From assembly GCF_000740775.1 (NCBI RefSeq), contig NZ_JFGS01000002.1, forward strand, positions 1-64,000: a stretch of DNA of 64,000 nucleotides, read 5' to 3'. Shown piece by piece: positions 1-64,000 of the stretch. The DNA comes from Haematobacter missouriensis (GTDB lineage: Bacteria > Pseudomonadota > Alphaproteobacteria > Rhodobacterales > Rhodobacteraceae). The notes beneath the pieces are model-generated. The model searched no databases, had not been told where the DNA came from, and saw nothing but the letters and a program-made list of their open reading frames with translations. The position numbers were made by a program, and so were the translations under genes. Position 1 is the first letter of the stretch. Each line of letters opens with the position of its first letter.

Positions 1-29
1 TTCGTCCGTTCAAACTTTGCCTTTGCCAT
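1..29 (-). CDS. tuf: Elongation factor Tu, first 9 codons (runs off the left edge)
   Basis: The minus strand starts an ATG at 29 and reads MAKAKFERT to the edge. MAKAKFER is the nearly invariant start of alphaproteobacterial EF-Tu, the GTPase that delivers aminoacyl-tRNA to the ribosome. Only nine residues are visible, so the call rests on this N-terminal signature and on a plausible promoter about 60-85 bases upstream. No strong Shine-Dalgarno sequence is visible directly before the ATG. Confidence 0.72.
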
Positions 30-85
30 CGTCGAGGCGCCCCATGTCCGGGGGTCCGGAATGGACCCGATTAAACACGCGGGGC

Positions 86-114
86 TACCTATTAGGCCAA
101 GGGCCGGAAATCAA
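86..114 (-). promoter_or_regulatory. Candidate sigma-70 promoter for tuf
   Basis: Read on the minus strand there is TTGATT (114-109), a 17-base spacer, then TAGGTA (91-86). This would place the transcription start about 50 bases before the tuf ATG. It is a fit to the consensus only; there is no expression evidence. Confidence 0.4.
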
Positions 115-163
115 GCACCACTTGCAGAATGACCCTGCGACCAAGCCAGGCGCGACACCCGGG

Positions 164-814
164 TTACGGGTTGGGTGGAGTGGCGGGGCGGGCATGCCCC
201 CCCGTCCGGCGGGCTTCAGCGGCTGCGGCGGCCCGCGCCTCCTCCATCGCCGCCTCGTCCTCGGGGGTGAGCTCGAACCACTCGGGATGCTCCAGCATCC
301 AGTCCTGAACTTCCTTCGCGGCATTGCGGGCGAGGTTGCGGAGCTGGCTTTCCGCATTCTGGGTCAGACCGGAGCCGACGAAGGTCGCGCCCGTCAGATT
401 CTCCCAGATGGTGAGCTGCTTGGGTTCAGTGTTGATCTTCTTGCGCCGGATATCGTCCCAGACGTTGGCGCTGATGACCAGCACCGACTTCGGCGAAGCG
501 ACGACGGGAACCCCCGGCGGGCCAAGCGCATAGGCATCCACATTGATCGCGATGTGATAGAGCTTGCGCCCCTCATAGCTTCCGAACCGTTCCTGCACGG
601 CGTCCCGGAGGGCGGTTTCAAGCTGCTCCGTCGTCACCGCGCGCGAGATGGGTACTTTCTGTGCATTCTTCGCCACGACAATGTTGTAGCCGAGACGGAA
701 CTCCCCCATCGGCGGCAGTTCGCTTTGCACGACACGTCGCTCGCCGATTCCCCCACAGGCAGCCAGCAGCAGAAGCAGCGCCGGAAGGGCGAGACGATGG
801 AAGGCTCGGATCAT
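164..814 (-). CDS. Putative lipoprotein (DUF4136-like)
   Basis: A 216-residue protein starting MIRAFHRLALPALLLLLAACGG: basic n-region, Leu/Ala-rich core and a LAAC lipobox, so it is probably lipidated and anchored in the cell envelope. The mature part has a compact mixed domain with the pattern of small envelope lipoproteins and an acidic, Ala-rich C-terminal tail. I chose the ATG at 814 rather than the longer frame (913) because it begins directly with the signal peptide and has GGAG about six bases upstream. It is the last gene before tuf and follows parC on the same strand. No enzymatic motif is visible; the DUF4136-like assignment is tentative. Confidence 0.7.
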   Translation of the reverse strand: MIRAFHRLALPALLLLLAACGGIGERRVVQSELPPMGEFRLGYNIVVAKNAQKVPISRAVTTEQLETALRDAVQERFGSYEGRKLYHIAINVDAYALGPPGVPVVASPKSVLVISANVWDDIRRKKINTEPKQLTIWENLTGATFVGSGLTQNAESQLRNLARNAAKEVQDWMLEHPEWFELTPEDEAAMEEARAAAAAEARRTGGHARPATPPNP

Positions 815-905
815 CGGGGTCTCCGCATCGGATTTGGCAGCGCTGCGTGGCGGCAAGGTCGCCCCAGCCATAGCCGAGCGCCCCGCGCCGCGCAATCCGC
901 CGTCC

Positions 906-3215
906 TCAGTCACGGGTGAAGCGGTTGTCCCTTGGGAAGCCGCGCGGTGCCATCCGCCCGGTGGAGGAACGCGCGGCCAGCCACTCCGTCAGGTCCGTTT
1001 CCGTCCGTGTCCGCCCTGCCGGATCCTTCCAGCTCAGCCCGTCGGCCAGCGTGAAAGTCCGTACGTCGGACAGGCCGCCGTCCTTGTATTTCTGAAGCCG
1101 CACACCCTTGCCGCGGCTCATCTCCGGCAGTTCTGTCAACGGGAAGACCAGCAGCTTGCGGTTGTCGCCCACCACAGCGACATGGTCGCCCGAGACGGGT
1201 TCACAGATTTTCGCCTTCGCCTCCCCCGACAGGTTCAGCAGCACCTTGCCGGCACGGGTCTGGGCGAGCGCATCGTCCCCCACTACGACGAAGCCGTCAC
1301 CGGCATCGGATGCGACGATATAGCGCGCGCCCGGACGATGCACGAACAGCGCCACGATCTCCGCCTCGTTGGGCAGGTCCACCATCAGGCGCACCGGTTC
1401 CCCCATGCCGCGCCCACCGGGCAGGTTGGCGCCGATAAGCGTATAGACCCGACCGTTGGAGCCGAGGAGCAGGATCCGGTCCGTCGTCTCCGCGTGGAAG
1501 AGATAGCCCGGCCCGTCGCCGTCCTTGAACTTCATCTCCGTTCCCGGTGCGGCATGGCCTTTCAGCGCGCGGATCCAGCCCATGCGCGAGCAGACCACGG
1601 TGATCGGCTCGCGCTCGATCATCGCCTCATAGGACACGTCCTCGATCTGGCCGGCCTCCGCGAAGGTCGATCGGCGCGCGCCGCCGGGAGCGGACTTGCC
1701 GAACTGACGGTCAACCTCTGCCAGTTCCTTTCCGATCTGCTTCCATTGCCGTGCCTCGGAGCCGAGCAGCGCCTCCAGTGCTTCCCGCTCCTGCGTCAGA
1801 GCATCATGCTCCCGCCGCAGGTCCATCTCCTCCAACCGGCGGAGAGAGCGGAGACGCATGTTCAGGATCGCTTCGACCTGGACCTCGGTCAACTCGCCGT
1901 GCCCCGGCACGGGCGGGCTGTAGTCCTTCTCCGACATGGCGCGGACATGGGCGCGGGACCAGTCCTCCGCCATCAGCGCGCGCTTCGGATCGTCGTCGTA
2001 GCGGATGATGTCGATCACCCGATCGAGGTTCAGATAGGCGACGAGCAGCCCGGCCAGCACCTCAAGCCGGTGATCGATCTTCTCCATCCGATGCGAGGAA
2101 CGGCGGATCAGCACTTCGCGCCGATGGTCGAGGAAGGCGCGCAGCACCTCCTTCAGCGAACACACCTTGGGCGTGCGTCCGTCGATCAGCACGTTCATGT
2201 TGAGCGAGAAGCGGATTTCCAGATCGGAATTACGGTAGAGCTGGGCCATCAGCACTTCCGCATCCACGTTCTTGGACCGCGGCTCCAGCACGATACGCAC
2301 GTCCTCGGCACTCTCATCGCGCACATCGGCGAGGATCGGTACTTTCTTCAGCTGGATGAGTTCGGCCAGCCGCTCGATCAGGCGGGATTTCTGCACCTGA
2401 TAAGGGATCTCGGTCACCACGATCTGCCAGGTGCCGCGCCCCAGATCCTCCGTTTCCCACCGCGACCTGAGCCGGAAGGAGCCGCGCCCCGTCCGGTAGG
2501 CCTCCACGATGGAATCGCGCGGTTCCACGATCACGCCACCCGTCGGGAAATCGGGGCCGGGCACCAGAGCCACCAGCGATTCGTCAGTGATCGTCGGCGT
2601 GGCGATCAGCGCGCGGCACGCAGCGACCAGTTCGCCGAGGTTGTGGGGCGGTACGTTGGTCGCCATCCCGACCGCAATGCCGGAAGCTCCGTTGGCCAGC
2701 AGGTTGGGGAAGGCGGCCGGGAATACCACCGGCTCCTCCAGCGTGCCATCGTAGTTCGGGCGGAAATCGACGGCGTTCTCCGCCAGGCCCTCCATCAGCG
2801 CCTCGGCCGCGGGGGTCAGCCTGGCTTCGGTGTAGCGGGAGGCGGCGGGATTGTCCCCATCGATATTGCCGAAGTTCCCTTGCCCGTCCACCAGGGGATA
2901 GCGGACCGCGAAATCCTGCGCGAGCCGCGCCATCGCGTCATAGATCGCGGTATCGCCATGCGGGTGATAGTTCCCCATCACGTCGCCGGAGATCTTCGCA
3001 GATTTACGGAACCCCCCGGAGGAGGACAGCCGCAATTCCCGCATGGCATAGAGTATCCGCCGGTGTACCGGCTTCAGCCCGTCCCGCGCATCGGGAAGGG
3101 CGCGATTCATGATCGTGGACAGCGCATAAGTCAGGTAACGCTCGCCAATGGCACGGCGGAGCGGTTCCGAACTGGTGGGCAGCCCGTGTTCGATATTGTC
3201 GGAGGCGTCGGTCAT
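906..3215 (-). CDS. parC: DNA topoisomerase IV subunit A
   Basis: ParC is the DNA-cleaving subunit of topoisomerase IV, which works with ParE to unlink replicated chromosomes. The 769-residue protein has the GyrA/ParC breakage-reunion domain with [20 protein letters not shown] near residue 27, the quinolone-region motif [13 protein letters not shown] (residues 83-95) and the active-site tyrosine in RYTEARL (Tyr128). The C-terminal part is a beta-propeller-like region with the short form typical of ParC rather than GyrA. The start MTDASD at 3215 is chosen over the upstream 3269 because conserved sequence begins soon after it. The positions equivalent to E. coli Ser80 and Glu84 are Thr89 and Asp93. 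The gene is divergent from the dehydrogenase at 3378. Confidence 0.95.
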
Positions 3216-3377
3216 GGCCCGATCTAGCTTGAGCAGACGGGCACGGTCCAGCGGGAAGTGTGGCGGCAAGGGCTTTCACCGGGGCGCCGGCCGGGCCGTC
3301 GACGGATCGCGCGGGAACTGGACCTTCGTGACGCGGATGTGCAAGTTCGCGGCCCCGCCCACCGCACAAGGAAACGC

Positions 3378-4205
3378 ATGACCCGCTCCATCCTCATCAC
3401 CGGATGCTCCTCCGGCATCGGCCTTGATGCCGCGCGCCGACTCCACACCCTGGGCTGGCGGGTGTTCGCCACCTGCCGGAAGGCGGAGGATTGCGCGCGT
3501 CTTGAAGCGGAAGGGCTGGAGAGCCTGCCTCTCGACCTGGCGAGCGAGGACAGCGTCGCCGGGGCGGTCGCTGAGGTGCTGGCGCGCACCGGCGGCGGGC
3601 TGGATGCCCTCGTAAACAATGGCGCGTTCGCCTGTCCCGGCGCGGTGGAGGATCTGCCGCGCGGCGCGCTCCGCGAGGTGATGGAGGTCAACCTCATCGG
3701 CACACATGACCTGACCCGGCAGGTGATCCCGGCCATGCGGCGGCAGGGGCGCGGCCGGATCGTCACCGTCTCCTCCATCCTTGGGGTGGTGCCCGCTCCA
3801 TGGCGGGGCGCCTATGTCGCCAGCAAATTCGCGCTGGAGGGGCTGACGGATACGCTGCGACTCGAACTCTCCGACACGCCGATCTGGGTGAGCCTCGTAG
3901 AGCCCGGCCCCATCGCGACGCAATTCCGCGTCAATGCCAAGCTTCATTTCGAGCGCTGGATCGACTGGGAAGCGTCCGCGCGCCGGGAACAATACCGCAC
4001 GAGCCTTCTGGAGCGACTTTACGGCACGCCCAAGAAGGATCGCTGGGAACTGCCCCCCTCGGCAGTGACACGTGTCATCCTCCGCGCGCTGGAAAGCCGC
4101 AGCCCCCGCCTGCGCTACACAGTCACTACGCCCGCGCTGCTGGGTGTGACGCTCAAACGGCTGCTGCCGGATCGGGTGATGGATGCGCTGCTCCGGCGGC
4201 AGTAA
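3378..4205 (+). CDS. SDR-family NAD(P)-dependent oxidoreductase
   Basis: A 275-residue classical short-chain dehydrogenase/reductase. The Rossmann cofactor motif is at the very N-terminus (TGCSSGIG, residues 8-15), followed by the NNGA motif of the central sheet, a catalytic serine in VSSILG and the YVASK catalytic Tyr-Lys pair. The start ATG at 3378 has AAGGA ten bases upstream and puts the cofactor motif at the usual distance from the N-terminus; the frame itself opens 120 bases earlier. The substrate cannot be told from sequence; the C-terminal half resembles short-chain alcohol/ketone reductases. It is transcribed away from parC. Confidence 0.9.
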   Translation: MTRSILITGCSSGIGLDAARRLHTLGWRVFATCRKAEDCARLEAEGLESLPLDLASEDSVAGAVAEVLARTGGGLDALVNNGAFACPGAVEDLPRGALREVMEVNLIGTHDLTRQVIPAMRRQGRGRIVTVSSILGVVPAPWRGAYVASKFALEGLTDTLRLELSDTPIWVSLVEPGPIATQFRVNAKLHFERWIDWEASARREQYRTSLLERLYGTPKKDRWELPPSAVTRVILRALESRSPRLRYTVTTPALLGVTLKRLLPDRVMDALLRRQ

Positions 4206-4339
4206 GGGTGGCCTTGCGCCGTGAGGGGGCGTAAGACGAAACAAACACTGAAAGTCGGAGAACGCAGGGCCTTCGCGCGCCAGACCCGGATCGCCTGATC
4301 GAGAATCGCGGAAGACCCAGAGCCAACATCGGAGACAGC

Positions 4340-4540
4340 ATGCTCCACGACCCCTTGTTCCTCATCGTGGCGATCGCCTGTTTCGCCGTGCTCATCATCC
4401 TGATGATCGGAGTGGGCGGTTTTGCCCGAGGGGGCGAGTTCAATCGCCGCCATGCCAACCGGATCATGCGTTACCGCATCATCGCCCAGGCGGTGGCCGT
4501 GATCCTGATCCTGATCTTCGTTTACCTGCGGAGAATGTGA
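4340..4540 (+). CDS. Twin-transmembrane small protein of the HIG1 type
   Basis: A 66-residue protein with two hydrophobic segments (about residues 5-27 and 45-63) joined by a short basic loop with an RGGEFNRRHANRIMRYR pattern. This is the layout of the bacterial HIG1_N family, small inner-membrane proteins related to mitochondrial supercomplex-assembly factors. GGAGA lies about five bases before the ATG. Its TGA is immediately followed by the start of the adenosyltransferase gene (TGATG overlap), so the two are translationally coupled. A role near the respiratory chain is an inference from the family and from the neighbouring etf genes. Confidence 0.85.
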   Translation: MLHDPLFLIVAIACFAVLIILMIGVGGFARGGEFNRRHANRIMRYRIIAQAVAVILILIFVYLRRM

Positions 4541-5112
4541 TGGTCGTGCTCAACCGCATCTACACCCGCACCGGCGATGGCGGAGAAACCGCGCTTTCCA
4601 ACGGCGAGCGCGTCCGAAAGGACAGCCTGCGGGTGGAAGCCTACGGCACGGTGGACGAAACGAACGCGACAGTCGGCCTCGCGCGGCTGCACGCTGAAGG
4701 GGACATGCACGCGCGGCTCGGCCTTATCCAGAACGATCTGTTCGATCTGGGAGCAGATCTGTCGCGCCCGGGCATGGACCGGGACCATGAGGCAAAGTAC
4801 ACCCCTCTCCGCATCGTTGCCGCCCAAGTGGAACGGCTGGAGGCGGAGATCGACGAGATGAACGCCGCATTGTCACCGCTCCGATCCTTCGTGCTGCCGG
4901 GGGGAAGCGCCCTTGCCGCGCATCTGCATCTTTGTCGCACCGTGTGCCGGCGCGCGGAACGTCTGGCCGTCGCACTTGCCGCCGAAGGCGACGTGACGGA
5001 GGCGGCCGTGCGGTATCTCAACCGCCTGTCCGACTGGTTTTTCGTGGCGTCGCGCGTCGCCAACGACAACGGCGCGGCCGATGTGCTCTGGGTGCCCGGC
5101 GCGAACCGTTGA
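4540..5112 (+). CDS. pduO: PduO-type cob(I)alamin adenosyltransferase
   Basis: Transfers the adenosyl group of ATP to cob(I)alamin to make adenosylcobalamin, the cofactor of methylmalonyl-CoA mutase and other enzymes. The 190-residue protein shows the family motifs in order: TRTGDGG (ATP binding) near the N-terminus, YGTVDETNA, SFVLPGGS, RTVCRRAER and the C-terminal YLNRLSDWFFVASR. ATG 4540 is chosen because it overlaps the preceding TGA; a GTG at 4537 is an alternative giving one extra residue. Its place directly before etfBA and hbd fits a role in propionyl-CoA or ethylmalonyl-type acyl-CoA metabolism, which needs B12. Confidence 0.93.
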   Translation: MVVLNRIYTRTGDGGETALSNGERVRKDSLRVEAYGTVDETNATVGLARLHAEGDMHARLGLIQNDLFDLGADLSRPGMDRDHEAKYTPLRIVAAQVERLEAEIDEMNAALSPLRSFVLPGGSALAAHLHLCRTVCRRAERLAVALAAEGDVTEAAVRYLNRLSDWFFVASRVANDNGAADVLWVPGANR

Positions 5113-5229
5113 CGCTGCGAAGCAGCACGAAGTGCGAATTTTCCCTGTCCTGTGCCGATCCAACTCGCTAACAAGCCGTTGGAGAGCATGAACCGCGCCT
5201 CTGAACGGGCGCACGGAGGGGAGTTGCCC

Positions 5230-5991
5230 ATGAAGATATTGGTGCCTGTGAAGCGGGTGATCGACTACAACGTCAAGGTTCGCGTGAAGGCGGACGGTTC
5301 GGGCGTTGACCTTGCGAACGTCAAGATGTCGATGAACCCGTTCGACGAAATCGCGGTCGAAGAAGCGATTCGACTGAAGGAAAAAGGCGCGGCCGAAGAA
5401 GTGGTCGTGGTTTCAATTGGCGTGAAGCAGGCGCAGGAAACGTTGCGCACCGCACTCGCCATGGGGGCTGACCGGGCAATTCTCGTCGAAGCCGCCCCGG
5501 ATGTCACCACCGACATCGAGCCGCTCGCCGTTGCCAAGATCCTCAAGGCCGTCATCGATGCGGAGCAACCGGGCCTTGTCATCACCGGTAAGCAGGCAAT
5601 CGACAACGATATGAACGCCACCGGCCAGATGCTGGCGGCACTCCTCGGCTGGGCGCAGGCGACATTCGCCTCCGAACTGGTGATCGAGGGCGATTCCGCC
5701 GTCGTGACCCGCGAGGTGGATGGTGGCCTGCAGACGGTGAAGGTGAAGCTGCCCGCCGTCGTGACGGCGGACCTGCGGCTGAACGAGCCGCGCTATGCCT
5801 CGCTGCCGAACATCATGAAGGCGAAGAAGAAACCGCTCGAGGAAAAGACCGCCGCCGACTACGGCGTCGATGTCACGCCGCGGCTGAAGGTCATCAAGAC
5901 CGTGGAACCGGCGGGCCGCAAGGCCGGGGTGAAGGTCGGCTCGGTCGATGAGCTGATCTCCAAACTGAAGAACGAAGCGGGGGTGCTCTGA
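5230..5991 (+). CDS. etfB: Electron transfer flavoprotein beta subunit
   Basis: Small subunit of the soluble FAD/AMP flavoprotein that carries electrons from acyl-CoA dehydrogenases to ETF:ubiquinone oxidoreductase. The 253 residues match the family length and begin with [14 protein letters not shown]. The AMP-binding region includes the [18 protein letters not shown] segment, and [16 protein letters not shown] is a typical EtfB signature. The start at 5230 has a strong GGAGGGG about eight bases upstream; the frame opens 78 bases earlier but without conservation. Its TGA overlaps the ATG of etfA by one base. Confidence 0.96.
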
Positions 5992-6917
5992 TGGCTGTGC
6001 TTCTTGTTGCGGAAGTGACGGGTGCCGATCTCGCTGTCGATGCGACGGCGAAGGCTCTGTCGGCGGTGAAGTCGCTCGGCCCGGTGACGGTCCTCGTCGC
6101 GGGCGAAGGCGTCGCCGGCGCGGGTGAAGCGGCTGCGAAACTGGATGGCGTGGCCAAGGTGCTCGTCGCCGATGCCCCGCTCTACGGGCACGGTCTGGCA
6201 GAGCCTCTGGCCGATCTCGTGGTCAGCCTCGCGGGGGATTACGAGCAGATCGTCGCGCCCTCGACCGCATCGGCCAAGAACGTGATGCCGCGCGTGGCCG
6301 CCCTGCTCGACGTGATGGTAATCTCCGACGTCTCCGGCGTGGTGGACGGCTCCACCTTCGAGCGCCCGGTCTACGCCGGAAACGCGATCCAGACGGTGCA
6401 GTCCTCCGACCCGAAGAAGGTGCTGACCGTCCGCACCGCCAACTTCCAGGCAGCAGGCGAAGGCGGTTCGGCGCCTGTGGAATCGGTAACGGCGGCAGCT
6501 GACCCGGCGCTGTCCTCTTGGGTGGAAGACAAGGTCGCGGCCTCCGACCGCCCCGAGCTCACCTCGGCCAAGATCGTGGTCTCGGGCGGGCGTGGCGTCG
6601 GCAGCCAGGAGAACTTCGCCGTCATCGAGAAGCTGGCCGACAAGCTCGGCGCTGCGGTGGGCGCGTCCCGTGCCGCCGTCGATTCGGGGTTTGCACCGAA
6701 CGACTGGCAGGTGGGCCAGACCGGCAAGGTCGTGGCGCCGGACCTCTATGTCGCGGTCGGCATCTCGGGGGCAATTCAGCACCTCGCAGGGATGAAGGAC
6801 AGCCGCGTCATCGTGGCCATCAACAAGGATGAGGAAGCGCCGATCTTCCAAGTGGCGGATTATGGCCTCGTCGGCGATCTCTTCACCCTTCTGCCCGAAC
6901 TGACCGAAAAGCTCTGA
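5991..6917 (+). CDS. etfA: Electron transfer flavoprotein alpha subunit
   Basis: FAD-carrying large subunit of the electron transfer flavoprotein. In the 308-residue protein the C-terminal FAD domain shows GGRGVG (199-204), [10 protein letters not shown] (224-233), [10 protein letters not shown] (241-250) and GISGAIQH (257-264), all diagnostic. It is translationally coupled to etfB (1-base overlap) and followed by a clear intrinsic terminator, so etfBA ends here as a transcription unit, although hbd follows in the same direction and is functionally related. Confidence 0.97.
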
Positions 6918-6942
6918 GCCTTTCGGCAGCATCAGCGACATG

Positions 6943-6970
6943 GCGGGGCCTTCGGGCCCCGCTTTCTTTT
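6943..6970 (+). terminator. Rho-independent terminator after etfA
   Basis: GCGGGGCC (6943-6950), TTCG tetraloop, GGCCCCGC (6955-6962), then TTTCTTTT. An 8-bp all-GC/AT-clean stem with a stable tetraloop and U-tract. Confidence 0.93.
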
Positions 6971-7034
6971 GCACCCGCCTCTGTTGCCGCGGCGCGGCGC
7001 GCGCCCTAAGGTCTGCGCAAAGACGGAGGATGAC

Positions 7035-7910
7035 ATGCAAGTGAAAACGGTGGGCGTGATCGGCGCCGGGCAGATGGGCAACGGCATCGCGCATGTGTTT
7101 GCCCTGTCGGGCTACGATGTGGTGCTGAACGACATTTCGGCGGAGGCGCTGGAGCGGGCGAAGGGCGTGATCGCCAAGAACCTCGACCGGCAGGTTCAGC
7201 GCGAGAAAATCACGGCCGAAGAACGTGAGACCGCTTTCGCCCGCATCAGCACCACGACGTCCCTCCCCGATCTCGGCCCGACCGATCTGGTGATCGAAGC
7301 GGCGACGGAGCGGGAGGCGATCAAGCAGAAGATCTTCGAGGATCTGGTGCCGCATCTCAGGCCGCATACGATCCTGACGACGAATACCTCGTCGATCTCC
7401 ATCACCCGCCTCGCCTCGCGTACTGACAGGCCGGAAAAGTTCATGGGGCTGCACTTCATGAACCCTGTTCCGGTCATGCAGCTTGTGGAGCTGATCCGCG
7501 GTATCGCGACCGATGACGAGACGTTCGAGACGATGCTGGCCATCGTGGAATCGCTCGGCAAGACGGCGGCCGTAGCCCAGGATTTCCCGGCCTTCATCGT
7601 GAACCGCATCCTGGTGCCGATGATCAACGAGGCGGTCTACACGCTCTATGAAGGCGTGGGTTCGGTGACCTCCATCGATGAATCCATGAAAATGGGAGCG
7701 AATCATCCCATGGGTCCGCTTGAGCTTGCGGACTTCATCGGTCTGGACACGTGCCTTGCGATCATGAACGTGCTGCACGAGGGCTTCGGCGACACGAAAT
7801 ACCGGCCCTGCCCGCTCCTTACCAAATACGTCGAAGCGGGCTGGCTTGGGCGCAAGGCAAAACGCGGGTTCTACGACTACCGGGGGGAAAAGCCGGTTCC
7901 CACGCGCTGA
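7035..7910 (+). CDS. hbd: 3-hydroxybutyryl-CoA dehydrogenase
   Basis: NAD(P)-dependent oxidation of 3-hydroxyacyl-CoA (or reduction of acetoacetyl-CoA) in fatty-acid oxidation and butanoate/PHB metabolism. The 291-residue protein has the Rossmann motif GVIGAGQMGNGIAHVFALSG at the N-terminus, the catalytic HFMNPVPVMQLVE segment (His-Glu dyad region) and the C-terminal dimerization signature NHPMGPLELADFIGLDTCL. The ATG at 7035 has GGAGGA four to five bases upstream. It sits immediately after the etfBA terminator and converges with the HPr gene, whose stop codon abuts its own. Confidence 0.96.
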   Translation: MQVKTVGVIGAGQMGNGIAHVFALSGYDVVLNDISAEALERAKGVIAKNLDRQVQREKITAEERETAFARISTTTSLPDLGPTDLVIEAATEREAIKQKIFEDLVPHLRPHTILTTNTSSISITRLASRTDRPEKFMGLHFMNPVPVMQLVELIRGIATDDETFETMLAIVESLGKTAAVAQDFPAFIVNRILVPMINEAVYTLYEGVGSVTSIDESMKMGANHPMGPLELADFIGLDTCLAIMNVLHEGFGDTKYRPCPLLTKYVEAGWLGRKAKRGFYDYRGEKPVPTR

Positions 7911-8186
7911 TCAGAACTCCTCGCCGAAACGCCCGGAGACAAGCGTCTCGAGCGCGTCGGCGAGCTTCTCTGCCTCCGCACCCTTCGTCTCGACATGGAT
8001 CGTGGTGCCCCGTGACGCGGCGAGCATGAGGAGCCCCATGATCGAATCGCCGGAAACAGTCATGCCGTCCTTGGATACGGCCGCCTCCGCATCGTGGCCT
8101 TCAACGACCTCGACGAACTTGGCCGAAGCGCGAGCATGAAGGCCCTTCTCGTTCACGATCCGCAATTCCCGTGCGAAGCCCGTCAC
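7911..8186 (-). CDS. ptsH: HPr-family phosphocarrier protein
   Basis: Small phosphocarrier of the incomplete alphaproteobacterial PTS. Taken from GTG 8186 it has 91 residues, with the active histidine in GLHARASAKF (His17) and the regulatory serine in GDSIMG (Ser48), the residue HPr kinase phosphorylates. The GTG overlaps the TGA of the EIIA gene (GTGA), the same coupling seen at the EIIA start; a TTG at 8207 would add seven residues but overlaps by 25 bases and has no better ribosome site. HprK, RapZ and EIIA are encoded directly upstream. No sugar permease EII is visible, so the role is regulatory. Confidence 0.93.
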   Translation of the reverse strand: MTGFARELRIVNEKGLHARASAKFVEVVEGHDAEAAVSKDGMTVSGDSIMGLLMLAASRGTTIHVETKGAEAEKLADALETLVSGRFGEEF

Positions 8187-8587
8187 GAAGCAGCCCGCGG
8201 TGCGCAAAGATCAATGCTGTTGATATATTTCCGCCCCGCATCCATCGCGACCTCGACCGCTTCCTGAACAGTGAGGTTCCGCGATTTCGCCAGCTTGATG
8301 AGCATGGGGAGATTGGCACCATAAAGAATACGACGCCCTCCCTGCGTACAGGCACGAAGCGACAGGTTGGAGGGCGAGCCTCCAAACATGTCGGTTACCA
8401 CGACGACGCCGTCTCCAGTGTCCACCGCATCGGCGGCGCCGAAGATTTCTTCCTGCTTCGCCGCGCGATTATGGTCTTCCTCGATGGAGATCGCCCGGAT
8501 TCCGTCCTGCTTGCCGACCACATGCTCGACGGCTGCCAGGTACTCCCGGGCAAGGCCTCCATGCGCGACGATCACGATACCGATCAC
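8183..8587 (-). CDS. PTS EIIA component, mannose-family (regulatory)
   Basis: A 134-residue stand-alone EIIA of the mannose/fructose superfamily with the phosphorylatable histidine at position 9 (GIVIVAHGG) and the DMFGGSPSN motif. It accepts phosphate from HPr. The start is GTG 8587, overlapping the TGA of rapZ (GTGA). With no EIIB/EIIC partner nearby it most likely acts as a phosphorylation-state signal rather than in sugar transport, as proposed for the homologous chvI-chvG-hprK-manX-ptsH clusters of alphaproteobacteria. Confidence 0.92.
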
Positions 8588-9528
8588 GCCCCAGTCACCT
8601 CACGCCCTAGTGTCTCGAATGCTGCAGGGGCAACGGACCCTCTGCGCTCCAGTTCCCTATGTCTTTTTGACACCGGCCAGCCCGCTTCCGCAAGCGTCTT
8701 GGCCATTTTTTCTGCAGTTGCAACGGACCTGTGCTGTCCCCCTGTGCAACCGAAGGCCACCGCCAGATGCGTCTTGCCCTCCTCAACATAAGCGGGGAGC
8801 AAGCTTATCAGGAGATCCCTCGCCTTCACGAAAAAGGGATCGAACCGCGGATCCGCCTCCACGTAATCGGCAACGGCAGGATCGCGGCCATCCTTCTGGC
8901 GCAGAAGCGGATTCCAGTGTGGATTACGCAGGAAACGACAGTCGAACACCATGTCCACGCCACGCGGCAGACCCCGTTTGTAGGAGAAGGAATGCACGGA
9001 TATCGCAAGCGCCCCCCCGCGCTCGTGCGCGAACCAGCGCGAGATTTCCTCCCGCAGATCATGCGGAGTCATTTCTGACGTATCGATAAGGACATCCGCG
9101 CGTTCCCGAATCGGGGCGAGAAGCTCAAGCTCCCGCTGAATCCCCAGCGCGGGCTGCTCCGAAGGGGCGAGCGGATGGCGGCGGCGCGTCTCGGAATACC
9201 GCCGCACCAAGACGTCCACCGCGCAGTCCAGATAGAGCAGATCGACGTCTATCTCCGGCAGCGCAGTCATGACATCTATGAGTTCGAGCGTCGCATCAGT
9301 GGAAAAATCACGGTTTCGCACATCGATACCCAGCGCGAGCGGATGGACGAGCGCTCCGCCTTCCAGCAGCTTCGGCACCATGCGAAGCGGCAAGTTGTCG
9401 ATCGTCTCGTAGCCCAGATCCTCAAGCGCGGCGAGCGAACTGGACCGTCCGGCCCCGGAAGCTCCGGTCACCAAGACAATCCGGCTCTCGCCGGGAAGAT
9501 CGTCCTGTCGCGTTCCATCGCCCGTCAT
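8584..9528 (-). CDS. rapZ: RNase adapter RapZ / P-loop nucleotide-binding protein
   Basis: RapZ (YvcJ/YhbJ family) binds nucleotides and, in enterobacteria, targets small RNAs to RNase E. The 314-residue protein has a Walker A motif GASGAGRSS (residues 22-30) and the C-terminal family signature GCTGGQHRS (260-268) plus [12 protein letters not shown] near residue 179. The start ATG 9528 overlaps the hprK stop (ATGA); the frame opens 24 bases earlier. It lies in the middle of the hprK-EIIA-HPr set, as is usual in Rhodobacterales. Whether it controls an RNA here is unknown. Confidence 0.94.
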
Positions 9529-9980
9529 GCGATTCGTCCCGCCTTGAGCCATTGCAGCAGCGCTGCGGGAAAATGGGGAGCGTCGACCCTGAATAGCAAG
9601 GGGAGTGCGACACCAAGGACATCATGGCTGCGCGGCTCGGGCAGCCGGGCCTTCTCCATCCGGTCAAGATCTGTCACCAGCGCGAGCGGAACGGCCTCCG
9701 CGGCAACCGCGGCGAGAATGCCGACCCCCCGCGCCTCCACCCGGCCGTGGATCGTCTCGGGCGACATCGCCATCACGATATCCTCCCGACGGAGGAGCCT
9801 CGTCCTGTCATCGGCCACAAGCTCCGCGCCGAACGCCATCAACTGGAGGACGAGGCCCGATTTACCGCTCCCCGACCGGCCAAGGATCAGCAGTCCACGT
9901 CCGGCGACGGACACCGTGCTGCCGTGAACCAATACGCCCTCCCCGGCTGTCGCCGCCGGTTGTCGTCCGTCTGCCCCCAA
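9525..9980 (-). CDS. hprK: HPr kinase/phosphorylase, short alphaproteobacterial form
   Basis: Phosphorylates or dephosphorylates the regulatory serine of HPr. It consists only of the catalytic domain (151 residues; the Firmicute enzyme has about 310), as in other alphaproteobacteria. Walker A is GRSGSGKS (34-41), followed by VADDRT and the HprK signature [11 protein letters not shown] (79-89). There is no ATG before the conserved VLVHG segment; the start is a TTG at 9980 preceded by GAGAGG at good spacing, and the frame has a stop 14 codons further up. It is separated by 84 bases from the response-regulator gene and overlaps rapZ (ATGA). Confidence 0.92.
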
Positions 9981-10064
9981 TGCGCACCTCTCGCGGTCAC
10001 GGCTCTCAGGGAGAGTGTATCACCAGCGGACGCCGATGGGTAACCTGACCTTTTGACAGCCTTG

Positions 10065-10739
10065 TCAACCAGAGCTGAACCGGTATCCCCCGCCATAGAG
10101 CGTGCGTATCGCGGCAAAAGCCGGGTCAACGGCACGAAACTTTCGGCGTATCCGCTTGATATGGCTGTCGATGGCCCGCTCTGCCCCACCCGCCCCAAAG
10201 GTGTCGAGCAGTTCCTCGCGCGTGCGAAGACGGCCCGGATAGCTGGCGAGCCGGTCCAGAATCGCGAACTCACGCGTCGTCAGCGGAACGGGCGCGCCTT
10301 TCCACCGCGCGACACGGCCGGCGCGGTCGAGATCAAGGCCGCCTCTCACAAGCGTATCGCTCTCCGGCACATGGCGGCGCAGAACGGCACGTATGCGCAA
10401 CGAAAGAAGCGGAGGAGATACAGGCTTGCGCAGGAAGTCGTCGGCGCCGAGGCGGAGCGCGTCCGTCTCCGCCGCCTCTCCATCGCAGCCTGTAAGGAAG
10501 ATAACCGGAAGACGACTGCGTCGCCGCACCCGGCGGAGCAGGCACAGACCGTCTATCAGAGGCATCCCGATATCCATGATCGCCAGGTCGGGCGGCCGCC
10601 GCCCGAAGGCTGCAAGAGCCACCCTTCCGTCCGCATATCGCTCTACCACGAACCCATCCCGCTCCAGCAACCGCCCAAGCGAAATGAGCATGTGACGGTC
10701 ATCGTCCACGAGTGCGATACGCTCCCCTTCCGCCGCCAT
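10065..10739 (-). CDS. ChvI-like winged-helix response regulator without an adjacent kinase
   Basis: A 224-residue OmpR/PhoB-type regulator: receiver domain with acidic pocket VDDD (11-14), phospho-acceptor Asp56 in MDIGMP, Thr83 and Lys105, then a winged-helix domain ending in AIDSHIKRIRRKF and GGGYRF. All catalytic residues are present. The position (divergent from pckA, upstream of hprK-rapZ-EIIA-HPr) is that of ChvI, but the sequence is rich in Arg and rather divergent, and the ChvG-type sensor kinase normally found between chvI and hprK is absent. The ATG at 10739 has GGGAG about nine bases upstream; the longer frame starts with TTG. Confidence 0.88.
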   Translation of the reverse strand: MAAEGERIALVDDDRHMLISLGRLLERDGFVVERYADGRVALAAFGRRPPDLAIMDIGMPLIDGLCLLRRVRRRSRLPVIFLTGCDGEAAETDALRLGADDFLRKPVSPPLLSLRIRAVLRRHVPESDTLVRGGLDLDRAGRVARWKGAPVPLTTREFAILDRLASYPGRLRTREELLDTFGAGGAERAIDSHIKRIRRKFRAVDPAFAAIRTLYGGGYRFSSG

Positions 10740-10838
10740 CACCCAGTCTCCCGAATCGCCTGCACCTCCCCAATGTAGGGGCAAAAAGGGAACAAACCCC
10801 TAACATCCTGTGCACGCCGCGAATTACTGCCAATGATG

Positions 10839-10867
10839 GCGCTAACCTTTTCGTGCTAGCGCTAACC
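10839..10867. promoter_or_regulatory. Two LacI-type operator-like sites upstream of pckA
   Basis: GCGCTAACC occurs twice, at 10839-10847 and 10859-10867, exactly 20 bases apart (two helical turns). The second lies in an imperfect palindrome around a GC centre (TGCTAGC/GCTAACC), the form expected for LacI-family operators such as those of the carbon regulator CceR in Rhodobacterales. A TTGAAA hexamer (10870-10875) with a weak -10 follows, so a bound protein would sit at the promoter of pckA. The regulator's identity is inference. Confidence 0.45.
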
Positions 10868-10998
10868 CATTGAAAGCGTCCTATTCATTCTGAAATCCGT
10901 TCTGTAAGATTGATCTGTCACCCACTTCCGCCGCCATCGCACCGCCCGCGACGGAGAGTTATTTTCATCGCCTAATCTGGGGGCATCGGAGCTTGACT

Positions 10999-12597
<1,599 letters not shown>

Positions 12598-12621
12598 GCC
12601 GCCACCCACGTCAGTCAAGGA

Positions 12622-12649
12622 AGCCCCGGCGGAAACGTCGGGGCTTTTT
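12622..12649 (+). terminator. Rho-independent terminator after pckA
   Basis: AGCCCCGGC (12622-12630), loop GGAAAC, GTCGGGGCT (12637-12645) with one G-U pair, followed by TTTT. Confidence 0.93.
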
Positions 12650-12788
12650 CATGGCCATCGGACGCCAGGCGGACAGAGCGCATCTTGTCGGCAGGCAAGA
12701 GGGCTGCTAACCCACGCGACGGAAAATTCCCCGGCCCGGCAGGAAAGAGCCGCCTTGCGTCGCGGAGCCAGCCACAGAAAGCAATAAC

Positions 12789-14141
12789 ATGTCCACCTCG
12801 TCCCAAGCGGCCGCGGAGCCCGCCGCACCCGTCAATTCAAGAACTAACGTCATTCTGGCCAGCCTCGTCGGAACGACCGTCGAATTCTACGACTTCTACG
12901 TCTATGCCACGGCGGCCGTGCTGGTCTTCCCGCACCTGTTCTTCCCCGCCGGCAACGATACGACGGCGCTCCTCGCCTCATTCGCCATCTTCGGCGCTGC
13001 AATGATCGCCCGTCCGTTGGGCGCGATCTACTTTGGCCACTTGGGAGACAAGAAGGGGCGCAAGCTCACGCTGGTCGGCGCGCTGCTGACCATGGGGATC
13101 GCGACCTTCCTGATCGGCCTGCTGCCGACCTACCACATGGTAGGCTGGCTGGCGCCGCTGCTCCTCGTCATCCTGCGGCTGGCGCAGGGTTTTGCCATCG
13201 GCGGCGAATGGTCGGGGGCGGCGCTTGTCGCGACCGAAAACGCGCCAAAGGGCAAACGCGCCCTGTTCGGCACCTTCCCGCAACTTGGGGCACCGCTCGG
13301 CTTCATCATCGCGAACGGCCTGTTCCTGATCATCGCCGCTGTGATGCCCTCGGATGATCCGTCGCGCCCCTCCGAAGCCTTCCTGAGCTGGGGCTGGCGC
13401 ATCCCGTTCCTGTTCTCCGCCATCATGGTGATCGTCGGCCTTTACGTCCGGCTGCATCTGGTGGAGTCGGAAGCCTTCACCAAGACGGTGCAGAAGGGCA
13501 AGGTCCAGAAAGTTCCGCTGGCCGCCGCGTTCAAGCTGCATTCGCGCGAACTGATCCTCGGCACGTTCTACATGCTGGCGACCTATGTGCTGTTCTATCT
13601 GATGACCACCTTCTCGCTGTCCTACGGGCGCGCTGCGACCTCTGCGGCACTGCCAGGGTTGGGCTACGATTACCGCACCTTCGTGCTGATGATGATTCTG
13701 GGCGTGGTATTCTTCGGTATCTTCACGATGGTTTCCGGTCCGCTGGCCGACAAACTCGGTCGCCGCAAGACGCTGATCTGGGTGACGCTGGGGATCATCG
13801 CCTTCGGTCTCATCTGGGTGCCGATGCTGTCCGCGGGCACCTTCGGCGTCGTGGCGTGGCTTATCCTCGGCTTCTCGCTGATGGGGATGACCTTCGGGCC
13901 GATGGGCGCGCTGCTGCCGGAACTGTTCCCGGCCAACGTCCGCTATACCGGCTCAGGCATCTCCTACAACGTCTCCTCCATCCTCGGCGCAGCCGTCGCC
14001 CCGTTCATCGCCGTGGCGCTCTGGAGCTATGGCGGGGGCAGCCCGTTCTGGGTCGGCGTCTATCTGTCGGTCATGGGGGTGCTGACGCTCATCGCTTTGC
14101 TGGTCGGCAACGAAACCAAGGATGTTGACATCAACCACTGA
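12789..14141 (+). CDS. MFS transporter, metabolite:H+ symporter (MHS) family
   Basis: A 450-residue, 12-helix major facilitator. The N-terminal GTTVEFYDFYVYATAA segment and the loop 2-3 motif GHLGDKKGRK mark the MHS subfamily, which takes up organic acids (citrate, dicarboxylates, shikimate, betaine-like compounds) with protons. A long loop between helices 6 and 7 and a repeat of the loop motif in the second half (ADKLGRRK) are visible. The substrate is unknown; placement after pckA would fit a C4/C3 organic acid. It lies about 190 bases after the pckA terminator and has its own terminator. Confidence 0.92.
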   Translation: MSTSSQAAAEPAAPVNSRTNVILASLVGTTVEFYDFYVYATAAVLVFPHLFFPAGNDTTALLASFAIFGAAMIARPLGAIYFGHLGDKKGRKLTLVGALLTMGIATFLIGLLPTYHMVGWLAPLLLVILRLAQGFAIGGEWSGAALVATENAPKGKRALFGTFPQLGAPLGFIIANGLFLIIAAVMPSDDPSRPSEAFLSWGWRIPFLFSAIMVIVGLYVRLHLVESEAFTKTVQKGKVQKVPLAAAFKLHSRELILGTFYMLATYVLFYLMTTFSLSYGRAATSAALPGLGYDYRTFVLMMILGVVFFGIFTMVSGPLADKLGRRKTLIWVTLGIIAFGLIWVPMLSAGTFGVVAWLILGFSLMGMTFGPMGALLPELFPANVRYTGSGISYNVSSILGAAVAPFIAVALWSYGGGSPFWVGVYLSVMGVLTLIALLVGNETKDVDINH

Positions 14142-14162
14142 TCCGCAGCGATCATGGTCCCG

Positions 14163-14190
14163 GGGGCGCGTCGCCGATGCGCCCCTTTTT
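14163..14190 (+). terminator. Rho-independent terminator after the MHS transporter
   Basis: GGGGCGC (14163-14169), nine-base loop, GCGCCCC (14179-14185), TTTTT. It lies in the gap between two convergent genes. Confidence 0.88.
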
Positions 14191-14558
14191 CATGTCCGCT
14201 CGCGGAACCTGATCCGGTTGCCGAACGGATCGACCACCTCAAGCGGAAGCGCCCAGGGGGCTTCCTCCCGTCCGCGTCGGTTGAAGCGATATTGCTTGTC
14301 GAGCAGGTCGCGGTGAAAGGCGCGGATGCCCTCGGTCTTCACGAAAGCGGTTGATCCGGGGGGCGGGTCGCCATGGTGTTCGGACAGATGCAATTCGAAG
14401 CCGCCGCGCTCCATTCCCATGTAAAGCGGCGCCCGGGGGGCGAAGCGGTGCTCGAACAGGACGCGGAAGCCAAGAATGTCGCAGTAGAACTCCCGCGCCT
14501 TCGCCTCATCGAACATGCGAAAGATCGGAGAGCAGCGGGGAAAGCGTATGCCGGTCAT
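14190..14558 (-). CDS. Glyoxalase superfamily (VOC) protein
   Basis: A 122-residue single-module vicinal-oxygen-chelate protein of the bleomycin-resistance/glyoxalase fold. It has the characteristic FYCDILGFRV helix-strand start, ELHLSEH in the middle and VVDPFGNRIRF at the C-terminus, which supplies the last metal/ligand position. Such proteins act as dimers in drug binding or small-molecule transformations; the substrate cannot be inferred. It converges with the MHS transporter and starts at an ATG that overlaps the end of a possible small broken reading frame (14555-14670). Confidence 0.85.
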   Translation of the reverse strand: MTGIRFPRCSPIFRMFDEAKAREFYCDILGFRVLFEHRFAPRAPLYMGMERGGFELHLSEHHGDPPPGSTAFVKTEGIRAFHRDLLDKQYRFNRRGREEAPWALPLEVVDPFGNRIRFRERT

Positions 14559-14743
14559 GCCACGCCCACCTGTCGCGCGACGATCCCGGCCATGCGGGGG
14601 GGAGAGGTCGATCCCCCTCCTCCATCAGCGCCATCCGAAAGGTATCGGCCATCGCCCGCTGTATCGCCATTGGCTGCTCTCCTGATTGTGGAGGCAGTTT
14701 ACCGGCTCCGCGGCGGAGCGCGCTGCAATTCTCGCCCCTTCAC

Positions 14744-15829
14744 TCACCGCAGTTTCAGCGTCGCCAGCCCCACGAGTGCCAGAATGATGGACACGATCCA
14801 GAAGCGGATGACGATCTGCGGCTCCGCCCAGCCCTTCTTCTCGAAGTGGTGGTGGATCGGGGCCATCAGGAATACGCGACGCCCAGTGCGTTTGAAATAC
14901 AGCACCTGAATGATGACGGAGAGTGCCTCCACCACGAAAAGCCCACCCACGATGGCCAGCACGATCTCATGCTTGGTGGCCACCGCGATCGCGCCCAATG
15001 CCCCGCCGAGCGCAAGCGATCCGGTATCGCCCATGAAGACCGCCGCAGGGGGCGCGTTGAACCACAGAAAGCCTAGCCCAGCCCCGATCAGCGCCGCGAC
15101 AAAGATCACCAGTTCGCCGGTCCCGGGCACGTAATGCAGGCCAAGATAATTGGTGAAGTCCACGCGCCCCACGAAATAGGCGATGATGCCAAAGGAGGCG
15201 GCCGCGATCATCACCGGCATGATCGCCAGACCGTCCAGACCGTCGGTCAGGTTCACGGCATTGGCCGCGCCCACGATCACCAGCATCGCGAAAGGAATGA
15301 AGAACAGGTGCAGGTTGAACAGCGCGTCCTTGAAGACCGGCAGGGCGAGCTGAAACCGCAGTTCGGAGGGCTGAACCCATGCGCAGGCGATCGAGGCAAG
15401 CAGCGCGATCACCAGACCGATGCCGATGCGGACGCGACCGGAGACACCCTTGGTGTTGTTCCGCGTGACTTTCCGCCAGTCGTCGGCAAAGCCGATGGCA
15501 CCGAAGCCCAGCGTCACGAACAGGACGATCCAGACGTAGGGATTATCGAGACGCGCCCAGAGCAGGGTGGAAGTCGTCAGCGCCGACAGAATCAGCGCGC
15601 CCCCCATCGTCGGCGTGCCCGCCTTGGTCACAAGATGGCTCGCCGGTCCGTCATCGCGGATGGGCTGGCCATGCCGCTGCTTTGACTTCAGAAATTCGAT
15701 GAACGGACGCCCGAATATAAAGCCGATGACCAACGCGGTGAAGAACGCCGCGCCCGCCCGGAAGGTGATGTAGCGAAACAGATTCAGGAAGCCGCCGCCC
15801 TGCGCGAACTCCGCCAGCCAATAAAACAC
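14744..15829 (-). CDS. mraY: Phospho-N-acetylmuramoyl-pentapeptide transferase
   Basis: Integral membrane enzyme that transfers phospho-MurNAc-pentapeptide from UDP to undecaprenyl phosphate, forming lipid I. The 361-residue protein has about ten membrane segments, the catalytic Asp-Asp pair (GFADDWRK), [10 protein letters not shown] and the histidine-rich [12 protein letters not shown] cytoplasmic loop. The start is GTG 15829, preceded by an unusually strong GGGAGGAG ribosome site and overlapping the murF stop by one base (TAGTG). It is the last gene of the division/cell-wall cluster inside this run; murD would normally come next but is not here. Confidence 0.97.
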
Positions 15830-17268
15830 TATTCTCCTCCCGCCGCCTGGGCTTCGGGAGTTCCGAGACGGCGCAGCGCCTCCACCACGGGGGGGAGTTT
15901 GATCCCCTTGGAACCTTTCACCAGCACAACATCTCCTGCGTCGATCAGATGGCGGAGACGTGGAATAAGGCTCTCCGCCGTCTCATGCCACTCGCCGCGT
16001 TTCTCACGCGGCAGCGCGGCATGAAGTGCCCTCATCCGCGGACCGACGCAATGCACGAAGTTGAGGGTGGTCATGGCGGGATGCGCGGCAATCTGCCGAT
16101 GCATCTCCATCTCCTCCGGGCCGAGTTCGAGCATGTCGCCAAGAATGGCCACCCGGCGGCCCTTCACGAAACGACCCGGCCCATCCTTCGGCTCCGTCGC
16201 CGCCAGCAGGTCAAGCGCCGCACCCAGCGAGGCCGGGTTGGAGTTGAAGGAGTCGTCGATCAGATCGAAAGCCATCCGGTCGTCGATGACGTCGAGCAGG
16301 ATCCGCTCCCGCGCGCCGCGGCCTTCCGGCGGCGCCCAGCGGCCGAGGTCCAGAATCGCCATCGTCAGGTCCAGCCCGAGCGCGTCGCTGACCGCAAGCG
16401 CGGCAAGCCCGTTCATCGCGAAATGTCGCCCCGCCGAGCGCACGCGGAACAGGATCGTCCGTCCCTCCGCCAGCGCACGGGAGGAGGTGGCGCTGTCGGT
16501 GATTCGCGTTTCAAGAAGTTGCCAGTCACAGGCCGGGGTGGCCCCGAACCAGGTGGTCGCGACCCCCTCGGCCCGCTTTGCAAGAAGTGGCGTGACGGCC
16601 AGGTCCCCTGGCAACACCACATGCCCTCCCGGCTCCAGGCCGTCGAGAATGGAGACCTTTTCGATCGCGATCGCTTCCAGAGAATCGAACGCCTCGAGGT
16701 GCGCAGGCGCCACTGTGGTAATCAGCGCGACATGAGGACGGGCAAGCCGGGCCAGCGGCGCGATCTCTCCCGGATGGTTCATGCCGATCTCTATGACAGC
16801 GAAGTCGCTGTCTGCGGGCATCCGGGCAAGCGTGAGCGGCACTCCCCAGTGATTGTTGAAGCTTCGCACCGCCGCATGCACACGTCCCTGACCGGAAAGG
16901 ATCGCGCGCAGCATCTCCTTGGTCGATGTCTTGCCGACGGAACCGGTGACGCCGACGACCCGTGCCGCGCTGCGTTCCCGCGCGGCCCGCCCCAGTTCTT
17001 CCAGCCCCCGCAGCACATCGGGGACAATCAGCAAGGGCGCATCCTCACCAATCCCCTCCGGCACACGGGAGACGAGCGCCGCCGCAGCCCCCTTGTGGAG
17101 CGCTTCGGCCACGAAATCATGTCCGTCACGCACGTCGCGCAGCGCCACGAACAGATCGCCCGGCACAATTTCCCGCGTGTCGATAGCGACGCCCGTCGCC
17201 TCCCAGCGCCGCGTGACGCGCCCGCCTGTGGCACGGGCCGCATCCTCCGATGTCCAGAGCACGGTCAT
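15829..17268 (-). CDS. murF: UDP-N-acetylmuramoyl-tripeptide--D-alanyl-D-alanine ligase
   Basis: Adds D-Ala-D-Ala to the UDP-MurNAc-tripeptide. The 479-residue Mur ligase has the ATP loop [11 protein letters not shown] (106-116), the central [13 protein letters not shown] segment and [11 protein letters not shown], and a C-terminal domain with [14 protein letters not shown] and GDMLELG. ATG 17268 overlaps the murE stop (ATGA), indicating tight coupling in the cluster. Confidence 0.97.
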
Positions 17269-18746
17269 ATCCGCTTGCCGTCCAGAGCAGCGACGGCGAT
17301 GGAAGCTTGCTCGGCATCGTCGAACGGATAGTCCTGATCGCCGATCGTCTGGCCCGTCTCATGCCCCTTGCCCGCGATCAGCAGGGCATCGCCCGGCTGG
17401 AGCGCGTCCACCGCGCGCAGGATGGCCTCCGCCCGGTCGCCCACCTCGTTGGCCTCCGGCGCCCCACCCTTCACGGCTGCGCGGATCACGGCGGGATCCT
17501 CGGAACGAGGGTTGTCATCTGTCACATAGACGACATCCGCATAACGCTGCGCGGCCTCTCCCATAAGTGGTCGCTTCGCCCTGTCCCTGTCGCCGCCCGC
17601 GCCGAGGACCACGATGATGCGGCCCAGCACATGCGGGCGCAGCGCCTTCAAAGCGGTCGCCACCGCATCCGGCGTATGGGCGTAATCCACGAAGACCGAA
17701 GCGCCGTTGGCGCGCGTGGCGACAAGCTGCATCCGCCCGCGCACGGTGGAGAGCGCCGGGAGCGCCTCGAACACCCGTTCGGCCTTGCTGCCTGAGGCGA
17801 TGGCAAGCCCCGCCGCCAGCAACACGTTGTCAGCCTGAAAGCCACCGATGAGATTCAGCCGCACCTGACGCGGCTTTCCCTGCCAGTCGAACCGCAGCTC
17901 CTGCCCGGTCGCGTCGAACCGCTGGGCGGTAATGCGGAGATCTGCAGAACCGCGCCCCACACCCAAGACAGGAAGGCCCCGGTCATGACAGAGCCGCGCG
18001 ATTTCGACGCCTTTCGGATCGTCCATGTTCACCACGGCGGAGCCGTCATCGGGCAGAACACGCGTGAAAAGCCCTGCCTTAGCCGCGAAATAGGCGTCGA
18101 AATCATGGTGATAGTCGAGGTGATCCTGCGTGAAATTGGTGAACCCCGCCGCGCGGAGCCGTACACCGTCCAAACGCCGCTGCTCCAGCCCGTGCGAGGA
18201 AGCCTCCATCGCAGCATGGGTGATGCCTTCGGCCGCCATCTCTGCCAGCAGCCGGTGGAGCGTCAGGGGCTCCGGCGTAGTATGGGTCGCGGGCGCGGAA
18301 AAGGCGCCCTCCACCCCCGTCGTGCCGATATTGGCGGCGAGATGGCCAAGCCGCGTCCAGATCTGACGGGTGAAGGTGGCGACAGAGGTCTTGCCGTTTG
18401 TGCCGGTGACAGCGACCATCACCTGCGGCTGCGCGCCGAACCATAGGGCCGCCGCCCCTGCGAGCGCGGCGCGGGCATCCTCCACCACGATCACCGGAAT
18501 ATCTGTCCCCGCCAACGCCTCCCGCGCCATCTCGGCACCGGCAGGATCCGTCAGCACTGCGCCCGCCTTCATGCGGAGCGCGTAGGGAATGAATTCCGCG
18601 CCATGCATCTTTGTGCCGGCAAGGGCGGCGAACAGATGGCCGGGCTTCACGCTGCGGCTGTCCACCGACAGTCCGGTGATCCGCGTCTCCCGTCCGTCGC
18701 GGGCGCGCAGCCCAAGTTCGGAAAGGCTCTTGGTCGTCTCGGGCAT
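17265..18746 (-). CDS. murE: UDP-N-acetylmuramoyl-tripeptide synthetase (meso-diaminopimelate type)
   Basis: Adds the third amino acid to the peptidoglycan stem peptide. The 493-residue protein has TGTNGKTS (114-121), the carbamylated lysine in FAAKAGLF (Lys223) and the DNPR motif (411-414), which marks specificity for meso-diaminopimelate rather than lysine. It follows ftsI closely (14 bases) and overlaps murF. Confidence 0.97.
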   Translation of the reverse strand: MPETTKSLSELGLRARDGRETRITGLSVDSRSVKPGHLFAALAGTKMHGAEFIPYALRMKAGAVLTDPAGAEMAREALAGTDIPVIVVEDARAALAGAAALWFGAQPQVMVAVTGTNGKTSVATFTRQIWTRLGHLAANIGTTGVEGAFSAPATHTTPEPLTLHRLLAEMAAEGITHAAMEASSHGLEQRRLDGVRLRAAGFTNFTQDHLDYHHDFDAYFAAKAGLFTRVLPDDGSAVVNMDDPKGVEIARLCHDRGLPVLGVGRGSADLRITAQRFDATGQELRFDWQGKPRQVRLNLIGGFQADNVLLAAGLAIASGSKAERVFEALPALSTVRGRMQLVATRANGASVFVDYAHTPDAVATALKALRPHVLGRIIVVLGAGGDRDRAKRPLMGEAAQRYADVVYVTDDNPRSEDPAVIRAAVKGGAPEANEVGDRAEAILRAVDALQPGDALLIAGKGHETGQTIGDQDYPFDDAEQASIAVAALDGKRI

Positions 18747-18760
18747 CGCAGGCTCTCCGG

Positions 18761-20545
18761 TCAGTTCCGCACGAGCGTTAACGCAGCGGGCTGCGCCGCT
18801 TCAACCTCGGGCCGCAAACCGAGAAGCGGCGCGATCCGCCGGATCATCTCCGCGGCGACGGGAACCGCGGTGAAACCGGCTGTCCGCCGCGGTATCGGGC
18901 CAGAGGTTTCAACGGCTTCGTCAAGGCTCACGATCAGCACGTATTTCGGGTCCGACATCGGAAAGGCGGAGGCGAAGGTTGCGATCACCTTGTCGTGAGC
19001 ATATCCCCGGCCATTGCGGAGCGGTTTTTCCGCCGTGCCCGTCTTGCCGCCGACGTCGTAGCCTTCCACCTTGCCGTAGGTGGCACCCGATCCTTCCTCC
19101 ACCACTCCGCGGAGCATCTCCCGCGCCATACCGGAGGTGCGTTCGGAAATCACACGCTCGCCCACGACAGGTTTGTCCTGCCGGATAAGCGTCGGATTGA
19201 CCCGCGTTCCGCCGTTGACGATCGTCGCATAGGCGGAGGCGAGGTGCAGCGGGCTGGCCGACATGCCATGCCCGTAGGCGATGGTCATGGAGGAGATCTC
19301 CGACCAGACCTTCGGGATCAGCGGTCGCGCGCCCGGGGCCTCCGTCAGCTCGACTGTCGTCGGTGAGAGGAAGCCCAGCCGCTTCAGGAAGTCCTGCTGA
19401 CGCGGACCGCCGATCATCTGCGCCAGCCGGGCGGAACCGACGTTGGAGCTTTTCTCGATGATGCGGAGCACGCTGAGCTGCGCGCCGTAGTTGTGCATGT
19501 CCTTGATGCGGAACCGGCCCCAGTTGAAGGGGCGCGTGTCAATTATCGTGCTCGGCGTCACGAGGCCGAGATCGATCGCCTGCGAGGCGGCGAAAATCTT
19601 GAATGTGGAGCCGAGTTCGTAAAGCCCCTGCACCGCACGGTTGAAAAGCGGGCTATCCGACGGGTCGCCTTTCACTGGCGGCAGGGGGCGGTCGTTCGGG
19701 TCGAAATCCGGGTAGGACACCATGGAGATGACCTCTCCCGTATGGACATCCATCAGGATGGAGGTGGCACCCTTGGCGTTCATCAGCTTGACCCCGCCCG
19801 CGAGGATCTGCTCCGCCGCGGCCTGCACGGAAAGGTCGATGGACAGCTCCAGCGGCTCGCCACCGTTGGCCGGATCGCGAAGATAGTCGTCGTAGATCTT
19901 CTCCACCCCCGCCGTGCCGATGACTTCGGCCGAGGAAACCCCCTCCCGCCCGAAGCCCGCACCACCCAGAATGTGGGAGGCGAGCTTTCCGTTCGGATAA
20001 AGCCGCATCTCCCGTGGGCCGAACAACAGGCCGGGGTCGCCGATGTCATGAACCGCCTGCATCTGCTCGGGCGAGAGCTTGCGCCGGATCCAGAGAAACT
20101 TGCGGCTGCCGGTGAAATCCTTGACGAGTTGATCTTCCTTCAGATCGGGGAAAATCTCCGCCAGCTCATGCGCGACCCGCACAGGTTCGATCATCTGCTG
20201 TGGCTGTGCGTAGAGCGAATGCGTGACAAGATTGGTCGCCAGGACCCGCCCGTTTCGGTCCACGATATCCGCTCGCTGGGCGACGATCGGAGAGCCGACA
20301 CCTGCAATCGCCGGTTCCTCCGGCTCCACCGAAGCCAGCAACCCCATGCGGGCACCGATCGCGGAGAAGGCCGCGAAGAAGAACAACGACAGAACCAGAA
20401 GCCGCCCCTCTGCGCGCACACGCGCCTTGTCACGGGCCGTTTCCGCGCGGAGGCGGATGTTCTCCCGCTCGATGGCATCTGGATTCTCCCCCTTCTCGCG
20501 AGCGGAGAGAATGCGGGCAAGCGGGCGGAGGGGGGTCCGGGTCAC
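18761..20545 (-). CDS. ftsI: Peptidoglycan D,D-transpeptidase FtsI (PBP3)
   Basis: Septal class B penicillin-binding protein that cross-links new peptidoglycan at the divisome with FtsW. The 594-residue protein has a cytoplasmic N-terminus, one membrane segment (about 48-68), the PBP dimerization domain and the transpeptidase motifs STFK (313-316), SSN (366-368) and KTGT (501-504). The GTG at 20545 overlaps the ftsL stop (GTGA) and has AGGAG eight bases upstream; the frame remains open 174 bases further into ftsL but without family conservation. Confidence 0.96.
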   Translation of the reverse strand: MTRTPLRPLARILSAREKGENPDAIERENIRLRAETARDKARVRAEGRLLVLSLFFFAAFSAIGARMGLLASVEPEEPAIAGVGSPIVAQRADIVDRNGRVLATNLVTHSLYAQPQQMIEPVRVAHELAEIFPDLKEDQLVKDFTGSRKFLWIRRKLSPEQMQAVHDIGDPGLLFGPREMRLYPNGKLASHILGGAGFGREGVSSAEVIGTAGVEKIYDDYLRDPANGGEPLELSIDLSVQAAAEQILAGGVKLMNAKGATSILMDVHTGEVISMVSYPDFDPNDRPLPPVKGDPSDSPLFNRAVQGLYELGSTFKIFAASQAIDLGLVTPSTIIDTRPFNWGRFRIKDMHNYGAQLSVLRIIEKSSNVGSARLAQMIGGPRQQDFLKRLGFLSPTTVELTEAPGARPLIPKVWSEISSMTIAYGHGMSASPLHLASAYATIVNGGTRVNPTLIRQDKPVVGERVISERTSGMAREMLRGVVEEGSGATYGKVEGYDVGGKTGTAEKPLRNGRGYAHDKVIATFASAFPMSDPKYVLIVSLDEAVETSGPIPRRTAGFTAVPVAAEMIRRIAPLLGLRPEVEAAQPAALTLVRN

Positions 20546-20880
20546 GGGAGCGTCTCCTGATCGGTCGGGGCGGCAAGCGGATCTGGCACGGTGGGCAACG
20601 GATAGGTTACGGAAGCGACGCTGCCGAATTGCGACGGCTCCAGCGGCAGCAGCTTCAAGCGGTCGAAATTGATGATGGTCAGTTCCGCGAGCCGGTCGGG
20701 CCGGTTGAGGTAGGCCCATTCTGCTTTCAGAACACCCATCGCCTCATGCAGCGTGCCGATCTCCCGGCGCAGGCGTGCGGCCTCACGGGAAGCCTCCTGC
20801 GTGTGGTAATTCTCCTGATAGGCCCAGTAGGCGAGGCCCATCACGGCGAGGGCGGAGAGGACGTAGAACAGGCTCCGCAT
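20542..20880 (-). CDS. ftsL: Cell division protein FtsL
   Basis: Bitopic divisome protein of 112 residues: a single N-terminal membrane segment (about residues 4-22) followed by a heptad-like helical region and LNRPDRLAELTIINFDRLKLLPLEPSQ-type sequence, which is conserved in alphaproteobacterial FtsL. It works with FtsB and FtsQ to activate FtsWI. Identified by its position between rsmH and ftsI as well as by sequence. Confidence 0.9.
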   Translation of the reverse strand: MRSLFYVLSALAVMGLAYWAYQENYHTQEASREAARLRREIGTLHEAMGVLKAEWAYLNRPDRLAELTIINFDRLKLLPLEPSQFGSVASVTYPLPTVPDPLAAPTDQETLP

Positions 20881-20881
20881 C

Positions 20882-21841
20882 TCAAAGTCCTTTCACCGAA
20901 GGCAAACCGAGCGCTGCGCGATCCGATTGGCGCGCGGCTGCGGATGTCCGCTCTCCCACGCGGAGCTTCGCAGAGCGCGCGCGCGGGTTTGCCAATACCT
21001 CACTCTCATCCGGTCCCACGGCGCGACGGGTGACCAGCCTGAAGGTGGCGGTTTCCTCGGGCAGGTCCGGGGCATACCGGTTTGCGCGCGCTGCAGCCCC
21101 TGCCCGGTCCTGAAAGAATCGTTTCACCACCCGGTCCTCCAGCGAATGAAAGGTGACCACGGCAAGCCGGCCGCCGGGGGCCAACGCGCGCTCGGCCGCC
21201 TCCAGCCCGGCGATGAGCTCACCGAATTCGTCATTCACCGCGATACGCAGGGCCTGAAAGCTCCGTGTCGCGGGGTGGGTCTGGCCGGGTTTCGGGCGCG
21301 GCAGGCAGGATTCGACGATCTTCGCCAGCTCCAGAGTCCGCGTGATGGGCCGCGCCGCGACAATGGCGCGCGCTATGCGTCGGGAGGCGCGCTCCTCTCC
21401 GTAGTTATAGAGAATATCGGCGAGCACTTCCTCACGCGCGGTGTTCACCAGATCCGCGGCGCTCGGCCCGGATTGCGACATACGCATGTCGAGCGGCCCG
21501 TCCTTGGCGAAGGAAAAGCCCCGGTCGGCCTCATCGAGCTGCATGGACGAGACCCCGAGGTCCAGCACCACACCATCCAGCCCGGTCGCGTAATCGTCCA
21601 TCCGCCCGAAGGTGCCCTGCACAAGCTCCAGCCGGTCGCCGTACTCACCCGCCCAGCCCGCCGCCAGCCGGAAAGCCAGCGGATCCCTGTCCACCCCGAT
21701 CACCTTGTCCGCGCCGGCTTCCAGCAGACCGCGCGCATAGCCCCCCGCGCCGAACGTCCCATCGAGCCAGACGCCGCGCACGGGTGCAACTGCGGTCAGA
21801 AGCGGACCCAGCAGGACCGGAATATGCGGTGCCTGCACCAT
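20882..21841 (-). CDS. rsmH: 16S rRNA (cytosine(1402)-N4)-methyltransferase
   Basis: RsmH (MraW) methylates N4 of C1402 in the ribosomal P site. The 319-residue protein begins [10 protein letters not shown], then the SAM-binding [10 protein letters not shown] motif, the [18 protein letters not shown] signature, and near the C-terminus [16 protein letters not shown]. Its stop is one base before the ftsL ATG. Confidence 0.97.
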
Positions 21842-22354
21842 TCACTCTACCTCGTCTTCGTCCGGCAGCAGGGAGAGCGGGTCGAAATCCTCCGGCTGCT
21901 CGTCCAGCCAGTCGCGGAGTTTCGCCTCCTCCTCCGCCCAGGCATCGGGATGCCAGATCTGGAACGTGGCGCCGGAGGCCACGAAATAGACCTCTCCGCC
22001 GCCCGGCGCGAGGTTCAGCCGCTCCCGCACCACGGGGGGCAGCACCAGCCGCCCGTCATCGTCGACCTGCGTGGGAAATGACTGCCCCTGCATCAGACGT
22101 TCCAATGCGCGGCGCTGGGGGGAACCCGTCTTCATCCGGGCAATCAGCCGGTCGATCCGGTGCGCCTCACGGACGGTATAGCATTCGATGAATTTGCGGC
22201 GGTGATCGCCATAGACCAGCACGATGCCCGAACCGTCACCTGGCTTTCGGTCGGGGTCGCAGGCGTCGAGCACGCGGCGGAACAGCGCGGGGATCGAGAC
22301 CCGTCCCTTGCCGTCCACCTTGTTGAGGCTTTCGCCCCTGAACGTGTCCACCAC
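21842..22354 (-). CDS. mraZ: Transcriptional regulator / division-cluster protein MraZ
   Basis: First gene of the dcw cluster; MraZ is an AbrB-fold DNA-binding protein that represses its own operon. The 170-residue protein has two MraZ repeats: KVDGKGRVSIPALFRR near the N-terminus and VDDDGRLVLPPVVRERL around residue 97. The start is GTG 22354 (a second GTG follows directly at 22351); neither has a good ribosome site. The acidic C-terminal tail is longer than in E. coli (152 residues). The stop abuts the rsmH ATG. Confidence 0.95.
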   Translation of the reverse strand: MVDTFRGESLNKVDGKGRVSIPALFRRVLDACDPDRKPGDGSGIVLVYGDHRRKFIECYTVREAHRIDRLIARMKTGSPQRRALERLMQGQSFPTQVDDDGRLVLPPVVRERLNLAPGGGEVYFVASGATFQIWHPDAWAEEEAKLRDWLDEQPEDFDPLSLLPDEDEVE

Positions 22355-22958
22355 TGCCCCGCACTCGTCCCTTCCGGTCCGTTGATCGGACCTTGGTCGG
22401 CCCGGAGGATCGCCAAGTCGTCCTCCGGATGGACTACGGCGGACCGGGCCGCTGCCACTGCCCGATCCGCCGCCCTCGTCCCATCACTGGGTGCGTCCGG
22501 TATTTCTGCGGCACATCCTGGGGGGATGCTGCTCTGCCGCGCCGGATCTCTTTCATCTGATGAAGGGGGTGCCTGTATGAAACTGCCTTTTGCCGTGGGG
22601 TCTTCCGCCCCTTTAGCCCATCCCTCATCGGATGGATAAGGAATGCCATGGGAATTCACGGGAAGCAATGGGAAACTTAGGCACCAGCATGGGAGAAAGC
22701 GGCGCAAAATGCCTAGGTTTCGCCGAAAAATTCGCCACGAACGGAATATATTGTGCCGCCCCGGCGCAATTGCGCCAGAACTAGCATGGGGAGGAGTTTG
22801 GGGTGTCGGCCGCGATCCTCGCGGATCCGTGGGCTGTTTGTGAGGAGTGATGCCGCAAAGCATCGCCCGCTCACCATGTTCTGGCTCACTTCCAGACGAG
22901 GCTTGGCGCATCTCAAAACTGCGCTAGCCGCGAATCGTTCCAGTATTTTTCAGAGATT
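22355..22958. other. 600-base non-coding region upstream of mraZ
   Basis: No convincing gene is present on either strand. The region holds the periodic TGGGA array (22649-22694), a 14-base perfect palindrome GGCGCAATTGCGCC (22763-22776) next to an AT-rich AATATATT (22744-22751) that may be part of the mraZ promoter, and the 3' flank of mrp. The lower GC content and absence of codon structure fit a long leader/promoter region of the dcw operon. Confidence 0.6.
22649..22694 (+). promoter_or_regulatory. Candidate MraZ box array (10-bp-periodic TGGGA repeats)
   Basis: TGGGA at 22649-22653, CGGGA at 22659-22663 and TGGGA at 22669-22673 repeat with exactly ten-base period, i.e. five-base units with five-base spacers, and a further TGGGA starts at 22690. 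This is the known architecture of MraZ binding sites. The repeats are on the strand opposite to mraZ and 295 bases before its start codon, so either the leader is long or the boxes act from a distance. Confidence 0.6.
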
Positions 22959-24029
22959 TCAGGCCATTCCACCCGCGACGAGCCGTTCCGCCAAATGGGC
23001 ATAGGCCTGGGCCTCGGGCGAGTCGCCTGCGGCGATCGGTGTGCCCGAATCTCCCGCCACGCGCACATCGAGACTGAGAGGGAGTTCCCCCAGAAACGGC
23101 AGAGCCAGCCGCTCCGCCTCAGCCCGTACGCCCCCATGACCGAAGATATGAGATTCGTGGCCACAGTTGGGGCAGAAGAAGCTCGACATGTTCTCGATGA
23201 GACCCAGCACGGGCGTGTTCAGCTTGCGGAACATGTCGATGGCCTTGCGCGCATCCAGCAGCGCTACATCCTGTGGAGTGGAGACGACCAGCGCCCCGGT
23301 GATGTTGGCTTTCTGGCAGAGCGTAAGCTGAACATCCCCCGTTCCTGGCGGCAGGTCCACGATGAGGACATCAAGCTCACCCCAGGCCACCTGTCCCAGC
23401 ATCTGCTGCAGGGCACCCATCAGCATCGGCCCGCGCCAGACCACCGCCTCATCCTCTCTGAGCATGAAGCCGATGGACATGATGGTGACTCCGTGGGCCG
23501 TGAGCGGGATGATCGTCTGCCCATCGGGCGAGGCGGGGCGACGGTTGACCCCCATCATCCGTGGCTGAGAGGGCCCGTAGATATCCGCGTCCAGCAGGCC
23601 GACGCGCCGACCCTGGCGCGCCAGAGCGACGGCGAGATTGGAAGACACGGTGGACTTGCCCACTCCGCCCTTGCCAGAGGCGATCGCGAGAATACGGTCC
23701 ACTCCGCGTACCGGTTGCGGTCCGGCCTGCGGCGTGGGGTGCCGCCCGATCTTGGGCATTGGCGGGGCGGAGCCGGCGGCAGAGGCGGGCGCGGTGAGCA
23801 CCGCGGAAACCTTTTCCACCCCCTCGAGACCCCGCACCGCCGCCTCGGCCGCCTGCCGCGCGGGCTCCAGCCCCCGCGCCATTTCCGCATCGGCCGCCTC
23901 GATCACGAAACGGACCGTAGCTCCCTCCAGCGTCAGCGCTCGCACGAGATCGCGGCTCACCAGGGTGCCACCCCCCGGCACAGGAACGCCGGAGAGAGCA
24001 GCAAGAACGGATTCACGCGACAACGACAT
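22959..24029 (-). CDS. mrp: Mrp/ApbC-family iron-sulfur cluster carrier ATPase
   Basis: P-loop ATPase that carries and inserts Fe-S clusters into target proteins. The 356-residue protein has an N-terminal MIP18/DUF59-like domain (1-80), a Pro/Ala-rich linker, then the deviant Walker A GKGGVGKST (119-127), the DADIYGPSQPRM switch and the cluster-binding CPNC (Cys286, Cys289). The start MSLSRE at 24029 is chosen because GGAAAGGG is just upstream; the frame extends 102 bases further without conserved sequence. It is divergent from the DUF1127 gene. Confidence 0.94.
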   Translation of the reverse strand: MSLSRESVLAALSGVPVPGGGTLVSRDLVRALTLEGATVRFVIEAADAEMARGLEPARQAAEAAVRGLEGVEKVSAVLTAPASAAGSAPPMPKIGRHPTPQAGPQPVRGVDRILAIASGKGGVGKSTVSSNLAVALARQGRRVGLLDADIYGPSQPRMMGVNRRPASPDGQTIIPLTAHGVTIMSIGFMLREDEAVVWRGPMLMGALQQMLGQVAWGELDVLIVDLPPGTGDVQLTLCQKANITGALVVSTPQDVALLDARKAIDMFRKLNTPVLGLIENMSSFFCPNCGHESHIFGHGGVRAEAERLALPFLGELPLSLDVRVAGDSGTPIAAGDSPEAQAYAHLAERLVAGGMA

Positions 24030-24230
24030 CTTTTCCCTTTCCTGCAGCGCCGAGGTTGCGAAACCGCAACCCCCGTAACTGCGACATTTTCGCCACCCCT
24101 TCGGGGCAATTCGTGGCAGACTGAACACCATCCCGGATCAGAAGGCCAGTTTTACTGGGAAATTCGGCGCGAAAAATAGGTCAGCATGGGTTATGCATCT
24201 TCTGCATGGCCGGATTGCCGCTCCCCCCCA

Positions 24231-24258
24231 TTGTGCAGTCGCAGCATAAGCGTATGTT
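24231..24258 (+). promoter_or_regulatory. Candidate promoter of the DUF1127-small RNA unit
   Basis: TTGTGC (24231-24236), a 16-base spacer and TATGTT (24253-24258). In Rhodobacter sphaeroides the equivalent operon is driven by RpoHI/RpoHII; the hexamers here could serve either a heat-shock or housekeeping sigma factor. This is a consensus match only. Confidence 0.35.
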
Positions 24259-24324
24259 CATCCCCGAAGGCGCAGGACGAGAGAAAAAGCCCGCTGTGCC
24301 CGATCACAAGAGAATGGACTTACA

Positions 24325-24537
24325 ATGGCCTACCTGAACCATACCCATGGGGCGGCCCAGAATGCTTCGGGTCTGAGCGATTTCGTTGCCCGTGTCCGCG
24401 AAGCCTGGGCGCAGCGCCGCCTGTATCGGCAAACCGTTGCCGAACTGCGGGAACTGAGCGACCGTGAGCTTGCCGATCTGCAGCTCAGCCGCTCGTCGAT
24501 CTACTCCGTGGCCCGCGAAGCGGTTTACGGCAAGTAA
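24325..24537 (+). CDS. DUF1127 protein, CcaF1-like
   Basis: A 70-residue basic protein with the DUF1127 core in its C-terminal half (LRELSDRELADLQLSRSSIY), preceded by an Arg-rich segment. In Rhodobacter sphaeroides the homologous position upstream of the CcsR small RNAs is held by RSP_6037 (CcaF1), an RNA-associated DUF1127 protein encoded on the same transcript and induced under stress. The array of CCTCCTCCC hairpins begins seven bases after its stop codon, so one co-transcript that is processed into protein mRNA and small RNAs is very likely here too. Confidence 0.88.
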   Translation: MAYLNHTHGAAQNASGLSDFVARVREAWAQRRLYRQTVAELRELSDRELADLQLSRSSIYSVAREAVYGK

Positions 24538-24543
24538 AACGGA

Positions 24544-24578
24544 TTTCGATCGCTCCCTCCTCCCTTGGCGATCGGAAA
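24544..24578 (+). ncRNA. CcsR-like hairpin 1
   Basis: GATCGC (24548-24553) pairs with GCGATC (24568-24573); TTTC/GGAAA can extend the base with a bulge. CCTCCTCCC at 24556-24564. Confidence 0.82.
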
Positions 24579-24581
24579 GGT

Positions 24582-24610
24582 GACGGCACACTCCTCCTCC
24601 CAGTGCCGTC
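24582..24610 (+). ncRNA. CcsR-like hairpin 2
   Basis: Perfect 8-bp stem GACGGCAC/GTGCCGTC (24582-24589 with 24603-24610). CCTCCTCCC at 24593-24601. Confidence 0.88.
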
Positions 24611-24644
24611 GCCGGAATACGGGGCCTTCGGGTTCCAGACTTTG

Positions 24645-24674
24645 CGACAATCCCTCCTCCTCCCTGGATTGTCG
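24645..24674 (+). ncRNA. CcsR-like hairpin 3
   Basis: Perfect 9-bp stem CGACAATCC/GGATTGTCG (24645-24653 with 24666-24674). Loop CTCCTCCTCCCT, motif at 24656-24664. Confidence 0.9.
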
Positions 24675-24682
24675 TGAATAGG

Positions 24683-24712
24683 CAGCGGTCCTCCTCCCTC
24701 CCCGGGCCGCTG
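24683..24712 (+). ncRNA. CcsR-like hairpin 4
   Basis: Nine-bp stem CAGCGGTCC/GGGCCGCTG (24683-24691 with 24704-24712) with one G-U pair. The motif CCTCCTCCC (24690-24698) partly enters the stem, the only member where this happens. Confidence 0.8.
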
Positions 24713-24746
24713 TCACCTCCCTCCGGCGGAGCATGCCGGAACAGAT

Positions 24747-24782
24747 GCGCTGCGACCCCTCCTCCTCCCTGGGTCGTATCGC
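24747..24782 (+). ncRNA. CcsR-like hairpin 5
   Basis: Stem TGCGACCC/GGGTCGTA (24751-24758 with 24771-24778) with one G-U pair, extended by GCG/CGC beyond one mismatch. The loop is identical to that of hairpin 3; motif at 24761-24769. Confidence 0.86.
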
Positions 24783-24790
24783 AGGCGAGA

Positions 24791-24825
24791 GCGGCGGCTC
24801 CTTCCTCCTCCCCTGGAGCCGCCGC
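24791..24825 (+). ncRNA. CcsR-like hairpin 6
   Basis: Perfect 11-bp stem GCGGCGGCTCC/GGAGCCGCCGC (24791-24801 with 24815-24825). Motif at 24804-24812. Confidence 0.9.
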
Positions 24826-24860
24826 ATCCCCCTCCCGGTCGGGACAGACCGGACGGAATG

Positions 24861-24892
24861 CGATCGGCCTCTCCTCCTCCCTGGCTTGATCG
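24861..24892 (+). ncRNA. CcsR-like hairpin 7
   Basis: CGATC/GATCG (24861-24865 with 24888-24892), a small internal loop, then GCC/GGC. The weakest stem of the set. Motif at 24873-24881. Confidence 0.78.
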
Positions 24893-24899
24893 TCATACA

Positions 24900-24936
24900 G
24901 CGGCAGCCTCCTCTCCTCCTCCCCGGAGGCTGCCGC
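24900..24936 (+). ncRNA. CcsR-like hairpin 8
   Basis: Perfect 12-bp stem GCGGCAGCCTCC/GGAGGCTGCCGC (24900-24911 with 24925-24936), the strongest of the set and the last. Motif at 24915-24923. It could double as the transcript end although no T-tract follows. Confidence 0.9.
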
Positions 24937-25568
24937 GCCCCCTTACCCAGAAGCAGTTACATGCGCCCTGGCGCGGAGACTCCCGTCCCGACGCGCCTGC
25001 TCGGTAGGATAGCCCGCTTGCAGAGAGGCAGGCTTCCCCGGTGCTTCGCGCAGGGGACAGCAACGTTCCGCTGAACATCCTGAGCGGTCGTCTTTGCCTG
25101 CGCGCCAAGGGCTTTCATCTGTCTTTCATCCGGGACGGCAATCGGTCGCGTCCTTCGCCTCCGAACGTGGATGCGTAGGCCAGGCGGCCGGCCGCTGCCA
25201 GCGTTTGCAGAGGGGTTGAAGAGCAACATGAAGATCTCGAAAGCGGCGACCTCCGAGGCGGGGATCACATGACATGGCTTGTCACGGAGCTTGCTTTCAG
25301 CTCCCGGTTCCCCTGTGCCGTGGCAAGGGCCGATATCATTGAGGCAAGAGCGCACAGGGCGTGAAAAAGGCGCAGAGGAGTGCGTTCATCGAAGCCGGGA
25401 AACGGTGCACCGGACTGCGGCAGAAGCCGCCGCGAAGCATGCGCCGGGGCGTGGCGATGCTCGGCGACCGCAGGGCGCCACTCCTTGGAACCGTCAGGGA
25501 ACAGGATTCGAAAACCCGGACCGGAAACAGTCAGAATTGTGACGCTGCGTCGGCATCTTAGAGGAGAC
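24937..25568. other. Region without a recognisable gene between the small RNAs and tRNA-Arg
   Basis: Several open frames exist on both strands (for example a 132-codon minus frame 24957-25355 and a GTG-started plus frame 25361-25561), but none has a ribosome site, a recognisable domain or a natural composition: all are rich in Arg, Gly, Pro and Ala as expected for chance frames in GC-rich DNA. I see no terminator or further CCTCCTCCC loop. Confidence 0.55.
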
Positions 25569-25858
25569 TGGCGACCCCGGCAGGATTCGAACCTGCGACC
25601 AACCGCTTAGCCTACCACTTCGGCTTTCGCCGCAGGCCGGAGGCCCTTCGTGGTCTGGACTGTCCCTTCACCCTTCCGCGGTAGGCGGGGCGGGTGCCTG
25701 CCGTCCAGTCTCTACACCTTCCCCACAATGGGGCTTGGCTCGGGATTGCCACGCCGCAAGGCAGAGGTTTCCCCGAATTTGACAGGTTCTGCAGCGCCAG
25801 TTTCCCGGCGCGCACTCCAATTGAAGGCGGTTGCTCTATCCAGCTGAGCTACGGGGCC
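25569..25858 (-). tRNA. tRNA-Arg (UCU), interrupted by a group I intron
   Basis: Two exons on the minus strand: 25858-25824 (35 nt, acceptor 5' strand to anticodon base 34) and 25610-25569 (42 nt, anticodon base 35 to an encoded CCA). Joined they give a 77-nt tRNA with a 7-bp acceptor stem (GGCCCCG with CGGGGTC), an anticodon stem ACCGC/GCGGT, loop CTTCTAA and a normal T arm (CGCAG/CCTGC region with GTTCGAATC). The anticodon reads TCT, so it decodes AGA/AGG arginine codons. The intron separates anticodon bases 34 and 35, so no functional tRNA can form without splicing. Confidence 0.93.
25611..25823 (-). other. Self-splicing group I intron (IC3-like) in tRNA-Arg
   Basis: The 213-nt intron carries the group I core in order on the minus strand: GGGGAAACCTC then GGCAATCCCGAGCCAAGCC (P/Q region), GGAAGGTGTAGAGACTGGAC (R), GGTGAAGGGACAGTCC (S) and a P9-type hairpin GGCGAAAGCC. 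These match block by block the cyanobacterial tRNA-Leu intron. The 5' exon ends in U after CGCCU and can pair with an internal guide GAG-U-GCG (intron bases 7-13, one bulged U) placing that U opposite G, as P1 requires; the intron ends in G. There is no homing-endonuclease frame, so it is a minimal ribozyme. Confidence 0.92.
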
Positions 25859-26202
25859 GTTAGTGGCTGCATGCCGAAATCACGGCGAAATAGCAAGAGC
25901 CAAGAACTCTCCCTTCGACCATGCTCCGTCCATTGGGAAGAATTTTATGAAGATAAGGGGCGGATTGGTGGAAAAACCGAATTAGTCGATAAAAAATTCC
26001 GTGATCTCACCGTGTTGGGAGACGGACCTGTCCAAAAAGACAGGTCGCGCGAGGATGTAAAATCTCTTATACCTATACGTGCATCAGGTGGTGTGGCGAT
26101 TGTATTACCAAGTGTCAGTTTCACGAGTTCAGATCGCCTCGCCACCTGATGCCATCACCGGAAAATCGAAATGTTTAGAAGATCACCAAGCCCCGAGGGG
26201 GA
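25859..26202. other. AT-rich, structured spacer between tRNA-Arg and tRNA-Val
   Basis: The 344-base spacer is clearly AT-richer than its surroundings (especially 25930-26130) and has two strong hairpins: GACCTGTC/GACAGGTC with a six-base loop (25-bit region 26025-26046) and a long one with 20-base arms at 26081-26100 and 26133-26152. A 92-codon frame (25871-26149, plus strand) runs through both, with codon usage unlike the rest of the window and no good ribosome site; I do not consider it an established gene. It may be a small horizontally acquired remnant or a structured RNA. Confidence 0.5.
26081..26152. repeat. Long imperfect inverted repeat (20-base arms)
   Basis: Arm 1 is GCATCAGGTGGTGTGGCGAT (26081-26100); arm 2 (26133-26152) is its reverse complement except at two positions (18 of 20 match). 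The 32-base centre contains GTG/CAC and could fold further. There is no U-tract on either side, so it is not a standard terminator. Confidence 0.75.
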
Positions 26203-26277
26203 TGGTGGCCCGGAAGAGATTTGAACTCCTGACATTTCCGATGTGAACGGAACGCTCTACCACTGAGCTACCGGGCC
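26203..26277 (-). tRNA. tRNA-Val (CAC)
   Basis: 75 nt including an encoded CCA. Acceptor GGCCCGG/CCGGGCC, D arm GCTC/GAGC, anticodon stem TTCCG/CGGAA with loop TTCACAT (anticodon CAC), T stem AGGAG/CTCTT with loop TTCAAAT. All stems pair. Confidence 0.95.
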
Positions 26278-26313
26278 AGCCTGGTCCCTGACGCATCTGC
26301 GTCCGGGCTTAAA

Positions 26314-26400
26314 TGGTGCGGTCGAGAAGACTCGAACTTCCACGGGAGTTACCCCACAGCGACCTCAACGCTGCGCGTCTACCAATTCCGCCACGACCGC
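26314..26400 (-). tRNA. tRNA-Leu (GAG)
   Basis: 87 nt with an encoded CCA and the long variable arm of class II tRNAs. Acceptor GCGGTCG/CGACCGC, anticodon stem CAGCG/CGCTG with loop TTGAGGT (anticodon GAG), T loop TTCGAGT. Confidence 0.95.
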
Positions 26401-26664
26401 ACTGCCTTGGCTTGGTGCGGCGGGTGATAGCGAAAGGGTTTGAGAAAGGAAAGGGGGAATCTGCAACTTTTTCCGGGCGCCTTTCCGAATCCCATCGTGC
26501 GCCATCCGCCCTCCACTGCTGACGACCTGCGGGAGGCGTGGAAACAGGCAACGGTGGTTGCAATCCCGGCGCGGTTCCTGTCTATCCGGCGGTGCGGAGC
26601 AGCGCCGCCAGGGCATCCCCGATGACCTGCCGCCGGACGCCCTCACCTCGCGGAGTTCAGCACG

Positions 26665-27342
26665 ATGACCGAGTGGATCATATCAGACAACCGGATCGCC
26701 TATCCCGACGCCTTGGAGACGATGGAGCGGCGCGTCGCCGCCATCAGTGCGGGCACCGCTGACGAGGCTGTCTGGCTGCTCGAGCATCCACCTCTCTATA
26801 CTGCGGGAACATCCGCCCGGCGCGAGGATCTCACAGATCCCGACCGCTTTCCCGTCTATGAAGCCCGCCGGGGCGGACAATACACTTACCACGGGCCGGG
26901 GCAGCGCGTGGCCTATGTCATGCTGGACCTCAACCGTCGCGGGCGTGACGTGCGCCGCTTCGTCTGCCGCCTGGAAGACTGGGTGATCGCGACGCTGGCG
27001 GAGTTCGGCGTGAAGGGCGAGCGGCGCGCGGGACGTGTCGGCGTCTGGGTGGTGAGACCGGAGAAGGCCCCGAATCCCGATGGCTCCCCGCGGGAGGACA
27101 AGATCGCCGCGATCGGCGTGCGCGTACGCCGCTGGGTGACGTTCCACGGCATCTCGATCAACGTCGAGCCAGAGCTGGAGCACTTTTCCGGCATCGTTCC
27201 CTGCGGCATCCGCGAGCACGGCGTGACCAGCCTCGTCGATCTGGGCCTGCCGGTGACAATGGGCGATGTAGACGCGGCGCTGGCGCGCACATGGGAGAAA
27301 GCCTTTGGCGATCACCCCGCAAGCGCCATCTGCACTCCATAA
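26665..27342 (+). CDS. lipB: Lipoyl(octanoyl) transferase
   Basis: Transfers octanoate from acyl carrier protein to lipoyl domains of 2-oxoacid dehydrogenases and the glycine cleavage system; LipA then inserts the sulfurs. The 225-residue protein has the [12 protein letters not shown] motif (69-80), the catalytic lysine in DKIAAIGVR (Lys146) and catalytic cysteine in GIVPCGI (Cys180). CGGAG lies about nine bases before the ATG. It is followed by cytochrome c and ctaD genes in the same direction. Confidence 0.96.
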
Positions 27343-27372
27343 TCGACACGAGCCACTGACAAGGAGCCAGCC

Positions 27373-27807
27373 ATGCGCCGATTCCCCTGCGACGCCAGCG
27401 GACTTGCCTTGGCAAGCCTGCTCGCACTGGCATCTCCCTCCCATGCGGACGGCGACGCAGAGGCCGGAGCGAAGGCTTTCGTCAAATGTCGCGCCTGCCA
27501 CTCCATCACCGCGCCGGACGGAACCGCGATCGTGCGGGGTGGCAAGACCGGACCCGATCTTTACGGGGTCGTCGGGCGCGGCGCGGGACTGGCGTTCAAC
27601 TATTCTCCAGCCCTGCGGAAGGCACATGAGACGGGCCTCGTCTGGGACGCGGAGGGTCTGACGCAGTTCCTGGCCGACCCCACGGCGTTTCTGAAGGCCT
27701 ACACCGGCGACGACGGGGTGCGCTCCAAGATGGCATTCCGCTTGACGCGGGGAGCAGAGGACATCATCGCCTATCTGGCCTCCCTCTCCAGCCCGCAACC
27801 AGACTAA
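27373..27807 (+). CDS. Class I c-type cytochrome (cytochrome c2-like)
   Basis: A 144-residue periplasmic electron carrier with an N-terminal signal peptide (cleavage probably near SHA-DG, residue 25), one heme-binding motif CRACH (39-43) close to the mature N-terminus, [10 protein letters not shown] around residue 60 and the likely axial methionine in SKMAF (Met120). This is the c2/mitochondrial-type fold with the usual insertions. Directly upstream of ctaD, it may deliver electrons to the aa3 oxidase encoded there; that is an inference from position. Confidence 0.9.
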
Positions 27808-27955
27808 AGTCCGACGCACAGGGGCAACATTTCCACACCGTGTTGTGATCAGGACGATTGCCCCCCTCGCCTGCGCGCTTTACAACCGCATGCAGAGAGC
27901 GGCGCGGGAGGAATGCACCCGGGCGTCGCCCCATCAAGATACGGGAGGCGGCAGC

Positions 27956-29626
27956 ATGGCCGACGCAGCCATCCATGGCCACGAAGGGCACGACAAGCGG
28001 GGGTTCTTCACCCGCTGGTTCATGTCAACGAACCACAAGGACATCGGGATTCTCTACCTGTTCACGGCAGGTGCCGTCGGGCTGATCTCCGTCCTGTTCA
28101 CTGTCTATATGCGGCTGGAGCTGATGCATCCGGGCGTACAGTACATGTGTCTAGAAGGCGCACGCCTCATTCCCTCTTCGGAAGCCTGTACGCCGAACGG
28201 CCACCTGTGGAACGTGATGATCACCTATCACGGCGTGCTCATGATGTTCTTCGTCGTGATTCCCGCGCTGTTCGGCGGCTTCGGCAACTACTTCATGCCG
28301 CTGCACATCGGCGCGCCGGACATGGCGTTTCCGCGCCTGAACAACCTCAGCTACTGGCTGTTCGTGGCCGGGACAGCGCTCGGCGTGGCCTCGCTCTTCG
28401 CTCCCGGCGGCAACGACCAGATGGGATCGGGTATCGGCTGGGTGCTCTATCCGCCCCTCTCCACGCATGAGACGGGTTACTCGACCGACCTCGCGATCTT
28501 TGCGGTGCACGTGTCGGGGGCGTCGTCGATCCTGGGCGCGATCAACATCATCACCACCTTCCTGAACATGCGCGCGCCTGGCATGACCCTGCACAAGGTG
28601 CCCCTCTTCGCCTGGTCGGTGTTCGTGACCGCCTGGCTGATTCTGCTCGCGCTGCCGGTTCTGGCCGGTGCGATCACCATGCTGCTGACCGACCGGAACT
28701 TCGGCACCACCTTCTTCGACCCGTCGGGCGGCGGCGACCCGATCCTTTATCAACACATCCTGTGGTTCTTCGGTCACCCGGAAGTGTATATCATCATTCT
28801 GCCGGGCTTCGGCATCATCTCCCATGTCATCGCCACCTTCTCGCGCAAGCCGATCTTCGGCTACCTGCCGATGGTCTATGCGATGGTAGCCATCGGGGTG
28901 CTGGGCTTCGTCGTCTGGGCACACCACATGTACACCGTGGGGATGAGCCTTGCGCAGCAGTCCTACTTCATGCTCGCAACCATGGTCATCGCGGTGCCGA
29001 CGGGGGTGAAGGTCTTTTCGTGGATTGCCACGATGTGGGGCGGGTCCATCGAATTCAAGACGCCGATGCTCTGGGCGTTCGGCTTTCTGTTCCTGTTCAC
29101 CGTGGGCGGCGTGACCGGCCTCGTGCTCAGCCAGGCGCCGCTCGACCGCTCCTATCACGACACCTATTACGTGGTGGCGCACTTCCACTACGTGATGTCA
29201 CTGGGCGCGGTGTTCGCCATCTTCGCAGGGGTCTATTACTGGATCGGGAAGATGTCGGGCCGGCAATATCCCGAATGGGCGGGCAAGCTGCACTTCTGGA
29301 TGATGTTCGTTGGCGCGAACCTCACCTTCTTCCCGCAGCACTTCCTCGGCCGTCAGGGGATGCCGCGCCGGTACATCGACTATCCGGAGGCTTTCGCGAC
29401 GTGGAACCTCGTTTCCTCTCTTGGCGCCTTCCTGTCGTTCTTCTCCTTCGTGTTCTTCATCGGCGTGGTGTTCTACACGCTGACCCGTGGGCAGCGCGTA
29501 ACGGAGAACAACTACTGGAACGAATATGCCGATACGCTGGAGTGGACCCTGCCCTCCCCGCCGCCGGAGCATACGTTCGAGACGCTGCCGAAACAGTCCG
29601 ACTGGGACAAGTCACACGCTCATTGA
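27956..29626 (+). CDS. ctaD: Cytochrome c oxidase subunit I (aa3 type)
   Basis: Catalytic subunit of the proton-pumping terminal oxidase, holding heme a, heme a3 and CuB. The 556-residue, 12-helix protein has all ligands: His92 and His411 (heme a), His409 (heme a3), His274, His323 and His324 (CuB), and the His274-Tyr278 pair of GHPEVY. Proton-path residues are present: Asp122 (D path), Glu276 and Lys352 (K path). ATG 27956 has GGGAGG about seven bases upstream; the frame opens earlier at 27845 without conservation. Subunits II and III are not in the window, as is common in this group where ctaD stands alone. Confidence 0.97.
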
Positions 29627-29638
29627 TCGCGCAGACCG

Positions 29639-30169
29639 ATGCCGTATGAATGGGTCAAACGACCGGAAGGAGCCTCGGAGAAGTCCGGGGCTCCTTTGCC
29701 TTCGGGCGGTTCCGAGCCTTTGGCGGAATTACACCTCTGGCCCTACCGCTCGCTGCCACGCCGGGGCTTCGTTTGGGTGATAGGGGGTATGGCCGTACTT
29801 CTGTCCCTGCCGCTGATCGAGGTATTGGGATCGCCTGTGCTGTGGGGGCTGCTGCCCTTCGTGCTGGCAGCGCTCTGGGGCCTCTGGTTCGCTTTGAGCC
29901 GCAGCTATCGGGATGGTGAGATTCTCGAAAGGCTGACCCTCTGGCCCGACAGGGTCGATGTGCTGCGTGACGGACCACGGCGGGCACATTCTGAATGGCA
30001 CGCCAATCCGCACTGGGTGCGGGTGGGCCTGCACCGACGGGAAGGGCCGGTTTCCAACTATCTCACCCTGTCAGGCGCCGGACGGGAGATAGAGATAGGC
30101 GCCTTTCTGTCGGAGGAGGAGCGCCTCTCCCTTTGGCCCGAACTGACCGACCTGTTCCGCCGCGCCTGA
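29639..30169 (+). CDS. DUF2244 integral membrane protein
   Basis: A 176-residue protein with two membrane segments (about residues 43-60 and 66-85) and the DUF2244 pattern WPYRSLPRRGFVW, then a cytoplasmic domain with EWHANPHWVRV and ending SEEERLSLWPEL. The family is common in alphaproteobacteria, often beside cytochrome oxidase genes, with no established function. It begins 12 bases after ctaD. A perfect hairpin with a GAAG loop lies within its first 60 bases and may end or attenuate the ctaD transcript. Confidence 0.85.
   Translation: MPYEWVKRPEGASEKSGAPLPSGGSEPLAELHLWPYRSLPRRGFVWVIGGMAVLLSLPLIEVLGSPVLWGLLPFVLAALWGLWFALSRSYRDGEILERLTLWPDRVDVLRDGPRRAHSEWHANPHWVRVGLHRREGPVSNYLTLSGAGREIEIGAFLSEEERLSLWPELTDLFRRA
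29667..29696 (+). terminator. Terminator-like hairpin inside the start of the DUF2244 gene
   Basis: AAGGAGCC (29667-29674) pairs with GGCTCCTT (29689-29696); the interior CGGA/TCCG closes to a GAAG loop, giving about 13 contiguous pairs. Only one further T follows, so termination would be partial. It lies 41 bases after the ctaD stop. Confidence 0.45.
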
Positions 30170-30194
30170 TACCCAGTCCTTCTACTCTCAGTCC

Positions 30195-30386
30195 TTATGG
30201 GTCTGAGTCTTTATGTTCCGGGAGTCCCTTGCGCTTGGTGGCGGCGAATTCTTCCAGTTGCGCCTCGCTCATGTCGTCGTACATCTCGCGCGACGCGCCC
30301 TTGAGGCTGGACACCGGCTCTTCACCACGCTTGGCAGCGAGGGCCGCCCCCGCCGCCTTCTGCTGCGCTTTTGACTTGGCTGGCAT
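30195..30386 (-). CDS. DUF3008 small protein
   Basis: A 63-residue, highly charged protein starting MPAKSKAQQKAAGAALAAKRGE, then LKGASREMYDDMSEAQLEEFAATKRKGLPEHK, the DUF3008 pattern found in many proteobacteria, often next to or associated with general stress genes. It resembles a small nucleic-acid-binding or stress protein but has no known function. The ATG at 30386 has GGAGAC seven bases upstream; a GTG twelve bases earlier is less likely. Confidence 0.85.
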   Translation of the reverse strand: MPAKSKAQQKAAGAALAAKRGEEPVSSLKGASREMYDDMSEAQLEEFAATKRKGLPEHKDSDP

Positions 30387-30454
30387 GATTGTCTCCACCG
30401 CTGGGGTACCTCGAAAAACGCCAGCGTGCCGGCGTTGTTCCCAGCGAAAAGGCC

Positions 30455-30913
30455 TTAACCCAGCCGTTCCTTCACCTTCGGACCGACGGTAGTAAAATCC
30501 ATCTGGCCGGTATATTTCGCCTTCAGCGCGGCCATGACGCGGCCCATGTCGCGCACCGATGTCGCGCCGAGGTCCGCGATCGTATCGGCGATCGCCTTCT
30601 CGACCTCTTCCGGACCCAGTTGCCGGGGCAGGAATTCCTCGATCACCTTGATCTCGGCCCGTTCCTTTTCCGCCAGTTCCAGCCGGCCACCTTCCTCGTA
30701 GGCTCGCGCGCTTTCCTGGCGCTGCTTCACCATACGCCCCAGGATGGCGAGAATATCGGCATCCGCCGCGCCCTGTTCGTTACCCTCCCCGCGGAGCGCG
30801 ATGTCCCTGTCCTTGATCGCAGCGTTGATGAGCCGGAGCGCGGAGAGCCGGGCGGCGTCGCGGTTCTTCATCGCATCCTTGAGGTGCTGGGAGATCAGAT
30901 CTCGGAGCTGCAT
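30455..30913 (-). CDS. yqeY: GatB/YqeY domain protein
   Basis: A 152-residue YqeY-family protein equivalent to the tRNA-binding tail domain of GatB. Visible are the N-terminal helical region (MQLRDLISQHLKDAMKNRD), YEEGGRLELAEKERAEIKVI with the conserved FLPRQL, and C-terminal DMGRVMAALK and DFTTVGPKVKERL. Probably tRNA-related, exact role unknown. It is divergent from carA, a conserved neighbourhood in alphaproteobacteria. Confidence 0.92.
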   Translation of the reverse strand: MQLRDLISQHLKDAMKNRDAARLSALRLINAAIKDRDIALRGEGNEQGAADADILAILGRMVKQRQESARAYEEGGRLELAEKERAEIKVIEEFLPRQLGPEEVEKAIADTIADLGATSVRDMGRVMAALKAKYTGQMDFTTVGPKVKERLG

Positions 30914-30988
30914 GGCTGTTACCCGTGGCTGTTCGCGAAAGGTTTCAGATATACTCGCACCCGCGCGGAAACAACGGGCGTGATCGCC

Positions 30989-31017
30989 TTGACCCTGCCG
31001 AGAGGTTTGCCTAGTTT
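30989..31017 (+). promoter_or_regulatory. Candidate carA promoter
   Basis: TTGACC (30989-30994), 17-base spacer, TAGTTT (31012-31017), 28 bases before the carA ATG. Confidence 0.5.
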
Positions 31018-31045
31018 CCCGCAGATTTTCCGAAGGAGTCGTCTC

Positions 31046-32209
31046 ATGACCGGTCTGTCCCCCCAGAGCCGCCCGACCGCATGCCTTGCCCTGTCCGACG
31101 GCACGGTGTTCTACGGGCGAGGCTTCGGCGCGACCGGCGAGACGGTGGCGGAGCTTGTCTTCAACACGGCGATGACCGGCTATCAGGAGATCATGACCGA
31201 TCCGTCCTACGCCGGACAGGTCGTGACCTTCACCTTTCCCCATATCGGCAATGTCGGCGTAAACGCCGATGATGACGAAACCGCCGAACCCGTTGCCGCC
31301 GGCATGGTGGTGAAATGGGATCCTACCGAACCTTCCTCCTGGCGCGCGACGGGGGAGCTTACGGATTGGCTCCGCCGCAAGGGGCGGATCGGCATCGGCG
31401 GGATCGACACCCGCCGCCTGACCCGCGCCATCCGCCAGCAGGGGGCGCCCCATGTCGCGCTGGCCCATGATCCCGATGGCAATTTCGACGTGGCGGCGCT
31501 GGTCGCCAAGGCGCGGGGCTGGAAGGGCCTTGTGGGGCTCGATCTGGCCAAGGATGTCACCTGCGCCCAAAGCTATCGCTGGGACGAAAAGCTCTGGGCC
31601 TGGCCCGAAGGCTATACGCGTCGCGACGGGCCGGGGACCAAGGTGGTGGCCATCGACTATGGCGCAAAGCGGAACATCCTGCGCTGCCTTGCCTCTGCGG
31701 GCTGCGATGTGACGGTTCTGCCCGCCACGGCGACGGCTGAGGATGTGCTGGCGCTGAACCCCGATGGCGTGTTTCTGTCCAACGGTCCCGGCGATCCCGC
31801 GGCGACCGGTGTCTATGCCGTCCCGATGATTCAGGCCGTGCTGGAACGTGACCTGCCGATTTTCGGCATCTGCCTCGGGCATCAGATGCTGGCGCTGGCG
31901 CTTGGCGCGCGGACGGTCAAGATGAACCACGGCCACCACGGCGCGAACCATCCGGTGAAGGATCTGGAGACCGGCAAGGTGGAGATCACTTCCATGAACC
32001 ATGGCTTCACCGTGGACAGCCAGACGCTGCCTGCGGGGGTGATCGAAACGCATGTCAGCCTGTTCGACGGTTCCAATTGCGGCATCCGCATGAAGAACCG
32101 CCCGGTCTTTTCCGTCCAGTATCACCCGGAAGCCAGCCCCGGTCCGCAGGACAGCTACTACCTGTTCGACCGTTTCACCGCAGCGATCCGCGACAAAAAG
32201 TCGAGTTGA
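31046..32209 (+). CDS. carA: Carbamoyl-phosphate synthase small subunit
   Basis: Glutaminase subunit supplying ammonia to CarB for carbamoyl phosphate, the precursor of pyrimidines and arginine. The 387-residue protein has the N-terminal CPSase_sm domain (FNTAMTGYQEIMTDPSY, FTFPHIGNVG) and a class I amidotransferase domain with the triad Cys276 (GICLGHQ), His360 and Glu362 (YHPEASPGP). ATG 31046 has AAGGAG eight bases upstream. carB is not in the window. Confidence 0.97.
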   Translation: MTGLSPQSRPTACLALSDGTVFYGRGFGATGETVAELVFNTAMTGYQEIMTDPSYAGQVVTFTFPHIGNVGVNADDDETAEPVAAGMVVKWDPTEPSSWRATGELTDWLRRKGRIGIGGIDTRRLTRAIRQQGAPHVALAHDPDGNFDVAALVAKARGWKGLVGLDLAKDVTCAQSYRWDEKLWAWPEGYTRRDGPGTKVVAIDYGAKRNILRCLASAGCDVTVLPATATAEDVLALNPDGVFLSNGPGDPAATGVYAVPMIQAVLERDLPIFGICLGHQMLALALGARTVKMNHGHHGANHPVKDLETGKVEITSMNHGFTVDSQTLPAGVIETHVSLFDGSNCGIRMKNRPVFSVQYHPEASPGPQDSYYLFDRFTAAIRDKKSS

Positions 32210-32275
32210 TCGGATTCCGTTAACTTCGCGTTAAGGTTGATTGACGGAAGTTGATCCCTGTTACAGGGGGTCAGC

Positions 32276-34194
32276 ATGTCCGTCTCGCCGCTTCGGGTCA
32301 TCCGCTCACGTCCTCAACCGGCGCTGCAACAGGGTCGGCCCGAAATCGGCGCCTTGCTGGTCGGCAAGGGCGCGCTCCTGCCGCCCGACCTCTTTCGGGC
32401 GCAAGCGGTGCTCGCGCGGCAGGAGGGTGAGCTTCCCGATATCCTGCTGGCGCGGGGCCTCGTGTCGGAGGCTACTCTTCTTGCAGCCTTTGCAGATCAA
32501 TCGAACGCGCGGGTCGTCGATCCGCTGGCGGAATACCCGGACGCACGGCTGATCAATACCTTCGGCGCCGCGCGCTGTCTGCGGGAAGGTCTGCTTCCCT
32601 GGCGGCGCGCAGGCGGCGTGACCATCGTGCTGTCCTCGCGGCCGGACCGCTTTCACAGGCGGCGGGAAGAGTTGGTGACGCTCTACGGCCCGGTCGCTCT
32701 CGCCCTCGCCTCTGCTCCGGCGATCGAGGAAGCCGTGCTACGATCCGCGCGGGAAGAGCTGCGCGATCAGGCCGAATCCACCGTGGGCGAGGGAGAGAGC
32801 TGCCGAAACTGGCGGCCACAGCGTCTGGCCCGGATCGGCTTCGGTCTCGCGATCATCATGATACTGCTGCTCGCAATGTCCCCCCGGCTCGTGATGGGCA
32901 TTCTGGCCACCATCGCGCTGCTTGTGCTGGCAGCAAGCACCACCCTCCGTCTGGCGGCTCTGGTGGCGCGGCTGCCGTCTCTGCTGGCCGAGCGCCGGCC
33001 TGCCGTCGCCTCCGACATTGCGGTTCCGCTGATGCGGCTCCCCGTCGTCTCCCTGCTCGTGCCCATGTTCCGAGAGGAGGATATCGCACCGCGCCTGCTG
33101 GCACGGCTCGGGCGGATCGACTACCCGCGGGAGCTGCTTGATGTCATTCTGGTCCTCGAGGAACGGGACGGCCAGACGCGAAAGGCACTGGCCGAAGCTG
33201 ATCTGCCGCCCTGGATGCGGATTGTCACGGTTCCCGACGGACCACTCAGGACCAAACCGCGCGCGATGAATTTCGCCCTCGATTTCGCCCGCGGGTCTAT
33301 TGTCGGTGTGTATGATGCAGAGGACGCGCCCCATCCCGACCAGATCAATCAGATCGTGCGGCGATTTTACGAAGCCCCACCGGACGTCGCCTGCCTGCAG
33401 GGCGTGCTCGACTACTACAACGCAAGGACGAACTGGCTCTCGCGCTGCTTTACCGTGGAATACGCAAGCTGGTTTCGGGTTATCCTACCGGGATTGCAGC
33501 GCCTTGGCCTGCCTATCCCGCTCGGGGGCACGACATTGTTCATGCGGCGCGATGCGCTGGAGGCGCTTGACCGCTGGGATGCCCACAACGTGACCGAGGA
33601 TGCCGATCTTGGGATCCGCCTCAGCCGCCACGGCTATCGGACGGAGGTTCTTCCGACCGTGACGGAGGAGGAGGCGAACTGCCGCGCGCTCCCCTGGGTC
33701 CGGCAGCGCTCTCGCTGGATCAAGGGCCACGCGATCACATGGGCGTTTATATGCGCGATCCGGGCAAACTTCGCCGCGACCTGGGTTGGCGGGGGTTCTG
33801 GGGGATGCAGCTGATCTTTGCGGGCGCGGTGGCCCAGCCCCTTCTGGCGCCCGTGCTGTGGAGCTTCTGGGCGCTCGCACTTGGCCTTGGTCATCCCCTG
33901 TCGGGGATGCTGCCGCCTGCGGGATCGACAGCGCTGCTCACGCTGTTCTTCGGGGCGGAGCTGCTGAACATGGTCTGCGGGATGCTCGCGGTTGCCGTGC
34001 CGGGACGCCGGTTTTTGCTGCCCTTCGTCCCGACGCTGCATTTCTATCACCCGCTGGCGACGCTCGCGGCGGCAAAGGCAATCTACGAACTGGCGTCGCG
34101 CCCGTTCTACTGGGACAAGACCGCGCATGGCATCTTCGATGCGGCCGCCCCAGCGTCCCCCACCTCCCCGGCGTCCCCTCCTGTCACCGCGTGA
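32276..34194 (+). pseudogene. GT2 glycosyltransferase with N-terminal MshEN-like domain, broken by a -1 frameshift
   Basis: The first frame (32276-33814) encodes an N-terminal region like the GspE_N/MshEN domain (residues 22-140: GALLVGKGALL, LPDILLARGLV), two membrane segments (about 186-230), and a BcsA-like GT2 domain with LVPMFREED (261-269), DAED (347-350), TEDAD (440-444) and QRSRW (477-481). Just after QRSRWIKGHAITWA the correct sequence continues in another frame (VYMRDPGKLRRDLGWRGFWG, then four membrane helices) until 34194. Loss of a single G, turning GCGGTT into GCGTTT near 33743-33748, explains the break exactly. The first frame otherwise ends in 24 unrelated residues. It may be an inactive gene, a phase-variable state or a sequencing error. 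Family enzymes make surface polysaccharides. Confidence 0.82.
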
Positions 34195-34795
34195 GGATCA
34201 TGCGGTCGCCGGCGATCTCCAGCCGCTCGAAGCGGCGGAGGTAGTCCATCCCGAGCAGTGATCCGGGCATCTCGCCCTCGCTCACCCATGCGATGACGTT
34301 ACGCTCCGCATGGGGGCCGAGGCGCACCTCCTCCAACCGGACGCGGGCTGTCCGCACGAGGCCGTTTGCCGTCATGGCCTGCCCGAAATAGGGGAGTTCA
34401 TCCGGATCCAGACCGATGGCGCGGGCATCCTCCCGTGAGAGAACCACGTTAGACGCACCGGTATCCACGATGAAGGAAACCGGCGTGCCATCGACCTCCA
34501 GTGTCAGATGGAAATGGCCATCCCGCCCGCGCGGCACCTCTATGCGGGAGCCGTCCTCCATCACCTGCTGGCGCGGCATGACGGTGGAGCGGATATCGCC
34601 CCACAGCCCAATGACCGCCAGCACACCGAAGAAAATCAGCCCCCAGAGCGCCGCGTGGCGCAGGAGTGTCATCCCTTCCCCGCGGCGGCGCAGAAGGAAG
34701 CTTCCGCCCACGGCGGCGAGAAGCAGCATGAGATAGATGAACTGTCCGGCGTCGTTTCCGCTCAACCCTGCTCCTCCGTTGCCGGAATGTGACAT
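34184..34795 (-). CDS. Retropepsin-like aspartic protease (TIGR02281 family)
   Basis: A 203-residue membrane-anchored protein with two N-terminal hydrophobic segments (about 18-36 and 47-66) and a clan AA protease domain with the catalytic DTGAS (111-115) inside GTPVSFIVDTGASNVVLS and a C-terminal GSLLGMDYLRRF. The family is frequent in alphaproteobacteria; natural substrates are unknown. ATG 34795 is chosen over GTG 34807. Its 3' end overlaps the end of the convergent glycosyltransferase by 11 bases. Confidence 0.9.
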   Translation of the reverse strand: MSHSGNGGAGLSGNDAGQFIYLMLLLAAVGGSFLLRRRGEGMTLLRHAALWGLIFFGVLAVIGLWGDIRSTVMPRQQVMEDGSRIEVPRGRDGHFHLTLEVDGTPVSFIVDTGASNVVLSREDARAIGLDPDELPYFGQAMTANGLVRTARVRLEEVRLGPHAERNVIAWVSEGEMPGSLLGMDYLRRFERLEIAGDRMILTR

Positions 34796-34829
34796 AAACC
34801 CCGCCACGGCGGCGACCAGCCCCTGCGAC

Positions 34830-35453
34830 CTATGGTCCCGTCAGCAGCCCCATCTGGCGAATGCCGTCAATCACGAACTGCACCGAAAGCGCCGCGAGCA
34901 GCATCCCGAACAGCCGCGTTGTGACCATGATCCCCGTCGGGCCGAGACGCAGCGCGATCCAGCCGGAGGCCACGCACAGCAGATAGACGATCGCCACCAC
35001 GGCCACCATCAGCAGAAGGATGATGGCCATGCCCAGTATGCCGGTGCCCGACTCGCCCATCAGCAGGATCATGGTCGTCAGCGCGCCCGGCCCGGCGATT
35101 AGCGGGATGGCGAGAGGGAATACCGACGGATCGGGCGTCGGCTCATCGGCATTGCGCACACGCCGTTCCGTCCGCCGCTCGAACAGCATGTCGAGCGCGG
35201 TAAGAAACAGCAGCAATCCCCCGGAGATGCGGAACGCCGGCATCGAGATTCCGATGGCGGAAAGGAGAGGCTCCCCCAGCAAACCGAAGGCTGCAAGAAG
35301 AAGAATGGCCGTGATGCTGGCGCGCAAGGCGATCTGCTGACGCTCCTGGGCATCCATTCCGGCGGTGAGCGTGATGAATGGAGCGACAAGTCCGATGGGG
35401 TCGATGATGACGAACAGCGTGACGAAGGCCGAAATGATCGCCGTCAGGGTCAT
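34830..35453 (-). CDS. MarC-family integral membrane protein
   Basis: A 207-residue protein with six hydrophobic segments, the family N-terminus FVIIDPIGLVAPFITLT and the LAIPLIAGPGALTTMILL motif in the middle. MarC proteins were once linked to multiple antibiotic resistance but have no proven function; they may be small-solute channels. It is encoded just upstream of the protease, in the same direction, 34 bases apart. Confidence 0.92.
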   Translation of the reverse strand: MTLTAIISAFVTLFVIIDPIGLVAPFITLTAGMDAQERQQIALRASITAILLLAAFGLLGEPLLSAIGISMPAFRISGGLLLFLTALDMLFERRTERRVRNADEPTPDPSVFPLAIPLIAGPGALTTMILLMGESGTGILGMAIILLLMVAVVAIVYLLCVASGWIALRLGPTGIMVTTRLFGMLLAALSVQFVIDGIRQMGLLTGP

Positions 35454-35513
35454 CTACCCGCTCCCCCAGCTTTTGCGGTCCCCCACGTTCAAGGTTCCCG
35501 CCCGTTGAGACCC

Positions 35514-37352
35514 TCAGCCTTCTGCTGCCTCCAGCCGCTCCAAGGCTTTCAGCCAGAGAGCCTCTGCGCGTTGCAGGCCCTCCGCCACCTCAAGGCTCTT
35601 GGCCTGCCATTTCCGGGCATCCGCGACACGCTCGGGAGCATATAGCGCGGGATCGGCCAGAATCGCATCGAGTTTCTTGCGCATTTCCGTCAGCTTTTCG
35701 ATGCGCTCCTCGGATTTGCGAACCTCTTGGCGAAGCGTCTGGACCTCGTCACGTTTGGGACGCGCCTTCTTCTCCGCCCGCTCCTCCCGCGTGTCATCGG
35801 AAAGCAGCATCCGGCGGTAATCGTCCAGATCCTCTTCGAACGGCGTCACGTCCCCGTCCTTGACCAGCCACAGCCGGTCGGCCACGAGGCTGAGCAGGTG
35901 CATGTCATGGCTGACCAGTACCACTGCGCCCGAATATTCTGTCAGCGCGACGACAAGCGCTTCCCTGCTTTCGATGTCCAGATGGTTCGTCGGCTCATCG
36001 AGGATCAGCAGATGCGGCGCGTCAATGGTGGCGAGCAGCAGGCTGAGCCGCGCCTTCTGCCCCCCGGACAGCCGGGCAACGACGGTATCTGCCTGATCCG
36101 CACCCAGGCCAAAGCCCGCAAGCCGCGCCCGGAGCCGGGGCTGCCCTTCTGCAGGACGGAGCCGCTGGACATGCTGTAGGGGCGTCTCGTCCAGATACAG
36201 CTCATCCACCTGGTGCTGCGCAAAGTAGCCGACACGGAGCCTGTTCGACACTGTCATCCGCCCTTCCAGCGGCGCGAGCTTTCCCGCCAGCAGCTTGGAA
36301 AGCGTCGATTTCCCCTCACCATTCCGACCAAGCAATGCGATCCGATCGTCCTGATCGATGCGAAGGTCCAGTTTCTTCAGCACCGCACGCCCGTCATAGC
36401 CGACCGAAACCTTGTCCAGCGCGACGATGGGGGGGGAGAGTTCCTCCGGCACAGGGAAGGTGAAGACATGGGCCTTCGCTTCCTCCGGCGCGGTTATCGG
36501 CTCCATCCGGGAGAGCTGTTTCAGCCGGCTCTGCGCCTGCCGTGCCTTGCTGGCCTTGGCGCGGAACCGGTCCACGAAACCTTGCAGATGGGCGCGCCGG
36601 AGTTCCTGCTTCTTGGCCTCCGCCGCCTGAAGCGCCCGCTGCTCCGCCCTTTGCCGCGCGAACTGATCGTAGTTGCCCTGCCAATAGGTGAGCTTACGGT
36701 TGTCGAGATGGAGGATGCCCTGCACGGACCGGTTGAGCAGCTCCCTGTCGTGGGAGATGATGATGACCGTATGGGGATAGCGGCGGAGGTAATCCTCCAG
36801 CCACAGCGCCCCTTCAAGGTCGAGATAGTTCGTCGGCTCGTCGAGCAGCAGCAGATCCGGCTGCGAAAACAGCACGCCCGCCAGAGCCACGCGCATCCGC
36901 CAGCCGCCGGAGAAATCCGAGCAGGGCCGAAGCTGCGCCTCCGCATCGAAGCCGAGACCCTTGAGGATGGAGGAGGCGCGTCCCTCCGCCGACCAGGCGT
37001 CGATGTCGATGAGCCGGGTGTGGATCTCCGCGATCCGCGCGGCATCGGTAGCGGTCTCCGCCTCCGCCATCAGCTCCGCGCGTTCGGTATCGGCGGAAAG
37101 CACCGTGTCGATCAGCGATACGTTGGAGGACGGCACTTCCTGCGCCACGCCGCCGATCCGCGCGCGGCTGGGCAGCGCGATCTCACCGCCCTCCAGCGAC
37201 AATTCCCCCCGGATCAGCCGGAAAAGGGTCGTCTTGCCCGCGCCGTTTCGTCCGACAAGGCCCACCTTGTGACCGGTCGGAATCGTGGCCGAGGCATGTT
37301 CGAAGAGCGGTCTGCCCTCCACGCTGTAGCTGATGTCGGTGATCCTGAGCAT
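35514..37352 (-). CDS. ABC-F family ATPase (YheS/Uup type)
   Basis: A soluble 612-residue protein with two ABC cassettes and no membrane part. Cassette 1: GRNGAGKTT (34-42), [11 protein letters not shown] and [11 protein letters not shown]; cassette 2: [25 protein letters not shown] and [11 protein letters not shown]. Between them lies the long helical linker (P-site tRNA interaction motif region) rich in Arg/Lys, and the C-terminus ends in a coiled-coil ([21 protein letters not shown]). ABC-F proteins act on the ribosome E site; which member of the group this is cannot be settled by eye, though the arrangement is closest to YheS. Confidence 0.92.
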
Positions 37353-37564
37353 CGGATGGGCATGTCCTCTGCGCGCAAGCTTGTCAATCCGGCGCCGTGA
37401 AATACAGGGCTGCGGGGCGGTACAGGGTCCGTGCCGCGCTGCAGCAGGTGGCGATTCATCCGGCAGGTGGAAGACGCGCGGCTTCCCATCGCGGACATCC
37501 CGTGCTAGCAGGACGCGGCAATCTGGGGCGCCCTGTCGGTGCCGCCGGCAAGAGGATATGTGAC

Positions 37565-37987
37565 ATGGCTATCGAACGGACTCTTTCGATCATCAAGCCC
37601 GACGCAACCGCCCGGAACCTGACCGGCAAGATCAATGCGCGCTTCGAAGAAGCGGGCCTGCGGATCGTCGCGCAGAAGCGCCTCTGGCTCTCCGAAGCCC
37701 AGGCCGGCAAATTCTACGAGGTCCATAAGGACCGTCCCTTCTACGGCGAACTGGTGAGCTTCATGGCCTCCGGTCCGGTGGTCGTGCAGGTGCTGGAAGG
37801 CGAAGGCGCGATTGCCAAGAACCGCGAAGTGATGGGCGCAACCAACCCCGCCAATGCAGCCGATGGCACCATCCGCAAGGACTTCGCCCTGTCGGTTGGC
37901 GAGAACTCGGTGCACGGGTCGGATGCGCCGGAAACGGCTGCCGAAGAAATCGCCTTCTATTTCTCCGGCCTTGAAATCGTCGGCTGA
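37565..37987 (+). CDS. ndk: Nucleoside diphosphate kinase
   Basis: Balances nucleoside triphosphate pools by phosphate transfer through a histidine. The 140-residue enzyme begins [14 protein letters not shown], has the [13 protein letters not shown] segment and the catalytic His117 in [13 protein letters not shown] 37565 follows an AGAGGA. The gene has a strong terminator. Confidence 0.97.
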
Positions 37988-38021
37988 GTGCCTGGGCCGA
38001 AAAGCCTGCGCCGAAATGAAA

Positions 38022-38055
38022 AAGGGCCGTTCCGATCGGGACGGCCTTTCCTTTT
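38022..38055 (+). terminator. Rho-independent terminator after ndk
   Basis: AAGGGCCGTTCC (38022-38033), GATC loop, GGGACGGCCTTT (38038-38049), with T-rich CCTTTT following. Twelve pairs including two G-U. Confidence 0.92.
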
Positions 38056-38106
38056 GCGCTTCGGCGCAACGGGGGGAGCGCGACAGCGCCCCCGATCCAG
38101 TCGGGA

Positions 38107-38277
38107 TCAGATCGATGCCCAGTCGGTGAACTTCGTTTTCCGGCGGGTCTCGAACACGGGCTGCGCGGCCTGACGCTGCGCCGGGCCGGTGTCATCTACA
38201 CCCATCTGCGGCGCGGGATTGTTGCTGTCGCCCGCCTGTTGAACGGACTGCTGGACGGGCGGTTTCGCGGATGCCAT
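38107..38277 (-). CDS. Small conserved-looking hypothetical protein
   Basis: A 56-residue hydrophilic protein, MASAKPPVQQ at the start and FTDWASI at the end, rich in Gln, Pro and Ala and without hydrophobic segments. AAGGAG lies about eight bases before ATG 38277, a convincing ribosome site, which is why I accept it although it is short. The frame stays open upstream but without a good start. It is convergent to ndk, separated by the terminator. No domain is recognised. Confidence 0.6.
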   Translation of the reverse strand: MASAKPPVQQSVQQAGDSNNPAPQMGVDDTGPAQRQAAQPVFETRRKTKFTDWASI

Positions 38278-38640
38278 TCCACTGCTCCTTGGTTTGTGGC
38301 GATGGGTACTTACTCCCTCCCGACAAGGAAGCAAGGGGCTATCGTACATCCTCCGCAGGCTTGTGATCACACCGCGAGAAAACAGACCGCCGCTGGCAGA
38401 TTTTTGCGGCCCTATTCAGATTGCGCGGAACCCGATCGAACACAATAATACAATGTAATAAAAGGATATTTTTTGAATCTGACAGAGAGTTTCGCCTATC
38501 TGTGCTCGGGAGTCGTCGGGAAGCGGCTAATTAATGTTACGCCAGAAACACTCCGTGACCGATATAGAACTGGCCAATATAGCACAGCGCGCCGGTAGCT
38601 GACGTGAGGCGAGGAGCAGAGTATTGTTTCCCCGGAAGCG
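38278..38640. other. AT-rich intergenic region
   Basis: The 363 bases contain an AT-rich core (about 38410-38600), clearly different from the rest of the window, with runs such as AATAATACAATGTAATAAAAGG. A TTG frame of about 41 codons starts near 38475 after AAAGGATA, but nothing about its product (begins LNLTESFAYL) is recognisable. I list no gene here. Confidence 0.5.
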
Positions 38641-39852
38641 CTAATCGCGAGGCTTTCCCGCCCCTAAACCCGCCCGCATAAGGGTCTTTCTCACCGGGCC
38701 GGCAGAATAGAAGGCGCCCAGCGCCGCTGCGCGCAGATCACGGAGGGGGCGAGACGAGACCATGGAAGCGCGGTTGAGAAGATCGATGCCCGCTTGTCGC
38801 AGATGAACATCGCGCTCCCGCTGCTGCGCGAATTGGTGCAGCATCCCGACCCCGCCCAGCCCCGCCGGATCAGCAGCGGCAAGATCGGCAAGCGTCGCGA
38901 TGTCGGCGAGGCTCATGTTCAGCCCCTGCGCCCCGATGGGCGGGACGACATGCGCGGCCTCCGCCACCAGCGCCACGCGCTCTGCCGTCATCCGTTCCGC
39001 CCGCTGGGAGATGATGGGCCAAAGGCTCCGCCGCGTGATGAGGCGGAGTGGCCCCAGCACTTCGGCCGAGCGTTCGGTCGCTGCCGCCTCGAACTCCTCC
39101 ACCGGCAGGCGGGAGAGACGCAGCGCCTCCGGCCCGCTTTCCATCCAGACCACGGCAGAGGCCGGGCGCCCCTCGCGGTCCGGCAGCGGGACAAGCGTGA
39201 ACGGCCCGCCGGAACGGTGAACTTCGGTCGAGATACCGCCATGCGGGACTGGATGGGTCACGGCGAAAGCAAGGGCCTTTTGTCCATAGGATATCCGCCG
39301 GACGGGAATCGCCAGCGCTTCCCTGACCGCAGAGTTGCGCCCGTCTGCCGCCACCAGAAGCCGGGCGGAAACCTGCGACCCGTCGGACAGCATAATCAGG
39401 GCAGCTTCTGTCCGGGTCAGAACGCCTGCCGTCGCCACGCCTGTGCGGAATGCAACATTCTGCATCTCGCCCAACCGCGCCACCATCTCGCGGCGCAACA
39501 GCCAGTTCGGAAGGTTCCAGCCGAAGGGCTGATCGGAGATATCGGCGGAGTCGAAGTCGCGCGTAAGCCGGGGGATCGTCTGCGCGCCTCCCGCATCGAC
39601 GATGCGCATGATGGAAAGCGGCGCGGCAAAGGGGGCAAGCCGCTCCCACAGGCCCGCGCGCGTGAGCAGATCAATCGCTGGTTGGAGGAAAGCGGTCGTG
39701 CGCAGATCGGCCGCCGGGTCGCCTTCCTCCACCGTGGGCGGGGTGGGGTCGACGCAGAGCGTGCGGAGGCCGAGAGCGCCGAACACCGCCGCCGCAGTCA
39801 GCCCTGCAACGCCTCCGCCCGAGATCATCACGTCAAAACTCTCGCGTCGCAT
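38641..39852 (-). CDS. ubiH: UbiH/UbiF/COQ6-family FAD-dependent hydroxylase
   Basis: A 403-residue flavoprotein monooxygenase of the ubiquinone-ring hydroxylase family. It has the FAD Rossmann motif FDVMISGGGVAGLTAAAVFG at the N-terminus, the NAD(P)H-binding DG motif (LLVAADGRNSAVRE) and the ubiH signature around VALVAEAAHVVPPIGAQGLNMSLADI. It adds one of the ring hydroxyls; which position cannot be decided, so the symbol is a family label. ATG 39852 lies one base after the stop of the nucleotidase gene, with AGGGGGG upstream; the frame extends upstream but into that gene. Confidence 0.9.
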   Translation of the reverse strand: MRRESFDVMISGGGVAGLTAAAVFGALGLRTLCVDPTPPTVEEGDPAADLRTTAFLQPAIDLLTRAGLWERLAPFAAPLSIMRIVDAGGAQTIPRLTRDFDSADISDQPFGWNLPNWLLRREMVARLGEMQNVAFRTGVATAGVLTRTEAALIMLSDGSQVSARLLVAADGRNSAVREALAIPVRRISYGQKALAFAVTHPVPHGGISTEVHRSGGPFTLVPLPDREGRPASAVVWMESGPEALRLSRLPVEEFEAAATERSAEVLGPLRLITRRSLWPIISQRAERMTAERVALVAEAAHVVPPIGAQGLNMSLADIATLADLAAADPAGLGGVGMLHQFAQQRERDVHLRQAGIDLLNRASMVSSRPLRDLRAAALGAFYSAGPVRKTLMRAGLGAGKPRD

Positions 39853-39853
39853 T

Positions 39854-40531
39854 TCAGCCCCCCTGACCGCCGGCAAGCCGGGCAAGGAAGCCGGCCAGAT
39901 CGTTCGTGTGATGACGCACGTGCGGCGCGTCCAGCCGTTCCGGCGCGACCAGCACCGTCTGCATCCCCATCTCATGCGGCGCAAGAAGGTTCCGGGGATC
40001 GTCCTCGAACATCGCGGCTTCCGCTCCTGTCACGCCCGCAAGACCGAAGACGGTCTCGAAGGCCGCGCGCCGCGGCTTGGGAAGATAGCCTGCATGCTCC
40101 ACCCCATAGATTCCGTCGAACAGGCCAGACAGTCCACGGGCCTCCAGCACCCGTTCCGCGTAGGGCGCGGAGCCGTTGGTATAGACGAACCGCCGCCCCG
40201 GGAGCGCCGCGATCTCTGCCCGGAGCGCCGGATCGGGTGAGAGCACATCGAAGGAAATGTCGTGCACACGGGTCAGATAAGACCCCGGCTCCACGCCATG
40301 TTCACTCATCAGCCCGGCAAGTGTCGTGCCGTAGAGCGACCAGTAGTGGTGACGCAGCCGGTCAGCCTCCTGCCGTGCGACGCCCAGCGTCTCCATGACG
40401 TATTCCGTCATCCGCAGTTCGATCTGGTCGAAAAGCCGCATGGCCGGGGGATAGAGCGTGTTGTCGAGATCGAACACCCATTGACGGACATGGGCGAAGT
40501 CGTTCGACGGAGGTGGGGGTTTGGGTGTCAT
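39854..40531 (-). CDS. Pyrimidine 5'-nucleotidase (HAD superfamily)
   Basis: A 225-residue HAD phosphatase of the Sdt1/SDT-like pyrimidine nucleotidase group: motif I FDLDNTLYPP, motif II FVYTNGSAPYAERV, the conserved lysine in YLPKPRRAAFE and motif IV FEDDPRNLLAP. It should dephosphorylate UMP/CMP or related monophosphates. It is coupled to the ubiH-like gene (one base gap) and divergent from the GntR gene. Confidence 0.9.
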   Translation of the reverse strand: MTPKPPPPSNDFAHVRQWVFDLDNTLYPPAMRLFDQIELRMTEYVMETLGVARQEADRLRHHYWSLYGTTLAGLMSEHGVEPGSYLTRVHDISFDVLSPDPALRAEIAALPGRRFVYTNGSAPYAERVLEARGLSGLFDGIYGVEHAGYLPKPRRAAFETVFGLAGVTGAEAAMFEDDPRNLLAPHEMGMQTVLVAPERLDAPHVRHHTNDLAGFLARLAGGQGG

Positions 40532-40666
40532 TGCACCTGTCTAGGCCCGGAAAAGCCCAGCCGCAACGTCCGCTGCGATGTCCAACCGGATGTCTTGCGG
40601 CAACGCTTGGCCTTGCCCCCGCCCACCGCGCCCTCTAGCTTCACCCCGACATTCCGAGACATTCGC

Positions 40667-41311
40667 ATGACTGCCATAAAAGAACCGCCGAAAGACGCCT
40701 ATTCCCTCATCCTCGACGCCATAGATGCCGGTGTCTATCGGCCGGGTGACAGGCTGGTCGAATCCGAGCTTGCCGACCGTTTCGGCGTGTCGCGCACGCC
40801 CATCCGGGAGGCGCTGCAACGGCTTGAGACGCAGTCCATGCTCGTCCGGGACGGGCGCAGCATGGTGGTGGCCTCACTCGATCATCACCAGCTCGCGGAG
40901 CTTTATGCCGTGCGGGCCGAGCTGGAGGGGCTGGCCGCCCGTCTCGCCGCCCGCCACGCCACGGACGAGGAGGTGCGCGTTCTCCGCGCCATGGTGGAGG
41001 AGGATCGCCGTCTTGCCAACGACCCGAACGCGCTGGCCCGCGCCAACCGGCGCTTTCATCACCAGATCCATCTGGCGTCGCACAACCGCTACCTGATCCA
41101 GCAGCTCGACCTCGTGCATCGTTCCATGGCCCTGCTGGCCTCCACCTCCCTCGCGGCGGAAGGGCGGGCGGACGCGACCCTTCAGGAGCATCAGGCGATC
41201 ATCGCCGCAATCACGCAGCGGGATGGAGATACCGCGGCGGAGGCGGTGAAAACCCACATCTCGCGCGCCTACGAGATGCGCCTCAAGCTGGATGCGCAGC
41301 AGCCAGAGTAG
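40667..41311 (+). CDS. GntR-family transcriptional regulator (FCD domain)
   Basis: A 214-residue regulator with an N-terminal winged helix (PGDRLVESELADRFGVSRTPIREALQRLE, written in parts here: LVESELADRFGVSRTPIREAL) and a C-terminal all-helical FCD ligand domain (ELYAVRAELEGLAARLAA, HHQIHLASHNRYL, EHQAIIAAI). FCD-type members sense carboxylic acids and often use a metal bound by conserved Asp/His residues. ATG 40667 follows a poor ribosome site. The target genes and ligand are unknown; neither neighbour is an obvious catabolic gene. Confidence 0.9.
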   Translation: MTAIKEPPKDAYSLILDAIDAGVYRPGDRLVESELADRFGVSRTPIREALQRLETQSMLVRDGRSMVVASLDHHQLAELYAVRAELEGLAARLAARHATDEEVRVLRAMVEEDRRLANDPNALARANRRFHHQIHLASHNRYLIQQLDLVHRSMALLASTSLAAEGRADATLQEHQAIIAAITQRDGDTAAEAVKTHISRAYEMRLKLDAQQPE

Positions 41312-41368
41312 TTCTGAGGGTGTCGCGCCCACCCGTCGCCCCCATATAGACGAACAAAGGAGGCGCCC

Positions 41369-42793
41369 ATGACCCTGCCGTTTGACAACAGCTATGCCCG
41401 TCTGCCTGACCGGTTCTTTGCCCGTCAGCCCGCCACGCCAGTAGGTGCGCCCCGGCTCATTCGGCTGAACCGCCCGCTGGCCGAGCGTCTGGGGCTGAAC
41501 GCCGACTGGCTCTCTGGCCCGGAAGGTCTGTCGGCGCTGGCGGGCAACACCGTCCCGGAGGGGGCGGAGCCGCTGGCCATGGCCTATGCCGGTCACCAGT
41601 TCGGCGGCTTCGTGCCGCAGCTTGGCGACGGACGCGCGGTCCTGCTGGGCGAGGTCGTCGCCCCCGATGGCGCGCGGTTCGACATCCAGCTCAAGGGAGC
41701 GGGCCGCACGCCCTTCAGTCGCATGGGAGACGGGCGCGCGTGGCTCGGGCCGGTGCTGCGCGAATACATCGTCTCGGAGGCGATGGCCGCCCTCGGCGTG
41801 CCGACGACCCGCGCCCTCGCCGCAGTGGCCACGGGAGAGCCCGTCTATCGCGAGGGGGCGCTGCCCGGTGCCGTGCTCACCCGTGTCGCGGCATCGCATA
41901 TCCGTGTCGGCACCTTCCAGTTCTTCGCCGCCCGCCGTGACGAGGAGGCGCTGCGCCTGCTGACCGAACACGTGATCGCGCGGCACTATCCGGGAGCGGC
42001 GGGGCCGCTCGGCCTGCTGAAGGGCGTGATCGACCGTCAGGCCCGCCTCATCGCCCAGTGGATGTCGGTCGGCTTCATCCACGGGGTGATGAACACCGAC
42101 AACATGGCCATATCCGGCGAAACGATCGACTACGGGCCCTGTGCGTTTCTCGACACCTATCACCCGCGCAAGGTTTTCTCCTCCATCGACCGGCAGGGGC
42201 GCTATGCCTATGCCAACCAGCCGCAGATCGCGCTGTGGAACCTCGCGCAGCTTGGCACCTCGCTCCTGATGATCATGGACGGGACGGAGGACGCAGCGGT
42301 GGAGGCGGCCGAGGACGCGCTCGGTGGCTTCGCGCCGATCTATCAGGCCGAGTACCTGCGGCTGTTCCGCGCGAAGCTGGGCCTGCGCGGGGCGGAGGAT
42401 GGGGATCTCGACCTCATTCAGTCGCTGCTTACGCTCATGGCCGAAGGTCAGGCCGATTTCACCCGCGCCTTCCGGGGGCTGGCCGAGGGCACCGCCCGCG
42501 ACGAGTTCGCCGACCGCGACGCCTTCGACCGTTGGGCGGCGGTCTGGCAGGGCCGCCTGGCAAGGGAGACCGGCGACCCGGCGGAGGTGATGCGCAGCGC
42601 GAACCCCTGGATCATTCCCCGCAATCACCGGGTGGAGGAGGCCATCGCCGCCGCCGTGGCGGAGGACTATGCCCCCTTCGAACGCCTGACGGATGCGCTT
42701 TCCGATCCGTTCACCGTGCGCAGTGGGGAGGCCGATCTCGCCCGTGCCCCGCTGAAGGAAGAAGCCGTGCACCTGACCTTCTGCGGCACCTGA
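41369..42793 (+). CDS. selO: Protein adenylyltransferase SelO (YdiU)
   Basis: Pseudokinase-fold enzyme that AMPylates Ser/Thr/Tyr of target proteins and is linked to redox stress. The 474-residue protein begins [15 protein letters not shown], has [18 protein letters not shown], the active-site region [14 protein letters not shown] and [10 protein letters not shown], and ends in FCGT, with Cys where the eukaryotic homologue has selenocysteine. AAAGGAGG lies before the ATG. Confidence 0.95.
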
Positions 42794-42806
42794 GACGCAT
42801 CCCGCA

Positions 42807-42836
42807 CCCGTTAGCGCCCTCGGTCGCGCTAACGGG
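42807..42836. promoter_or_regulatory. Inverted repeat with GCGCTAAC half-sites between selO and mur
   Basis: Perfect 11-bp arms CCCGTTAGCGC (42807-42817) and GCGCTAACGGG (42826-42836) with an eight-base centre. The sequence after it is GGAAAA, not T-rich, so it is a poor intrinsic terminator. The arms contain the same GCGCTAAC half-site that occurs twice upstream of pckA, which suggests an operator for the mur-eno unit. Confidence 0.5.
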
Positions 42837-42901
42837 GAAAATCCGGCTGGCGAGGCCGGAGCAGATCGCTTAAACCGCCCCAAACACCGAAGGATTGCGG
42901 G

Positions 42902-44598
<1,697 letters not shown>

Positions 44599-44609
44599 GG
44601 CTCGGGGGC

Positions 44610-45038
44610 ATGGACGACGCGGAGCGGATCATCGCGGCGCTCGGTCTTGCCCCGCACCCCGAAGGCGGCTGGTTCCGCCAGACATGGATCGCGGAGGCCG
44701 CGGCGGGTGAGCGCCCGCCGGGCACCGCGATCCTTTTTCTTCTGCGGGCGGGCGAACGAAGCCATTGGCACCGGGTGGACGCGACGGAGATCTGGCATTT
44801 CCATGCCGGCGCCCCGCTCAGGCTCTCCCTCTCGGAACATGCGGAAGGACCGGCGCGGCACCTGCGCCTCGGCCCGGATGTGCTGGCGGGTGACAGCCCG
44901 CAAGGCATCGTCCCCAAGGGCCACTGGCAGGCGGCCCGTTCCACCGGCGCGTGGACATTGGCCGGCTGCACCGTCAGCCCCGGCTTCACTTTCTCAGGGT
45001 TCGAGCTCGCGCCTCCCGGATTCGATATCGGCGGCTAG
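44610..45038 (+). CDS. Cupin domain protein (cupin_5/DUF985)
   Basis: A 142-residue single-domain beta-barrel protein. It begins with a short helical segment and PHPEGGWFRQTW, then the barrel with SHWHRVDATEIWHFHAG (metal- or ligand-lining His and Glu), GHWQAA and SPGFTFSGFELA, the DUF985 pattern. These proteins resemble sugar epimerase-like cupins but no reaction is assigned. It starts 11 bases after eno and may share its transcript. Confidence 0.88.
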   Translation: MDDAERIIAALGLAPHPEGGWFRQTWIAEAAAGERPPGTAILFLLRAGERSHWHRVDATEIWHFHAGAPLRLSLSEHAEGPARHLRLGPDVLAGDSPQGIVPKGHWQAARSTGAWTLAGCTVSPGFTFSGFELAPPGFDIGG

Positions 45039-45327
45039 GAGGCTTTCTGGAGAGACCTTTGATCTGCATCGGAACGCAAATGTGAGCAAATCCAGCCAGA
45101 ACTCCAGACATCTTGGGTCATTCCAGACCTGAGGTCGTGTCAAAACTCGCGGCCAGAACATCACGGTGCTGTTCGGTTTCGGTGGAACTGAACTGCCAAG
45201 ATTCTGCTCCGCGCTTGTTGCAGCGCCGCTTGGGAGAACCGGTTCTGCGCATGTTCGCCTCTGCCCCGCTCGACACAGGCAGGGCCGATTTCCAGAGCAA
45301 AAGCACCCCAGAACCCTGCACAGCCGT

Positions 45328-46428
45328 TCAGGCGGCCCGCGCATCCGGTCGGCTGATCCGGCCGCCTGTCACGGGTCGCGGCACCCCAGTGGTCATCGGG
45401 CCGGAGAGTGGCAGGCCACGCAATACACGGACGGCGAGAAAAGCGAAGGCCTGTGCCTCAAGCATATCGCCGTCGAGGCCCAGATCCTCCACCGGCGCGA
45501 CGTGTGTACCAAGCCGATCTGCCAGCATCCGCATCAATGTTGCATTGTGCCGCCCGCCACCGGTCACCAGCACGCGCGATACCTGGGTCGGGAAATGCCG
45601 GGCGCCAGCCGCGACGGTTGCCGCAACCACCGCGGAGAGGGTCGCCGCCCCATCTGCGTCTGATAGTGCTTCGACCGAGGGCAGCAGCCCGGGAAAGCCG
45701 TTCCTGTCCAGCGACTTGGGCGGCCTTAGCGCGAAATAGGGATGGGCCAGCAGCACCGCCACGGCGGCCTCATCTACCGTGCCAGAGGCGGCGAGCGCCC
45801 CCCCCTCATCCCGCGTGGTACCCCGGCGTTGGCGAAGAAAGTCATCAATCGGGGCATTCGCGGGACCAGTGTCAAAGGCAAGGAGCGCACCTTCGGACTC
45901 CGGCGCGGGGCGGCGCGGATCGACCCAGGTGAAATTGCCCACACCGCCCAGGTTCAGGAAGGCTACAGGCTCCCGCTCTCCCGCCCACTGGGCACAGGCG
46001 AAATGGAAAAACGGTGCGAGCGGCGCCCCTTGCCCGCCCGCTGCGACATCGGCGGAGCGGAAGTCCCAGATCACCGGGCGGCCCAGCGCCGCCGCCAGGG
46101 CCGCGCCCGAACCTGCCTGATGGGTTCCCCGCCCGCCCGGATCATGCGCCAGTGTCTGGCCGTGAAAGCCTGCGACCTCCCCCGCCAGCGGCGACATCAG
46201 CACCGCATGGGCGGCCTCCACCACACGCGCGGCCTCCGCCACCCCCGGCTCGCCGGGCCAGCGGCCGAGCGCGGCGCGCAGAACGTCCCGCTCCCCTTCA
46301 GTATAGGGGCGGTAGGCGGAGGGGCCGAAGGTCTCTATCCGTTCGCCATCCGTCACGACCGTCGCCGCGTCCACCCCGTCGAGCGAAGTTCCCGACATCG
46401 CGCCAAGCGCTGTCATCATCCGGTCCAT
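45328..46428 (-). CDS. anmK: Anhydro-N-acetylmuramic acid kinase
   Basis: Phosphorylates 1,6-anhydro-MurNAc released by wall turnover, converting it to MurNAc-6-phosphate for recycling. The 366-residue protein has the N-terminal ATP/sugar motif [25 protein letters not shown] and the [14 protein letters not shown] motif near the C-terminus. ATG 46428 has an excellent GGAGGGG directly upstream, better than the longer alternatives at 46458 and 46563. It is divergent from tyrS. Confidence 0.93.
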
Positions 46429-46562
46429 GACCCCTCCAAAACCGTTCCCCACCGCCATGACGCTTTCCCTTGCAGCCGCCCGGCGGTATAGGCGACGGCA
46501 CATGGAGAGGCACCACGGGTAAGCCTTGGGATCCATGTCAGACAAGAGAGGATGAAAGGGCA

Positions 46563-47813
46563 ATGGCCTTCCAACCGAAATCCGATTTTCTGAGCGTCAT
46601 GATCGAGCGTGGCTATGTCGCCGACTGCACCGATTACGAGGCGCTGGACGCGGCTTTGGTGAAGGGGATCGTGCCCGCCTATATCGGCTATGACGCGACG
46701 GCGGCGTCGCTGCATGTGGGGCATCTGCTCAACATCATGATGCTGCGCTGGTTGCAGAAAACCGGGCACAAGCCGATCACGCTCATGGGTGGTGGCACCA
46801 CCAAGGTAGGCGACCCCTCCTTCCGCAGTGAGGAACGCCCGCTGCTGACCCCCGAGCGGATCGACGAGAACATCGCCGGGATGAAGCAGGTGTTCTCCCG
46901 TTACCTCTCTTACGGGGAGGCGGGGAACGGCGCGCTGATGCTGAACAACGCCGAATGGCTGGACCACCTCAACTACCTCGAGTTCCTGCGGGACATCGGG
47001 CGGCATTTCTCCGTCAACCGCATGCTGTCGTTCGAATCGGTCAAGTCGCGGCTGGACAGGGAGCAGTCGCTCTCCTTCCTCGAATTCAACTACATGATCC
47101 TTCAGGCCTATGACTTTCTGGAGTTGAACCGCCGGTATGGGTGCCTGCTGCAGATGGGCGGGTCGGACCAGTGGGGGAACATTGTCAACGGGATCGACCT
47201 GACCCGCCGGGTGATCGACAGGGAGATCTACGGCCTCACCTCGCCGTTGCTCACGACATCGGACGGGCGGAAGATGGGCAAGTCGGCGGGCGGCGCGGTA
47301 TGGCTGAACGCCCAGATGCTCTCGCCCTACGAGTTCTGGCAGTTCTGGCGGAATACCACGGACGCGGATGTGACCCGGTTCCTGAAGCTCTACACCGAGC
47401 TGCCGGTCGCGGAATGCGAGCGGCTGGGCGCGCTGGCGGGGTCTGAGATCAACGGCGCGAAGATCATCCTCGCCAATGAGGTCACCACGCTCCTCCATGG
47501 TGCAGAGGCGGCGCAGGCGGCGGAGGCCACGGCGCGCGAAGTATTCGAAAGGGGCGGGATCGGGGATGATCTGCCCACGCTCGCGCTCGAAAGCGGGGAA
47601 GTGGGCGAGGGCATCACTCTGGCCCAGCTCGTCGTGCGGTCGGGGCTGGCGAAATCGGGCAAGGACGCGAAACGCCTGATCGCCGAGGGCGGCCTGCGCG
47701 TCAACGACGCGGCGGAGGCCGATGCGGGGCGCATGTTCGCGCCTGCCGATCTTGCGGAGCCTGTGAAGCTCACCGCAGGCCGGAAGCGTCACGCGCTGGT
47801 CGTATTGAACTGA
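46563..47813 (+). CDS. tyrS: Tyrosyl-tRNA synthetase
   Basis: Charges tRNA-Tyr. The 416-residue class I synthetase has HVGH (51-54), the tyrosine-binding GGSDQWGNI segment (199-207), KMGKS (237-241) and a C-terminal S4-like domain with [17 protein letters not shown] 46563 has AAGGG just upstream; the frame extends 93 bases further without conserved sequence. Confidence 0.96.
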
Positions 47814-47820
47814 CCGGGCG

Positions 47821-47850
47821 GGGGCCGCAAGCGTTGCGCTTGCGGTCCCC
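47821..47850. terminator. Strong hairpin after tyrS, no T-tract
   Basis: GGGG plus CCGCAAGCG (47821-47833) pairs with CGCTTGCGG plus CCCC (47837-47850) around one bulged T and a TTG loop. Thirteen pairs starting 7 bases after the tyrS stop; lacking a U-run, it may stall or protect rather than terminate by itself. Confidence 0.5.
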
Positions 47851-47886
47851 ATCCGTATGCTGCGGGCAAGGATCAAGGAGAACACC

Positions 47887-48315
47887 ATGGATATCCGCGC
47901 CCTGACTGACGACTATGCCGTCTCGCCCCAGATCGACCCGTCCGACATTCCGGCGATCAGGGACGCGGGCTATACCACCATCATCTCCAACCGCCCGGAT
48001 GCGGAGAACCCGCCGGAGTTGCGCAACGACGAGATGCGCCGCGCGGCGGAGGCAGCCGGCCTGACATTCGTGGAAAACCCTGTGATCGGCGGCGCGCTCA
48101 CAGAGGACAACGTGAGCGCTCAGGCCGCGGCGCGGGAAGCGGCGACAGGTCCGGTGCTGGCCTACTGCGCCTCCGGCAACCGGTCGTCCATCATGTGGGC
48201 GCTGACGGAAGCGGGCAATCTCGCGACGGATGACATCATCGCGACGCCGTCGCGCTATGGCTACAACCTCGAACCCGTGCGCGGGCTGATCGACGCGCTG
48301 GCCGCACGGAAGTGA
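47887..48315 (+). CDS. BLH/TIGR01244-family sulfur transferase-phosphatase
   Basis: A 142-residue phosphatase-fold protein of the beta-lactamase-hydrolase-like group: YAVSPQIDPSDIPAIRDAGYTTIISNRPD at the N-terminus (shown in parts) and the cysteine-containing loop YCASGNRS (Cys94, Arg99), the C-x5-R motif of dual-specificity phosphatases and rhodanese-like enzymes. Homologues in other bacteria are linked to sulfide metabolism (Blh). AAGGAG precedes ATG 47887. It is coupled to the next small gene by a GTGA overlap. Confidence 0.9.
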   Translation: MDIRALTDDYAVSPQIDPSDIPAIRDAGYTTIISNRPDAENPPELRNDEMRRAAEAAGLTFVENPVIGGALTEDNVSAQAAAREAATGPVLAYCASGNRSSIMWALTEAGNLATDDIIATPSRYGYNLEPVRGLIDALAARK

Positions 48316-48563
48316 TCCTGCGTTTCGCCGACAGCCACGCCTATCCGGGCTGTCGCGTCGGGCTGGCGGAGGCCGGGGGCGATACGCTGGCGGAATTTTC
48401 CGACGGCAGCACCGCCCCTGTCGTGGCAGAGCGGCAGGGCACGGGCTGGGACATTCGGATCGCACCTTACCGCACAGCGCGGGGCACCGCCATCGCCGCC
48501 GCGAACTGGCGGTTGTCGCGCGTCGGCGACGGCTGGAAGGTCACGGCTCGGCTCGGCGGGTGA
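48312..48563 (+). CDS. Small hypothetical protein, coupled to the phosphatase-like gene
   Basis: An 83-residue protein starting with GTG 48312 that overlaps the TGA of the preceding gene (GTGA). It is rich in small and charged residues and consists of short beta-like stretches (RFADSHAYPGCRVGLAEAGG, DIRIAPYRTA, NWRLSRVGDGWKVTARL) without a signal peptide or membrane segment. The coupled start and regular composition support expression; no domain is recognised. Confidence 0.5.
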   Translation: MILRFADSHAYPGCRVGLAEAGGDTLAEFSDGSTAPVVAERQGTGWDIRIAPYRTARGTAIAAANWRLSRVGDGWKVTARLGG

Positions 48564-48771
48564 TGCGGCAGCCTGTACCGCGCGAAACAGAGGCTGAGAG
48601 AGCGCAGCATCTCAGCCGGCTTGCGGCAGGGCGCTTTCAGCCACATGTGGGCGGAGCACGCCCGGCCCGCTGCCGAAAGCCTCCATATCGACGCGTACAC
48701 AGGGGGCCGGGAAGTCCGGCTGCCTGCATCAAGGCGGGCGCAGGGACCGGGAAGCCCGCGACCCGCGATCT

Positions 48772-49536
48772 TCAATGCATCGACACGAAACCATGGGCCT
48801 CGAACAGCGCACGGATCGGATCGGAAGACAGGAAGCTGACGAAGCCATCCGCTTCGGACGGATGGGGCGGCTCCTTCGTCACCGCGATCGGATAGAATAT
48901 CGGCGCGTGGCTTTCCGGCGGGAGGGTGGCAACGATGGTCACCGCTTTTTGCGCGACCGCATCAGTGCCATAAGCGATGCCATAGGCCGCCTGCCCTCCA
49001 GCGACGGCGGCAACCACACCCGGCTCCGTCTCGGCGATCAGCAGATGCGGCTCCACCGTCTCCCACACACCGAGATGGCGGAGCGATTCGCGCCCGTAGA
49101 CGCCAAGCGGCAACCCCTCCGCCGCCAGGGCCACCTTACCTTCGGCCAGAAGTCTGGCGGCATCCGGGCTTTCGAGCGGGACGGGCTCCGTATGTCCCGG
49201 CCCGCCGATCAGCACGAGCGTGTTGCCGAGCAGATCGAATCGCTTGCCCTCTGCGATGAACCCGCCCGCATCCAGCAGGTCCATGGATTCCGCATCGGAC
49301 GAGAGGAACACATCCACATCCGCGCCCTCCGCAACCTGTCGCGCCAGTTCCGAGCTGGCCCCGTAGGTGATAAGCGCACGCTCTCCGCTCGTGCGCGCCC
49401 ACTCCGCCGCGGCGAGGTCGAGCGATGCCTTGAGGCTGGTGGGTGCAAAGACCACCACCGGCTCTGCCGCGTGAAGGGGCAGGCTGGCGAGGCTCAGCCC
49501 AGCGGCGAGAAGAAGGCGGCGTGTCAGATCGAACAT
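48772..49536 (-). CDS. modA: Molybdate ABC transporter periplasmic binding protein
   Basis: Periplasmic receptor of a molybdate/tungstate importer. The 254-residue precursor has a Sec signal peptide (MFDLTRRLLLAAGLSLASLPLHA), then the mature ModA fold with FAPTSLKASLD, ITYGASSELARQVAEGADVDVF (in parts) and ESMDLLDAGG. ATG 49536 has AAGGAGG upstream. modB and modC are not adjacent: the neighbours are a phosphatase-like pair and an UPF0173 hydrolase, so this is an isolated receptor gene. Confidence 0.9.
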   Translation of the reverse strand: MFDLTRRLLLAAGLSLASLPLHAAEPVVVFAPTSLKASLDLAAAEWARTSGERALITYGASSELARQVAEGADVDVFLSSDAESMDLLDAGGFIAEGKRFDLLGNTLVLIGGPGHTEPVPLESPDAARLLAEGKVALAAEGLPLGVYGRESLRHLGVWETVEPHLLIAETEPGVVAAVAGGQAAYGIAYGTDAVAQKAVTIVATLPPESHAPIFYPIAVTKEPPHPSEADGFVSFLSSDPIRALFEAHGFVSMH

Positions 49537-49585
49537 GGGGTTCCTCCTTGGATCGGAACGAGGGGCGCGCCGGAAGAGGCGCATG

Positions 49586-50278
49586 TCAGAGCGGCACGGG
49601 GGTCAGCACTTCCGGCTCATGCACCGTCACCCCGGGCAGCCCCGCCTGCAGGACCGAGGCGTCCTGCGCGAGCAGAGGGAAGGTCCGGTAATGGCTGGGC
49701 AGGACAAGCGAGAAATCGAAGAATGTCTTCGCGGCATAGGCGGCCCGGGTCATGTCCATCGTGTAGTGCCCGCCCGCGCAGAGGATGCCGATATCGGGCG
49801 CGTGCAGATCAGCGATGATCTTCATGTCGGCCATCACATCGGTATCGCCGGAGAAATAGATCGTCCGCCCTTCGCCCGCGATGACATAGCCCGATTCCGT
49901 GCCGGCATAGATCGTCTGGCCATCCACGGTCATGGAGGAGGAATGCGTGGCGTTGACCATCGTCACCTTTGCGCCGTTCAGATCGACCGTGCCGCCCTTG
50001 TTGAAGTCGATGGTCTCGCAGCCGTGGCGCTCCGCGAAATAGCCCATCAGTTCGGGGATACCGACCAGCGGAATGCCCAATTCCTTCGCAATGGCGAGCA
50101 TGTCGCCGGTATGATCGTTGTGGCCATGCGTCAGCACGATATGGGTCGCGCCCCTGATGGCATCCGCGCGCCGTCCCTCCGGGAACATCGGGTTGCCGGT
50201 CAGCCACGGGTCCACCAGCAGAACCGCGCCCTCGACCTCGATGCGCCAGCCGCCATGGCCAAGCCAGATGATCTGCAT
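49586..50278 (-). CDS. UPF0173 metal-dependent hydrolase
   Basis: A 230-residue metallo-beta-lactamase-fold hydrolase. The metal motif is THGHNDH (50-56: His51, His53, Asp55, His56), with further ligands in NATHSSS and FSGDTDVM and the last in PSHYRTFPL. The family (YtkL-like) is widespread; the natural substrate is unknown. It is 50 bases upstream of modA in the same direction. Confidence 0.93.
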   Translation of the reverse strand: MQIIWLGHGGWRIEVEGAVLLVDPWLTGNPMFPEGRRADAIRGATHIVLTHGHNDHTGDMLAIAKELGIPLVGIPELMGYFAERHGCETIDFNKGGTVDLNGAKVTMVNATHSSSMTVDGQTIYAGTESGYVIAGEGRTIYFSGDTDVMADMKIIADLHAPDIGILCAGGHYTMDMTRAAYAAKTFFDFSLVLPSHYRTFPLLAQDASVLQAGLPGVTVHEPEVLTPVPL

Positions 50279-50337
50279 GGATTTCTCCTCTACTGTTCCA
50301 TCCGAAAGGTAGCCGCGCCGCGCGGGAATGGAAACGC

Positions 50338-51000
50338 ATGGACTGGAGCCGGACGATAGACGCCTATTGTGAGCGGACGGACACCTCCTTCTGGTCGGAG
50401 CCCCTGAATGCCGTCACCAACCTGGCGTTTCTCATCGCCGCCCTTGTGTCCTGGGGGCGGATTCGGCGGGAGCGGCTGCCGCTGGCCGGTGTGCTCTGCG
50501 CGCTCCTGGCGCTGATCGGCATCGGGTCCTTCCTGTTTCACACTTTCGCGACCCGCTGGGCGGCGCTGGCCGATACGGTGCCGATCCTTGCCTTCATCCT
50601 CGTTTATCTCTTCGCGGCGAACCTGCATTTCCTGCGACTCCGCTGGCCCTTGGCGCTGATCGGGGTAGCGTCGTTTCTCCCTTGCGCTGCTCTGGTCACC
50701 CCGTTTCTGGCGGAGGTGCCGCTTCTGGGCCGATCCGCCGCCTATCTGCCGGTGCCGCTCCTGATACTGTTCTATGCGCTCCTGATGTCCTCGCGCGCGC
50801 CGGGGACCGCCGGCGGGCTGGTGCTCGGGGCTGGTCTCCTGCTCCTGTCGCTCACCGCCCGCTCTGCCGACGGGCTGGTCTGCGCCCGCCTGCCGATGGG
50901 GTTGCATCCGCTCTGGCACGTGCTGAATGCACTGATGCTCGGGTGGATGATAGAGGTCTATAGGCGTCACATGCTTGCGGAACGGGGCCTGCCTCGCTAA
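50338..51000 (+). CDS. Ceramidase-family (CREST) integral membrane hydrolase
   Basis: A 220-residue protein with about seven hydrophobic segments. The N-terminus YCERTDTSFWSEPLNAVTN matches the alkaline ceramidase/CREST pattern with the Zn-proximal Cys/Glu/Ser residues, FHTFATRWAALADTVPI carries the HxxA...D region in helix 2-3 and GLHPLWHVLNA the C-terminal histidines. CREST enzymes are Zn-dependent membrane amidases and lipid hydrolases. Substrate unknown; the family call is good, ceramide specificity is not shown. Confidence 0.82.
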   Translation: MDWSRTIDAYCERTDTSFWSEPLNAVTNLAFLIAALVSWGRIRRERLPLAGVLCALLALIGIGSFLFHTFATRWAALADTVPILAFILVYLFAANLHFLRLRWPLALIGVASFLPCAALVTPFLAEVPLLGRSAAYLPVPLLILFYALLMSSRAPGTAGGLVLGAGLLLLSLTARSADGLVCARLPMGLHPLWHVLNALMLGWMIEVYRRHMLAERGLPR

Positions 51001-51030
51001 ACGATCCCGGTCCTGACGCGGAGACACCCC

Positions 51031-51318
51031 ATGTCCATCGACACCGATACCGCGCGCCGCGTGGCGCATCTTGCCCGTATCCGGGTGGAGGAGACCGACC
51101 TGCCCGCATTGGCGCAGGAACTGTCGAATATCCTCACCTTCATGGAACAGCTCAATGAGGTGGATGTGGAGGGCGTGGAGCCGATGACCTCGGTCACGCC
51201 CATGCGGCTCAAGCGCCGTCAGGACGTGGTGACGGAAGGGGAGATGCAGGACAGGATCCTCGCCAATGCCCCCGATGCCCGCGAAGGATTCTTTGCCGTG
51301 CCGAAGGTGGTGGAATGA
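51031..51318 (+). CDS. gatC: Aspartyl/glutamyl-tRNA(Asn/Gln) amidotransferase subunit C
   Basis: Small subunit of the GatCAB transamidosome, which converts Glu-tRNA(Gln) and Asp-tRNA(Asn) to the amidated forms. The 95-residue protein begins with [11 protein letters not shown], contains [15 protein letters not shown] and the conserved [13 protein letters not shown] and [15 protein letters not shown] precedes the ATG. It overlaps gatA (ATGA). Confidence 0.95.
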
Positions 51319-52802
51319 CCGAAGTCCTGCCGAACCGTCTGACCATCGCCGATGCGCGCGACGCGCTCCGCAAGGGCGACATCACCTCCGTCGAACTGAC
51401 GGAATCCTGCCTTGAGGCGATTGCCGCCGCAGGGTCGCTGAACGCCTTTGTCCACACCACCCCCGAGATCGCGCTCCACCGCGCGACGGAGGCCGACAAA
51501 CGACTGGCCGGGGGCGATGCGCCCGCCATGTGCGGCATCCCGATCGGGGTGAAGGACCTGTTCTGCACCGAGGGCGTCGCCTCGCAGGCCGCCTCTCGCA
51601 TTCTGGAGGGCTTCCGTCCGGGCTACGAATCGACCGTCACGCAGCAGTTGCGCGACGCGGGCGCGGTGATGCTGGGCAAGCTGAACATGGACGAATTCGC
51701 CATGGGCAGTTCCAACGAAACCTCCGCCTACGGCGATGTGGTGAACCCGTGGAAGGTGGACGGGCGCAACCTGACGCCCGGCGGCTCCTCCGGGGGATCG
51801 GCGGCGGCGGTGGCCGCCGACCTGTGCCTTGGCGCCACGGGGACGGATACCGGTGGCTCCATCCGCCAGCCCGCCGCCTTCACCGGCATCGTGGGCATCA
51901 AGCCGACCTACGGGCGCTGCTCCCGCTGGGGCACAATCGCCTTCGCCTCCTCACTGGATCAGGCGGGGCCGATGACCAAGACGGTGCGCGACGCGGCCAT
52001 CATGCTCGAAGCGATGTCCGGGCCAGATGCAAAGGATTCCACATCCGCCGACCTCGCCGTGCCGAATTTCGAAGCCGCGCTCACCGGTGACATCCGGGGC
52101 AAGCGCATCGGCATCCCGCGCGAATACCGCATGGACGGAATGCCCGACGAGATCGAGGCCCTCTGGAAACAGGGCACAGAAATGCTCCGCGACGCCGGTG
52201 CGGAGATCGTGGACATCTCCCTTCCCCATACGAAATACGCGCTTCCGGCGTATTACGTGATCGCGCCGGCGGAAGCGTCCTCGAACCTCGCACGATACGA
52301 TGGCGTGCGCTATGGCCACCGGGCAAAGCTCGGGCCGGGCGAAGGCATCGTGCAGCTTTATGAAAAGACCCGCGCCGAAGGCTTCGGCAAGGAAGTCCAG
52401 CGCCGGGTCATGGTCGGTACCTACGTGCTCTCCGCCGGGTTCTATGACGCTTATTACAACCGCGCCCGCAAGGTCCGCGCGATGATCAAGCATGACTTTG
52501 ACGTCGTATTCGGGGATGGGATTGACGCGATCCTGACACCGGCCACGCCGTCTGCGGCATTCGGTCTGGGTGAAATGGCCGATGCGGATCCGGTAAGGAT
52601 GTATCTCAACGACGTCTTCACCGTGACGGTCAACCTCGCGGGTTTGCCGGGGATTTCGGTGCCGGCGGGCCTGGACCGGCAGGGTCTGCCGCTGGGCCTC
52701 CAGCTCATTGGCCGGCCGTGGGAGGAGGGCGAGCTTCTCAATGCGGCCTTCGCGCTTGAGACCGCTGCGGGATTCGTTTCCAAGCCCGCGAAATGGTGGT
52801 AA
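51315..52802 (+). CDS. gatA: Aspartyl/glutamyl-tRNA(Asn/Gln) amidotransferase subunit A
   Basis: Glutaminase subunit of GatCAB, an amidase-signature enzyme. The 495-residue protein has the Ser-cisSer-Lys triad: Lys80 (GIPIGVKD), Ser158 ([17 protein letters not shown]) and Ser182 ([14 protein letters not shown]). gatB is not next to gatA here and must lie elsewhere. Confidence 0.97.
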
Positions 52803-52830
52803 GTCGCTAGAAAATTAAATGGGTTGCCCG

Positions 52831-53433
52831 ATGCGCCTTACTTTCGCTGTCCTTGCTCTCTCTGCTCTTGCTGCCTGCTCCTCCGAGGGGAGCTATCAGG
52901 AATACATGCACATGCGTGAGGAGGGGGCGGCCGGCGGCGCTCCAGCCAGCGCGATCGGGGGGCCGTCGGTCTCGTCCTCCTCGCTCGGCGCGCCAGCCGC
53001 CACCTACGGCGACACGGCGCCAGCGCAGGAGCGCGCGGCGGTGTTCACCGGCATCTCCGACGAGCAGAGCTTTGCCGCCGTCCGCTCGCGCGAAACGATC
53101 GAGAGCGACAAGGCCCGCATCGAGGCCAACGCACGCAGCTACCAGCAGGTGGCGACGGTTCCCCTGCCCCAGCGCACCAATACCGGGCCGAACATCGTGG
53201 CCTATGCGCTCCAGACCACCAACAACGTGGGGGAGCAACGTTACAGCCGGGTGAACCCGTTCCGGGGCAATATGAACGCCAGCGCCTGCGCGCGCTATGC
53301 CTCGCCCGATCTCGCCCAGCAGGCGTTCCTTGAGGCGGGTGGCCCGGAAAGCGACCGGCGCAGCCTTGATCCCGATGGCGACGGTTTCGCCTGTGACTGG
53401 GATCCGACACCCTTCCGCAACGCGATGCGCTGA
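52831..53433 (+). CDS. Lipoprotein with Excalibur calcium-binding-like C-terminus
   Basis: A 200-residue protein starting MRLTFAVLALSALAACSS (lipobox LAAC), a long low-complexity Ser/Ala/Gly region, a helical middle (SRETIESDKARIEANARSY) and a C-terminal Excalibur-like domain with DPDGDGFACDWDP, which resembles a Ca-binding DxDxDG loop with flanking cysteines. The domain usually occurs in envelope or DNase-like proteins. I start at ATG 52831 because it begins directly with the signal peptide; an ATG at 52819 would add four residues. The amidase gene follows after 3 bases, so they may act together at the cell envelope. Confidence 0.75.
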   Translation: MRLTFAVLALSALAACSSEGSYQEYMHMREEGAAGGAPASAIGGPSVSSSSLGAPAATYGDTAPAQERAAVFTGISDEQSFAAVRSRETIESDKARIEANARSYQQVATVPLPQRTNTGPNIVAYALQTTNNVGEQRYSRVNPFRGNMNASACARYASPDLAQQAFLEAGGPESDRRSLDPDGDGFACDWDPTPFRNAMR

Positions 53434-53436
53434 ACC

Positions 53437-54108
53437 ATGCCCTCGCCGAACTTCGGCGAGCGTCGGGACGGCGCGCGGCCCGACATGGTGGTGATCCACT
53501 ACACCGCCATGGCCGACTGCCGCGCGGCGGAGGCGCGGCTGTGCGATCCCGCGGCGGAAGTATCGGCCCACTGGCTGATCGGCAAGGACGGTACAACGCT
53601 GCCGCTGGTGGAGGAGAGCCACAGGGCATGGCACGCAGGGGCCGGCCAATGGGGCACCGTGACCGACGTGAACTCCCGCTCCATCGGCATCGAGCTTGAC
53701 AATACAGGCGCAGAGCCGTTCTCCGCCCCGCTGATGGCATCGCTGGAGCGGCTGCTGGCCGACATCCTCGACAGATGGACCATTCCGCCGGAGCGGGTGA
53801 TCGCCCATTCCGACATGGCGCCCGCACGCAAGATCGACCCCGGTCCCCGGTTCGACTGGCGGCGGCTCGCGCTGTCCGGTCTGTCGGTCTGGCCTGAGTC
53901 GGCAGAGGAGGACGGAGCACGTCAGAGCGGGCTTATGGCCTCTCTCCACGCTTTCGGCTACCCGGAGGGCGATGCCGCGTTGCTTCTCTCCGCCTTCCGG
54001 CTCCGCTTCCGCCCCTGGGCCGATGGACCCGCCGACCCCGTGGATGCGGCGCTGGCCGCCGACCTTGCCCGTCGCTTTCCCGTTGACCGGACGCGGGGGA
54101 GCGTCTAG
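53437..54108 (+). CDS. N-acetylmuramoyl-L-alanine amidase (AmpD/AmiD type)
   Basis: Cleaves the bond between MurNAc and the peptide stem. The 223-residue Zn amidase_2 enzyme has the metal/catalytic residues in VVIHYTAM, HWLIGKDG, RAWHAGAGQW and IAHSDMAPARKIDPG, and a C-terminal helical tail. There is no signal peptide, so it probably recycles anhydro-muropeptides in the cytoplasm or leaves by another route; together with anmK at 45.3 kb this window encodes two steps of wall recycling. Confidence 0.93.
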   Translation: MPSPNFGERRDGARPDMVVIHYTAMADCRAAEARLCDPAAEVSAHWLIGKDGTTLPLVEESHRAWHAGAGQWGTVTDVNSRSIGIELDNTGAEPFSAPLMASLERLLADILDRWTIPPERVIAHSDMAPARKIDPGPRFDWRRLALSGLSVWPESAEEDGARQSGLMASLHAFGYPEGDAALLLSAFRLRFRPWADGPADPVDAALAADLARRFPVDRTRGSV

Positions 54109-54118
54109 CTCTCTCCCC

Positions 54119-54503
54119 GCGCGGATGGCCGGATGACCGCGGGGGCCGCAAGGCTCGCGAGGAAAGTCCGGACTCCATGAAGCAACGGTGCCGGGTAACG
54201 CCCGGCCGGGGCAACCCGAGGGAAAGCGCCACAGAGAACAGACCGCCCGCGGTTCGCCGCTGGCAAGGGTGAAACGGTGGAGTAAGAGCCCACCGCGGGA
54301 CTGGCAACAGGACCGGCTTGGCAAGCCCCACCGGGAGCAATGCCGAATAGGGGCCTCGCGCCTTCCGCTCCGGCGGAGGCAGGGACGCTTCAGCCCGGAG
54401 GCCCGGGTTGGCAGCTTGAGCCCGGAGGTAACTCCGGGCCTAGAGGAATGGTCATCCAGGGGGTCCGCCCCCGGACAAAATCCGGCTTACAGGCCATCCG
54501 CGC
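54119..54503 (+). ncRNA. rnpB: RNase P RNA (class A)
   Basis: Ribozyme that removes the 5' leader of pre-tRNAs. The 5' end GCGCGGATGGCC (54119-54130) pairs perfectly with GGCCATCCGCGC (54492-54503), the P1 helix. Between them are the conserved GAGGAAAGTCCGGACTCC (CR-I), ACAGA and GAAACGG-type core segments, the GAGGAATGGTCATC near the 3' side and the closing CCGGCTTACAGGCC. About 385 nt, normal for class A. The termini are judged from P1. Confidence 0.95.
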
Positions 54504-54580
54504 ATACAATGACCCCCGATACCGGGAGCAAACCGCCAGAAAAACTGTGGAAGCCCCCTAAGCCCCCCGCGGAGGATGCC

Positions 54581-55144
54581 ATGACAGACGACCGGACTCA
54601 GAAACAACGGATGCTGGCTGGGGAACTCTATCTGGCGAACGATCCCGAGCTGGTGGCAGAACACCTTTCGGCGCAGCACCTCCTTGCGACCTTCAATGCC
54701 AGCGCAGCGGATGAAACGGCGGTGAGGGATCATCTGCTGTCCCGGCTGTTCCGCCACTGGGGCGATGGGGCAGTGCTGAAGCCCGCCTTCCGCTGCGATT
54801 ACGGTATCCACATCTCCATCGGCGCCCGCAGCTTCGTGAACTACGATTGCGTCTTTCTGGACTGCAACCGCATCGACATCGGGGAGGAGGTGCAGATCGG
54901 CCCGGGCGTGCACATCTATACGGCAACCCATCCCCTCGACGCCGCCACCCGGCGCTCCGGCCTCGAATCAGCCCTGCCCGTGCGGGTGGGCGACGGTGTG
55001 TGGATCGGCGGCGGCAGCATCCTCTGCCCCGGCGTGACGGTGGGCGCGAACACCGTCATCGGCGCGGGCAGCGTGGTGACGCGCGATCTGCCCGGCGGGG
55101 TGCTGGCGGTGGGAAATCCCTGCCGTGTGCTCCGGTCGATTTAG
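54581..55144 (+). CDS. maa: Maltose/galactoside-type O-acetyltransferase
   Basis: A 187-residue left-handed beta-helix acetyltransferase: an N-terminal helical domain, then hexapeptide repeats (ISIGARSFVNYDCVF, IDIGEEVQIGPGVHI, GVTVGANTVIGAGSVV) and the catalytic histidine in ATHPLD (His117). It transfers acetyl from acetyl-CoA to hydroxyl groups of sugars. GGAGG lies just before ATG 54581. It sits between rnpB and nfuA; the nfuA regulatory box overlaps its stop codon. Confidence 0.93.
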   Translation: MTDDRTQKQRMLAGELYLANDPELVAEHLSAQHLLATFNASAADETAVRDHLLSRLFRHWGDGAVLKPAFRCDYGIHISIGARSFVNYDCVFLDCNRIDIGEEVQIGPGVHIYTATHPLDAATRRSGLESALPVRVGDGVWIGGGSILCPGVTVGANTVIGAGSVVTRDLPGGVLAVGNPCRVLRSI

Positions 55145-55156
55145 AATCGTTCCAGA
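55140..55156 (+). promoter_or_regulatory. Irr-type iron-control element (ICE box) upstream of nfuA
   Basis: TTTAGAA-TCG-TTCCAGA. The first half fits the ICE half-site TTTAGAA exactly and the second matches TTCTAAA at five of seven positions, with the usual three-base spacing. It ends four bases before the candidate -35 of nfuA. The regulator assignment (heme-sensing Irr) is inferred from the motif. Confidence 0.5.
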
Positions 55157-55160
55157 AATC

Positions 55161-55189
55161 TTGACTTTCCCTGTCGGAATCGACATCTT
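55161..55189 (+). promoter_or_regulatory. Candidate nfuA promoter
   Basis: TTGACT (55161-55166), 17-base spacer, CATCTT (55184-55189), about 22 bases before the nfuA ATG. The Irr-type box lies immediately upstream, a position suited to activation or competition with polymerase. Confidence 0.5.
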
Positions 55190-55210
55190 GGCCGCAACAG
55201 GAGACAGCCC

Positions 55211-55777
55211 ATGTTCATCCAGACAGAGACGACCCCGAACCCCGCCACGCTGAAGTTCCTTCCCGGCCTGACCGTGCTTGAGGTCGGGACCGCAGATTTC
55301 CCGAACGAGGGCGCGGCCGACCGTTCCCCCCTCGCCCGCCGCATCTTCGCGGTGGAAGGCGTGACGGGTGTGTTCTTCGGCACCGATTTCGTGACGGTGA
55401 CCAAGGCCGAAGGCGTCGCCTGGGAGCATATCAAGCCCGCGATCCTCGGCGCGATCATGGAGCATTATCAATCCGGTATTCCGGTGATGGAAGGAGAGGC
55501 CCCGAAGGCCAACTCCGGCCATCGCGAGCATACGGGAGAAGACGCGGATATCGTCGAGCAGATCAAGGAACTACTGGACACGCGTGTCCGCCCTGCGGTG
55601 TCGCAGGACGGCGGCGATATCACCTTCCACGGGTTCGACCGGGGTGTGGTCTATCTGCACATGCAGGGGGCCTGCGCGGGTTGCCCGTCCTCGACCCTCA
55701 CGCTGAAGATGGGGATCGAGAACCTGTTGCGCCACTATATCCCCGAGGTGATCGAGGTCAGGCCCGTTGCCGCCTGA
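55211..55777 (+). CDS. nfuA: NifU-family iron-sulfur scaffold/carrier
   Basis: A 188-residue Nfu protein: N-terminal Nfu_N domain (MFIQTETTPNPATLKFLPG) and C-terminal thioredoxin-like Nfu domain with the cluster ligands Cys155 and Cys158 (CAGCPSSTLTLKMGIE). It delivers Fe-S clusters to recipient enzymes. GGAGACAG precedes the ATG. tsaB begins inside its last codons in another frame. Control by iron/heme through the ICE-like box fits the product. Confidence 0.95.
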   Translation: MFIQTETTPNPATLKFLPGLTVLEVGTADFPNEGAADRSPLARRIFAVEGVTGVFFGTDFVTVTKAEGVAWEHIKPAILGAIMEHYQSGIPVMEGEAPKANSGHREHTGEDADIVEQIKELLDTRVRPAVSQDGGDITFHGFDRGVVYLHMQGACAGCPSSTLTLKMGIENLLRHYIPEVIEVRPVAA

Positions 55778-56444
55778 GCCGCTGATTCTTGCCTTCGACA
55801 CATCGGCCGCGCATTGCGCGGCCGCTTTGCTCTCCGGCGACCGACTGCTTGTTTCGCGGCAGGAGGATATGGAGAAGGGTCAGGCGGAACGGCTGATGCC
55901 GCTGCTGGAGGAGTTGCTGGCGGAGGCGCAAGCCGGATGGCGCGATCTCTCGGCGCTCGGCGTGGGCGTGGGGCCGGGCAATTTCACCGGCATCCGCATC
56001 GCTGTGGCCGCGGCGCGTGGGTTGGCGCTGTCGCTCGGCCTGCCCGCCATCGGGGTAAGCCGGTTCGAGGCGCTGGCGGTGGGTACGCGGCGCCCGGTTC
56101 TCGTCAGTCTCGACGCACGCCGCGATCATGTCTGGCTCTGCCCACTGCGCACGGAGGGCGAGTTGCTGTCGCAAGGAATCGGTGAAGGCGCTGTACTTGT
56201 CGACCCGAATTGCCTGCCGGAGGGACTGGCAGAGAGCCAGCTCCCTGTTCTGGGGCACAGAGCTGTGGAGATCGCGCACCTGACGGGGGGAACGGCACTT
56301 GGGCCGGGGATGCCGGTGGCGGAGGGCGTGGCCCGGCTCGCAGCGGAGCGGCGGCATCGACCTTCACCTCCCCCGGCCCCTCTCTATCTCCGCCCTGCCG
56401 ATGCGGCGCCGCCTGCTGATCCGCCGCCGCTCATCCTGCCATGA
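55767..56444 (+). CDS. tsaB: tRNA t6A biosynthesis dimerization protein TsaB
   Basis: Partner of TsaD, TsaE and TsaC in making the universal threonylcarbamoyl-adenosine at position 37 of ANN-decoding tRNAs. The 225-residue protein of the ASKHA fold begins ILAFDTSAAHCAAALL, contains GVGVGPGNFTGIRIAVAAARGLAL and SVDARRDHVW-type sequence. The start is TTG 55767, ten bases before the nfuA stop, with AGG upstream; no ATG or GTG is available before the conserved region. It overlaps rimI (ATGA). Confidence 0.92.
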   Translation: MPPEPLILAFDTSAAHCAAALLSGDRLLVSRQEDMEKGQAERLMPLLEELLAEAQAGWRDLSALGVGVGPGNFTGIRIAVAAARGLALSLGLPAIGVSRFEALAVGTRRPVLVSLDARRDHVWLCPLRTEGELLSQGIGEGAVLVDPNCLPEGLAESQLPVLGHRAVEIAHLTGGTALGPGMPVAEGVARLAAERRHRPSPPPAPLYLRPADAAPPADPPPLILP

Positions 56445-56860
56445 CGCCGGCGGAGCTTGCACAGCTTCACGCGGAAAGCTTCACCACGCCCCGCCCCTGG
56501 TCGGAGCGGGAGATGGCGGAGGTACTGGCCGGGCGTGGTGTCTTTCTGCTGCGGGAGGACGCGGCCTTCCTCATCGGCCGGGTCATCGCGGATGAGGCGG
56601 AGTTGCTGACGCTTGCCGTCTCCTCCGCGTTTCGCCAACGGGGTATCGGGCGACGGCTGGTCGAGGGGTTTGCGGCGGAAGCGGCGCGGCGCGGCGCGGC
56701 AAGCGCGTTCCTGGAAGTCGCCGCCGACAATGCCCCGGCACGTGCGCTCTATGCGGCGACAGGTTTCCGGGTAGCCGGGCACCGCAGGGGGTACTACGCC
56801 ACCCCCGATGGTGGTTCCGTCGATGCTGTGGTCATGACGCGGGCACTCCTCCCCTCCTGA
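56441..56860 (+). CDS. rimI: Ribosomal protein S18-alanine N-acetyltransferase-like GNAT
   Basis: A 139-residue GNAT acetyltransferase with the acetyl-CoA motif RQRGIGRRLVEGF (motif A) and ALYAATGFRVAGHRRGYY (motif B). Identified as RimI-like because it follows tsaB directly in overlapping frames, the standard arrangement tsaB-rimI; which N-terminus it acetylates is not shown. Confidence 0.88.
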   Translation: MTPAELAQLHAESFTTPRPWSEREMAEVLAGRGVFLLREDAAFLIGRVIADEAELLTLAVSSAFRQRGIGRRLVEGFAAEAARRGAASAFLEVAADNAPARALYAATGFRVAGHRRGYYATPDGGSVDAVVMTRALLPS

Positions 56861-56892
56861 ACCGTCCCGACAAAGCCTGCGCCAGAAATCTG

Positions 56893-56921
56893 TTGACCGC
56901 CCGCAGGGGCTGCGGGCAAAT
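56893..56921 (+). promoter_or_regulatory. Candidate promoter with internal operator before the BMP transporter
   Basis: TTGACC (56893-56898), 17-base spacer, GCAAAT (56916-56921). The spacer is almost entirely a palindrome GCCCGCA-GGGGC-TGCGGGC (56899-56917), so a bound repressor would block the promoter. Confidence 0.45.
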
Positions 56922-56993
56922 CGTGCTGGGCGAAGACCCGGCTGTCGCCACTGGAACCGGGCGGCTGGCAGACAGGCAACAAGGAGACATTTC

Positions 56994-57983
56994 ATGGGTT
57001 TGATGCGGACCTATCTCGGCGCCGCCGCTGCGCTCGTTCTGGGCGCGGGCGTTGCCGCAGCCGATCCGGCGCTGATCTTCGATCTCGGCGGAAAGTTCGA
57101 CAAATCCTTCAACGAAGCCGCCTATGGCGGAGCGCAGCGCTGGGTCGCGGCATCGGGTGGCAGCTACCGTGAGCTTGAGATGCAGTCGGAGGCGCAACGG
57201 GAGCAGGCGCTCCGCCGTCTGGCCGAAAGCGGCTCCAACCCCATCGTAATGACCGGCTTTGCCTTCGGCGACGTGTTGAACAAGGTTGCCCCCGATTATC
57301 CCGACACCAAATTCGTCATCATCGACATGGTTGTCGATCAGCCGAACGTGCGCTCCGTCGTATTCACGGAGGAACAGGGATCCTATCTTGTAGGCATCAT
57401 GGCCGCGATGGCCTCCAAGACGGGCACGGTCAGCTTCATCGGTGGCATGGACATACCGCTCATCCACAAGTTCGCCTGCGGCTTTGTGCAGGGTGTGAAG
57501 GCGACGAACCCGGACGCAAAGATCATCCAGAACTACGTGGGCACTACGCCCGCCGCCTGGAACGACCCGGTGAAGGCCGGCGAGCTGACACGCGCTCAGA
57601 AGTCGCAGGGTTCGGACGTGGTCTATGCGGCGGCAGGCGGCTCCGGCATCGGTGTTCTGCAAGCCGCGGCGGATGAGAAGATGCTGTCGATCGGTGTCGA
57701 TTCGAACCAGAACTTCCTGCATCCGGGACAGGTTCTGACCTCCATGATCAAACGCGTGGACAATGCCGTGTTCGAGGCATTCACCGAAGGCGGAAACCTG
57801 GCCCCGGGGATCAAGGTGATGGATCTGGCGTCCGAAGGGGTAGGTTATGCTCTGGACGAGAACAACGCCGCTCTCGTCACCCCGGAGATGAAAGAAGCCG
57901 CGGACAAGGCAGCCACGGAAATTGCAGCCGGAACGCTCAAGGTGCACGATTACATGACCGACAACACCTGCCCTGTGCAGTGA
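56994..57983 (+). CDS. BMP-family ABC transporter substrate-binding protein
   Basis: Periplasmic receptor of a nucleoside/purine-type importer. The 329-residue precursor has a Sec signal peptide ending near VAA-ADP (no lipobox), then the BMP fold: FDLGGKFDKSFNEAAYGGAQ, VIMTGFAFGDV-type sequence, EEQGSYLVGIMAAM and AAGGSGIGVLQAA. AAGGAGAC precedes the ATG. It is the first gene of a four-gene ABC operon. The ligand is probably a nucleoside or nucleobase, as for most relatives. Confidence 0.92.
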   Translation: MGLMRTYLGAAAALVLGAGVAAADPALIFDLGGKFDKSFNEAAYGGAQRWVAASGGSYRELEMQSEAQREQALRRLAESGSNPIVMTGFAFGDVLNKVAPDYPDTKFVIIDMVVDQPNVRSVVFTEEQGSYLVGIMAAMASKTGTVSFIGGMDIPLIHKFACGFVQGVKATNPDAKIIQNYVGTTPAAWNDPVKAGELTRAQKSQGSDVVYAAAGGSGIGVLQAAADEKMLSIGVDSNQNFLHPGQVLTSMIKRVDNAVFEAFTEGGNLAPGIKVMDLASEGVGYALDENNAALVTPEMKEAADKAATEIAAGTLKVHDYMTDNTCPVQ

Positions 57984-57991
57984 GGGAAGCC

Positions 57992-59554
57992 ATGACGGGA
58001 GGCGGCGGCGACAGGGAGACGGCGGCGCCTCTTGCAATCGAACTCAGGGGCGTTTCCAAATCCTTCGGCGCGGTTCAGGCCAACCGGGACATCTCGCTCA
58101 AGGTGCGCAAGGGCACGATCCACGGCATCATCGGCGAAAACGGCGCTGGGAAATCGACGCTCATGTCGATCCTGTTCGGGTTCTATCAGGCAGATGCGGG
58201 CGAAATTCTGATCGACGGCAAAGTGACCGCGATCCCGGACAGCCAGTCCGCGATCAAGGCGGGCATCGGCATGGTGTTCCAGCATTTCAAGCTGGTGGAG
58301 AACTTCACCGTGCTGGAGAATGTCGTGCTCGGCGCGGAGGGCGGGCGCCTGCTGCGCCCCTCGCTCGCACGGGCGAGGAGCCTGCTTGTGGACCTTGCCC
58401 GTGACTATGAACTGAACGTGGATCCGGATGCGCTGGTGGAAGAGCTTTCCGTGGGCCATCAGCAGCGAGTGGAAATCCTCAAGGCCCTCTACCGTCAGGC
58501 CAATATCCTGATACTCGACGAACCGACTGGCGTGCTGACACCGGCGGAGGCGGACCACCTGTTTCGCATACTCCGCGCGCTCCGGGACGAGGGAAAGACA
58601 ATCCTCCTCATCACCCACAAGCTGCGCGAGATCATGGAGGTGACCGATGCCGTCTCCGTCATGCGGCGCGGGGAGATGGTGGCAACGCTGCCCACGCGAG
58701 ACACCACGCCAGAGGCGCTGGCCGAGCTTATGGTAGGGCGCAAGGTGCTCCTCCGGGTGGAGAAGGAGAAGGCGACGCCTGGCCCCGTCGTGCTGTCGGT
58801 CGAAAACCTGACGGTGCGCGACACCACCGGCGTGGAGCGGGTCAGGGATGTCTCCCTCACCGTGCGGGCCGGCGAGATCGTCGGCATCGCGGGGGTTGCA
58901 GGAAACGGACAGTCGGAGCTTCTGGCGGTGCTGGGCGGTATCATGCCCGCCGCCTCCGGTCAGATCCTGCTGAACGGCCGCGCCTTGCCGCTGTCGGGGC
59001 GGGAGGCGAACGGACGGAGCCGCAGAAGTGCGGGCATCGCCCATGTGCCGGAGGACCGCCATCACCTTGGCCTGATCCTCGACTTCACGGCATGGGAGAA
59101 CGTGGCCTTCGGCTATCAGGACGACCCGGCCTACCGGCGCGGCCCGTTCATGCAGAACGGCGTGCTGATCGGGGAGACGGAGGCGAAGATGCAGCGTTTC
59201 GACGTGCGCCCGCCCCTTCCCCGGCTTGAGGCCAAGAATTTCTCGGGCGGCAACCAGCAGAAGATCGTTCTGGCACGGGAGATGGAGCGCAACCCGGACC
59301 TGCTGCTGATCGGCCAGCCGACGCGGGGTGTGGATATCGGGGCTATCGAATTCATCCACCGCCAGATCGTCGCCCTGCGCGATGCGGGCAAGGCAATCCT
59401 GCTGGTTTCCGTGGAGCTGGACGAGATCCGGGCGCTCTCCGACCGGATCGTCGTGATGTGCGGCGGTGAGATCATGGGCGAACGCGCGCCGGAAACGACC
59501 AATGAGCGGGAACTTGGCATGATGATGGCGGGAATGGACGGGAAGGCCGCGTGA
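57992..59554 (+). CDS. ABC transporter ATPase, double cassette (nucleoside/sugar type)
   Basis: A 520-residue ATPase with two ABC domains in one chain, as in YufO and RbsA. Cassette 1 has Walker A GENGAGKST (48-56), signature LSVGHQQRVEI and LILDEPTG; cassette 2 has the degenerate GVAGNGQSEL, SGGNQQKIVLAREM and LLIGQPTRGVD, in which the second site is probably not fully active. ATG 57992 (GAGGGA upstream) is preferred over GTG 57980, which overlaps the upstream stop. Confidence 0.93.
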   Translation: MTGGGGDRETAAPLAIELRGVSKSFGAVQANRDISLKVRKGTIHGIIGENGAGKSTLMSILFGFYQADAGEILIDGKVTAIPDSQSAIKAGIGMVFQHFKLVENFTVLENVVLGAEGGRLLRPSLARARSLLVDLARDYELNVDPDALVEELSVGHQQRVEILKALYRQANILILDEPTGVLTPAEADHLFRILRALRDEGKTILLITHKLREIMEVTDAVSVMRRGEMVATLPTRDTTPEALAELMVGRKVLLRVEKEKATPGPVVLSVENLTVRDTTGVERVRDVSLTVRAGEIVGIAGVAGNGQSELLAVLGGIMPAASGQILLNGRALPLSGREANGRSRRSAGIAHVPEDRHHLGLILDFTAWENVAFGYQDDPAYRRGPFMQNGVLIGETEAKMQRFDVRPPLPRLEAKNFSGGNQQKIVLAREMERNPDLLLIGQPTRGVDIGAIEFIHRQIVALRDAGKAILLVSVELDEIRALSDRIVVMCGGEIMGERAPETTNERELGMMMAGMDGKAA

Positions 59555-60636
59555 TGCCGAAATGGGCTGACGTCTTTCTCGTGCCGCTGATCAGCATCCT
59601 GCTGGCCTTAATCATCTCCGCGCTGGTGATCCTCGCCATCGGCGCCGACCCGGTGGAGGCGATCCGCACGATGGTGACGGGCGCGCTCGGCTCCTCCTAT
59701 GGCTGGGGGTTCACGCTCTATTATGCCACCTCGTTCATGTTCACCGGGCTGTCGGTGGCCGTGGCGTATCACGCGGGCCTGTTCAATATCGGCGGCGAGG
59801 GGCAGGCGACGCTGGGTGGCCTCGGCGTAGCGCTTGTCTGTCTGGCGCTGCCATGGACCCATTGGTGGCTGGCGCTTCCCGCCGCGATGATCGGCGCGGC
59901 GGTGTTCGGTGCGGTCTGGGCCGCGATCCCTGCCTGGCTTCAGGCGCGGCGCGGCAGCCACGTCGTCATCACCACCATCATGTTCAACTTCATCGCCGCG
60001 GCATTGCTGAACTATCTGCTGGTGAACATTCTGCGGCCCATAGGCTCCATGGATCCGGCGACGGCCCGTTTTCCCGCAGGGGCCACCCTGCCCCGCCTGT
60101 CGGAAATCCTCGCGCTCGTGGGTATTCCGTTCAACAACCGCAATCCGGCCAATATCACCTTTCTGATCGCGGTTGCCGCCTGCATCGCTGTCTGGCTCCT
60201 CATCTGGCACACGCGTCTGGGCTATGAGATCCGCGCCTTCGGCAAATCGGAATCCGCCGCGCGCTACGCAGGTATATCGCCCACGCGGATCACCATGTGG
60301 GCCATGCTCATCTCCGGCGGGCTGGCGGGGATGATGGCCATCAACAACGTCATGGGGGAGGCCCAGCGGCTGGTACTGAACTCCGTCGAGGGGGCGGGCT
60401 TCATCGGCATTGCGGTGGCGCTCATGGGCCGTTCCCATCCGGTGGGGATTTTCCTCGCCTCCCTGCTGTTCGGATTTCTCTACCAGGGCGGCGCGGAGCT
60501 GTCGCTCTGGATGGCGATCCCGCGTGAACTGATCACCGTGATACAGGCGCTGGTCATCCTCTTCACGGGCGCGCTCGACAACATGGTCCGCCTGCCGGTG
60601 GAGCGGTTGTTTTTGAAATTCGGGAGGAAGGGCTGA
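59554..60636 (+). CDS. ABC transporter permease (YufP-like)
   Basis: A 360-residue permease with about ten hydrophobic segments, including FNIGGEGQATLGGLGVAL and RLGYEIRAFGKSESAARYAGI, which are the BPD_transp_2 nucleoside/branched-chain pattern. It overlaps the ATPase (TGATG) and the next permease (TGATG). A GTG at 59551 is an alternative start. Confidence 0.92.
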   Translation: MPKWADVFLVPLISILLALIISALVILAIGADPVEAIRTMVTGALGSSYGWGFTLYYATSFMFTGLSVAVAYHAGLFNIGGEGQATLGGLGVALVCLALPWTHWWLALPAAMIGAAVFGAVWAAIPAWLQARRGSHVVITTIMFNFIAAALLNYLLVNILRPIGSMDPATARFPAGATLPRLSEILALVGIPFNNRNPANITFLIAVAACIAVWLLIWHTRLGYEIRAFGKSESAARYAGISPTRITMWAMLISGGLAGMMAINNVMGEAQRLVLNSVEGAGFIGIAVALMGRSHPVGIFLASLLFGFLYQGGAELSLWMAIPRELITVIQALVILFTGALDNMVRLPVERLFLKFGRKG

Positions 60637-61601
60637 TGGACGCGGCCACGATCCTGCAGATCCTCGACAGCACGATCCGCCTCGGGACACCGCTGCTGCT
60701 GGCCTGTCTGGCGGGGATGTTCTCCGAACGGGCGGGGATTTTCGACATCGGGCTGGAGGGCAAGATGCTCGCCGCCGCGTTCCTGTCGGCGGCGGTGGCG
60801 GCGGTGACGGGGAATGTCTGGATCGGCCTGCTGGCGGGGATAGGAGCCTCGCTGGCGCTGTCGGCCATCCACGGCCTCGCCTCTATTACCTTCCGCGGCA
60901 ATCAGCTCATCTCCGGCGTGGCGATCAACTTCCTGGCCTCCGGCCTGACGGTGCTGATCGGGCAGAACTGGTTCCAGCTCGGCGGACGCACACCCTCGCT
61001 GGAGGGCGCGGCGCGGTTTCAACCCATCACTCTCCCCTTCGCAGAGACATTGCGCGATGTCCCCGTCATCGGCCCGATCTATGCGGAGCTGATCTCCGGT
61101 CATACCATCCTCGTCTACGTCGCGTTCCTGCTCGTCCCGGCGAGCGCGTTCCTCCTCTACCGCACGCGGTTCGGTCTCCGGCTCAGGGCGGTGGGGGAGA
61201 ACCCGGCGGCGGTGGACACGGCGGGCGTGTCCGTCACGCGGCTGCGCTACGCGGCCGTCGCGATCTGCGGGGTGCTTACCGGGCTTGCGGGTGCCTATCT
61301 GTCGACCGGGCTATCGGCGGGCTTCGTCAAGGAGATGACCGCTGGGCGCGGCTATATCGCACTGGCCGCGCTGATCTTCGCCAAGTGGCGGCCATGGTAC
61401 GCTCTCGGCGCGACGATGCTCTTCGGCTTCCTGGAGGCGCTGACCAACCGGTTCCAGACCATTGAACTTCTGGGCATCACCGTTCCGGTGCAGGTCATGC
61501 AGGCGCTGCCCTATGTGCTGACGGTCATCATTCTTGCCGGCTTCGTCGGTCGGGCTGTTCCTCCGCGCGCGGGCGGGGTAGCCTATGTGAAGGAGCGGTA
61601 G
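60636..61601 (+). CDS. ABC transporter permease (YufQ-like)
   Basis: Second permease, 321 residues, with about nine hydrophobic segments and the matching motifs ERAGIFDIGLEGKMLAAAF and RTRFGLRLRAVGENPAAVDTAGVSV. Together with the BMP receptor, ATPase and first permease it forms a complete importer. Its stop is 36 bases before the TSUP gene, so co-transcription beyond it is possible. Confidence 0.92.
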   Translation: MDAATILQILDSTIRLGTPLLLACLAGMFSERAGIFDIGLEGKMLAAAFLSAAVAAVTGNVWIGLLAGIGASLALSAIHGLASITFRGNQLISGVAINFLASGLTVLIGQNWFQLGGRTPSLEGAARFQPITLPFAETLRDVPVIGPIYAELISGHTILVYVAFLLVPASAFLLYRTRFGLRLRAVGENPAAVDTAGVSVTRLRYAAVAICGVLTGLAGAYLSTGLSAGFVKEMTAGRGYIALAALIFAKWRPWYALGATMLFGFLEALTNRFQTIELLGITVPVQVMQALPYVLTVIILAGFVGRAVPPRAGGVAYVKER

Positions 61602-61637
61602 CCGCGGGCGCGCCGAACCGCCCGCGCGGGGAATGAG

Positions 61638-62561
61638 ATGCTGCAAGTCTATCTGCCGATCGCTGAGGTTTCCGTCAACGGCGGGATCGTCTTCGCGATA
61701 GGCGCTATCGTTGGTATTCTGTCGGGCGTTTTTGGCGTGGGCGGCGGGTTCCTCATCACTCCCGCTCTGTTCTTCATCGGCATTCCGCCGCCCATCGCAG
61801 TCGCAACCGGCGCGAACCAGGTGGTCGCCTCCTCCGTCTCGGGCGTTCTTGGCCACCTTCGCCGCAAGACCGTGGATCTGAGGATGGGTACCGTGCTGCT
61901 CGTCGGCGGGCTCATCGGTTCATTGATCGGGATCTGGCTGTTCAACCGGCTGAAGGCGCTGGGGCAGATCGACCTGATCGTGCAGCTTTCCTACGTCGTG
62001 CTGCTTGGGACGGTCGGCCTGCTCATGTTTCAGGAAAGCCTTCGCGCGCTGCGACGGCAGCGGATGCAAGGCCCGGTCCGCATCCGGCGGAGCCAGCATC
62101 TTTGGGTCCACCGATTGCCCTTCAAGATGAAGTTCCGGGCGTCCGGCCTTTATATCTCCGTCATCCCACCGATGCTGGTGGGGTGTCTTGTGGGGATCAT
62201 GGCGGCCATCATGGGCGTGGGTGGCGGTTTCCTGATGGTGCCCGCGATGATCTATCTGCTCGGCATGCCCACCAAGGTCGTGGTAGGCACGTCGCTTTTC
62301 CAGATCATCTTCGTCACCGGTTTCACGACGCTCATGCAGGCGTGGACCAACCATGCTGTGGATCTCATCCTCGGCACTCTGCTGATCATCGGCGGCGTGA
62401 TCGGGGCGCAGATCGGCACGCGTCTCGGTGCCAGACTCCGGGCGGAGCAGCTCCGGGTGTTGCTGGCGATTCTCGTGCTGCTCGTATGCGGGAGGCTGGC
62501 CTATGATCTCGTCGTGACGCCGCCGGAGCTTTTCTCCATCGCGCGGGGGGGCGGGTTCTGA
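61638..62561 (+). CDS. TSUP-family permease (sulfite exporter TauE/SafE type)
   Basis: A 307-residue protein with about eight hydrophobic segments and the duplicated TSUP motif: GILSGVFGVGGGFLITPALFF near residue 27 and GIMAAIMGVGGGFLMVPAM near residue 190, each with the glycine-rich loop. TSUP members move sulfite, sulfonates or related anions. It overlaps the next gene (TGATG), a pairing with TIGR02186 proteins that recurs in Rhodobacterales. Confidence 0.92.
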   Translation: MLQVYLPIAEVSVNGGIVFAIGAIVGILSGVFGVGGGFLITPALFFIGIPPPIAVATGANQVVASSVSGVLGHLRRKTVDLRMGTVLLVGGLIGSLIGIWLFNRLKALGQIDLIVQLSYVVLLGTVGLLMFQESLRALRRQRMQGPVRIRRSQHLWVHRLPFKMKFRASGLYISVIPPMLVGCLVGIMAAIMGVGGGFLMVPAMIYLLGMPTKVVVGTSLFQIIFVTGFTTLMQAWTNHAVDLILGTLLIIGGVIGAQIGTRLGARLRAEQLRVLLAILVLLVCGRLAYDLVVTPPELFSIARGGGF

Positions 62562-63343
62562 TGCGCTTTTTCCCGCTGTTTCTCCTCCTCCTCACTCTCC
62601 TGCCGTTCACCGCAGACACGCAGACCCGCCCGACGGGTGAAAGGATCGTCGCAGGCTTCAGCCACGACTTCATCGACATCAGTGCGCGTTTCGACGGGTC
62701 GGAGATCCTCGTCTTCGGCGCCGTCCGGCGGGAGCAACCGATTCCAGAGGACAACCCCCTGGGTATCATCGTCACCGTCGAGGGACCGCCGGAGACGCTG
62801 ACCGTCCGGAAGAAGAGCCACGAGTTCGGCATCTGGATGAACACGCAGAATGTTCGCATCCGCTCTACGCCGAGCTTCTATGCCGTCAACACATCCTGGC
62901 CCGTTTCCTTCATGCTGACGCCGGAGCAGGACCGGCAATATGGTATCACCCTGCCTCGGCTCATCTATATCGCCGGGCGGGACGTATCGGAGGAGGAGGA
63001 ACCGGCCTTCGTCGATGCGCTGATCCGAATTCGCCGGGAATCGGGAACATATCAGGTCAACGAGCGCGCTGTTTCGCTGGAGGAATCCACGCTGTTCCAG
63101 ACGCGGGTGGAGCTGCCCTCCACGCTGGTGGAGGGAACTTACATCACCCGCATCTATCTCACACGAGAGGGGCAGGTGATCGACCGGTATGAAAGCCACC
63201 TGCCCGTGTACAAGGTGGGAGTGGAGCGGTGGGTGCATCTCCTGGCGGTGGAGCAGCCGCTGGCGACGGGGATTCTCGCCCTTCTGGTGGCGGTCGTGGC
63301 AGGGTGGGGCGCCTCGGCGCTGTTCCGGTCGCTCCGCCTCTGA
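62561..63343 (+). CDS. TIGR02186 family envelope protein
   Basis: A 260-residue protein with an N-terminal signal peptide, a beta-rich periplasmic body (ILVFGAVRREQPIPED, FGIWMNTQNVRIRSTPSFYAVN in parts, RVELPSTLVEGTYITRIYL) and one C-terminal membrane segment (about 238-256). The family always appears beside the TSUP permease and probably assists it; there is no biochemical assignment. It is coupled to the TSUP gene. Confidence 0.88.
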   Translation: MRFFPLFLLLLTLLPFTADTQTRPTGERIVAGFSHDFIDISARFDGSEILVFGAVRREQPIPEDNPLGIIVTVEGPPETLTVRKKSHEFGIWMNTQNVRIRSTPSFYAVNTSWPVSFMLTPEQDRQYGITLPRLIYIAGRDVSEEEEPAFVDALIRIRRESGTYQVNERAVSLEESTLFQTRVELPSTLVEGTYITRIYLTREGQVIDRYESHLPVYKVGVERWVHLLAVEQPLATGILALLVAVVAGWGASALFRSLRL

Positions 63344-63347
63344 CCCG

Positions 63348-63584
63348 TCAGAACGCCTTGAACGTCATGGTCGTCAGGCTGCGCTGGATATCGGCAATGT
63401 CGAAAAGGTTCTCGGCCAGCCAGCGACCGGTATCCTCTTCTTCGGGGATGTAGATCTTGGCGAGGAGGTCCCATTCACCGGAGGTGGAGTAGAGTTCGGA
63501 GACCACCTCCCGGTCATAGATCGCATCGGCAACCTCATAGGTCTTGCCGGGAGTGCAGCGAAGCTGAACAAAGATGCAGCGCAT
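63348..63584 (-). CDS. Stand-alone Lrp/AsnC ligand-binding domain (RAM) protein
   Basis: A 78-residue protein consisting only of the effector-binding half of an Lrp/AsnC regulator (FVQLRCTPGKTYEVADAIYD, STSGEWDLLAKIYIPE) without the DNA-binding helix-turn-helix. Such SMLRP-type domains form ring oligomers and may bind amino acids or modulate full-length Lrp proteins. ATG 63584 has GGAAAGGA upstream; the frame opens 36 bases earlier. It is convergent to the TIGR02186 gene and follows the helicase. Confidence 0.88.
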   Translation of the reverse strand: MRCIFVQLRCTPGKTYEVADAIYDREVVSELYSTSGEWDLLAKIYIPEEEDTGRWLAENLFDIADIQRSLTTMTFKAF

Positions 63585-63616
63585 GGCATTTCCTTTCCAA
63601 TCATCCCGAACGGGAG

Positions 63617-64000
63617 TCATTCTTCCGCTTCAGCGGCGAGTTCCAGCGTGGCCCGTGCGCCGGACAGATCGGCGACACCCAGCGCGGCCGTGGGTCGTGC
63701 CAGCCGGTTGCGCACCACCCAGAGCAGCCGTTTCTCCGCCCGCGTGATAGCCACATAGGCAAGCCGCTTCCACAGAGGAAGCCCCGCCTCCATCCGCCCC
63801 GTCTGCGCCGCGGCCCAGAGATCGGGGGCAAAGACCTGCACGGCCTCCCACTGCGAGCCTTGCGCCTTGTGGATCGTTACCGCCGCGCCGTGCAGAAATG
63901 TTGCGCCCATGCGAGCGGCAAAGGGGATGAAAGGCTCCTCCTCATCCGGCTTCTCTATCTTGACAATGGAGGCGGCGGAGACCTGCGGATCCTCCGCCCC
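63617..64000 (-). CDS. RecD-like/UvrD-family ATP-dependent helicase, C-terminal end (runs off the right edge)
   Basis: The frame is open to the window edge (…EEEPFIPFAARMG…) and ends at 63617. It contains the UvrD_C_2 motifs VTIHKAQGSQWEAVQVF (motif V-like) and LAYVAITRAEKRLLWV (motif VI), typical of RecD and related DNA helicases, then an Ala-rich tail. The Met at 63910 is internal, not a start. The N-terminal domains lie beyond the window. Confidence 0.85.
   Translation of the reverse strand, partial: GAEDPQVSAASIVKIEKPDEEEPFIPFAARMGATFLHGAAVTIHKAQGSQWEAVQVFAPDLWAAAQTGRMEAGLPLWKRLAYVAITRAEKRLLWVVRNRLARPTAALGVADLSGARATLELAAEAEE

Follow-up and report, generated by a model that had tools for sequence, protein, structure and literature searches.

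The eight-hairpin array that follows a DUF1127 gene in the analysed window (the whole stretch of 64,000 nucleotides from Haematobacter missouriensis) is very probably the Haematobacter ccaF1-CcsR1-4 locus, with four two-hairpin RNAs that, by analogy with Rhodobacter sphaeroides, would be stress-driven, processed by RNase E and active as anti-Shine-Dalgarno RNAs. It is a known kind of locus whose layout and loop number are typical for the family and not doubled, and our literature search found no published description of a CcsR locus in Haematobacter. The gene and its array, the exposure of the loops, the preservation of the stems, the family match of each hairpin pair and the synteny were all observed directly. 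Haematobacter thereby joins a widespread alphaproteobacterial family of stress RNAs, and the counting unit is corrected to two loops per CcsR RNA.

The motif CCTCCTCCC occurs in eight exact copies on the + strand between 24556 and 24923 (starts at 24556, 24593, 24656, 24690, 24761, 24804, 24873 and 24915), each lying in or at the loop of one hairpin. The outermost hairpin arms run from 24544 to 24936, exactly the extent that the first-pass annotation had assigned to its eight hairpins with an identical loop motif. The 64-kb window holds 11 copies of CCTCCTCCC in total, against a shuffle expectation of 1.30 (sd 1.08, maximum 4). As the start-to-start distances of the eight motifs are 37, 63, 34, 71, 43, 69 and 42, the motifs fall into four pairs, and each pair coincides with one full-length match to the Rfam model RF02791 (CcsR1):

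24542 to 24617, + strand: CcsR unit 1, hairpins 24544-24577 and 24579-24613, motifs at 24556 and 24593; RF02791 1-83/83, 32.9 bits, E 2.3e-6

24638 to 24718, + strand: CcsR unit 2, hairpins 24642-24677 and 24681-24714, motifs at 24656 and 24690; RF02791 1-83/83, 37.9 bits, E 7.7e-8

24744 to 24830, + strand: CcsR unit 3, hairpins 24746-24783 and 24791-24825, motifs at 24761 and 24804; RF02791 1-83/83, 41.9 bits, E 4.9e-9

24856 to 24941, + strand: CcsR unit 4, hairpins 24860-24893 and 24900-24936, motifs at 24873 and 24915; RF02791 1-83/83, 27.8 bits, E 7.5e-5

24724 to 24742, + strand: motif-free spacer hairpin (TCCGGCGGAGCATGCCGGA), from sequence and fold

About 24835 to 24852, + strand: motif-free spacer hairpin (CCGGTC-GGGACA-GACCGG), from sequence and fold

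The last two are the interspersed hairpins lacking the motif that had been noticed at the outset, and both are present. Each of the four units, of ~80 nt, consists of two hairpins with CCUCCUCCC loops, hairpins 4 and 7 being less clear. In a fold of the entire 423-nt stretch, six of the eight motifs showed almost full loop exposure; the loop of hairpin 4 (24681-24714) is reduced to UCCUCCCUCCCC because the two leading C of the motif are paired, and hairpin 7 (24860-24893) has a competing rival fold, with an unpaired probability of 0.45-0.81.

The two arms of each hairpin pair with one another over 9-13 bp (mean 11.25 bp; at least 10 bp in 7/8 hairpins), whereas arms swapped between hairpins pair over a mean of 5.5 bp (3.6% reach 10) and a shuffled-flank control over 5.1 bp (2.3% reach 10). 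Because own arms pair and swapped arms do not, the stems differ among copies yet match within each. The same comparison in 350 hairpins of relatives gave 10.2 bp for own arms versus 6.4 bp for swapped ones, and across three Haematobacter species the stems are 99.6% paired, versus 32-53% when slid by 1-3 columns. The 90 stem pairs of these species contain one two-sided and ten one-sided changes, and no covariation above the shuffle control was found (166/500) among the three, which show little variation. The proposal of copy-specific stems with complementary arms is thus upheld; the changes among the three species agree with preserved stems but are too few to prove the structure by themselves.

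RF02791, the family of 'conserved CCUCCUCCC motif stress-induced RNA 1', carries the motif in both loops of its consensus. Matches were called by E-value threshold and not by gathering score. The covariance search that the first-pass annotation had recommended returned E-values of 5e-9 to 8e-5 (1e-8 to 2e-4 in the genome-wide search) for four full-length units, whose 27.8-41.9 bits all lie below the gathering score of 65.3. Among the Cereibacter sphaeroides units, only unit 1 passes gathering (106 bits), the six others scoring 39-47 bits. Compared with that unit, the Haematobacter stems have largely diverged (28-42 bits versus 106). A match to alpha-r14 (RF02344) above gathering was not found in the array (32-47 bits versus 58.8), and in the sub-gathering matches the third hairpin of the model is absent, motif-free or cut off; the array does not fit a single alpha-r14 RNA of three motif hairpins. 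The Rhizobiales cuckoo RNAs of that family (alpha-r14/NfeR1, SmelA075 and SmelA099) resemble the array in their identical loop motif on hypervariable stems and in their redundant anti-Shine-Dalgarno loops (PMC10746234 and PMC3927594), but each is a single stand-alone RNA with three or four hairpins, and NfeR1 has its own RpoD promoter.

The gene neighbourhood links the array to the R. sphaeroides locus, where ccaF1 encodes a CcsR-associated RNA-binding protein. Upstream of the DUF1127 gene, and divergent from it, lie a Mrp-type ATPase gene and then mraZ/rsmH of the cell-division cluster:

24325 to 24537, + strand: DUF1127 gene, 70 aa, ccaF1-like; Pfam PF06568, 41.5 bits, cut-off 23.3

22962 to 24131, - strand: divergent gene for a Mrp/NUBPL-type P-loop ATPase; PF10609, E 1.5e-100; about 75% identity to the C. 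sphaeroides counterpart at the same place

21842 to 22354, - strand: mraZ, first gene of the dcw cluster; PF02381; order kept in loci L169 and L170

The order mraZ - mrp - ccaF1 - array is common to the window and the C. sphaeroides assembly (L169), and the window DUF1127 protein shares 52% identity (73 aligned positions) with the 71-aa protein encoded at the corresponding C. sphaeroides place. Haematobacter thus shares with CcsR1-4/ccaF1 of R. sphaeroides the position beside mrp and mraZ, the DUF1127 gene directly upstream, the tandem two-hairpin units and CCUCCUCCC in both loops. The initial reading of the array as a CcsR/cuckoo locus, linked to DUF1127 and exposing loops of anti-Shine-Dalgarno type, is borne out by a PF06568 score above the cut-off together with the four RF02791 matches. 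The mraZ 5' region of the window (22355-22958, - strand) is separated from the CcsR locus by about 2 kb; UpsM, an abundant sRNA of R. sphaeroides, arises from the mraZ 5' region, and a UpsM homologue may be encoded there. We identified the genome carrying L169 (G069:C4:688000-695500) as Cereibacter (Rhodobacter) sphaeroides on two grounds: a 105,284-base contig whose first 4 kb match plasmids of C. sphaeroides 2.4.1 at 99.9% whole-length, and a DUF1127 protein of 71 aa, the length stated for CcaF1 in PMC10253847.

Tandem motif pairs were found in 107/149 sampled Rhodobacteraceae genomes, and the arrays held 2-15 loops with a mode of eight (11/53 arrays; the 53 exclude sister Haematobacter, duplicates and dispersed repeat copies, include a few without a recognised DUF1127 gene, and lean to genomes standing first in the 149-genome listing). 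In most sampled arrays, the DUF1127 gene stands about 15-95 nt upstream. L169 itself contains 14 loops in seven two-hairpin CcsR units, five of which are nearly identical and recur about every 114 bases, whereas the papers name four units (CcsR1-4), the number found in Haematobacter; this is a difference of strain, assembly or counting. RS0680a is described with two stem loops and the motif in each (PMC3927594). With two motif loops per CcsR RNA, CcsR1-4 therefore amount to eight loops, equal to the Haematobacter number. The first-pass annotation had credited R. sphaeroides with half as many copies and had called the Haematobacter dose doubled and unusual, which came from comparing loops with RNAs: R. 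sphaeroides has eight loops (14 in the examined assembly), eight is the commonest array size sampled, and the count at homologous loci does not point to a doubling. Its 'eight processed species' should likewise read four two-hairpin species, given one RF02791 match per hairpin pair. Two further arrays (L006 and L007), of 14 and 15 motif hairpins, keep a regular ~40-base spacing with no paired layout and match the three-hairpin ar14 model better than CcsR1.

We propose that the gene for the DUF1127 RNA-binding protein and the four two-hairpin small RNAs form one transcription unit, in which a stress promoter of RpoH type would drive a joint ccaF1-CcsR transcript and RNase E, aided by the CcaF1-like protein, would cleave the spacers to give four ~80-nt RNAs. 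Their exposed CCUCCUCCC loops, which hold the CCUCC core of the 16S anti-Shine-Dalgarno, would pair with GGAGG-type ribosome-binding sites; the four small RNAs probably block such sites on many mRNAs under stress, and translation of these mRNAs would be lowered. For transcription, promoter type, processing, targets and mode of action, R. sphaeroides serves as the model. There, ccaF1 and CcsR1-4 are described as co-transcribed from an RpoHI/RpoHII promoter and cut by RNase E, with CcaF1 taking part in maturation, and as induced by oxidative stress (PMC10253847 and PMC8625941), and flhR mRNA is given as a target of CcsR1-4 (PMC8307010). For NfeR1 of S. meliloti, the same motif is reported to silence mRNAs at their ribosome-binding sites through redundant loops (PMC10746234). 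The Haematobacter genome contains 53 GGGAGGAG-N4-10-ATG sites versus 8 for the reversed pattern, so a multi-target mode is possible, though ordinary ribosome-binding sites would also give such a count. GGAGG is absent ahead of the DUF1127 gene start, and we infer that this gene may escape silencing by the RNAs of its own locus.

Simple pattern scans recognised no sigma-70-type or RpoH-like promoter pattern, and an RpoH-like scan across relatives gave nothing consistent; TTGTGC-N14-17-CGTATG, about 90-70 nt before the DUF1127 gene, is conserved in the genus and stands as a candidate promoter only. A terminator of stem and T-run was not found in 24050-25600, and the last hairpin is strong and without a U tract, unlike in R. 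sphaeroides, where the CcsR locus is reported to end in a Rho-independent terminator (PMC10253847). A Rho-independent terminator is not a defining trait of the CcsR family. Across the sampled arrays, the final motif hairpin tends to rank with the strongest of its array and seems to double as a terminator in relatives, a T-run following it in many genera; in Haematobacter this T-run is missing.

A different mode of action, in which the C-rich loops chiefly titrate a CcaF1-like protein, Hfq or a C-rich-binding protein and pairing is secondary, is unlikely. Identical loops on unrelated stems, in variable number (2-15), are the design expected of a titrating RNA. CsrB and RsmZ are sponge RNAs of this kind, with many identical loops on different stems as in the Haematobacter array, but theirs are GGA loops that bind CsrA; we are aware of no case of CcsR sequestering a protein. 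CcaF1 binding to CcsR1 in vitro (cited in PMC10371769) and an interaction of CcsR RNAs with Hfq (PMC8307010) also fit titration. The loop is, however, an anti-Shine-Dalgarno sequence; in S. meliloti, mRNAs are silenced by base-pairing with redundant loops that carry this sequence (PMC10746234), and an mRNA target is known for CcsR1-4 of R. sphaeroides (PMC8307010). It is also improbable that arrays grow and shrink by tandem unit duplication so that loop number is itself the regulated quantity, a tunable sponge for a protein or a pool of GGAGG RNAs instead of four separate antisense RNAs. The survey does show 2-15 loops across genera and near-identical tandem units in C. sphaeroides, and such variability makes the arrays suitable for studying why a bacterium maintains so many copies of a single anti-Shine-Dalgarno loop.

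There is very little chance that the hairpins are a cis element only, stabilising or terminating the 3' UTR of the DUF1127 mRNA with no independent RNA. The first motif lies 18 nt past the DUF1127 stop codon, and T-runs after the last hairpin in many relatives would suit such a role; yet stand-alone two-hairpin units without DUF1127 exist elsewhere in the Haematobacter genome, the exact loop sequence is retained while the stems drift, and mature CcsR RNAs have been detected in R. sphaeroides (PMC8625941). That the array is no more than a repetitive coding sequence, or low-complexity DNA with incidental folding, is scarcely credible: long open frames do run through it, including one of 123 aa on the minus strand, but coding sequence is rejected by 1- and 2-base indels between sister species and by stops that H. 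massiliensis has in both of the minus-strand frames left open in the window, and own-arm pairing far exceeds that of shuffled flanks.

Beyond the array of CcsR units, two stand-alone two-hairpin units are present in the genome at G000:C23:28534-28615 (+) and C40:4255-4336 (-) (loci L133, L134, L156 and L159). They are 99% identical across 82 bases with largely unrelated flanks, and a DUF1127 gene was not recognised beside either. Haematobacter genomosp. 1 has three near-identical stand-alone copies and H. massiliensis two, each species having an additional, more diverged one, and at least two upstream types are shared; these units resemble cuckoo RNAs that are dispersed and possibly mobile. 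As candidates for further arrays, the motif pairs at C4:128218 and C2:95933 were discarded, since sequence inspection showed them not to be hairpin arrays. Downstream in the window, a group I intron of 213 bases (25611-25823, - strand; RF00028, 50.2 bits) lies inside a tRNA-Arg(UCU) gene at about 25572-25858; the unspliced gene was missed by ARAGORN, which gives a complete tRNA-Arg(tct) of 77 bases once the intron is removed.
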